From: Balneolales bacterium
GTDB taxonomy: Bacteria > Bacteroidota > Rhodothermia > Balneolales > Cyclonatronaceae
Reading direction: 5' to 3'
Assembly (NCBI GenBank): GCA_020832405.1
Contig: JAFIET010000040.1
Span: forward strand, 1-34,600
DNA length: 34,600 nucleotides
A program made the translations under genes and the position numbers. The notes under the pieces are model-generated. The model was not told the origin of the DNA, ran no database searches, and saw only the letters and a list, made by a program, of their open reading frames with translations. Each line of letters opens with the position of its first letter. The stretch's first letter is position 1. Of this stretch, positions 1-34,600 are shown piece after piece.

Positions 1-15
1 ATTAGCCCGGGGAGG

Positions 16-1017
16 CTACATCCCGCGCCAGTCCTGCTCCTCGGCGGGTTTGTTGCTGAGGATGTCCTCGATTTTCGCCATAGCTTCATCCGTGAGTTTG
101 GGCACCGCGTCGAGGGCGCTCATGTTCTGCCGCACCTGCTCAACGGTTGAGGCGCCGGTAATGACCGTGCTTACCTGCGGATTTTTCAGGCACCAGGCCA
201 GGGCCATTTGCGGCAGGGTGATGCCCAGCTCGTCAGCCAGCGGGGCCAGCTTTTTCACTTTCTCGAGCTTTGCGCGTCCGTCTTCGGTTTCGAGCAGCGC
301 CTTGCGGAGCCAGCTGTATTTCTCAAGCTTCAGGCGCGAGCCCTCGGGTACGCCTTCGTTGTATTTGCCTGTGAGCAGGCCGCTCGCCAGCGGACTCCAG
401 ATTGTGGTGCCCAGCCCGATATCGCGGTACAGCCGCGCATACTCACGCTCGACGCGCTCCCGGTGGAACATGTTGTACTGCGGCTGCTCCATCAGCGGCG
501 GACGCAAATGCTCGCGCCGGGCAAAATCGTAGGCCATGCGGATTTCCTCTGCGCTCCACTCGCTTGTGCCCCAGTACAGCGCCTTGCCCTCACGGATCAT
601 CTGATCCATGGCCCACACGGTTTCTTCAACCGGCGTGTGCAGGTCAGGGCGGTGGCAAAACAGCAGGTCCACATAACCGGTCTGCATGCGCTTCAGGGCC
701 GCCTCGGTTCCTTCTTTGATGTGCTTGAAGGAGAGGCCGGTATCGTTCGGGCCCCCGCCTCCCCAGAATATTTTGGTGGATAGCACCAGATCAGACCGCT
801 TCCAGCCGGCTTTTCTGATGACCTCTCCCATAATTTCCTCTGATTTTCCGTTCTCGTACGCCTCAGCATTGTCGAAGAAATTGACGCCGGCATCAAAAGC
901 AGTTTTCATCTGCTCGTACGCCAGCCCGGTATCGACCTGCTCGCCGAAGGTGACCCACGAGCCAAACGACAGCGCCGATACTTTGAGTCCTGATTTTCCT
1001 AAAAAACGATATTCCAT
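16..1017 (-). CDS. Aldo/keto reductase, Kv-beta-like (AKR6-type)
   Basis: Predicted cytosolic NADPH-dependent oxidoreductase that reduces aldehydes or ketones; the physiological substrate cannot be read from sequence. The 333-aa protein has the family's normal length and TIM-barrel pattern. It opens with a [12 protein letters not shown] strand, and the catalytic tetrad is intact: Asp49 and Tyr54 in FFDNAEAY, Lys82 in STKIFWG, and His122 in CHRPD. The HRPD form of the His motif and the C-terminal ITGAST cofactor loop resemble the potassium-channel beta-subunit branch. The ATG at 1017 places the conserved first strand at the N-terminus, so I kept it. It lies 48 bp downstream of the AbiE toxin on the same strand and may receive read-through, but nothing links it to defence. 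Confidence 0.92.
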
Positions 1018-1065
1018 GGTGTGATGGGGTTTGGGGATGATGATTATTAAGTTGAATTGTACCGT

Positions 1066-2067
1066 TTAACTGATTGCATTAATGCGGTTCTGAAGCTCCC
1101 TGATTCTTTTGATGAGTTCCTGAAATGTAAGCGCATCTTCATAGATCATAAATCCGGCCATTTCGGAATAATCATTCTCATATTCCCTGATGACAGTTTC
1201 AGGTGGTATTATTCTGATTTTATCAGGTGTATGGTTGCTGTAATCAAGACCTCGTAGGGAATTAATTTTTTTTCTGTGAGCTACTATAGCCTGATATAGT
1301 TCCGGATTTTGTAAAGCAGCATTTCCATAGCCTGTACCTGCTACTTTTTCAATGTCATAGAGGTGTCTCGAAAGCCTGTTAGTCCGGATTTTTTCCGGTA
1401 CCTGCGAAAATTCTTCGTGCAGAAGAAAGATCTTTTCTAAAAAGGTTTTTTGAGGCGTCACAGTCATAACCTTAAAGCTTTCTTCTGCAAAACTCATTTT
1501 AGGAAAGGTTGAACTTAAAACCGAATGAATCTCCCGAACTTCCGCGGGCTCCATTAAAGATCTGGAACTTACCTCAATCAATACCCTTTGGGGCAGATAG
1601 GTGTGAGGCTCTGTAACTGAATGATAGTGAATTTCTATTGTCTGTGGATCTTTATCGGAGTTCGTTACAGCTTGGGCAATCAGCTCACAGTCTGAAATGG
1701 CGCCCCATTTTGTGAGCTTGCTGCGTAAATCCTGAATAAACTGATTTGATATAAACCCGCAGGATCGCTGCCTGAGTTTTTTGATTTGTGTCTTGCTGAT
1801 ATCTCCCTCATACCCAAAGAAGCTTCGGTCAATAGCCAAATCAATGTCTTCTGAAAACCGATGGATTAAGCCCCATGCCTTACTCAGTGAAGTACCTCCC
1901 TTGAACAGCAATTGTTCGCTGTATGGCAGTTCAAAGCAGGCCTTCAGGCACAGGGTAACCCACCAGTCTTTCTCAATAGCCGCCGCCGGTAAACCGGTAC
2001 GTTCCGTTACCTGATTGAGGATTTCAACCCTCCTCTGTTTTGGTAAGCTTAGCCAGCTCGTGTTCAT
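1066..2067 (-). CDS. abiEii: AbiEii/AbiGii-type nucleotidyltransferase toxin
   Basis: Toxin half of an AbiE-type toxin-antitoxin and phage-abortive-infection pair. Known family members are DUF1814 nucleotidyltransferases of the MNT-like fold that arrest growth; studied relatives modify tRNA 3' ends. The 333-aa protein shows the family signature in order: an IEKDWWVT segment (residues 31-38), FKGGTSLSK (55-63) and FSEDIDL (71-77), whose Asp74 and Asp76 should bind metal. All of these look intact, so it is probably active. The start codon overlaps the antitoxin stop in an ATGA arrangement, so the two are translationally coupled. The gene is more AT-rich than the housekeeping genes to the right (the 60 bases from 1261 contain 20 G+C by hand count), which suggests horizontal acquisition. 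Confidence 0.9.
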   Translation of the reverse strand: MNTSWLSLPKQRRVEILNQVTERTGLPAAAIEKDWWVTLCLKACFELPYSEQLLFKGGTSLSKAWGLIHRFSEDIDLAIDRSFFGYEGDISKTQIKKLRQRSCGFISNQFIQDLRSKLTKWGAISDCELIAQAVTNSDKDPQTIEIHYHSVTEPHTYLPQRVLIEVSSRSLMEPAEVREIHSVLSSTFPKMSFAEESFKVMTVTPQKTFLEKIFLLHEEFSQVPEKIRTNRLSRHLYDIEKVAGTGYGNAALQNPELYQAIVAHRKKINSLRGLDYSNHTPDKIRIIPPETVIREYENDYSEMAGFMIYEDALTFQELIKRIRELQNRINAIS

Positions 2068-2666
2068 CTCGCAGCCTTCATTAAAATGTCATAAATCCAT
2101 GCGGGCGAGAGCTTTGCATCATTGATGATGTTTTCATTTTTTTCTTTTTGCAGTATGGCCCTGATTTTATCCTGCGTTTGCTGGTCTGTGCGGTTCTGAC
2201 CAATGGTCTTTAGCGCCTGAATAACAAGACCGCTTATTTCCCCTTTGGCAAGAAGGTTTTTGGGCGTGGTTTTTTTGAAGGTAATGGTCCGCCTGCCAAC
2301 CTTAACCGTTCTTGCAGCACCATCTGTAAGGTAAACCACTTTCATTGGCACCTGGGCGGACAGGCCCAGTTTATTCAGGGCCTGAACACCTGTTGGTACA
2401 ATGCGCGCCCGATCGCGCCTTGCTATAGCTTGGGCTACTTCTTCTGTTGAGGGATAAAGAACACCAAGCTCAGCGTCTGTTTGGGGGTAAAAATAGATAC
2501 CATGAGCCAGGCGCAGCAATAGCCCTTCCTCTTTCAGGCGAAACAGGGCTTTTTTAACGCTTTCCGGATTTCCGTAATCCAGAAAATCGTCAATGAACAG
2601 AATGCTTCCCCTTGGGTAGCGTTTCAGGGCCTCAGCGATTTCAGATTTTACTTGCGGTCTTTTCAT
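2064..2666 (-). CDS. abiEi: AbiEi-type antitoxin (DUF6088-like, winged-helix)
   Basis: Antitoxin and likely autorepressor for the downstream nucleotidyltransferase. The N-terminal third reads as a winged-helix domain (a helix with SEIAEALKRYPRGS, then VKKALFRLKEEGLLLRLAHGIY, which is the usual recognition helix and wing of this family). The rest is the antitoxin domain with the conserved IVPTGVQALNKLGLS stretch. Two in-frame ATGs exist, at 2678 and 2666. I chose 2666 because the candidate -7 box at 2686-2693 would put the transcription start at or next to the first ATG, and because starting at MKRPQ fits the family's usual N-terminus. The longer form would add four residues (MILP). The 3' end overlaps the toxin start by 4 nt. 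Antitoxin-first gene order is normal for AbiE. Confidence 0.88.
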   Translation of the reverse strand: MKRPQVKSEIAEALKRYPRGSILFIDDFLDYGNPESVKKALFRLKEEGLLLRLAHGIYFYPQTDAELGVLYPSTEEVAQAIARRDRARIVPTGVQALNKLGLSAQVPMKVVYLTDGAARTVKVGRRTITFKKTTPKNLLAKGEISGLVIQALKTIGQNRTDQQTQDKIRAILQKEKNENIINDAKLSPAWIYDILMKAAR

Positions 2667-2674
2667 AGGAAGTA

Positions 2675-2715
2675 TCATTTCGTCCCAAATTTAGCAAATA
2701 TTTGGGACGAAATGA
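2675..2715 (-). promoter_or_regulatory. Promoter and operator of the abiE pair: perfect 16-bp inverted repeat
   Basis: Arms TCATTTCGTCCCAAAT (2675-2690) and its exact complement (2700-2715) are separated by 9 nt. Read on the minus strand, the inner part contains TAAATTTG (2686-2693), a perfect TAnnTTTG -7 box. TTTC at 2714-2717 lies 20 nt upstream as a possible -33 element. A protein dimer bound to the repeat would cover the -7 box and the transcription start. Known AbiEi antitoxins repress their own promoter through inverted repeats, so this is the likely autoregulatory operator. Confidence 0.75.
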
Positions 2716-2984
2716 AATCATCAGCGGAGGTTTTCAAAAGCTCTGGACCCTGTGACGGAACAAGCTGACCTTTTCGGGGATGTCTCCCCCAGATTCGTTT
2801 CCTGTGTGTAGGATATCATCGGTAATAGAATTTCAACCTGGGTTTCCCGGGCAAGCCACCTCCTCACACCCCGCCCTGCAGCACGCCGGACCCTCATTGG
2901 CTTTTTGCCAGTCAAACTTTTCCGAGCGCCGGGCAGCCCGTTACCGGGGCATCACAACGAGAGGGGATTCGGCCGCTTCAGAAA
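2716..2984. other. Intergenic stretch between the abiE pair and the type IIG gene
   Basis: No convincing gene is present. Short open frames on both strands have Arg- and Pro-rich translations without recognisable motifs. I see no T-run hairpin that would serve as a clear terminator for the restriction gene. Several G/C-rich imperfect repeats lie around 2930-2955, but none forms a strong stem. Confidence 0.5.
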
Positions 2985-5900
2985 TCACCCTTCGCCTTCC
3001 ACAATTTTTATTTCCTCTTCTGTGAGGCCGTAGAGCTGATATACGAGCTGGTCGATTTGGGCTTCAAGGGCGGAGGTGTCGGCTTGGGGGTTTTGCTTTT
3101 TGAGAGAGAGAATTTGCTCAACTATTGGTTCAAGCTTTTCTAACCCATTTGGAATTGGACAATCTCTAACATAATCAGTAAAAAATCTCATATATCCACC
3201 TCTAATTGAATTTGATACAGATTTGAAATACAATAAAAAAACTTTTGAATTTAGATATCCAAGCAAACCCTTTGAGTTCGAACTTATTTGATAAACTGTG
3301 TTGACACTATAATTTCCTTCTATATCAAGAATGAAATTCAATTCTTTTGAAATATCAGGATACATAATCTTGGGTTGAGCAAATTTAATATTGTTCACAG
3401 GGCTAGCTTGTAGCTCATACCATCTTCCGGTTCCAGCTCTTTTTTCCAATTTTGATTTAAATCTAATTAGATGCCGGTAAACTGAGCCATACTGCTCAAT
3501 TCCCACATTTCTCTCTGGAATAATAATGTATTTCGTCGCCTTGGGCTGCTGATATCTTTTGATGTCCCGGCCCGCTAAAAACGGTTTTATGATGGCAGCT
3601 GATGCAGGGTCTTCTGCGATGAGTTTATTTTTGGTTTCCTCATCTATCACAAAAGCTTCGTTTAGACCGGTTTTAATGCCGTAAAAAATTTTGCCTTCTA
3701 CGTAGTCCCCGAGTGGTACACCCGTATTTTTGAGTTTTGCGAGCAGTTTCTGAACCTTGCTGTCCGTGAGTGTCCATCCTTCAACCGGAAGTTCATTTAC
3801 CAGTACTTCGATCCGGTTTTGCGCCACATAGTCCGGGAGGCCGTCCGGGTAGGCAAGCGTTTCAATATTCACCGCTGTGAACATTTCCGAACCGGCACTT
3901 TTTCGCAGCTGCATGATGCAGGGGTAGGTTGTAGCTTCCTCAAAAACGGGCAGATCACCAAAATCGAGAATCTGAAGGATTTCAAAACTTCTGAGGTAGC
4001 GGCGCAGGGCTTCACCATAATTGGCGCGCATCCATTTGTTGGGAATAATGTAACAGAACGTTCCGCTGCCTTTGAGCAGATTCATTCCTAACTCAACAAA
4101 ATAGGTGAACAAATCAGCGGTACCGGCGAAGGTTTCAAAGCGGCTGCTCAGGTACGGCTTTATTTCCGTAAAAGCCTCCTGCCGGATATACGGCGGGTTG
4201 CCGATCACGACGTCGAAGCCTACGAATTCGCCCGCATCATTCAGCACTTCGGGGAATTCGAATCGCCATTCAAAGGCGTTTTCGTAGATTTTGTTGGCCT
4301 TTATTTCCTCAATTTCGGCTTCCAGCTTTTTGATTTCCTGCGCCAGCTTTTCGGTTTTTTTGGTCCATACGGCCTTCTCCTTTTTGCTCATCCCGAACAG
4401 GTCGGTCTGCGTGGTGAGCACGGTCAGCTCGCCCTGCAGCCGGCTGAGCCGTTTCAGTATGGGGTCATTTTTTGAAATTTCGCTCCGGAAATCCGATTTG
4501 ATGCCGGCAATGAGGCGCTCCATCTCCCGCTTCTGCTCCTTGCTTTGTGCGTTGCGGTAGGTATCAACGGCGGCCCGGTAGCTGCCGATGGTCCATCGGC
4601 TTTTTTTGAGCGCCTGCTTCAGGTCGGCATCCATCGCAAAGCGGCTCACGAGCGAGTTCCCGCACTTGATGTTGATGTCGATATTGGGCAGGGTTTCGAG
4701 CTCATCCGGGCTTTTGTAGTAGGCGTGTTTCAGCAGCTCAATCCACAGACGCAGCCGGCAGATTTTCACCGAATTCGGGTTGATGTCCACCCCGAAAAGG
4801 CTGTTTTCGATGAGGGTTTGTTTTTCGTGGAAGAGGGCCTCCTGCACCCGCTGACTCTCCGGGTTGGCGGGGCGGTAGTCGATCAGGGCGCCGTCTTCAT
4901 CGGTCACGATCAGCTCATCATTCACCACTTCCACAAAATATTCTTTCAGGCGGCGGCCGCTGCGGTCCTGCAAAATGCGCAGGTCGTTTTTCACGGCAAT
5001 CAGCTCGTTCAGGGCCGATACGAGGAAGTGCCCCGAGCCTACGGCCGGATCGCAGATTTTGAGGCTGTTCACAATTTCGTTGGCCTCCTGCCGGTCGTCA
5101 ATCCGGTCGTACAGGCCGCCGAGATCGGTGCAGTTCCAGCCCTTCACCTCGTTGAATTTCTGTACCACCGCCCGCCGGATGGTTTCGCGGCACATGTACA
5201 TGGTGATGAAGCCCGGGGTGAAGAACGAGCCGTCTTTGTAGCCGTTTATTTTCTCGAAGATGAGGCCGAGCACCGAGGCGTTAATCAGGGCTTTGTTGTC
5301 TTCCTGCACTTCCTCCGAGCCTTCACTGCTGAAATCGTAGGCGTTGAGAAATTCAAACAGGTATTCGAGGGTCCGCATCTCACCGGTGCGCTTCCGGCCG
5401 CTTTCGGTTTTGAGCACGGTCTGTGAAATCAGCGGGATGGTTTTGTCGTCTTTCAGGTTGCTGATCATCAGGGTGAGCTGCTCCGTCTCGCTGGGTTCAA
5501 ACAGGGAGGAGTTGAGGTAGGGAACCGTGGCGAAGAGCTGCTTCACGTCGGGGTTGCGCGCTTCCGTCCGGCGGGCGAGCACCTGAAAAAACAGGCTGTT
5601 GAGGTCGTCGTAGCTCTTCAGCTTTTCCGCATTGAGAAAGGCATACCGGGGGTCGCCCTTGTGGTAGGTGATGAGCTGGGCTTCGAGCAGCTTCAGGAAC
5701 AGCACCCGGTTGATCCAGGTGATGGTGAGTTCGAGGGCCACGCCGAACAGCCGCTCCTGATAGGTGGCGCCGTACTGCGACGGATTGGGGAGGCGGCCGA
5801 TTTTGTCGAGGCTGTCCAGCTGTATGATGGTATCCTCGAGAGTGCTGCCGGAGTTGCGCTCCGCTTCGCTGCTGCGCCCGATCAGCTTCTTGCCGCCCTG

Positions 5901-6701
5901 CCGGGTTTCGCTGAGCCCGATAATGTGGAGCAGCTCGCTGTAGAAGCGTTTGTCGAGGCTGTTGCTGTCGTTCACAAACGGAAGCTTGAGCAGGTGCTCG
6001 GGCGAAAGCAGCTTAAAAAGGGCGATGAGACGGGTATCGCCTGATTTATCGGTGCTGCGCAGCGGTTTTTCGTACTGCTGAAGGCTGAAGTGCGCGAACG
6101 TAATTTCAGAGCTGAGGCCGGCAATGAACGGGGCGGCAATCTGAGAGTAGAAGAAATCGGTAGTTGTGCCGGGCAGCCGGCCGGCCTCAAAATCGGTGAA
6201 CTGCTTCACTAGCGCCTTGTTTTGTGCAAAGAGGACTTCAAAAACGGACGCATCAAAAATGAACCACTCATTAATATTGGTGATGATGAGGTGCTTCAGC
6301 TCCGGGTTTTGGTGCGTAATCCGCTCGCGCAGGTAGTAGAGCAGCAGCTCCTGAAAAGCCTTGCGGTTGAGGTCGGCCGTGCTCACCATCTCAGCCCGGT
6401 TGCCCGGCTTCTTGGCCTCGATAATTACCCCGACGCTGCTTTTGGCCTTATCCCCGTTGTGGATCACCAGGTCGTTACGCCCCTTGGTATTGATGTAATG
6501 GGCGGGATCGTACCAGGTCTTCTTCAGAAAATCAGACAGCAGGTTCTTGTGAAACTCTTCGGATTCGCCCTCATTCTCCCGGGTGCGGTCCAGCAGAGCG
6601 CGCAGGCCGGCTTTAAACCGCTCCATGTCGGAGCGGATGGGCTTCACCTTCAGAAAGGCTTTATTCAGGGCCCGCCGGGGCGCATTTATGGTAAGCTGCA
6701 T
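2985..6701 (-). CDS. Type IIG (Eco57I-like) restriction-modification protein
   Basis: Single-chain restriction endonuclease and adenine DNA methyltransferase, 1238 aa. The N-terminus (ALNKAFLKVKP, residues 11-21) is typical of the family. A PD-(D/E)xK nuclease site follows, with Asp77 and Glu95-Ala-Lys97 in IIEAKK. A helical linker leads to GSFFTP (491-496). Methyltransferase motif I is DPAVGSGHF at 551-559, and the catalytic motif IV is NPPYIR at 835-840. Between motifs I and IV lies a long charged, probably coiled-coil insert (about 720-805). The C-terminal third should be the target recognition domain. All catalytic residues are present, so it is probably functional. The DNA for residues about 1074-1194 is strikingly AT-rich compared with the rest. 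No separate specificity or methylase gene is nearby, as expected for IIG. Confidence 0.9.
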   Translation of the reverse strand: MQLTINAPRRALNKAFLKVKPIRSDMERFKAGLRALLDRTRENEGESEEFHKNLLSDFLKKTWYDPAHYINTKGRNDLVIHNGDKAKSSVGVIIEAKKPGNRAEMVSTADLNRKAFQELLLYYLRERITHQNPELKHLIITNINEWFIFDASVFEVLFAQNKALVKQFTDFEAGRLPGTTTDFFYSQIAAPFIAGLSSEITFAHFSLQQYEKPLRSTDKSGDTRLIALFKLLSPEHLLKLPFVNDSNSLDKRFYSELLHIIGLSETRQGGKKLIGRSSEAERNSGSTLEDTIIQLDSLDKIGRLPNPSQYGATYQERLFGVALELTITWINRVLFLKLLEAQLITYHKGDPRYAFLNAEKLKSYDDLNSLFFQVLARRTEARNPDVKQLFATVPYLNSSLFEPSETEQLTLMISNLKDDKTIPLISQTVLKTESGRKRTGEMRTLEYLFEFLNAYDFSSEGSEEVQEDNKALINASVLGLIFEKINGYKDGSFFTPGFITMYMCRETIRRAVVQKFNEVKGWNCTDLGGLYDRIDDRQEANEIVNSLKICDPAVGSGHFLVSALNELIAVKNDLRILQDRSGRRLKEYFVEVVNDELIVTDEDGALIDYRPANPESQRVQEALFHEKQTLIENSLFGVDINPNSVKICRLRLWIELLKHAYYKSPDELETLPNIDINIKCGNSLVSRFAMDADLKQALKKSRWTIGSYRAAVDTYRNAQSKEQKREMERLIAGIKSDFRSEISKNDPILKRLSRLQGELTVLTTQTDLFGMSKKEKAVWTKKTEKLAQEIKKLEAEIEEIKANKIYENAFEWRFEFPEVLNDAGEFVGFDVVIGNPPYIRQEAFTEIKPYLSSRFETFAGTADLFTYFVELGMNLLKGSGTFCYIIPNKWMRANYGEALRRYLRSFEILQILDFGDLPVFEEATTYPCIMQLRKSAGSEMFTAVNIETLAYPDGLPDYVAQNRIEVLVNELPVEGWTLTDSKVQKLLAKLKNTGVPLGDYVEGKIFYGIKTGLNEAFVIDEETKNKLIAEDPASAAIIKPFLAGRDIKRYQQPKATKYIIIPERNVGIEQYGSVYRHLIRFKSKLEKRAGTGRWYELQASPVNNIKFAQPKIMYPDISKELNFILDIEGNYSVNTVYQISSNSKGLLGYLNSKVFLLYFKSVSNSIRGGYMRFFTDYVRDCPIPNGLEKLEPIVEQILSLKKQNPQADTSALEAQIDQLVYQLYGLTEEEIKIVEGEG

Positions 6702-6817
6702 AGATGATGGCTGAAGTACAGGAACAGTGGCACGGGTAAAGTACTAAAGAAAAACTGAAATCCGGGAAGGGAGTTTTAATGCCGGGAGGGAGGGCAAACC
6801 TCACAAATAACCCCGAT

Positions 6818-6861
6818 AAATCCGCGAAAATCCCGCCAGATCTGCAAAATCCGCGTGCCAT
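6818..6861 (+). repeat. Direct repeat, copy 1 (AATCCGCG-type)
   Basis: Matches 8802-8845 at 37 of its first 41 positions, with two further matches just after. The unit is itself built from degenerate AAATCCGCG-like blocks. It lies in the intergenic region between the type IIG gene and the DUF885 gene. It resembles short dispersed intergenic repeats; no transposase is nearby. Confidence 0.7.
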
Positions 6862-6947
6862 ATCCGCCTCAAGATCACTCATCATAACCTCAAAAATTTT
6901 TATATCTTACGAGCAACCTTAACTCTTCAATTTTGTTATCCGCCCCT

Positions 6948-8762
6948 ATGTCTTTCAAAAAAATCCTTTTTGGCCTGTTTGCTGTTGTGCTCCTTGTTTT
7001 TGGCATCTGGGGCTATAAGCTGATCTGGGGGAAGCCCTTTAACATTGATCACTTTTTCGACCGCTATCTTGTTGAAGCGGCCCTTTCCGAGCCCGAAATC
7101 CTGACGCTCCTCGGCCTGGTGGATAACACCTTTCTGGATTTTCACAGTCATAAGCTCACCGATGCTTCCCCTCAGCACACCTACCGCGGACTGGAGCGCG
7201 ACCAGAAATACCTCGACTTGCTCAGGCGCTACAACCGGGAGCAGCTTTCAGGTCAGAAAGCCATCAGCTACGACATGATGGAGTGGCTGCTGGCAAGCAA
7301 TGTGGAGGGCGGGCGCTGGGCTTTTCACGACTTCCCGGTAAATCAGACTTTTGGCATCCAAAGCCAGACGCCTGAGTTTATGACGACCAACCATCAGATC
7401 ATCGGTAAAAAAAGCGCGGAGCATTATATCAAACGGCTTCGGGCTTTTGAGGCCAAGTTTGATCAGGTGCGTGAGTCGGTAAATTACCGGGCCGAGCGGG
7501 GCGTGATCCCGCCGCAGTTTGTGATTGACCATGTGCTTCGGGAGATGACCGCCTTCATCGGGCAGCCGGCTATGGAAAATCCGCTGTATGTCAATTTTGC
7601 GGCTTCGCTTTCCGGGCTGGAGGGCATCAGCGAGGGCGATGCAGCGCGGCTGCTGGCAGATGCTCTGTCCGCCATAGAAAGAGAGGTTACCACAGGCTAC
7701 GGCTACCTGATCGAAACTTTTGAGGCGCTTCATGCACGGGCCGGCGAAGAATCCGGCGCCTGGACGCTTCCCGACGGAGATGCCTATTACCGCTACCTTA
7801 CCCGTATGCACACAACCCTTCCGCTCACCCCTGAAGAAATCCATCAGACCGGTCTTGAAGAAGTGGCGCGTATTAAGGCAGAAATGTTTGAACTCTTTGA
7901 TAAAATCGGGATTTCCGGAGAAACGGTTGCTGCCCGCTTTGCAGTGCTTGATGAGGACCCCGCGATGTTTTACCCTGATACAACCGGTGTTCACGATCAG
8001 ATTATTGCGGATTACACGGAGCAGATCCGCTTTCTCTACGAAGCTACGGCTCCGCTCTTTAATCGCACCCCAAGAGCTGAGGTTGAAGTAAGGCGTGTAC
8101 CTGAATATTCGCAGGAAACCGCCCCGTTCGCCTACTATAATATTCCGGCCATGGACGGAAGCCGGCCGGGCATTTTCTTCATCAACCTTCGGGACATTAC
8201 TGAAGTAACGAAATACGGAATGATGACCCTCAGCGCGCACGAAGCCGTTCCGGGGCACCATTTTCAGCTGGCTTTGGCACAGGAAATCGAGGGCGTACCG
8301 GTGATCCGGCAGGTCTATCCGTTCACAGCCTACGTTGAGGGCTGGGCGCTGTACACCGAGTGGCTGCTTGATGAAATCGGCGTTTATGATAACGACCCCT
8401 ACGGAAACCTGGGCCGGCTACAGGCAGAAATGTTCAGGGCCGTGCGGCTTGTTGTGGATACCGGAATACACCTGAAGCGGTGGACTCGCGGGGAAGCCGT
8501 AAGCTACATGCACGAAAACACCGGAATGCCCCTTGGCGATATCATTTCCGAAATCGATCGCTATGTCGTAATGCCGGGTCAGGCGCTGGCGTACAAAATC
8601 GGGATGATACACATCCAAAACCTGCGCACAGAGGCCGAAGCAAGGCTGGGCGACGCCTTTGATGTGGCCGAATTCCACGATGTTATTCTGATGAACGGCG
8701 GCCTTCCGCTGGAGATACTGAGCACCGTTGTCGAAAACTATATCGTACAGGCCGGCGGGTAA
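6948..8762 (+). CDS. Membrane-anchored DUF885 family protein (gluzincin-like metallopeptidase)
   Basis: A 604-aa DUF885 protein, a family thought to be zinc peptidases of the gluzincin type; the substrate is unknown. The start is ATG 6948; an in-frame TTG at 6933 would add five residues but places no conserved sequence. Residues about 4-24 form a single hydrophobic helix with lysines on its inner side and no clear cleavage site, so the protein is probably anchored with its catalytic part in the periplasm. The signature HEAVPGHH (about 431-438) supplies the HExxH-like zinc site, and the downstream EGWALYTEWL likely supplies the third ligand. The length matches the family. It is transcribed alone, divergently from the type IIG gene, and flanked by a pair of direct repeats. 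Confidence 0.87.
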   Translation: MSFKKILFGLFAVVLLVFGIWGYKLIWGKPFNIDHFFDRYLVEAALSEPEILTLLGLVDNTFLDFHSHKLTDASPQHTYRGLERDQKYLDLLRRYNREQLSGQKAISYDMMEWLLASNVEGGRWAFHDFPVNQTFGIQSQTPEFMTTNHQIIGKKSAEHYIKRLRAFEAKFDQVRESVNYRAERGVIPPQFVIDHVLREMTAFIGQPAMENPLYVNFAASLSGLEGISEGDAARLLADALSAIEREVTTGYGYLIETFEALHARAGEESGAWTLPDGDAYYRYLTRMHTTLPLTPEEIHQTGLEEVARIKAEMFELFDKIGISGETVAARFAVLDEDPAMFYPDTTGVHDQIIADYTEQIRFLYEATAPLFNRTPRAEVEVRRVPEYSQETAPFAYYNIPAMDGSRPGIFFINLRDITEVTKYGMMTLSAHEAVPGHHFQLALAQEIEGVPVIRQVYPFTAYVEGWALYTEWLLDEIGVYDNDPYGNLGRLQAEMFRAVRLVVDTGIHLKRWTRGEAVSYMHENTGMPLGDIISEIDRYVVMPGQALAYKIGMIHIQNLRTEAEARLGDAFDVAEFHDVILMNGGLPLEILSTVVENYIVQAGG

Positions 8763-8801
8763 TCAGCCCGTCCTGCTGCATCTCAAACTCACCTAAACTA
8801 A

Positions 8802-8845
8802 AAATCCGCGCAAATCCGGCCCGATCCGCAAAATCCGCGTGCTAT
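8802..8845 (+). repeat. Direct repeat, copy 2 (AATCCGCG-type)
   Basis: Second copy of the repeat at 6818-6861, in the same orientation, 1984 bp away. It lies in the short convergent gap between the DUF885 gene and the Rof-like gene. No T-run hairpin is attached, so it is not an obvious intrinsic terminator. Confidence 0.7.
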
Positions 8846-8854
8846 CAGCGCGTG

Positions 8855-9145
8855 TCAGCAGTGATCGCCCGAGAACCGGATATCCCCCACGGAGCTCAGG
8901 CGGTCGAGGCGGATTTCCATGCCTGATTTCAGTTTGATGAATTCCTGCTTGTCGCGGCTGTACACGTCGGCGATGGTGTCGGTGCGGCTGTGTTCCTGAC
9001 CCAAATCGCGGAATACAATCCGGACTTCTTCCCGGCGGATCACCAGGCGCTCGAGCTCGTCGTACAGCGCGCAGGCGATGGGGGTGTAGGGTGATGACGA
9101 TGGTGATGACGGCTCAGAGTCCCGTTCGAAACCGGAAGTGCTCAT
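8855..9145 (-). CDS. rof: Rho-binding antiterminator (Rof/YaeO-like)
   Basis: A small protein of 96 aa. After a Ser/Pro-rich N-terminal extension (about residues 1-19), it matches the Rof family: YTPIACALYDELERLVIRR at about 20-38, a central IVFRDL strand, and SGMEIRLDRLSSV near the C-terminus. In E. coli, Rof binds the RNA-binding face of Rho and blocks termination. Here the same role is inferred from the PI-C-x2-YD-x-LE and IRLD-x-L signatures. It lies 69 bp downstream of the YfcC-type carrier on the same strand and may be co-transcribed. A shorter start is possible, since the first 19 residues look unstructured and carry no family motif. Confidence 0.78.
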   Translation of the reverse strand: MSTSGFERDSEPSSPSSSPYTPIACALYDELERLVIRREEVRIVFRDLGQEHSRTDTIADVYSRDKQEFIKLKSGMEIRLDRLSSVGDIRFSGDHC

Positions 9146-9214
9146 AAATGCTTCAGCTTAAATGCGTTAGGTTTTTGATGGATGAATGTGAGGCTCAGCT
9201 CGGTTATCATCTTC

Positions 9215-10609
9215 CTACTGATAGCCCATCGCCACTGCAATCACGATAAACACGAGCGCTACCGCGTACAGAATCAGCATTTTGACGAACAGCCATTTCG
9301 CCCAGACTTCCCAGGGGATGCGCGCGATACCTAACACGCCCATTAGCACGCCCGAAGTCGGGATAATCATGTTGGTGATGCCGTCGCCGAGCTGGAAAAT
9401 GAGTACAACAGTTTGCCGGGTGATGCCGATCAGGTCGCCGAGGGGGGCCATAATCGGGATGGTGAGCGCGGCCTGACCGCTGCCGCTCGGCACAATTACG
9501 TTGAGCAGACTCTGCACGCCGAGCATGAGTCCGGCAGAGGCGTACAGGTTCAGGTTATCGAGCGAGGCCGACAGATGGAACAGAATCGTATCCACAATTT
9601 GTCCGTCGGTGATGATAATCAGGATGGCGCGCGAAAGTGCGATGATAACCGCGGCGCCCATCACGTCTTTCATGCCGCTGAGGAAGGCCGTTGCGGCTTC
9701 ATCCCCGCTGAGGCGACCGAAGAGGGCGGAAAATACCGCGAGCCCGATGAAGAGGGCGGAAAGCTCTTCGATATACCAGCCCAGCTCAACAACGCCGTAA
9801 ATGAGCGCCCCGAGGGTTCCGAAAAACAGCAGCAGCACAATGATGTGCCCGGCCCTGACCGGCGGGATGATGCCGTCATCTTCGGCGGCCTTGCGGTTTT
9901 TATCGATATGGTACACCGGCGACTTCAGCGGGTTGTGATGCACGCGCGCGGCGTAGATGTACACGATGATGATGCCGGTTACGGTCATGGCGGCCCAGAG
10001 CAGCATGCGGAAGCCGGCCCCGGAGAACACCGGGATTTCGGCCAGCCCCTGCGCAATGCCCACCGTGAACGGATTGTACACGGCCCCCGCAAACCCGATA
10101 TGCGCCCCCACATACGGAATGGCAACCCCGGTGATGGAGTCGTAGCCCAGCGCCAGCGAGAGTGTAACAAAGAGCGGGATAAACACAATGGTTTCTTCGC
10201 TCATGCCAAAGGTTGCCCCCATCACGGAAAACAGAATCATGAAAAAGGGGATGTAAACCGGCCGCCATGCGGGGTTTTCGGAAAAGAATTTGGCGGCCCG
10301 GCGAATCACCACATCGAAGGCGCCGGTTTTGGAAATGACGGAAAAGCTGCCGGCTACGATAAACACAAAAACGATGATCGCCATCCCGTAGGAGTCGTTG
10401 AAGCCCCGCACCGGCGCAATAAACAGCTGCGTGAGCGAGGTGGGCGTGGAGTCGATGTACTGAAACGACTCCGGATCTACGACTTCGCGGCCGTTTACCT
10501 CAATGCGGTCGAATTCGCCGCCCGGCACTACCCAGGTGAGTCCGGCGAAGAATACCATCACCAGTAAAACCAGAATGAGGGTGTTAGGGGCTTTAATCTT
10601 CCATTTCAT
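9215..10609 (-). CDS. YfcC family membrane carrier (DcuC/C4-dicarboxylate-like)
   Basis: Polytopic inner-membrane protein of 464 aa with about a dozen hydrophobic helices, belonging to the YfcC group of the anaerobic C4-dicarboxylate carrier superfamily. Diagnostic stretches are the first helix followed by VVPGGEFDR, GMSEETIVFIPLF in the middle, PYVGAHIGFAGAVYNPFTV (a re-entrant-type Asn-Pro-Phe motif), and LNVIVPSGSGQAAL plus GDGITNMIIPTSG near the end. The last two are typical of Na+- or H+-coupled exchangers in this superfamily. Substrate is uncertain: peptides, amino acids and dicarboxylates are all reported for relatives. An AGGA-type ribosome site about 12-15 nt before the ATG supports the start. 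The Rof-like gene follows on the same strand. Confidence 0.85.
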   Translation of the reverse strand: MKWKIKAPNTLILVLLVMVFFAGLTWVVPGGEFDRIEVNGREVVDPESFQYIDSTPTSLTQLFIAPVRGFNDSYGMAIIVFVFIVAGSFSVISKTGAFDVVIRRAAKFFSENPAWRPVYIPFFMILFSVMGATFGMSEETIVFIPLFVTLSLALGYDSITGVAIPYVGAHIGFAGAVYNPFTVGIAQGLAEIPVFSGAGFRMLLWAAMTVTGIIIVYIYAARVHHNPLKSPVYHIDKNRKAAEDDGIIPPVRAGHIIVLLLFFGTLGALIYGVVELGWYIEELSALFIGLAVFSALFGRLSGDEAATAFLSGMKDVMGAAVIIALSRAILIIITDGQIVDTILFHLSASLDNLNLYASAGLMLGVQSLLNVIVPSGSGQAALTIPIMAPLGDLIGITRQTVVLIFQLGDGITNMIIPTSGVLMGVLGIARIPWEVWAKWLFVKMLILYAVALVFIVIAVAMGYQ

Positions 10610-10893
10610 AGGCAGGCTTTTCCTGTGTGGGATGGGCGGACTCAGAAAGCCCGCTTTCAGGTTAGATGTAAAATTTTGCCCTTAATATAGGGAAAAGCAT
10701 CCGTTTGGCACTAACCCCAAAAAGCACGGGATAATCCGTAGGTTTGGGATTTTTCACAAGCATGAAGGCCAGTGATGCGCACGGAGTTCACCCTGAAAAA
10801 ATGAAAACGGGGGAACTGCTTCCGTTGCCGGGTTCAGAACCGCTATGTGTTAGGTTGTTTTTCGCAATCCCGGCAGAGAATTCTAACTGACGT
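10610..10893. other. Intergenic region upstream of the YfcC gene
   Basis: No gene recognised. The part next to 10610 is the 5' leader of the carrier gene. The remainder holds no strong terminator hairpin downstream of the antitoxin stop at 10894 and no long open frame with recognisable sequence. Confidence 0.5.
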
Positions 10894-11193
10894 TTACAGC
10901 CTGTTTTGCAGCGGAGCCTGGGGCGTTACCTGAATGCCGCCCCCAATTGCGCGCAGTACTTTCATGATTGTACTGAACTGTGGTTTGGCGCCCGCGGACA
11001 AGGCTTTGTACAAACTCGGCCTGCTCATGCCGGTTTGCTCAGCAATTTTTGTCATGCCAATTGATCTCGCAATATGCCCGATTGCCAGAATTAAATCTTC
11101 CTCGCTGCCCTCGTCCAAAACTGTGTTCAGGTATTCAGCAATCATTTCGTTGCTGTCGAGGTAGTCGGAGATATCAAATCGTGATATTTCCAT
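10894..11193 (-). CDS. HigA-like addiction-module antidote protein, apparently without its toxin
   Basis: DNA-binding antitoxin-type protein of 99 aa. The N-terminal motif (ISRFDISDYLDSNEMIAEYLN) and the helix-turn-helix IAEQTGMSRPSLYKALS followed by FSTIMKVLRAIG are characteristic of the 'putative addiction module antidote' family. Its usual partner is a RelE/ParE-fold toxin encoded immediately upstream. I chose the ATG at 11193, which gives the family start MEISRFD; an upstream ATG at 11214 would add seven residues of poor fit. The 250 bp upstream contain no RelE-like frame on either strand, so it is either an orphan regulator or a remnant. A TGTATC/GATACA inverted repeat lies about 90 bp upstream. 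Confidence 0.82.
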   Translation of the reverse strand: MEISRFDISDYLDSNEMIAEYLNTVLDEGSEEDLILAIGHIARSIGMTKIAEQTGMSRPSLYKALSAGAKPQFSTIMKVLRAIGGGIQVTPQAPLQNRL

Positions 11194-11282
11194 GGTTTTG
11201 TTTTGCTTTAGCACGAATATCCTTCGATTTCATTAGCCACTTATAGATGGCTGCTTTTTTTGGGATAGCCAACATAAAAGTG

Positions 11283-11300
11283 TGTATCCGTTTAGATACA
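11283..11300. promoter_or_regulatory. Candidate operator upstream of the orphan antitoxin
   Basis: A perfect 6-bp inverted repeat, TGTATC and GATACA, with a 6-nt spacer, about 90 bp upstream of the antitoxin start. The size and symmetry suit an HTH dimer. Its function is inferred from position only. Confidence 0.35.
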
Positions 11301-11368
11301 AAAATCTAATTGATCTGCAGGCCATTGCAAAACGATTATAGCGCATTTTGCAAAACCCCCGCTCACAA

Positions 11369-11405
11369 AAAAAGCCCCTGACGCAATGTTCAGAGGCTTT
11401 TTATT
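11369..11405 (-). terminator. Intrinsic terminator after the 54-aa membrane peptide gene
   Basis: The stem is AAAAAGCCCCTGA against TCAGAGGCTTTTT with one unpaired C and a loop of about 8 nt. Read on the minus strand it ends in a run of T, fitting termination of the gene at 11446-11610. A T-rich stretch on the plus side makes it potentially bidirectional. Confidence 0.75.
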
Positions 11406-11445
11406 TGCTGTGGTGCTGCCTTTCTGAATCCGGCATTGTTCTCCT

Positions 11446-11610
11446 TTATTTGTTGATGTACCGGCTGAAGGTTCCCATACCGTCGTAATCGGTTGGTACG
11501 TCAACCCGGGTTTTCTGATGCTCGCGGGGCTCGTCTTTCAGGGAGTAGTAGTAAATGGCCGAAATGCCGGCAAGCGTGGCCACGAGAAGTGTAATGAGTA
11601 GCGTAGTCAT
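11446..11610 (-). CDS. Small single-pass membrane protein, unknown function
   Basis: A 54-aa peptide with one N-terminal hydrophobic helix (TLLITLLVATLAGISAIYYY, about residues 3-22) followed by a short, highly charged cytoplasmic or periplasmic tail ending YDGMGTFSRYINK. I recognise no family. The start is placed at ATG 11610 because the region upstream, though open to 11688, has no coding character and would bury the signal-like helix. A good intrinsic terminator follows immediately, which supports a real transcription unit. It is transcribed divergently from dnaX with 201 bp between the starts. The tail's even mix of acidic and basic residues suggests a soluble contact surface, but no function can be assigned. 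Confidence 0.6.
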   Translation of the reverse strand: MTTLLITLLVATLAGISAIYYYSLKDEPREHQKTRVDVPTDYDGMGTFSRYINK

Positions 11611-11722
11611 AGTTCTGATCCGTTGATTTTGTGTAGTTGTTACGGTGTTTTCGCCACAGGCGAATGTCGCATGTTTGTGTTTTAACAAGATATCTGCAAT
11701 ATCGTTCAGTTGCCCTTTGGTT

Positions 11723-11730
11723 TAATTTTG
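11723..11730 (+). promoter_or_regulatory. Candidate -7 box for the dnaX operon
   Basis: TAATTTTG is a perfect TAnnTTTG match, about 80 bp upstream of the dnaX ATG. A convincing -33 TTTG at the usual distance is not visible, so this is tentative. Confidence 0.4.
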
Positions 11731-11811
11731 GGCTGATTTTTTGGTACCTTTCTGAATTGCAGATTTGTTTTCAAGACCGATTTTTTTCAAAAACCTGAAG
11801 CCGTACCGCGT

Positions 11812-13800
11812 ATGTCTGAGCATTACAAAGCCTTAACCCGAAAATATCGCCCGGTTCATTTCGAAGATATTGTTTCGCAGGAGCATGTGAGCTCTACCTT
11901 AAAAAATGCCATCGAAAACGGGCGTATTTCGCACGCCTATCTGTTTTGCGGGCCGCGGGGCGTTGGCAAAACAACCATGGCGCGGGTGCTTGCCCGCACG
12001 CTCAATGAAATCGGGGATGAGGTTGACGGTGAGATGCTCAACCAGACCTTAAATATTATCGAGGTTGATGCGGCATCGAATAATAAGGTTGATGATGCGC
12101 ACCGTATCCGGGAGTCGGTGCGGGTGCCGCCGCAGTCGGGCAAGTACAAGATTTTTATTATTGATGAGGTGCACATGCTCTCCAAGCAGGCGTTCAATGC
12201 GCTGCTGAAAACGCTTGAAGAGCCGCCCGCCTACGCCATTTTCATTTTCGCCACGACCGAGCCGCACAAGGTGCTGCCTACGATTTTGTCGCGGGTGCAG
12301 CGTTTCGATTTTAAGCCCATCACGGTTAAGGAGAGCGTAGAGCGGCTGCGGTTTATTTGCGAGCGGGAAAGTATTTCGATTGATGAAGACTCCCTCCACA
12401 TGATCGCCCTGAAAGCCGACGGCGCCCTGCGCGACGCGCTCGGCATTCTGGATCAGGTGATTGCGCTCTGCGGTACCGATATCCGCTACGAAGAGCTGAT
12501 GAAAGCCTTTAACGCCGTGGGGCTTGAGCGGCTGTTTGAGCTTACCGGCTATATCGAACAGGGCGACAGCGTTGCCGGCATTCAGCTGATTTCTGATTTG
12601 CTGATGGAAGGGCACGATGTCTCAGAGTTTTTGGGAAGTCTTACCGGGCATATGCGCAACCTGATGCTTGCCCGCGATCCGCGCAATTTTTATGCGATTG
12701 AAACGAGTAAGGAGGTCAAACTGCGCCTTAACAAAGCCGCGCAGGCCTTTTCGGATGATGACCTCATGCGCATGCTCCACATTGTGCATGAAGCGCAGTT
12801 CCGTCTCCGCGATGCCAAGCAGCCGCGAATCCTGCTGGAAATGACGATACTGAAGCTGATCCGTATGGAGAAAACCGACGGACTTTCGGGGCTGATGCAG
12901 GAACTTCAGCAGCTTCGTAAAGCTGTAGCCGGCGGTGCCGTTCAGGGAAAGCTGGCTGCACCGGCAGCCAATGCCAATGTAACCGCAAGCGATCCGGCTG
13001 ATTACCGCACTGCTGAGGCAGTTCCGTCTGAAAAGCCAAAACCGGCAGCTGCACCCAAACCTGCTGTTCAGATTCCCGGCGCCCCGCCAGTAAGCGGCCT
13101 GCGCCGAAAGCCCGGCATGAGCAACAAACGCGCAGAGGCGGTTAGCACGCCAACTACCGTTAAAAAACCGGCACCCGAAACTTCTCAGGTTCACACAGCC
13201 GGCGATAATGTTTCAGCTTCAGCTTCAGCTTCGCCTTCACCATCAGGGACAGCAAGCTTAAACGCGCCTAAGCCGAAGCCTGTGCCTGCCGAACTTCCTC
13301 CCGAAGACGCCCTCCTAAAACCGGTAAGCAGTCCGGCCGTTTCGCAGCCCGTACCTGCTCCGGCTGTAGCCAGGGTTTCGGTTTCAGCACCCCAACAAGC
13401 GCCCGTACCTTCGGCCGGCGAGAAGCAGGTTTACCTGCATCAGGTACAGCAGGTTTGGGAAGCCTTCATCAAAGCCCTGCGACCTCCTGTGCCGCAATCG
13501 TTGATCCTTGCGCTTGACCGGGTGAAGCCCGTTGACCTTAGGGGCCGGCTGCTTACGCTTGAAACTCCGGATCCTTTCCTGCTTGATATGCTCGAAACCA
13601 ATAACCGCATTTTGGGTGAGCAACTCGAGCAGCATATCGGAACCCGGCTCCGGCTTCAGGGCCGTCTGCTTCACGTTGAACAAAAACAAAGCGAGGAAGA
13701 AGACCCCTTTGCCAAATTCGAGCGCCTGCAGAAGCAGGATCCGAAACTGCGGCAAATTGTTGAACTGTTCGGCGCTGAAATTGACTGGAATTACCGCTGA
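11812..13800 (+). CDS. dnaX: DNA polymerase III subunit gamma/tau
   Basis: Clamp-loader ATPase that loads the sliding clamp and ties polymerase cores to the replisome. It is 662 aa. The AAA+ module shows Walker A GPRGVGKT (47-54), Walker B IIDEVHML (116-123), the SRC-like region LSRVQRFDF (SRV in place of the usual SRC) and sensor 2 GALRDALGILDQ. A collar domain follows to about residue 375. A Pro/Ala/Ser-rich linker (about 380-540) then leads to a C-terminal tau-like domain beginning VYLHQVQQVWEAF. Unusually, the zinc-binding module that normally sits between Walker A and the EVDAASN motif is absent: residues 62-82 contain no cysteine. It is the first gene of dnaX-ybaB-recR, a widely conserved order. 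I see no programmed frameshift signal for a gamma form. Confidence 0.96.
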   Translation: MSEHYKALTRKYRPVHFEDIVSQEHVSSTLKNAIENGRISHAYLFCGPRGVGKTTMARVLARTLNEIGDEVDGEMLNQTLNIIEVDAASNNKVDDAHRIRESVRVPPQSGKYKIFIIDEVHMLSKQAFNALLKTLEEPPAYAIFIFATTEPHKVLPTILSRVQRFDFKPITVKESVERLRFICERESISIDEDSLHMIALKADGALRDALGILDQVIALCGTDIRYEELMKAFNAVGLERLFELTGYIEQGDSVAGIQLISDLLMEGHDVSEFLGSLTGHMRNLMLARDPRNFYAIETSKEVKLRLNKAAQAFSDDDLMRMLHIVHEAQFRLRDAKQPRILLEMTILKLIRMEKTDGLSGLMQELQQLRKAVAGGAVQGKLAAPAANANVTASDPADYRTAEAVPSEKPKPAAAPKPAVQIPGAPPVSGLRRKPGMSNKRAEAVSTPTTVKKPAPETSQVHTAGDNVSASASASPSPSGTASLNAPKPKPVPAELPPEDALLKPVSSPAVSQPVPAPAVARVSVSAPQQAPVPSAGEKQVYLHQVQQVWEAFIKALRPPVPQSLILALDRVKPVDLRGRLLTLETPDPFLLDMLETNNRILGEQLEQHIGTRLRLQGRLLHVEQKQSEEEDPFAKFERLQKQDPKLRQIVELFGAEIDWNYR

Positions 13801-13902
13801 AACAGCCGGGGCGGTTTTCAGCGAATTAAGCTGGTCAGCTTGCTGTTTTACCCTGCATCAACCATGATATTTTTTCTTTTTCTCACCTAAGCTTATAAAG
13901 TT

Positions 13903-14247
13903 ATGAATCCAAATATGGCCGACCTTTTCGGCAAAATGAACGAATTCCAGCAGAAAATGCAGGAAGCCAAAGACAATGCTGCAGCCATAGAAGTGAACGC
14001 TGAAGTAGGCGGCGGCATGGTTAAAGTGACCGCCAACGGCAACCGTCAGATTGTGCGCCTCAAAATTGAACCGGATGTTATCGACCCGAATGATGCCGAT
14101 ATGCTTGAGGATCTCATTATCGCCGGCGTAAACAAGGCACTTGCTGAAGCCGAAAGTGCTGCGGCTGAAAAAATGCAGGAAGTTGCCCGCAACATGCTAC
14201 CCGGCGGCGGCCTGCCCGGTATGGACCTCAGCAAATTTGGTCTGTAA
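13903..14247 (+). CDS. ybaB: YbaB/EbfC nucleoid-associated protein
   Basis: Small DNA-binding protein of 114 aa that coats the nucleoid as a dimer. The family pattern is complete: an N-terminal amphipathic helix (DLFGKMNEFQQKMQEAK), the VNAEVGGGMVKVTANGN strand pair, LKIEPDVIDPNDADMLEDLI, and a C-terminal helix with a glycine-rich tail (GGGLPGMDLSKFGL). It sits 102 bp after dnaX and 21 bp before recR, the conserved operon position. The gap to dnaX holds no terminator, so read-through is likely. The length is normal and nothing looks damaged. Confidence 0.95.
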   Translation: MNPNMADLFGKMNEFQQKMQEAKDNAAAIEVNAEVGGGMVKVTANGNRQIVRLKIEPDVIDPNDADMLEDLIIAGVNKALAEAESAAAEKMQEVARNMLPGGGLPGMDLSKFGL

Positions 14248-14268
14248 GCAGCCCCTTAATTTATTTTC

Positions 14269-14874
14269 ATGCATCTGACTTCCGAAACCCTTGAACGGGC
14301 TGTAGAGCATCTTTCCAAACTGCCGGGCGTGGGTCGTAAATCGGCACAGCGCCTTGCCATGCACCTCGTAAAGCAGGAAAAAGACGGGGTGCTGCAGCTT
14401 GCGCAGGCCCTGATTGACCTGAAAGAGAAAATCCGCTACTGTTCAAACTGCTTCACCATAACTGACAACGACCCCTGCCCTATCTGCCGCTCGGCAAAAC
14501 GGCAGCGCTCAGTGCTTTGTGTGGTGGAAGATTCGCGGGATGTGTACGTCATCGAAAAAACCAATGAGTTCAAAGGCGGCTACCATGTGCTTGGCGGCGT
14601 CATTTCACCGCTCGACGATGTAGGGCCGGATGACATCCGCATCAAAGAACTTATCGCGCGGGTGAACAGCAGCAGCGAGCCCGTTACGGAAGTAATCCTC
14701 GCCCTCAACCCCGATGCGGAAGGCGAAGCGACCTCTTTCTACATCCACAAAATGCTGAGCCCGTTTGGGGTGAAGGTCACCCGAATTGCGCACGGCATCC
14801 CCATGGGCACCGAACTTGAGTTTATCGACGAAGCGACCCTCAGCAAGGCGTTCATCGGCCGCAATGCTTTTTAG
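14269..14874 (+). CDS. recR: Recombination mediator RecR
   Basis: Component of the RecFOR pathway that loads RecA on gapped DNA. The 201-aa protein is full length. It has the N-terminal helix-hairpin-helix (LSKLPGVGRKSAQRLAMHL), a zinc finger with Cys58, Cys61, Cys70 and Cys73, and a Toprim domain starting at CVVEDSRDVYVIE with the acidic Glu87. A Walker-B-like C-terminal segment ends GTELEFIDEATLSKAF. The start is ATG 14269, 21 nt after ybaB. Together with dnaX and ybaB it forms the standard replication-repair operon. RecO and RecF are not in the window. Confidence 0.96.
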   Translation: MHLTSETLERAVEHLSKLPGVGRKSAQRLAMHLVKQEKDGVLQLAQALIDLKEKIRYCSNCFTITDNDPCPICRSAKRQRSVLCVVEDSRDVYVIEKTNEFKGGYHVLGGVISPLDDVGPDDIRIKELIARVNSSSEPVTEVILALNPDAEGEATSFYIHKMLSPFGVKVTRIAHGIPMGTELEFIDEATLSKAFIGRNAF

Positions 14875-14922
14875 CCCCGAACCGAAACACGCGCCTGGGC
14901 CCACCCTTCATTTTTTTGACTT

Positions 14923-15204
14923 ATGGGATATTTGGTTTTCGGGATACTGCTCGCCCTTTGGCTCCTGCTAAGCCGCGGCCGCGGATTCCTCACAAAAGAC
15001 GACCGCCGCAAGCGCAAGCTGCAGCTGCTCGAATACGCCGGGGCTGCGGCCATTTTCAGCATCATGCTGGAGTCGGTGCTGCGTGGCCGGGCAGAAGTGC
15101 TCTGGTACCCGATTGGCGTAATGGCCGTGATTGCAGTTTACTACAGCCGGAAAATATTTTTCTGGCTCAAAAGCCTGAAGGCAGAAAAACACACCCGGCG
15201 CTGA
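14923..15204 (+). CDS. Small membrane protein of unknown function
   Basis: A 93-aa protein with an N-terminal hydrophobic helix (YLVFGILLALWLLLS, about 3-17), a strongly basic loop (TKDDRRKRK), and two more hydrophobic segments at about 36-50 and 60-82, followed by a Lys/Arg-rich tail. The positive-inside rule places the basic loop and the tail in the cytoplasm. I do not recognise a family. It begins 48 bp after recR on the same strand with no terminator between, so it may be the last gene of the dnaX operon. Base composition matches its neighbours, and the open frame has normal codon use. Confidence 0.65.
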   Translation: MGYLVFGILLALWLLLSRGRGFLTKDDRRKRKLQLLEYAGAAAIFSIMLESVLRGRAEVLWYPIGVMAVIAVYYSRKIFFWLKSLKAEKHTRR

Positions 15205-15428
15205 CCCCTTCAAAGAATTGCAGGGCAAGTTTATGCAGTAAAATCCTGCGGTTGCAAATTCCCTCAAAATAGCGCAATATTGCGGACACCCCTGCCCGGC
15301 GCCCGGAAGAGTTCCTGATGTACCTGACCGACTGTTGATTTGTGAGGGCCGGCTCCGGTTTTGCAGGGTGATGTACGGCTCAATAAGCCGGTATTCCTTG
15401 GGATAACACTAACTTAACCTGCAAACTC

Positions 15429-16853
15429 ATGCAATCTAACGGGGAACAACCCGCACAGGATTACAGCCTGGGCCGCATCCTGCTGCTTTCACTCATTGCC
15501 GCACTGGGTGGTTTTCTTTTTGGTTTCGACAGCGGCGTAATTAACGGCACGGTCGATGCCCTGCGCGAGACCTTCAATTCCGATGCCGTAGGCACAGGTT
15601 TTAATGTAGCATCGATGCTGCTGGGCTGCGCGGTTGGCGCTTTTTTTGCCGGCACCCTCGCTGATAAAATTGGCCGCAAACCGGTGCTCATTATCACGGC
15701 AGTCGCCTTCATTATCAGTGCCTGGGGTTCGGGTATTTCGGCGAGCTCTGGGCAGTTTGTTTTCTTCCGCATCCTGGGCGGCATGGCCGTGGGCGCGGCA
15801 AGTATTTTAACCCCGGCCTACATCAGTGAGATTGCACCGAGCGCTATCCGCGGCCGGCTTGCGAGCTTGCAGCAGCTCATGATTGTACTCGGCCTCTTCG
15901 TGGCCTTTCTGAGCAACTACCTGATTGCCGGCGCCGCCGACGGCTCTATGGGCAGCTTCTGGTGGGGCTTCAGCGCCTGGCAGTGGATGTTCTGGATGGA
16001 AATTATCCCGGCCTCGCTTTTCTTTGTCGGCCTGCTGTTCATCCCTGAATCGCCCCGTTTCCTTGTAGCTGCGGGCCGCGAGAGCGAAGCCAATTCGGTT
16101 TTGTCGTCCCTCACCATCAGCGGCGCTGATTTTTCTGCCAAGGTGAAGGAAATCCGCTCTACCCTGCTTAAAGATTCTAAGCCCGGCCTCAAGGATGTCA
16201 TTTCAAGGGCTACGGGCAAGATTCACCCGATTGTGTGGGTTGGTGTCGGTCTTGCGGTACTGCAGCAGTTTACGGGCATCAACGTGGTGTTCTACTACGG
16301 CGCCGTGCTCTGGCAGGCAGCTGGCTTCACCGAAGGTGATGCGCTGATGGTGAACGTGATCGGCGGTACCGTGAATGTGGCCTTCACCTTTGTGGCCATT
16401 GCGCTGATCGACCGGGTCGGGCGGCGGCCGCTGCTGCTCGTGGGCTCGCTGGGTCAGGCGGTGATGCTCGGCATTATGGCCTTCATCTTTTACTTCGCAA
16501 CCGTAGGCGCTGACGGCAACCTCATGCTCGAAGGTAATTCCGGCATCTACGCACTGCTCGCTGCCAACGGCTACATCGCCTTCTTTGCTTTTTCATGGGG
16601 CCCTGTAATGTGGGTAATGCTCGGGGAGATGTTCCCGAATCAGTTCCGCGGTGCCGCGCTCGCCATCTGCGGACTCATGCAGTGGGGCGCCAACTTCCTC
16701 ATCACCATGACCTTCCCTGTTTTTCTTGACAGTTTCGGGCTTGGCATTTCGTACGGCATCTACGCAGCCTTCGGTGTTGTGGCTTACATTTTTGTGAAGA
16801 AATTCGTGACCGAAACCAAAGGCCGCACCCTCGAAGAAATGACGAGCAGCTGA
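15429..16853 (+). CDS. Sugar porter of the major facilitator superfamily (XylE-like)
   Basis: Proton-sugar symporter of 474 aa with twelve predicted helices. The sugar-porter signatures are all present: FGFDSGVING with Asp34 in helix 1, DKIGRKP in the first intracellular loop, GGMAVGAASILTPAYISEI and IRGRLASLQQL, PESPRFL before the central loop, QQFTGINVVFYYG in helix 7 (sugar contacts), DRVGRRPLLL, WGPVMWVMLGEMFP and the terminal ETKGRTLEEM. These match the xylose/glucose/arabinose transporter group; the actual sugar cannot be told. No sugar kinase, isomerase or regulator lies beside it. A strong terminator follows. It appears to be a single-gene unit, with 224 bp upstream that hold no other gene. 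Confidence 0.93.
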   Translation: MQSNGEQPAQDYSLGRILLLSLIAALGGFLFGFDSGVINGTVDALRETFNSDAVGTGFNVASMLLGCAVGAFFAGTLADKIGRKPVLIITAVAFIISAWGSGISASSGQFVFFRILGGMAVGAASILTPAYISEIAPSAIRGRLASLQQLMIVLGLFVAFLSNYLIAGAADGSMGSFWWGFSAWQWMFWMEIIPASLFFVGLLFIPESPRFLVAAGRESEANSVLSSLTISGADFSAKVKEIRSTLLKDSKPGLKDVISRATGKIHPIVWVGVGLAVLQQFTGINVVFYYGAVLWQAAGFTEGDALMVNVIGGTVNVAFTFVAIALIDRVGRRPLLLVGSLGQAVMLGIMAFIFYFATVGADGNLMLEGNSGIYALLAANGYIAFFAFSWGPVMWVMLGEMFPNQFRGAALAICGLMQWGANFLITMTFPVFLDSFGLGISYGIYAAFGVVAYIFVKKFVTETKGRTLEEMTSS

Positions 16854-16914
16854 GGCTGATTTCATTTTCCCCGCCGGTTTCCTGACCAGCGATTCTCAGA
16901 TTCCAAAACACGCA

Positions 16915-16949
16915 AAAGGCCCCGAAGCAGTGCTCCGGGGCCTTTCTTG
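16915..16949. terminator. Bidirectional intrinsic terminator between the sugar porter and the phasin
   Basis: A perfect 10-bp stem (AAAGGCCCCG, 16915-16924, against 16936-16945) with an 11-nt loop, followed by T-rich sequence on both strands. It sits between convergent genes. Confidence 0.85.
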
Positions 16950-17000
16950 TTTCAGGAAACGTCTCTCTCTTTGCGTATTCCTTTTTGCAGGGCTGCCTGC

Positions 17001-17453
17001 TTACTTGGCTGCTTTCGCAGGGGCAGCAGGAGCAGCGGCTTTTTTATCGCCCTGATCTACTTTCTTGGAGAGGTCATCAACTTTGGTGATGAGCTTCTCA
17101 ACCTGAGCGGTAAGCTCTTTGATTTCATCCTGTGTAGGAACGCCCATTTTGTGGATGAGTTCCTGCATGTTCTCGTCGATTTCGCCTTCAGCTTTGTTGA
17201 AGCTTGATTTAACGCGGTCTTCGAGTTTTTTGTAGGCTACGAGCAGTTCATCGTAGGCTTCGTCGAGCTGCTTTTTGCCGCGTGCTTCGAAGTGTGTGCC
17301 TTTTTCAACCAGTTTGGTGAAAACTTTCTGGCCTTCTTCTTCAACGCTGGCAAGGGCGCCAAGGCCTGCGAGCCATACTTCACGTGCTTTACCGGTGAGG
17401 GTGTCAACTACGTTTACTTCGTCGTGGTTTACTTTTTCTACTTGCTTGCTCAT
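17001..17453 (-). CDS. Phasin family protein (PHA granule-associated)
   Basis: A 150-aa amphipathic-helix protein expected to coat polyhydroxyalkanoate granules. The family core is KAREVWLAGLGALASVEEEGQKVFTKLVEKG (about 22-52), followed by long helical, heptad-rich sequence through about 135. A C-terminal low-complexity Ala/Pro/Lys tail resembles the histone-like tail of PhaF-type phasins and could touch DNA. It lies 59 bp downstream of the PhaR-like gene on the same strand and probably shares its promoter, since I find no separate palindromes in the gap. No PHA synthase is in the window. A stress or chaperone role independent of granules is also known for phasins. Confidence 0.86.
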   Translation of the reverse strand: MSKQVEKVNHDEVNVVDTLTGKAREVWLAGLGALASVEEEGQKVFTKLVEKGTHFEARGKKQLDEAYDELLVAYKKLEDRVKSSFNKAEGEIDENMQELIHKMGVPTQDEIKELTAQVEKLITKVDDLSKKVDQGDKKAAAPAAPAKAAK

Positions 17454-17512
17454 GGTGTTCTCCGATTAGGGATGGGTTTTATTGAAAATCTTTGAAATGG
17501 GGTAAGGTTCTT

Positions 17513-17944
17513 TCAGGAAACCGGCGGCTGCTTTCCGTTGGAAGAGCTTTGGTTTTCCTGCTGCCGGAGCTGCTGCTGCAGCTCCTCAACCCGGCCTTCG
17601 AGGGTTCTGACTTTATCCATCAGCCCCTTAACATCGGCGCGGTCGGCCAGGGGAAGAACTTTGTGAAGCGAACGGCCTAAAAAAGCCAGGCCGCTTTCAA
17701 AAGCTGTTGTGCCCCAGCGGATGAGGCTGTGCAGCGCATCGGGGGAAAGGCCGTCTTTCCCGCCCGCTTCAACAATAGCTTTAGTGAGCACCTCAGAGGT
17801 GATGTCGTTTCCGGTCCGGGTGTCGATTACCTCGACATCTTCGCCGTCGCGGATAATCTGCTTGAGCTCCGTCATCGAGATGTAGCGGCTCTCTGCGGAG
17901 TCGTACAGTTTGCGGTTGCCGTATTTTTTTATGGTTCGTTTCAT
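17513..17944 (-). CDS. phaR: PHA synthesis regulator, PhaR-like DNA-binding protein
   Basis: Repressor-type protein of 143 aa. The N-terminal PhaR DNA-binding domain is unmistakable: IKKYGNRKLYDSAESRYIS at 5-23, then LKQIIRDGEDVEVIDTRTGNDIT. The middle continues into the PHB-accumulation domain, and a leucine-rich coiled coil (about 107-130, VRTLEGRVEELQQQL) probably mediates multimerisation. Known PhaR proteins bind both PHA granules and TGC-rich operators before phasin genes, releasing the phasin when polymer is made. Here phaR is directly upstream of a phasin, and its own promoter is overlaid by an array of palindromes. Full length, start supported by the promoter 8 bp upstream. Confidence 0.9.
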   Translation of the reverse strand: MKRTIKKYGNRKLYDSAESRYISMTELKQIIRDGEDVEVIDTRTGNDITSEVLTKAIVEAGGKDGLSPDALHSLIRWGTTAFESGLAFLGRSLHKVLPLADRADVKGLMDKVRTLEGRVEELQQQLRQQENQSSSNGKQPPVS

Positions 17945-17951
17945 AACACTT

Positions 17952-18005
17952 CAAAGATAACGCAATGCGTCATGCAATGCAAGAATTATTTTACGCAACG
18001 CGTCA
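17952..18005 (-). promoter_or_regulatory. Promoter and operator array of the phaR-phasin unit
   Basis: On the minus strand, TATCTTTG (17952-17959) is a perfect TAnnTTTG box, with TTG at 17980-17982 lying 20 nt upstream as the -33 element. Two near-identical 13-mers, ACGCAATGCGTCA (17960-17972) and ACGCAACGCGTCA (17993-18005), each contain an ACGC/GCGT palindrome and start 33 bp apart, about three helical turns. A third palindrome, TGCAATGCA (17973-17981), lies between them. The array covers the core promoter, as expected for autorepression by PhaR. Confidence 0.75.
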
Positions 18006-18046
18006 ATTACAGCGTTAAGGGGCTTTCATGTTCAAAATTTAGCGGT

Positions 18047-19075
18047 TCACTCTGCGTCTGCGCCCGGTTTTGGGGCTTCCGGCTTCCGGACCTGAGCCTG
18101 CCGGCCTTCCTGACGAAGCGGGAGCGGCTCGGCCGATCTCAGGTGCAGGTCGCGCTGCGGGAACGGGATTTCGATGTTGTTTTCACGAAACCGGCGAACC
18201 AGGTCGCAGCGGATGTCAGAAGCAATTTTGTACTGCCGCTTCGGGTCGGGCACCCAGCAGAGCAGCAGCATTTCCCAGGCGCTGTCGCCAAAATTGCGAA
18301 GCAGCACCGTTGGCTCGGGATCATCCATTGTTTCAGGATGGGCAAGCGCGCTCTCCTTAATGATGCGCAGCACGAGGTCAAGATCGGAATTGTAGGATAC
18401 GCCAATTTCAACGCGCATCCGGATTTTGGTATCGCCGTGTGAGTAATTGATTACCTGACTCGACAAAAACTCCGAGTTTGGCACAATGATCGAAATGTTA
18501 TCGATGGAGTTGATGGTGGTAGAACGGATATTGATTTCCTGCACATCCCCTTCCAGATCACCCACAATGATGCGGTCCCCCACGCTAATCGGCCGTTCAA
18601 ACAGCAGCATGATGCCTGAAATGAAGTTGGAGGTCAGGTTTTGCAATCCGAAACCAATACCAACGGATAGCAGACCGAAGATAACGGTGAGCCCGCTCAG
18701 GTCGAGCCCGATAAACTGAAAGGAAAACAGAACGCCCAGTATCAGAATGGTATATTGAGTGATGCGCTGAAGCGTGTACCGGATGCTTTCATCCATCTTC
18801 ACATTTTTAAGCACACGCAGATACAGCAACCTTGACAAAAATTTCGCACCTGCAAATACCAGGATGAGCATCAGCGAAAAAACGATCAGATTCCCAAGCG
18901 TGATGGGGGCACCTTTAATCTGGAATACGCCGGTTCCCAGAAAATTCCACAGCTGATAAAAAAAATCAGCAAGGCCCGTTTCGGTTGCTTCAATCAAATC
19001 GGTAACAAAACCGTTGTTGCCATCATCCGTTTGTGCTGCCGGAAAGGAAGCCCCGTAATATTCTTTATTTCGCAT
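18047..19075 (-). CDS. mscS: Small-conductance mechanosensitive channel (MscS family)
   Basis: Inner-membrane tension-gated channel of 342 aa that releases solutes on osmotic downshock. After a non-conserved N-terminus there are three hydrophobic segments at about 60-82, 107-124 and 127-158. The last is the pore helix with the Gly/Ala-type pattern GLLSVGIGFGLQNLTSNFISG, followed by the hallmark FERPISVGDRIIVGD and the beta domain (EINIRSTTI, IVPNSEFLSSQVINYS). The C-terminal alpha/beta vestibule is complete, and a charged Pro/Lys-rich tail of about 30 residues follows. It stands alone: phaR lies downstream on the same strand and adk is divergent. The annotated start puts a 55-residue extension before the first helix; a later start cannot be excluded. 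Confidence 0.93.
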   Translation of the reverse strand: MRNKEYYGASFPAAQTDDGNNGFVTDLIEATETGLADFFYQLWNFLGTGVFQIKGAPITLGNLIVFSLMLILVFAGAKFLSRLLYLRVLKNVKMDESIRYTLQRITQYTILILGVLFSFQFIGLDLSGLTVIFGLLSVGIGFGLQNLTSNFISGIMLLFERPISVGDRIIVGDLEGDVQEINIRSTTINSIDNISIIVPNSEFLSSQVINYSHGDTKIRMRVEIGVSYNSDLDLVLRIIKESALAHPETMDDPEPTVLLRNFGDSAWEMLLLCWVPDPKRQYKIASDIRCDLVRRFRENNIEIPFPQRDLHLRSAEPLPLRQEGRQAQVRKPEAPKPGADAE

Positions 19076-19293
19076 TCAAATATTCAATATTGATGTTTCT
19101 ATAAGTTCTCTGCATCACTTATTTTAAACTTCTGTTCATGTTACGAAGTACGGACAGTTAATTTGCCGCATTAAGAGGTTTCTTTAACTTCTTAAATTAA
19201 CCAAGCGGCTAATTTCGCTATTATTTTGAAGCAACAGACAGTTTGACTCTGCCGTATCATTAAAATATTAAACCACAAAAATCTGAGTAGATC

Positions 19294-19851
19294 ATGCGAA
19301 TAATTTTATTCGGTCCTCCGGGTGCCGGCAAGGGCACACAGGCCAAACTTATTGAAAAAGAATATAACATTCCTCAGCTTTCCACCGGGGAGATGTTCCG
19401 CTCGGCCATTAAAAACCAGACACCACTTGGTATTAAAATTAAAGATATCCTTGATGCAGGTAAACTTGTGCCCGATCAGACCGTCGTTGAACTGGTTGAA
19501 GAAGCCCTGAATGATGAAAAATTTTTGAACGGGTATATTCTGGACGGATTCCCCCGAACAGTGCCTCAGGCAAAAGCTTTTGAGGAGCGGCTTAAGAAGA
19601 ACGGAAAGAAACTTCACTCTTTCCTCTCTCTTGAAGTGCCGGACGAAGAATTGATGAAGCGGATTTTGAGCCGCGGCGAAGGCCGGGCCGACGATACGCC
19701 GGAAAAAGTAAAAGTGCGGCTCGAAGTATATAATGAAGAAACCGCTCCTGTTCTTAATTATTACAAGCAGCAGGGCGTTTACCGCGCCATCGACGGGCTT
19801 GGCACTATTGAGGAGATTTATGCCCGTATTAAAAAGGTGCTTGATAACTAA
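19294..19851 (+). CDS. adk: Adenylate kinase, short-lid form
   Basis: Catalyses ATP + AMP = 2 ADP. It is 185 aa. The P-loop is GPPGAGKGT at the N-terminus, and the AMP-binding region is LSTGEMFRSAI. DGFPRTVPQAKAFE and the Arg-containing lid hinge SRGEGRADDTPEKVKVRLEVY are intact. The large zinc-type LID insertion is missing, so this is the short variant, as in many FCB-group bacteria. The upstream region contains TATTTTG-like sequence that may be a promoter, and a strong terminator follows, so it is probably monocistronic. Length and motifs are normal. Confidence 0.96.
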   Translation: MRIILFGPPGAGKGTQAKLIEKEYNIPQLSTGEMFRSAIKNQTPLGIKIKDILDAGKLVPDQTVVELVEEALNDEKFLNGYILDGFPRTVPQAKAFEERLKKNGKKLHSFLSLEVPDEELMKRILSRGEGRADDTPEKVKVRLEVYNEETAPVLNYYKQQGVYRAIDGLGTIEEIYARIKKVLDN

Positions 19852-19888
19852 GCATTAAAAGCCGCACACGCTCTTTTTATTCAAAATT

Positions 19889-19926
19889 AAAGGCTGAACA
19901 CACCTATGGTGCTCAGCCTTTTTTTG
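19889..19926 (+). terminator. Intrinsic terminator after adk
   Basis: A 13-bp stem with one mismatch (19889-19901 against 19909-19921), a 7-nt loop and a T-run of about eight. An A-run on the 5' side may let it also stop minus-strand hslO transcripts. Confidence 0.85.
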
Positions 19927-19946
19927 TTGGAATGCAGAAGCCGCAC

Positions 19947-20846
19947 TTAATTCATCTGTATCATTTTGTCGCGCAAAATCTCTGTAATTTCCGCCTGACT
20001 TATGTGATACTTTTCGTTGCAGAACTGACAGACAAGTTCCTGTCCTTCATCGGAAATGGCTTCAAGGTCTTCCTTGCCGAGCATTTGCAGTGCTGAGATG
20101 AACCGATCTTTGGTGCAGCGGCAGAAGAAGTGAACCGGTCCTCTCGAGAGCTCTTTAACCGCATAGGGCCGCCCGATATCGTGCATGATGGTATCTATAT
20201 ACTCCCCGTTGAGCAGCCTTTGCCCAACAGGTTTCATGTTAATCAGATTTTGTTCAAGCTTGCTGATGATGTTTTCAGGTGCACCCGGCAAGGCCTGAAT
20301 CAGCACGCCGCCGGCTGACACGATTTCACCATTATCATCAAGTTGTACATCGAGGTGGATAGCTGAAGGGATCTGCTCACTCTGAGCCAGATAATAGGCG
20401 ATATCAGAAGAAATGGTGCCGTTAATTAGCTCAACGGTCCCGCTGATCTGATCAGCTTCATTGTACAGGGTTTTGGTAACCGTGAGCAGACCGAGGCCGA
20501 AACCATCACCTACGGAAGTATGCTGGGCCGGATCGAGAGCGGCATCGGGATTTTGCACAAACCCCCGGATTTCCCCAACGCTGTTTGCTTCTGTTACAAG
20601 TGCGCCGACCGGGCCGTTACCTTCGATCCGCAGCCTGAGGCGCTCCTCGCCCTTCAGGCTTGAGGCAAGTAACATGGCGCCGGTAAGTGCACGGCCAAGC
20701 AGAACTTTACTAAGCAGCGAAAGCTCGTGCTTTTGAGCCGCAATCTGAGCTACATCGGTTGTTTTTATTACGCTAAACCGAAAATGACCGTCAGTTGTTA
20801 TTCCTTTAATAATGCGGTCTTTAAACAGAAAATCTTCTTTATTCAT
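19947..20846 (-). CDS. hslO: Redox-regulated chaperone Hsp33
   Basis: Holdase chaperone of 299 aa activated by oxidation and unfolding. The zinc centre is complete: Cys242-x-Cys244 (FCRCTKDRF) and Cys273-x2-Cys276 (CQFCNEKY). The N-terminal core shows typical stretches such as LLGRALTGAMLLASSLKGEERLRL split by short loops, GFVQNP and GDGFGLGLLTVTK. The first codon fits the family start. A perfect TAnnTTTG box lies just upstream, giving a very short leader. It converges on adk with a shared hairpin between them. Oxidative-stress protection fits the nearby dps, but the two genes are not in one operon. Confidence 0.95.
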   Translation of the reverse strand: MNKEDFLFKDRIIKGITTDGHFRFSVIKTTDVAQIAAQKHELSLLSKVLLGRALTGAMLLASSLKGEERLRLRIEGNGPVGALVTEANSVGEIRGFVQNPDAALDPAQHTSVGDGFGLGLLTVTKTLYNEADQISGTVELINGTISSDIAYYLAQSEQIPSAIHLDVQLDDNGEIVSAGGVLIQALPGAPENIISKLEQNLINMKPVGQRLLNGEYIDTIMHDIGRPYAVKELSRGPVHFFCRCTKDRFISALQMLGKEDLEAISDEGQELVCQFCNEKYHISQAEITEILRDKMIQMN

Positions 20847-20857
20847 GGGTCTGAATG

Positions 20858-20889
20858 CAAAATTATTTTACTGCGATCAGTAATCGCAG
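20858..20889 (-). promoter_or_regulatory. Promoter of hslO with adjacent palindrome
   Basis: TAATTTTG on the minus strand (20858-20865) matches TAnnTTTG perfectly and lies 11 nt before the ATG, so the leader is extremely short. Immediately upstream is a perfect inverted repeat CTGCGAT / ATCGCAG with a 5-nt spacer (20871-20889), over the spacer and -33 area. This is a likely regulator site of unknown identity. Confidence 0.55.
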
Positions 20890-21072
20890 AATGACGTTTA
20901 AACCCGGTCTGTACCCGCAGCAAAAGATAGAATTTTATAGCCGCAGTTAAGAGTCAGGAATACTTGCACCCTGTAACACAAAGCGTGCCAAATAAGTGCC
21001 TGTTCCAAATTCCGGCATAAACAGAAAAAAACGCCCCTTCAACGAACAGTTCAGCCCAAGCTTCCGGATCCT
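20890..21072. other. Intergenic, no gene seen
   Basis: A stretch between the hslO promoter and the minus-strand terminator at 21073-21108. Neither strand has a recognisable coding frame, and I see no additional strong hairpin. Together with the candidate RNA that follows, this makes a 452-bp gap between hslO and the THUMP methyltransferase gene. Confidence 0.5.
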
Positions 21073-21108
21073 AAAAAAAACAAAGACGATGCCATGCATG
21101 ACATCGTC
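21073..21108 (-). terminator. Strong intrinsic terminator, minus strand
   Basis: A near-perfect 24-bp palindrome (GACGATGCCATG and its complement with one mismatch, 21085-21108). On the minus strand it is followed by TTTGTTTTTTTT. It separates the THUMP methyltransferase or RNA region from hslO. Confidence 0.85.
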
Positions 21109-21272
21109 CTTAGTGCTATGAGTGCAGATATGAGATTGATTAAAAAAGTCTGCCTAAAACAAACAAACAAAAGTGTGGCCTTTCGGTTCAGAAAAGCGCT
21201 TCCATAAGTTAAGAAAGTTCTGCCACAATACCATCGTTTCTTTTTAATTCAGATATAAAAGCTAAACCGAAA
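21073..21272 (-). ncRNA. Candidate structured RNA between the THUMP methyltransferase and hslO
   Basis: A helix pairs 21262-21272 with 21181-21191. On the minus strand it reads UUUCGGUUUAG against CUGAACCGAAA, 11 pairs including one G-U wobble; the plus strand would have a C-A mismatch, so the pairing favours minus-strand RNA. The strong minus-strand terminator lies about 75-110 nt further on. A weak -7-like TATATCTG (21250-21257) falls inside the helix region. It could be an independent small RNA or the structured 3' untranslated region of the methyltransferase mRNA. A 26-codon frame (21154-21234) lies inside but has no recognisable product. Confidence 0.35.
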
Positions 21273-21298
21273 AGAATCAGAAAGAAAGAGTACAAATG

Positions 21299-22495
21299 TT
21301 ATCTGATTTTCCGGCCGGGCACGGATGCCGGCTGCTCCCCGCTGCGGGTTGCGGGCCTGCGTGCTGCTCTTTCTTTATCAAATATGGTGAATTCCATATA
21401 AGAGAAAGTCCGGTCTCCGAACTCGAGCCTTATGGTGCGGTGCGGCTTCATGCCTACAACCGTATCGAGGTTGGCAATGGAAGAGAAAAGGCCAACTTTA
21501 TAGCCGCCGGCGCTCATTTTTGTCTTTCGGGCAAAATCACCGAGCAGCTTCAGGTTCACATCAACAGGAGGTGCTGTAATAATGTGCCCTTTCATTTTAG
21601 GATAGTTGAGCATGTTCGGCCTGGATACCCTCAGCCGTATGTTATTGTTCAGCCTTGCTTCACGGGTACTGAACTGAATGCGCGAAATATTATCGGGGCT
21701 GGAATCGAAGCCCATGATCCAGTCGACGTCGTCTCTGAGCTTATCCACAACTTCTTCACGTTTTTTCTTCCACAATGCATGCCTGAAGGTACGCCATTTT
21801 TTCATGCGAAGGCTGTCATCTTCAAAAAGCGGCGTACGATGCTTGGCAAAACGTGCTGCTTCAAGCAGTAAAACCCCGTCGTTGGCAAAAGGATCAATCA
21901 TGGCAGTGGTACCATCCCATTCACTTAGCAAAATAAGACCGGCGGCCATGGCTGGGCTAAGCACGCTGTGTTTAGGTGATACAAGCCTGCCCCGCTTCTG
22001 AAGCACATCACCGCCGGCTTCAAGCATTAGCTGACAGCTTCCGTTAACACTAATCTGAAGATTAACTACGAATTCAGGTTCATTTTCTTCCTTCACAGCT
22101 TTCGGAGCGGCTTCAAACTTTTTGATAAAAATCCGTTCTATGCCCTTTTCAATTTCGGCAGCAAGTTTTTGGAGGCTGCTTCCTGTAAGGCCGCCCTGAA
22201 AAGCCTGAACCCTGTATGTTGAGTGCACAGGCAAAACTGAGGTCCAGTCCACAGAATCAACGAGGGCGGCAATATCTGTTTGAGTGATATCAACCGGCTG
22301 GCTCAGGCACAGTTCAAGGCCGGTAAGCACCCTGCTTTGAAGCAAGAAGGAATACAGCTGTTCATCCTCTGCCTGAAACCGTACGGCACCGCTCATACCG
22401 AAAAGATACCCTGCCCCGGCCTGCTTAAGCTCTGCCTGAAGCAGTTCTTCAAGACCCGGATGTGTTTTTGCGTGATAAATACCGTTTACAATCAT
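21299..22495 (-). CDS. Divergent THUMP-type RNA methyltransferase-like protein
   Basis: A 398-aa protein with the layout of the RlmL-N/YpsC group of 23S rRNA guanine methyltransferases. It has an N-terminal ferredoxin-like part (YHAKTHPGLEELLQAELKQAG, 7-27), a THUMP-like middle (to about 165) and a C-terminal SAM-fold domain. The functional motifs are altered, however. Motif I is DPFANDGVLLLEAA (201-214) where relatives have DPFCGSGT, and the motif IV position reads APPVD (308-312) instead of NPPYG. The usual KRGYR before the domain reads KRGRL. The fold is therefore recognisable, but SAM use and catalysis are doubtful. A Pro/Arg-rich tail ends the protein. It is transcribed alone; it could be a binding-only paralogue. 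Confidence 0.75.
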   Translation of the reverse strand: MIVNGIYHAKTHPGLEELLQAELKQAGAGYLFGMSGAVRFQAEDEQLYSFLLQSRVLTGLELCLSQPVDITQTDIAALVDSVDWTSVLPVHSTYRVQAFQGGLTGSSLQKLAAEIEKGIERIFIKKFEAAPKAVKEENEPEFVVNLQISVNGSCQLMLEAGGDVLQKRGRLVSPKHSVLSPAMAAGLILLSEWDGTTAMIDPFANDGVLLLEAARFAKHRTPLFEDDSLRMKKWRTFRHALWKKKREEVVDKLRDDVDWIMGFDSSPDNISRIQFSTREARLNNNIRLRVSRPNMLNYPKMKGHIITAPPVDVNLKLLGDFARKTKMSAGGYKVGLFSSIANLDTVVGMKPHRTIRLEFGDRTFSYMEFTIFDKERAARRPATRSGEQPASVPGRKIR

Positions 22496-22944
22496 GCTTC
22501 TTTATTGGAGGATAGAGGTATAGTTCAGCAACAGATGAAATAAATCAACTTGCCGGAAAGCGTATTAAGCAAAAGCATAGTGATTAACTCATTAAGTTAA
22601 TCAAATTCAGGTACATCTGTTGTAATATTCTCTTAATGCAGTACAGCTGCATGAGCACCGCCGGAACCTGATATCAGATATCCGGCTTTATAAGCTGTTA
22701 TAAATGATAAAGGTGAAAAAACCGCTTGCTTCATATCGTTCTGCGGTTAATATTAAAAGATCTAAGCACCTTACTCAGTTCTTATATTTACAGCAGTTTT
22801 TTATACTTTCTGAGCAGTATTTGAAATTCATTTTAGTATAAATACAGGTTTCCGTTCTTACGGAAACATCACAACACTACTTGGTTTTTGGGCTGATTCC
22901 CCCTTTTCCCTGTTCGATAAAAAAGAAATAAAAACAGGAACAAT
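22496..22944. other. Long intergenic region with three hairpins, between the divergent methyltransferase gene and recJ
   Basis: No gene recognised in 449 bp. Three inverted repeats stand out. TGATTAACT / AGTTAATCA has a 5-nt loop (22581-22603), AACCGC / GCGGTT lies at 22720-22748, and GTTTCCGT / ACGGAAAC has a 4-nt loop (22848-22867, about 80 bp before recJ). None has a T-run, so they look like operators or leader structures rather than terminators. The region is AT-rich compared with the genes around it. Confidence 0.55.
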
Positions 22945-24657
22945 ATGTCATTCCGCTGGATTATGGCCCGGCCGGAGGATGATGATGCTATATCTTCGTT
23001 ACAAGAAAAACTGAATGTAACATCAGTAATAGCCCGTCTTCTGGCTTTGCGTGGGATTACCACGTTCGATAAAGCCAAAACGTTCTTTCGCCCTGAACAG
23101 GCACAGATTCACGATCCTTTTCTCATGCAGGACATGGAAACAGCAGCCTGCAGGCTTGCTACCGCAGTACGTTCTCATGAAAAGGTGCTCATTTACGGAG
23201 ATTATGATGTTGATGGTACTACCTCAACAGCCATAATGTATCTGTTTCTCAAGCAGTTTGGTCTCGACGCCCGATACTTTATCCCGCACCGCTTCAAGGA
23301 TGGCTACGGGATTTCGGTTGAAGGTATTGAAAAAGCTATTGAAACCGGCGCTACGCTTGTACTTTCCGTTGACTGCGGTATAACAGCAGTGGATGAAGCT
23401 GCCTATGCAAGGGAAAAGGGTCTCGACCTGATCATCTGCGACCATCATAATGCCGGTGATGTTATTCCGGATGCCTTAGCCGTACTTGACCCCAAACGGC
23501 CCGGATGCGGCTATCCGTTTGACGGGCTCTCCGGCGCCGGTGTGGCTTTTAAGCTCATACAGGCAACCATCAGTAAACTGGGGTTACCTGCCGAAATGGC
23601 GGATCAGTATCTTGACCTTGTTGCCATTTCTATTGCGTCAGATATTGTGCCGCTTGTTGATGAAAACCGGATTCTGATGCATAAAGGCCTCAAAATCCTG
23701 AATTCATCACCCCGTATCGGAATGCGCGCTTTAGCAAAGCTCATCAAGCTTGAGCTCGGCAGTATTTCAACTTCTCAGATTGTTTTTTCACTTGGCCCGC
23801 GCATTAATGCAGCCGGGCGTATGGGGGATGCCAGCATCGCTGTTGAGCTGATGATTTCCGACAATGAGGCAGAGGCTGAACAAAGAGCACATCAACTTGA
23901 GCAGGTTAACAAAAAACGCCGTCTCACCGATGCCGATACCATGAAACACGCCCTTCTGATGATGGAGCAGGACGGTAACCTGGAGGAAAAATCAGTTGTT
24001 GTACTTCACGACCGCGACTGGCACCTTGGCGTTATCGGAATTGTAGCTTCACGCCTTGTGGACCGCTTTTGCCGGCCAACTGTGATGCTCAGTACCGTTG
24101 ACGGATACGTGAAGGGCTCTGCAAGAAGCATTAAGGGGTTCAATATTTACAATGCGCTCAAACAATGTGAAGATCTGCTGCTGCAGTTTGGCGGTCACGA
24201 ATTCGCAGCGGGCCTCACCATGACCGAAGACAAGCTGCCTGAGTTCAAGGAAAGGCTTCAGTCTGTTGCGAGCTGCGACCTGTGTGACGAAAGTTTTGAG
24301 CCCGAGCTGATTGTTGATGCTGAACTCGACCTCAGCCAGATAGATCTCAAATTTTGGAAAATTCTGAATCAGTTTGAACCTTTCGGACCTCAGAATTTAC
24401 GTCCGGTTTTTGTGAGCCGGGGTTTGAAGGTTACCGGAAACCCGACTGTTGTAGGTAACGGGCATCTTAAAATGCGGGTAAGCCAGAATGGCTCGGCTCC
24501 CTTCGATGTAATTGGTTTTAATATGCATCAGCACCTTCCTTTGATCCGCAACAGCAACGGGAAAGGTATCGACATAGCTTACGTGCTCGAAGAGAATTTC
24601 TGGAACAACAAACGCTCCCTCCAAATCCGCCTGAAAGATGTTGCGTTGCCGGCCTGA
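22945..24657 (+). CDS. recJ: Single-stranded-DNA exonuclease RecJ
   Basis: A 5'-3' exonuclease of recombination and mismatch repair, 570 aa. DHH phosphoesterase motifs are all present: DYDVDG (86-91), the SVDCG motif (141-145), DHHN (166-169) and LDLVAISIASDIVPL. The DHHA1 domain has GSARSIKGFNIYNAL and GGHEFAAGL (about 416-424). An OB-type C-terminal domain follows, with PFGPQNLRPVF. This is the normal full-length bacterial core without extra domains. ATG 22945 is preceded by AACAGGAACAAT, which contains a weak ribosome-binding sequence. It is transcribed divergently from the methyltransferase gene across a 449-bp gap. Confidence 0.95.
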   Translation: MSFRWIMARPEDDDAISSLQEKLNVTSVIARLLALRGITTFDKAKTFFRPEQAQIHDPFLMQDMETAACRLATAVRSHEKVLIYGDYDVDGTTSTAIMYLFLKQFGLDARYFIPHRFKDGYGISVEGIEKAIETGATLVLSVDCGITAVDEAAYAREKGLDLIICDHHNAGDVIPDALAVLDPKRPGCGYPFDGLSGAGVAFKLIQATISKLGLPAEMADQYLDLVAISIASDIVPLVDENRILMHKGLKILNSSPRIGMRALAKLIKLELGSISTSQIVFSLGPRINAAGRMGDASIAVELMISDNEAEAEQRAHQLEQVNKKRRLTDADTMKHALLMMEQDGNLEEKSVVVLHDRDWHLGVIGIVASRLVDRFCRPTVMLSTVDGYVKGSARSIKGFNIYNALKQCEDLLLQFGGHEFAAGLTMTEDKLPEFKERLQSVASCDLCDESFEPELIVDAELDLSQIDLKFWKILNQFEPFGPQNLRPVFVSRGLKVTGNPTVVGNGHLKMRVSQNGSAPFDVIGFNMHQHLPLIRNSNGKGIDIAYVLEENFWNNKRSLQIRLKDVALPA

Positions 24658-24727
24658 CCGTTTCCGGGCCGGTAATCAAACGAATGAGAAGCAGCTGCTG
24701 TTATTAAGGCGTATATTCAAATACGTA

Positions 24728-24744
24728 CAGTTTAATTAAAACTG
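24728..24744. promoter_or_regulatory. Palindrome upstream of dps
   Basis: CAGTTT / AAACTG with a 5-nt AT spacer, about 75 bp upstream of the dps start and just before a TACTTTG -7-like sequence (one base short of TAnnTTTG). A stress-regulator site is plausible but unproven. Confidence 0.35.
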
Positions 24745-24816
24745 CCTGGCTACTTTGATTAAACATAAATTATTAGCTTAAATAAAACAATAACTTAATT
24801 AAGGGATTAATTACAC

Positions 24817-25284
24817 ATGGATATTCATATTGGAATTACCGAAGAAAATCGCAAAGCTATAGCTGAAGGCCTCAGTGCCCTGCTTTCTGATTCATACATG
24901 CTTTATTTAAAAACTCACAATTATCACTGGAATGTAACAGGGCCGCACTTCCATTCCCTGCATCAAATGTTCGAAGAGCAATACACCGAACTGGCAACGG
25001 CTATTGATGAAATTGCTGAGCGAATTCGTGCGCTGGGTGAGTTTGCCCCGGGCACATTTATGGCCTACTCCAAAATGGCAAAGGTAAAGGAAGAAGAAGG
25101 AGTACCCGAAGCCCTCGAAATGGTACGCAACCTCCTTGAGGCCAATGAGCAGGTTATCAGCACTGCGCGTGCAGCACTGCCGGCATGTGAAGAAGGCGAT
25201 GATGAAGCCTCCCTCGACCTGCTCACACAACGCCTGCAGGTGCACTCAAAAACAGCCTGGATGCTTCGCAGCATTGTGAGCTAA
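24817..25284 (+). CDS. dps: Dps-family DNA-protection ferritin
   Basis: Forms a twelve-subunit shell that oxidises Fe2+ with peroxide and stores it, protecting DNA. The 155-aa protein has all inter-subunit ferroxidase ligands by alignment with E. coli Dps: His37 (HWNVTG), His49 and Glu53 (SLHQMFEEQ), Asp64 and Glu68 (AIDEIAERI). It lacks a long lysine-rich N-terminal tail, so DNA binding by that route is unlikely. The 159-bp upstream region is AT-rich with a palindrome at 24728-24744. tRNA-Pro follows 111 bp downstream on the same strand, with its own apparent promoter. Confidence 0.95.
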   Translation: MDIHIGITEENRKAIAEGLSALLSDSYMLYLKTHNYHWNVTGPHFHSLHQMFEEQYTELATAIDEIAERIRALGEFAPGTFMAYSKMAKVKEEEGVPEALEMVRNLLEANEQVISTARAALPACEEGDDEASLDLLTQRLQVHSKTAWMLRSIVS

Positions 25285-25358
25285 CCGTCTTCCCACTGTA
25301 ATTTACACGCAGCTCCCCTTCTTGGTTTGCGTCTATAATTCCCTCCACTCAGGCTTTA

Positions 25359-25384
25359 TTTGAAGCTTTAAAAAGCTTATATTG
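25359..25384 (+). promoter_or_regulatory. Candidate promoter of tRNA-Pro
   Basis: TTTG (25359-25362) and TATATTG (25378-25384) are 15 nt apart, ending 11 nt before the mature tRNA. Position fits, but spacing and -7 box deviate from the FCB consensus. Confidence 0.35.
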
Positions 25385-25395
25385 AAAATCTGATT

Positions 25396-25469
25396 CGGGA
25401 TGTAGCGCAGCCCGGTAGCGCACACGCCTGGGGGGCGTGGGGTCGCAGGTTCAAATCCTGTCATCCCGA
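25396..25469 (+). tRNA. tRNA-Pro (anticodon GGG)
   Basis: Decodes CCC and CCU. The acceptor stem CGGGATG pairs with CATCCCG with discriminator A at 25469. The D arm contains AGCGCAGCCCGGTAGCGC. The anticodon stem CACGC/GCGTG encloses the 7-base loop CTGGGGG with GGG as anticodon, and the T arm is GCAGG-TTCAAAT-CCTGT. The CCA end is not encoded (CTCA follows). A perfect 14-bp hairpin with a T-run lies just downstream. Confidence 0.97.
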
Positions 25470-25480
25470 CTCATCAAATT

Positions 25481-25514
25481 AAAGCCGGTTCTCAAATGAG
25501 AACCGGCTTTTTTT
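25481..25514. terminator. Terminator after tRNA-Pro, probably bidirectional
   Basis: A perfect 14-bp stem (25481-25494 against 25497-25510) with a minimal loop, followed by seven T on the plus strand. On the minus strand it ends in TTTAATTTG and can serve the gene at 25540-26103. Confidence 0.9.
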
Positions 25515-25539
25515 ATGGAATCACGGAAAATTGTGACTT

Positions 25540-26103
25540 TTAGGCATAGGCCTTGTCCAGCATTGCATCCGGCTGAACCCAGCCGTAATACGCCTGATGA
25601 AACAAGCTGAACCGCATCCGCCCGCCAAACCAGTTCCAAACGGTTTTCTGATCTACACTACTTGGCCGCCCGGTTGAAAGCGCCAGAAAAGATGAAAAAG
25701 GATAACTCCGGTAATCTGTTGAAACATGATAACGCTGTGGCATGGTGTGGATGTCAAATGCCCGGTAAATACACTCTTTTTCTGTACTAAGCTCTTCTGC
25801 ATAGGCCCTCTGCAGGAATACTTCAAGTTCACTCACCGTGAGCACACCCACAAACCCGCTTCGAAGTTTTTCGCATACATAAGAGAGCATGTTTTCGGGG
25901 CTAACCGGCTCAGAAGACTGAACGCTAATTATTACTCCGAAACGCCCGGGTATCAGCACATAAGCGCAGGTTTTAATCTTTTGTGCAAAGCAGGCCCGCC
26001 ACGCATTTAGGAAGGCAAACCGATCAGCTCTTTGTTTAAACAAGCTGTCACTTTCGGTTACAAACTGCAGGAAGAAGTATCGTTCGGAAATTGTATTTTT
26101 CAT
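25540..26103 (-). CDS. REP/Y1-transposase-like protein lacking the HUH histidines
   Basis: A 187-aa protein resembling the REP-associated tyrosine transposase family (IS200-related). The match runs from ERYFFLQFVTESDSLFKQR through FLNAWRACF and KTCAYVLIPGRFGVIISVQ, to YRSYPFSSFLALSTGRP and VWNWFGG. In active relatives the central strand reads MPNHVHLLI, the HUH metal site. Here it reads IPGRFGVII, with both histidines gone. It is therefore probably not a nuclease, more likely a domesticated DNA- or RNA-binding derivative. I chose ATG 26103 because GGAG lies 8 nt upstream; longer starts at 26115 and 26145 exist. It sits between tRNA-Pro and a divergent WbqC gene, with no flanking inverted repeats or partner gene. 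Confidence 0.68.
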   Translation of the reverse strand: MKNTISERYFFLQFVTESDSLFKQRADRFAFLNAWRACFAQKIKTCAYVLIPGRFGVIISVQSSEPVSPENMLSYVCEKLRSGFVGVLTVSELEVFLQRAYAEELSTEKECIYRAFDIHTMPQRYHVSTDYRSYPFSSFLALSTGRPSSVDQKTVWNWFGGRMRFSLFHQAYYGWVQPDAMLDKAYA

Positions 26104-26201
26104 AATGTGCTCCATTTGGTTTTTATTGTTTTCCGGATAGAGCAAAAAGCCGCCAAAACCTTACATCTGAGCTCAAAATAAATCAGGCCGTTCCAAATTT
26201 A

Positions 26202-26930
26202 ATGTCAGAAATTACCCGATCATTGCCCTCCCCTGTTTTTGGCTGTCTCGTTCCTGCCTTATTTCCTGACCTCGAGCACCTCAGTGTTATCCTCAATACA
26301 CAGCATACTTATTATTTAACCGACGAGCCTTTTTCGCGAAAATCTAAAGCTCACAGAGCGCTCATCAGAACGGTTAACAGCACCCAATGGCTTACACTCC
26401 CTGTTGAGCCGGCCGATAAGAAAAAACCATTGTCACAGGTACGAATCAAATCTGAGGCCGGCTGGCCAGCTTTCTTTCTAAAGGCACTGCAAACCAGCTA
26501 TGGCAACAGCAGGTATTTCGATTTTTATCAGCCTGAAATCGAATCGGACCTGAATCACGCGGCGCAGTTGCCATCCCTTACAGCGGCCATACAATACCTG
26601 AACATGCGGCTTTTTTGCTACCTTGAAGCCGGCACATTCTGGCAGGATAAAACAAGCTGGATAAACACGCGGGAATTTGACCTGATTAAAGCAAATCAGG
26701 CCGCTGCGTGCACTCCGGCTTTGCTTATTGAGCAGCGCGGCAGCTATTACCGCAAACCAGGGCGTACAGACGGCATTCAGATTCACGAAGCAGCTTTCGC
26801 GCTGCCCGTTTACCGGCAGATAACAGACGATTTTCATCCATCCTGCTGCCTTCTTGATGTGTTGTTTCAGTACGGACCGTACAGCTATCAGGTAGTTGAC
26901 CAGCTAAAAAAGCGCACAACTGGAATTTGA
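26202..26930 (+). CDS. WbqC family protein
   Basis: A 242-aa member of the WbqC-like family, often found in O-antigen or glycan loci; its reaction is not established. The family features visible are SRKSKAHRALIRTVNSTQWLTLPVE (about 45-70, split by loops), VRIKSEAGWPAFFLKALQTSYGNSRYF in the middle, a NTREFDLIKANQ stretch, and the C-terminal CCLLDVLFQYGP. The start ATG follows an AT-rich leader and gives a natural N-terminus. It is divergent from the transposase-like gene with 98 bp between the starts, so the two may share a regulatory region. No sugar-biosynthesis genes are near, which is unusual for the family. Confidence 0.78.
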   Translation: MSEITRSLPSPVFGCLVPALFPDLEHLSVILNTQHTYYLTDEPFSRKSKAHRALIRTVNSTQWLTLPVEPADKKKPLSQVRIKSEAGWPAFFLKALQTSYGNSRYFDFYQPEIESDLNHAAQLPSLTAAIQYLNMRLFCYLEAGTFWQDKTSWINTREFDLIKANQAAACTPALLIEQRGSYYRKPGRTDGIQIHEAAFALPVYRQITDDFHPSCCLLDVLFQYGPYSYQVVDQLKKRTTGI

Positions 26931-26954
26931 CAGCTAAGCGACAGCTTACGCGCA

Positions 26955-26989
26955 CCAAAAAAGCCGGAGAAGGTGAACTCCTCCGGCTT
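26955..26989 (-). terminator. Terminator between wbqC-like and lipoprotein genes
   Basis: A 9-bp stem AAGCCGGAG / CTCCGGCTT (26961-26969, 26981-26989). On the minus strand it continues into six T, fitting the end of the lipoprotein gene. The plus-strand tail is weaker (TTAATTC). Confidence 0.8.
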
Positions 26990-27055
26990 AATTCATGCAC
27001 GTGAACAGTACCCTACTGTACTTTTTGCAGCAGGAAACGGTACAAAGAGTTGCTG

Positions 27056-27625
27056 TCAGGGTGTGAACGGCAGTGAAGAATGATGGGTAACGATCCTTAA
27101 ATTACCACCATCAACAACATATCCGAATGTTTTGTTTACCATTACCGTGCTGCCGTCATAGGCTTCAAGGGTAATGTTGCTCATTGCAATTGCCATATCA
27201 CCATGTATGAAAACATCTGACATTTCAACAAAGCCGCCAACATAAGGCCGAAGCGCAAAACCGCTGTCATTAGGGAAATCATCATTTCCACCCACAAAGT
27301 AAGCGAGTGCCCCTTCCATAGTAGGGCGGAAAGTCTGCTCACCGAAGGCGAGTGTAGGCTTAAACAGCACAAGTCCGTTTGGATAGTTGTAGTAATCTGT
27401 GAGAACCTGACGCGCAGCTGCATGCGCATCACCGCCCTCCGCATGTGCGTTACCAATCGAAACCAAAGCAGCGATCCATGCTTCCTGAGCCTGTTCAATC
27501 ATCTCAGCAGTAATCTGAGTTCCTGCTGCCTGAGTGTAGTTTGTTGATGACTGTTCTTCTGAACAGGCTGTTAACAAAAGCCCGATAACGATAGCAGGCA
27601 CTATTGCTGAATATAGTTTTTTCAT
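27056..27625 (-). CDS. NTF2/SnoaL-like lipoprotein
   Basis: A 189-aa secreted lipoprotein. A basic start, hydrophobic stretch and lipobox LLTAC place lipidation at Cys21. The mature protein begins Cys-Ser-Glu-Glu, which resembles the surface-export signal described for Bacteroidota lipoproteins. The body (about 36-189) is an alpha+beta NTF2-like domain with motifs shared by a marine-bacterial family: WIAALVSIGNAHAEGG, LVLFKPTLAFGEQTFRPT, EGALAYFVGGNDDFP, GFALRPYVGG, KTFGYV and THHSSLPF. Members are sometimes labelled phosphoribosyl-AMP cyclohydrolase, but nothing here resembles that enzyme. Function is unknown; ligand binding or an unidentified hydrolase is possible. It follows the big kinase gene by 48 bp on the same strand and may be co-transcribed with it. 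Confidence 0.72.
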   Translation of the reverse strand: MKKLYSAIVPAIVIGLLLTACSEEQSSTNYTQAAGTQITAEMIEQAQEAWIAALVSIGNAHAEGGDAHAAARQVLTDYYNYPNGLVLFKPTLAFGEQTFRPTMEGALAYFVGGNDDFPNDSGFALRPYVGGFVEMSDVFIHGDMAIAMSNITLEAYDGSTVMVNKTFGYVVDGGNLRIVTHHSSLPFTP

Positions 27626-27673
27626 AGGTTTGCTAAATAAATAATTGAATTGGTTGATAATTCAGAAACCGAA

Positions 27674-30600
27674 TTACTCATGGTCTTTAATCAGAAGGCT
27701 TACAAGACTTTTTTTGAGAACATCAGCATCTACGGGTTTGCTGATAAAGTAATCAATACCGGCTTCAAAACACCGTTTTTTTTCTTCTTTCACAACACCA
27801 GCTGTTAGTGCTATAATAGGTGTATGCCGGCCCTTCATCGCTTCTGATTGTCTGATCAGTTTTGTGGCTTCAATACCATCCATTTCAGGCATCTGAATAT
27901 CCATCAAAATTAAATCAATTAAACCATCAAGTTCTTCAAATTTTCTGACAGCTAAACGTCCGTTTTCGGCCTCAATTATATGTGTATTTGGTAATATTTT
28001 GTTTACAAGTGTTCGGGCCAGAATCATATTGAGTTTTACATCCTCTACAATCATAACTGTTTTTCCTGCATGAGTATTGGCAACAACTTGAGACAAGTTC
28101 CCTCTTTCGGGTGCGTGCCGAGCCCAACATTCCTCGTTAAATTTTACCAGTATTTTTGCCAGCTCACTAATATTAGCGGGCTTCAGAACCCGGGCCAGTG
28201 CTTTTTTGCTGCTTATAAGGGCTTCAGCCTGCTGCGTGTCTACCACAGAGTGCAGCACAATAGCGGAATGAATACCGGGCTTTGGCGTACCTTGAGCAGC
28301 TGCTTCCAAGAAGAATTTGAGGTCTGCAAGAATAACCGGAGGTTGCTCAGCCGGTTTTATCCCGGCAATTGCACGTTCAAGGCTGGAAAGCTCATTAAAA
28401 GTTTGAAACCTGAACCCGAGCTCGCGCATGCGTTCCTGCATGAGCCATGCTTCCCGTTGGTTTTCAATTAAAAGAAAGGCGGTTTTTCCTTCAAAAGACG
28501 GCACAGGCAGCCCCGTGGCATCGCCTGCAACACTGAACCCAACTTCAAAAAAGAAGCGGCTGCCTTTGCCTTCTTCACTAACGAAATCAATTTTGCTGCC
28601 CATTCTTTCGAGAAGCAAAGAACAGATAACAAGCCCAAGCCCTGTTCCGCCAAATCGTCTTGTCATTGAATTATCGGCCTGGGAAAATGAGCGGAACAGT
28701 TTATCACGGGTTTCTTCACCTATACCGATTCCGGTATCGCGCACTTCAAAGTACACCGTTAAGCGGTCTCCGGCCAAAGCTTTTGGCTGAACGATGAGTT
28801 CTACTTCACCTTCTTCACTGAATTTTACGGCATTACTGAGCAGGTTCACCAAAATCTGCTTTAGCCGGATTGCGTCTGTCATCACCAGCGGAAGGCTGCC
28901 GTAGGGCACATTCATCAGCAGGCTTAACCCGCTTACAGCAGCCTGATGTTTTATGATATCAGTGGCTTCAGCAGCAATGGTATATAAGTCCGTCGGAAGG
29001 TACTCCAGTTCCAGTTTACCGGCTTCGATTTTTGAGAAGTCCAGAATATCGCTAATAATTGCCAGCAAAGATTCAGCCGAAACCTGGATATTATCGAGAT
29101 ACTGCTGCTGTTCCGAATCCAGGCGCGTATCCTGCATGAGCTCTGTGAAGCCGATTACGCCGTTGAGCGGTGTGCGGATTTCATGGCTCATGTTTGCAAC
29201 GAACAGGCTTTTTGCCCGGCTTGCATCCTCGGCTGTTTCACGGGCCTGCTTGAGTTCGCGCTCCAGCCGGATTCGCTGCTGCACATTGGTGAGCACATCC
29301 GCGAATATTTTGAGAAGGTTGGTTTCCTTTTCGGTGAATAGCCTCAGGCTCTTTACCGAGTCAAACCCTACAAAGCCGATGAGCACATCCGCTTCATACA
29401 TAGGCAGCGTAATGATGCTTTTTATCATCTGATCGGCCATCAACTGCCTGAGTGCTTCGTCTTCAATAAGCGATGTATCGGGAGCATAGAAAACTTCCCG
29501 TTTAAGATGACATTCATAACACGGCCTGAACAAATCGATCGGCACATCCTGCATCATTTCAATAACCGGCTCAACGCCGGGCGCACACCATTCGTAGGTG
29601 TTGTCGGTCACCATTCGGTCGAGGTGATAATCAAAAATGTAAACCCGGTCGCTTTCCACAAAAATACCAAGCAAACCAAGCGCTGCTTCAATATCAGTGT
29701 CAAACTGATCAAGTTTCGGGTTTATGAAGGTGCTTGCTATACGGAAGAGCAGCGAAAGCATTTCCGAGTAATGCTCTCTTTCGGCTTCGGCTTCTTTTTC
29801 GCGGGTTATATCACTCGTGAACCCATCAACCCTAACGGGCACTCCTTCAGCGTTGCAAATATTTCTGGCTTTTTCATGGAGCCAGCGTACTTCTCCGTTT
29901 TTGATAATCCGGTACTCGGTGCTGTAGCTTCCGGTTTGGATCAGTTTTTTGTACTGCTCCAATAAGCCCGGGTAATCTTCCGGGTGCACAAACTGCTGGC
30001 AAACAGCCTGGTTTTGTGCCCATTCACTAATCTTCACACCAAATACGTTTTCAAACGACGGCGTTGCAAAATTAACGTTGTAATCCGGTAAACGAAGCGA
30101 CCAAATTGCTTCACTCATCTCAGCAAAGATGCTTTGCAGTTTCTGCCGGGTCGATTCCAGTTCAAGCTGATTTCGTTTTTGCAGATCAATATCTTGTACG
30201 GAACCATAGATTCTCACACAAATGCCGTTTTCAAAATCTGCATCACCTATCGATCGAACCCATTTAAGGCTACCGTCTGGTTTTCGGATCTGACTTTCTA
30301 TGTCGTACGGCTCCCCTTCCGCAATAAGTTTTTCAATGGCCTGCATCATATGCCGGGCACTCTGCTCTTCATAAAGTTGCACCACTTCATCAAGAAGGGG
30401 ACTGAACGCATCCCTGCTTTTTCCGAAAATGGTGTATGCCATATCACTCCAATGCAACTGTTTGAGGCGTAAATCATACTCCCATGCCCCTACCTTGGCC
30501 ATTTTATTGGTTTGCAGCAGCATTTTTTGTGTATGGAGCAGTTCGCCTTTAGCCTTAATTTCGTCTGTTACATCGCGAACTATAGATAATATTTCGTCAG

Positions 30601-32437
30601 CATCACTTTGCACAAAACGCGCTTCAAAATATTTATTCCGGCCCGAAACCTCCAGTTCATATTCTACAATCTGCTGCGAATCTCCCTCAAAAACGGCATC
30701 CATTGCTTTCAAAAACTTAACAGCCAGCTCTTCGGGAAGCACGTCTTCGATTTTCTTCCCAATGAAATACTCCGGCTGAACGAACAGTAATTCATCTGAA
30801 GGGCTGTGACAATCGAGATAGGTACCATCCCTGCGGAGGCTGAATATCATATCGGGTATTGCTTTTATGACGGATGCGTACCGTTGCCTGCTTTCGAGTA
30901 AGGCTGCTTCATCTTTCTTGCGCCTGGTGATGTCGGTGTGTGAGCCGGCCATCCGGTACGGAATTCCGTTTTCATCCCGTAAGGCATCCCCTCTTGAGTG
31001 AATCCATATATAGTGTCCGGCCTTATGCCGCATCCTAAATTCGATGTCATAGCGCTCGGTCTCACCCCTATGGTATCTGTCAATATAATCATAGACTACG
31101 CTTTGATCATCAGGGTGAAGCAGCTCCTGAAAAGAACTCGTTTCATTGGGGATCTCATCATCCCGGTAACCGAGCTGCTCTTTCCATTTTGGGGAGAAAA
31201 AGATTGACTTTTCCCTTAGGTTCCAATCCCAAATACCGTCATTAATGCCACGGATTGCTACTTCGAACTGCTCTTTTTGCCTTGCAAGCTCATCCATCGC
31301 CTTCTTACGCTCTGTTATATCAAGAGCTATGCCAAGTACCCCCGGCTTTTTTTGACCGGGATGATAATACGGTACTTTAATGGTCTGGAACCAGCCGTAT
31401 CCCCCTTCATTACGCTTTTCATATTCTGGCTGCATCACGACAAGCTGCCCGCTTCTGAGCACCTCTTCGTCACTGTTCATATATTTATTGTTCCACTCGT
31501 CATTATCAGACAGTTCGCTATCGTTTAATCCGATAATACTTGATGCCGTATGGCCGAATGCAGCTGCAAACCTGCTGTTTGCAAACAGGTACCGTTTATC
31601 CGCATCTTTGGCGAAAATGTAGTACGGGATGGCTTCGAGAATGGCCTGCTGCTGCTGCATTTTAAGATCGAATGCATGTTTCTGATATAAAAAGGCCGAA
31701 AGCTCGTACCCGACCGATTCAATTACAGGCGGACTTCCCGGCAAAAGTTTCTCGAACCAAAGTACCCTCCGCTGCTGCCCGTTAATTGTAAACTCGGAGA
31801 GATAGCAGCATTTTTCGGTTCCGCTTAAAACCTTTTCTATAAAGCGCTCTACTTCCGGTTTTTCCTCTTCGGTGAGAAGCTCGAACAGGTTGGAGCTGCC
31901 CGACTGTGGCTCTGAAGGCATCTCAAAAAAAGACACAAAAGCTTCATTCATATATGTGAAGGTTCCGTCTTTCAGGTAACGGCACATCAGTACTTTTTCT
32001 TCTTCAAACTCTGCAACCTGCCGTGCCCTCATTTCCGGCGCCGGCTCCCTGGTTTCAGCCTCATCCGCCTTTTGCATGAACATCAGCGACAGGCTGTCGT
32101 TTTCAGCTGCCGCCTGCACCCCGTAAAGCCGGCCGTCGGTATGCCGGAAAGAATGGTTTCGGGTGATGTGCTCCCTGCCCTTTAAAAAATCTTCGCGTAT
32201 CTCCGCCCACCATTCCGAAAGCGTTGGGTGATGCGCAAAAAAAACGGCCGGCTGTTTGCCTGCATCTTCCCCGGTCCAATCCAAAAAGGAACGACTCATC
32301 GCAGCTGCAGCGAGTTCAGCCTGCCTGTGCGGTACTTCTGCTACCGTCTTTTTGAAGCGAACCAGTAAAAATGGCCATTCTTCAATATATAAGGTGCCGT
32401 CACCCGAACCATCAATCATATCTTCGGAATTTTGCAT
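27674..32437 (-). CDS. Multi-PAS hybrid sensor histidine kinase with receiver domains
   Basis: A 1587-aa signalling protein with no obvious membrane helix, so probably cytoplasmic. The order is a possible PAS-like N-terminus, then PAS units at about 155-250, 262-385, 390-510, 520-640, 645-765 and 770-890, and a GAF domain at about 895-1055. The HisKA domain has NMSHEIRTPLNG with phospho-acceptor His1085. The HATPase domain has NLLSNAVKFSE, DTGIGI and GGTGLGL. A divergent receiver spans about 1320-1440 (acidic pair replaced by Glu-Asn) and a canonical receiver about 1458-1580 (acceptor Asp1513 in LILMDIQMP, acidic MIVED, Lys in SKPVD). PAS3 has the FSPKWKEQLGY and LHPDD pattern of redox or small-molecule sensors. 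No HPt or output protein is nearby. Confidence 0.92.
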   Translation of the reverse strand: MQNSEDMIDGSGDGTLYIEEWPFLLVRFKKTVAEVPHRQAELAAAAMSRSFLDWTGEDAGKQPAVFFAHHPTLSEWWAEIREDFLKGREHITRNHSFRHTDGRLYGVQAAAENDSLSLMFMQKADEAETREPAPEMRARQVAEFEEEKVLMCRYLKDGTFTYMNEAFVSFFEMPSEPQSGSSNLFELLTEEEKPEVERFIEKVLSGTEKCCYLSEFTINGQQRRVLWFEKLLPGSPPVIESVGYELSAFLYQKHAFDLKMQQQQAILEAIPYYIFAKDADKRYLFANSRFAAAFGHTASSIIGLNDSELSDNDEWNNKYMNSDEEVLRSGQLVVMQPEYEKRNEGGYGWFQTIKVPYYHPGQKKPGVLGIALDITERKKAMDELARQKEQFEVAIRGINDGIWDWNLREKSIFFSPKWKEQLGYRDDEIPNETSSFQELLHPDDQSVVYDYIDRYHRGETERYDIEFRMRHKAGHYIWIHSRGDALRDENGIPYRMAGSHTDITRRKKDEAALLESRQRYASVIKAIPDMIFSLRRDGTYLDCHSPSDELLFVQPEYFIGKKIEDVLPEELAVKFLKAMDAVFEGDSQQIVEYELEVSGRNKYFEARFVQSDADEILSIVRDVTDEIKAKGELLHTQKMLLQTNKMAKVGAWEYDLRLKQLHWSDMAYTIFGKSRDAFSPLLDEVVQLYEEQSARHMMQAIEKLIAEGEPYDIESQIRKPDGSLKWVRSIGDADFENGICVRIYGSVQDIDLQKRNQLELESTRQKLQSIFAEMSEAIWSLRLPDYNVNFATPSFENVFGVKISEWAQNQAVCQQFVHPEDYPGLLEQYKKLIQTGSYSTEYRIIKNGEVRWLHEKARNICNAEGVPVRVDGFTSDITREKEAEAEREHYSEMLSLLFRIASTFINPKLDQFDTDIEAALGLLGIFVESDRVYIFDYHLDRMVTDNTYEWCAPGVEPVIEMMQDVPIDLFRPCYECHLKREVFYAPDTSLIEDEALRQLMADQMIKSIITLPMYEADVLIGFVGFDSVKSLRLFTEKETNLLKIFADVLTNVQQRIRLERELKQARETAEDASRAKSLFVANMSHEIRTPLNGVIGFTELMQDTRLDSEQQQYLDNIQVSAESLLAIISDILDFSKIEAGKLELEYLPTDLYTIAAEATDIIKHQAAVSGLSLLMNVPYGSLPLVMTDAIRLKQILVNLLSNAVKFSEEGEVELIVQPKALAGDRLTVYFEVRDTGIGIGEETRDKLFRSFSQADNSMTRRFGGTGLGLVICSLLLERMGSKIDFVSEEGKGSRFFFEVGFSVAGDATGLPVPSFEGKTAFLLIENQREAWLMQERMRELGFRFQTFNELSSLERAIAGIKPAEQPPVILADLKFFLEAAAQGTPKPGIHSAIVLHSVVDTQQAEALISSKKALARVLKPANISELAKILVKFNEECWARHAPERGNLSQVVANTHAGKTVMIVEDVKLNMILARTLVNKILPNTHIIEAENGRLAVRKFEELDGLIDLILMDIQMPEMDGIEATKLIRQSEAMKGRHTPIIALTAGVVKEEKKRCFEAGIDYFISKPVDADVLKKSLVSLLIKDHE

Positions 32438-32682
32438 GAATTACTACAACCCAATCAGTAAGCGTGCTTATGTTTCAAATTCAAAGATTACGCCACAGGC
32501 CCTGCCAAAAATCAGACCTGATTTTACACGACTTTACTGTATACAAACAACAGCCATACGCATTACAGATATCCGGCTCCGGCGTACGTGCAGACATCTG
32601 TAATTCCTGTCATTCGTTCATTATACGTATTCTCAAACAGATTTTAAATTTTTAAAACCCTCCGCTTCACAAATAAACAAAT
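32438..32682. other. Upstream region of the hybrid kinase gene
   Basis: Contains no gene. On the minus strand TAATCTTTG (32482-32490) resembles the TAnnTTTG box with one extra base, and TTTTG (32506-32510) lies upstream at an unusually short distance. A 43-bp inverted-repeat element lies further upstream, next to the gyrA terminator. Confidence 0.4.
32562..32604. repeat. Inverted repeat in the leader of the hybrid kinase
   Basis: ATTACAGAT (32562-32570) and its exact complement (32596-32604) enclose 25 nt that themselves contain CCGG-type repeats. It lies about 125-165 bp upstream of the kinase start. It could be an operator pair or an mRNA leader hairpin; it lacks a T-run, so it is not a terminator. 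Confidence 0.45.
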
Positions 32683-32717
32683 AAAAAGCCCGGAAGCGTA
32701 AGCAGCCGGGCTTTTTT
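32683..32717 (-). terminator. Intrinsic terminator after gyrA
   Basis: An 11-bp stem AAAAAGCCCGG (32683-32693) against CCGGGCTTTTT (32706-32716), loop 12 nt, with T-runs on both sides. It ends the gyrA transcript and may also insulate the kinase promoter. Confidence 0.9.
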
Positions 32718-32745
32718 ATTGAAATGATTCACTTAGAGCCGGAGA

Positions 32746-34600
32746 TCAAAACTCGAGTGCGGCCTGTTCTCCGGTACCCGAAGCTGGTTTTGGTCCTGAG
32801 CCGGAAGGCGAACTTCCGCCGTTGTCGTCATCGCCGCCGTTATCGGCCTCGTCATCATCTTTTACCACGCGGGTAACGCCGGAAATGGAATCGCCGTCGC
32901 TGAGGCGCATAATGCGTACCCCCTGCGTATTGCGGCCCATCGAGCGGATGTCTGTGCAGTGCATGCGGATGATCTTTCCTTTTTGGGTGATGATCATCAG
33001 GTCGTCAACATCGCTCACTTCCTTCAGGGCAACCAAATCGCCGGTTTTGGGCGTGCGTTTCAGGGTGATGACCCCTTTGCCGCCCCGGCTTTGCTCGCGG
33101 TAGTCGGTTACGAGGCTGCGCTTGCCGTAGCCGTGCTCAGAAATGGCGAGTACGGTGGCTTCGTTGGTGTTTTGGACCACAACCATATCAACCAGGGCGT
33201 CTTTGTCGCCGTCGAGGGTTATGCCGCGCACGCCGCGGGTATTGCGGCCCATTTCGCGCACGTCAGTTTCCATGAAGCGGATGGCACGTCCGCTGCGGGC
33301 TGCCAGCAGGATGGTGCTGTTGCCGTTGGTGAGGCTTGCACCGAGCAGTTCGTCATCATCATCAATTTTAATTGCGATAATGCCATTCTGCCGCGGACGG
33401 CTGTAGTCGTCGAGCAGGCTCTTTTTCACAATTCCTTTTTTGGTCGCCATGATGATGTAGTGGCTCTTCACGTATTTCTCATCATCCAGGGTTCTGACCG
33501 GCACAAAGGTTTTGATGCTGTCGCCTTTTTCGAGCTGAATCAGATTCACGATGGCACGCCCACGGCTCAGTCGGGTTCCTTCAGGAATTTCATAGACTTT
33601 CAGCCAGTAGCAGTTTCCTTTTTCGGTGAAGAACAGGATGTAGTTATGGTTGGTGGCCACAAACAGATGTTCCACATATTCTTCATCTTTGGTTGAGGCG
33701 CCCTTCATTCCGGTACCGCCCCGTTTCTGCCGGCGGAAGCCGCTCACCGGCGTGCGCTTGATGTAGCCTGTGTTGGAAATGGTAACGACCACATCCTCAT
33801 CGGCAATCATATCCTCAATGCTGAAATCATCGGCAGAGTACACGATTTTGGTACGGCGCTCATCGCCGTAGCGGTCGCGGATTTCATCCAGCTCTTTTTT
33901 GATGATTTCTTTCTGCGCATCGGTGCTGCCGAGAATGCGGCGGAATTCGCCGATCTGCCCGATAATGTCGCGGTACTCGGCGTCAATCTTGTCACGCTCG
34001 AGGGCCGTAAGTTTCTGCAGACGCATGTCGAGGATGGCTTTGGCCTGCAAGTCGGTAAGGGCGAATTTGCGGCGAAGCTGATCGTTGGCTTCCGGTACGT
34101 TTTTGGACGCGCGGATGGTCGCAATTACTTCATCGAGGTTATCCACCCCGATTTTGAGGCCTTCCAGGATGTGAGCACGGGCTTCGGCCTGATCCAAGTC
34201 GTAAATGGTACGACGGATGATGACCTCAAGGCGGTGATTCACAAAATGCTTGATCAGGTCTTTGATGTGCATCACCTGCGGGCGCCCTTTCACGAGCGCG
34301 AGGTTAATAACCCCGAAAGTGTGCTGCATCTGCGTGTACTTGTACAGCTGATTGAGCACTACGCTTGCAATGGCGCCGCGCTTGAGCATAATCACGATGC
34401 GCATGCCGTCACGGTCTGATTCATCGCGCACATCCGAGATTTCGGTGATCTTATCGGTATGCACGAGCTCAGCGATTTTCTGAATCAGCGTGGCTTTGTT
34501 TACCTGATACGGAATTTCGTTTACGATAATCTGCTCACGGCTGCCGCGCAGCTCTTCTACCGTTGCCAGCGCGCGCATCACAACGCGGCCGCGGCCGGTC
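32746..34600 (-). CDS. gyrA: DNA gyrase subunit A, C-terminal part (5' end outside the window)
   Basis: About 618 residues are present. The frame stays open to the right edge (TGRGRVVMRALATVEEL), so the N-terminal winged helix and catalytic tyrosine are not visible. What is seen is the tower and coiled-coil region (GLKIGVDNLDEVIATIRAS, LTDLQAKAILDMRLQKLT) and the complete C-terminal DNA-wrapping beta-pinwheel. The pinwheel carries a GyrA-box-like QKRGGTG and a second copy QSRGGKG, plus repeated ISNTGYIKR, TEKGNCYWL and TKKGIVKKS blades. The GyrA boxes and the six-blade pattern argue for gyrA over parC. The last 35 or so residues form an acidic, Gly/Ser/Asp-rich tail ending GEQAALEF, a common feature of gyrase A outside gamma-proteobacteria. 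A strong terminator follows. Confidence 0.95.
   Translation of the reverse strand, partial: TGRGRVVMRALATVEELRGSREQIIVNEIPYQVNKATLIQKIAELVHTDKITEISDVRDESDRDGMRIVIMLKRGAIASVVLNQLYKYTQMQHTFGVINLALVKGRPQVMHIKDLIKHFVNHRLEVIIRRTIYDLDQAEARAHILEGLKIGVDNLDEVIATIRASKNVPEANDQLRRKFALTDLQAKAILDMRLQKLTALERDKIDAEYRDIIGQIGEFRRILGSTDAQKEIIKKELDEIRDRYGDERRTKIVYSADDFSIEDMIADEDVVVTISNTGYIKRTPVSGFRRQKRGGTGMKGASTKDEEYVEHLFVATNHNYILFFTEKGNCYWLKVYEIPEGTRLSRGRAIVNLIQLEKGDSIKTFVPVRTLDDEKYVKSHYIIMATKKGIVKKSLLDDYSRPRQNGIIAIKIDDDDELLGASLTNGNSTILLAARSGRAIRFMETDVREMGRNTRGVRGITLDGDKDALVDMVVVQNTNEATVLAISEHGYGKRSLVTDYREQSRGGKGVITLKRTPKTGDLVALKEVSDVDDLMIITQKGKIIRMHCTDIRSMGRNTQGVRIMRLSDGDSISGVTRVVKDDDEADNGGDDDNGGSSPSGSGPKPASGTGEQAALEF

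Follow-up and report, generated by a model that had tools for sequence, protein, structure and literature searches.

A RAYT-like protein without catalytic residues is maintained by selection in a Balneolales family and shares a promoter-like box with DNA-uptake genes

A protein with the fold of the REP-associated tyrosine transposases (RAYT/TnpA_REP) has lost every catalytic residue of its family and is nevertheless maintained by purifying selection in one family of Balneolales. We found that its gene is preceded, in every genome that carries it, by a promoter-like box that also precedes genes for DNA uptake and single-strand processing. The gene lies at positions 25540–26103 on the minus strand of a 34,600-nucleotide stretch of Balneolales DNA (the window). 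Its open reading frame was confirmed, with the ATG at 26103 and a stop codon that ends at 25540, and it encodes 187 amino acids. The assignment rests on the open reading frame itself, on a clade of 11 homologues, on the predicted fold, and on an omega of 0.11. We refer to the gene and its clade as dead in the catalytic sense only.

Standard family models do not recognize the protein. The window protein had no family match in Pfam, NCBIfam, or PHROGs (including NCBIfam REP_Tyr_transpos), and Pfam Y1_Tnp matched none of the 11 clade members. For an intact RAYT encoded elsewhere in this genome, the NF047646 match (4.3e-18) itself falls short of the model cut-off. Two candidate relationships were rejected as chance: a STING_TM match at 0.076, and a match to Cullin-3 (E = 0.15), the only one obtained when the sequence profile was compared with PDB chains. 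A search of 60 related genomes recovered close homologues of 181–195 amino acids within the window gene's own genus and family; elsewhere in the order it gave only weak matches, to proteins with an intact MPNHFHLLI strand. When named genomes were searched, a single-sequence query found no match and an alignment query found seven loci.

Comparison of profiles and of structures resolved the relationship. When the profile of the dead clade was compared with a profile of ten intact RAYT-like proteins from the order, the alignment spanned 167 columns with E = 1.6e-20. An AlphaFold2 model built from the 11-member alignment (mean pLDDT 89.5, pTM 0.85) had a single PDB match below 0.001, namely 4ER8, the structure of a REP hairpin in complex with TnpA_REP from E. 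coli (E = 1.7e-5, probability 1.00); the matches that followed were IS200/IS605 transposases. In a viral structure library a single hit, to a protein without a name, fell narrowly below 0.001. An intact RAYT of this genome, modelled identically as a control, likewise had 4ER8 as its top match (E = 9.7e-9). Strands and helices occur in identical order in the dead and intact models and correspond one for one. The two models differ in the RxGSLF-bearing helix that precedes the tyrosine motif, which is 24 residues long in the intact protein and 9 in the dead one, and in a disordered linker of the intact RAYT that is missing from the dead protein. The dead proteins are basic (pI 8.6–9.3), like the intact ones. 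These results show that the dead protein is a distant member of the RAYT/TnpA_REP fold. The sequence-only reading had proposed a REP-associated Y1 framework; this proposal held, and the structure prediction, which could have refuted it, did not.

The active site of a class 2 TnpA consists of the two histidines of the HUH motif, the tyrosine of Y---NP, and an asparagine four residues further on (PMC6006769). We compared these columns between the 11 clade members, which come from 9 genomes, and 36 intact homologues. The HUH strand reads IPGRFGVII in the window protein and MPNHFHLLI in active relatives (residues 52–59, PGRFGVII, are encoded at 25927–25950, minus strand), so that R54 and G56 stand in place of the two histidines. 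The first histidine column holds His in 35 of the 36 intact proteins and R, E, D, C, Q, T, or N in the clade; the second holds His in all 36, and S, G, E, K, or D in the clade. The tyrosine motif is degenerate as well (residues 116–122, FDIHTMP; 25738–25758, minus strand). Its nucleophile column (YIHxNP) is Tyr in 36/36 intact proteins and acidic throughout the clade (Asp in ten members, Glu in one); in the window protein D117 occupies this position. The column of the third metal ligand is Asn in 36/36 intact proteins and M, L, I, or T in the clade, with M121 in the window protein. Both histidines, the tyrosine, and the asparagine have thus been lost across the clade. The neighbours of the lost residues in the tyrosine motif are retained (His119 in 11/11, Pro122 in 10/11), and the alignment at this point is therefore not in doubt. 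The tyrosine of SYTK was considered as an alternative nucleophile and rejected, because YIHxNP holds the nucleophile both according to published work and when intact relatives are aligned to 4ER8. The earlier reading had correctly reported the sequence of the HUH strand, but its claim that exactly the metal ligands had been lost held only in part: the tyrosine and the asparagine are gone too, and the helix before the tyrosine is shortened.

Conservation in the clade is concentrated elsewhere. The most conserved region comprises residues 125–176 (DYRSYPFSS..WNWFGG..F..FHQ; 25576–25731, minus strand) and corresponds to the "SS" C-terminal block of class 2 TnpA_REP, the survival of which had been proposed beforehand and is confirmed here. 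Mean pairwise identity within the clade is 0.58 in this region and 0.26–0.42 in the N-terminal and middle parts. The clade has also acquired conserved residues that are absent from RAYTs (W35-R36, C46, G86, E108-K109, and D130-Y131-R132), among which W35-R36, G86, and D130/R132 are invariant. A separate 164-amino-acid RAYT-like protein in another genome (G019, L012:1462-1953) has partly lost its HUH motif (FCLMKDNSHIIL) and lacks the middle of the protein; it may represent a second, independent loss of HUH.

The dead gene was found in 9 of the 11 genomes of its taxonomic family. It was missing from the other two, both of genus g3 (89% and 95% complete). The 11 genes form a single group in the tree with 100/100 support and a long stem. 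The branching of the clade resembles that of recJ, with G005 and G003 nearest to the window gene, followed by G002 and G004 and then by G001, G008, and G006. The genome of the window (G000; 3.96 Mb in 188 contigs) contains no second close match; in the ancestor of G002 and G004 the gene was duplicated in tandem, and neither copy has been disrupted. All 11 reading frames are intact, without a stop codon in any copy, and 23 columns are invariant. Because pairwise dN/dS was mostly saturated at synonymous sites, we used a codon model on the tree, which estimated omega at 0.111 over the whole clade and at 0.110 when restricted to the genus. With omega held at 1, the log-likelihood dropped by 341 for the whole clade (2 x delta lnL 683) and by 196 for the genus. 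Purifying selection on the gene is thus shown, and its inheritance within the family is vertical. Whether the dead clade descends directly from the box-bearing intact RAYTs described below was neither supported nor rejected (p-AU 0.057).

These results bear on the proposal, made from the sequence alone, that the gene reflects domestication and not random decay. The loss of the histidines is old and common to all 11 genes, so that the window gene is not a lone broken copy, and the ratio of nonsynonymous to synonymous change is low. The proposal is supported, but its wording needs care, because working RAYTs are already called domesticated (PMC8049555). The dead gene is a further step beyond that domestication, a descendant free of catalysis, and the promoter evidence, which goes beyond the earlier reading, likely provides the context for this step.

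The genomic neighbourhood is uninformative about function. The gene order recJ–dps–tRNA-Pro–dead gene–wbqC is common to the nearest relatives, G005 and G003, and differs elsewhere; as the flanking genes are shared only by the closest relatives, the position reveals no functional partner, and operon partners inferred from the neighbourhood were rejected on the same grounds. The tRNA-Pro (GGG) gene and a strong hairpin terminator occupy 25396–25510 of the window, convergent with the dead gene; the terminator-like hairpin itself is at 25481–25510 (plus strand), and both genes converge on it. At 1066–6701 the window also contains a small defence block, in which a gene for an AbiEii-type type IV toxin–antitoxin protein (1069–2067) adjoins one for an Eco57I-like restriction–modification enzyme (2985–6701).

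The upstream region of the dead gene is conserved even where its neighbours are not. A TGTAASG box lies 50–64 nt before the start codon in 11/11 dead genes and is followed by a TCT-like element, and the neighbouring genes vary. In the window, the box reads TGTAAGGTTTT-N14-CTAT (26137–26165, minus strand) and starts 62 nt upstream of the ATG. The chance of finding TGTAASG within 65 nt is approximately 0.009, as estimated from 454 kb of related loci that had been collected for other purposes; because the clade members are related to one another, the product of these chances over the upstream regions is merely indicative. We rejected the possibility that the box belongs to the divergent wbqC, as it accompanies the dead gene where wbqC sits elsewhere. 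Conservation extends beyond the search pattern to a TT in the spacer, an AC ahead of the TC, and an A-rich stretch afterwards, and we infer that the box resembles a promoter of the ECF-sigma type.

The same box was found at other genes. With the full pattern, the genome of the window contains six sites and the reversed control none; of the six, two precede the intact RAYTs, one precedes radC, and one precedes the dead gene. With the pattern relaxed a little, the 11 genomes of the family yielded 53 sites and 3 reversed-control sites. Downstream of the family sites are radC (in seven genomes), ssb (four), recQ (three), comM (two), and recJ (one), as well as comEC, comF, and integron integrases (four genomes). 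Genes were also selected without reference to the box, by picking comEC and dprA with Pfam models. The box was present in 7 of 9 complete comEC upstream regions, at a near-constant distance of approximately 34–37 nt from the start; the comEC genes of G000 and G005 lack an exact box (TGTAAAA). It was absent from all 10 dprA upstream regions and present in 1 of 10 for recJ.

Among intact RAYTs, the box precedes 10/10 of the IWTHANG type, including both in the genome of the window, versus 1/25 of the others. The IWTHANG subgroup is defined by sequence, but it was named after a first look at the upstream regions, and the division is therefore partly post hoc. The two intact RAYT genes of the window's genome are tandem and near-identical (L095; G000:C165:9041-12364). 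A palindrome, GACCTGACAGGTTTTCAAAACCTGTCAGGTC, occurs in the flanks of each of them and inside each gene, where it encodes LTGFENLSG; 17 exact half-sites of this palindrome family are spread across the genome.

A strict pattern, for which the spacing and ending were taken from RAYT upstream regions, was applied to 126 genomes from across the order and yielded more than 100 sites and none in the reversed control. Thirty of these loci were read, and the genes downstream were ssb, radC, recQ, integron-type integrases, RAYTs, and genes for small four-helix proteins. On the strength of these comparisons we consider it very likely that the dead gene belongs to a regulon with genes for DNA uptake; there are no expression data, and the regulator has not been identified.

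Many other small genes carry the box. Among loci L187-L216 and L112-L164 it precedes genes for four-helix proteins of the 23S rRNA intervening-sequence type, PDDEXK_3 (GxxExxY) proteins, GIY-YIG-like proteins, another kind of Y1 transposase (L192), and lamin-tail secreted proteins. Exploitation of the regulon by selfish or accessory genes is possible. Integron-type integrases with the box were seen at L135, L137, L157, L159, and L201, one of which matches TIGR02249 at E ~1e-77; the box at these genes would put integron activity into the same programme.

What the dead protein does must be inferred. RAYTs and integron integrases act on folded single-stranded DNA (PMC8266576), and the regulon brings the uptake channel together with proteins active on single strands; for a RAYT descendant that is produced at the same time and lacks an active site, the simplest role would be to bind such strands without cutting them. 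In our preferred reading, a descendant of a single-strand transposase that has lost catalysis and kept the fold and C-terminal block would be transcribed from the promoter common to comEC, comM, comF, ssb, radC, recQ, the integron integrases, and the intact RAYTs. With the regulon active, the protein would bind single-stranded or folded DNA, either the incoming transforming strand or hairpins exposed within it, and would protect, present, or route it. This reading, a non-cleaving RAYT descendant that is co-regulated with DNA uptake and handles single-stranded DNA, could in our judgment as easily be wrong as right. The competence label rests on the gene content of the regulon, and single-strand binding and the protective or routing role are likewise inferred, without expression, binding, or transformation data. 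Several observations weigh against it: an exact box is missing at comEC in G000 and G005 and at all 10 dprA genes; the helix ahead of the tyrosine motif, long in intact RAYTs, is shortened (the REP-contacting residues of 4ER8 were not compared individually); and the regulon also holds the intervening-sequence, GIY-YIG-like, and lamin-tail genes, the relevance of which is unclear. A bolder version, which we lean slightly against, is that Balneolales RAYTs take part in a natural-competence programme and that the RAYT of one family has become a non-cleaving handler of single-stranded DNA in transformation. If true, this would be the first physiological setting for RAYTs.

Other explanations can be ranked against this reading. 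The most serious is a new function apart from DNA uptake, in which the fold would be reused in a regulator that binds RNA or other proteins, and the box would serve general stress or an alternative sigma factor instead of competence. The newly conserved residues suggest a new surface, and recQ, radC, ssb, and the integron integrase could suit a response to DNA damage. A regulon of that type is the main alternative to competence, and the absence of the box from dprA speaks for it; the presence of comEC, comM, and comF in the regulon speaks against it. We regard this explanation as possible. A dominant-negative or antidote role, in which the dead protein would bind REP hairpins or pair with intact RAYTs and so restrain cutting, would account for the promoter common to the dead gene and the intact RAYTs. 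It is favoured by the two box-bearing intact RAYTs and the REP palindromes of the window's genome, and by the intact copies in G005, G002, G003, and G008. However, G004 (100% complete) keeps two dead copies, and no intact RAYT, Y1_Tnp match, or REP half-site was found in it; no intact A2-type RAYT was detected in G001 (98% complete); and the REP family of the window's own genome does not occur around the dead gene or anywhere in the window (other palindrome families are not excluded). On the evidence of these two genomes, a purely inhibitory role is the less likely one, although it is not excluded elsewhere, and overall we consider the explanation unlikely.

The two remaining alternatives have less to recommend them. 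A new enzyme could have arisen if the acidic residue at the old nucleophile position (Asp or Glu in 11/11) and the retained His119 (11/11) formed a different active site. Intact RAYTs conserve His119 just as strictly (36/36), so it need not be part of anything new, and we consider this explanation very unlikely. Mere decay of a transposase gene would explain why the catalytic histidine columns vary freely, as is expected after loss of catalysis, but the intact frames, the low omega, the invariant columns, the conserved promoter, and the long vertical inheritance all but exclude it, and the selection test refutes it.

The exact host function of RAYTs is unknown (PMC8049555). Selection has here preserved a RAYT descendant that has no catalytic residue left, and its useful property is therefore not cutting, at least in this lineage. 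Through the shared box, genes for DNA uptake and single-strand processing are linked with the dead protein and also with an entire subgroup of intact RAYTs, so that the question of whether these RAYTs are competence proteins becomes testable. We found no report of a link between RAYTs and competence in the literature searched, which did not cover most subscription journals.

Compared with the known RAYT/TnpA_REP proteins (TnpAY1 class 2, subclasses 2.4 and 2.6; Quentin et al., 2018; 4ER8), the dead protein is alike in its fold and order of secondary structure, its N-terminal YH(I) strand, its IHxxP frame, its C-terminal SS block, its low copy number, and its vertical inheritance. It differs in lacking the HUH motif, the tyrosine, the asparagine ligand, the REP insert, and any Pfam or NCBIfam match, and in its shortened pre-tyrosine helix; it lies beyond what Quentin et al. 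retained as likely functional. In TnpAY1 class 3, 5 of 10 members lack the HuH or Y motifs and were judged non-functional and set aside (PMC6006769). In contrast to these and other motif-less members, the dead clade is functional as judged by selection and by its conserved promoter, and motif-less members dropped from family surveys as non-functional merit a second look. The intact IWTHANG-type RAYTs of Balneolales share the fold and the box with the dead clade but have intact catalytic residues, and the pair on contig C165 has REP palindromes associated with it. The competence regulons of other bacteria (SigX, SigH, and Sxy/CRP-S) hold comEC, comF, comM, ssb, and radC; the Balneolales regulon differs from them in its box, TGTAASGWTTT-N13-TCW, and in the inclusion of RAYTs and integron integrases.
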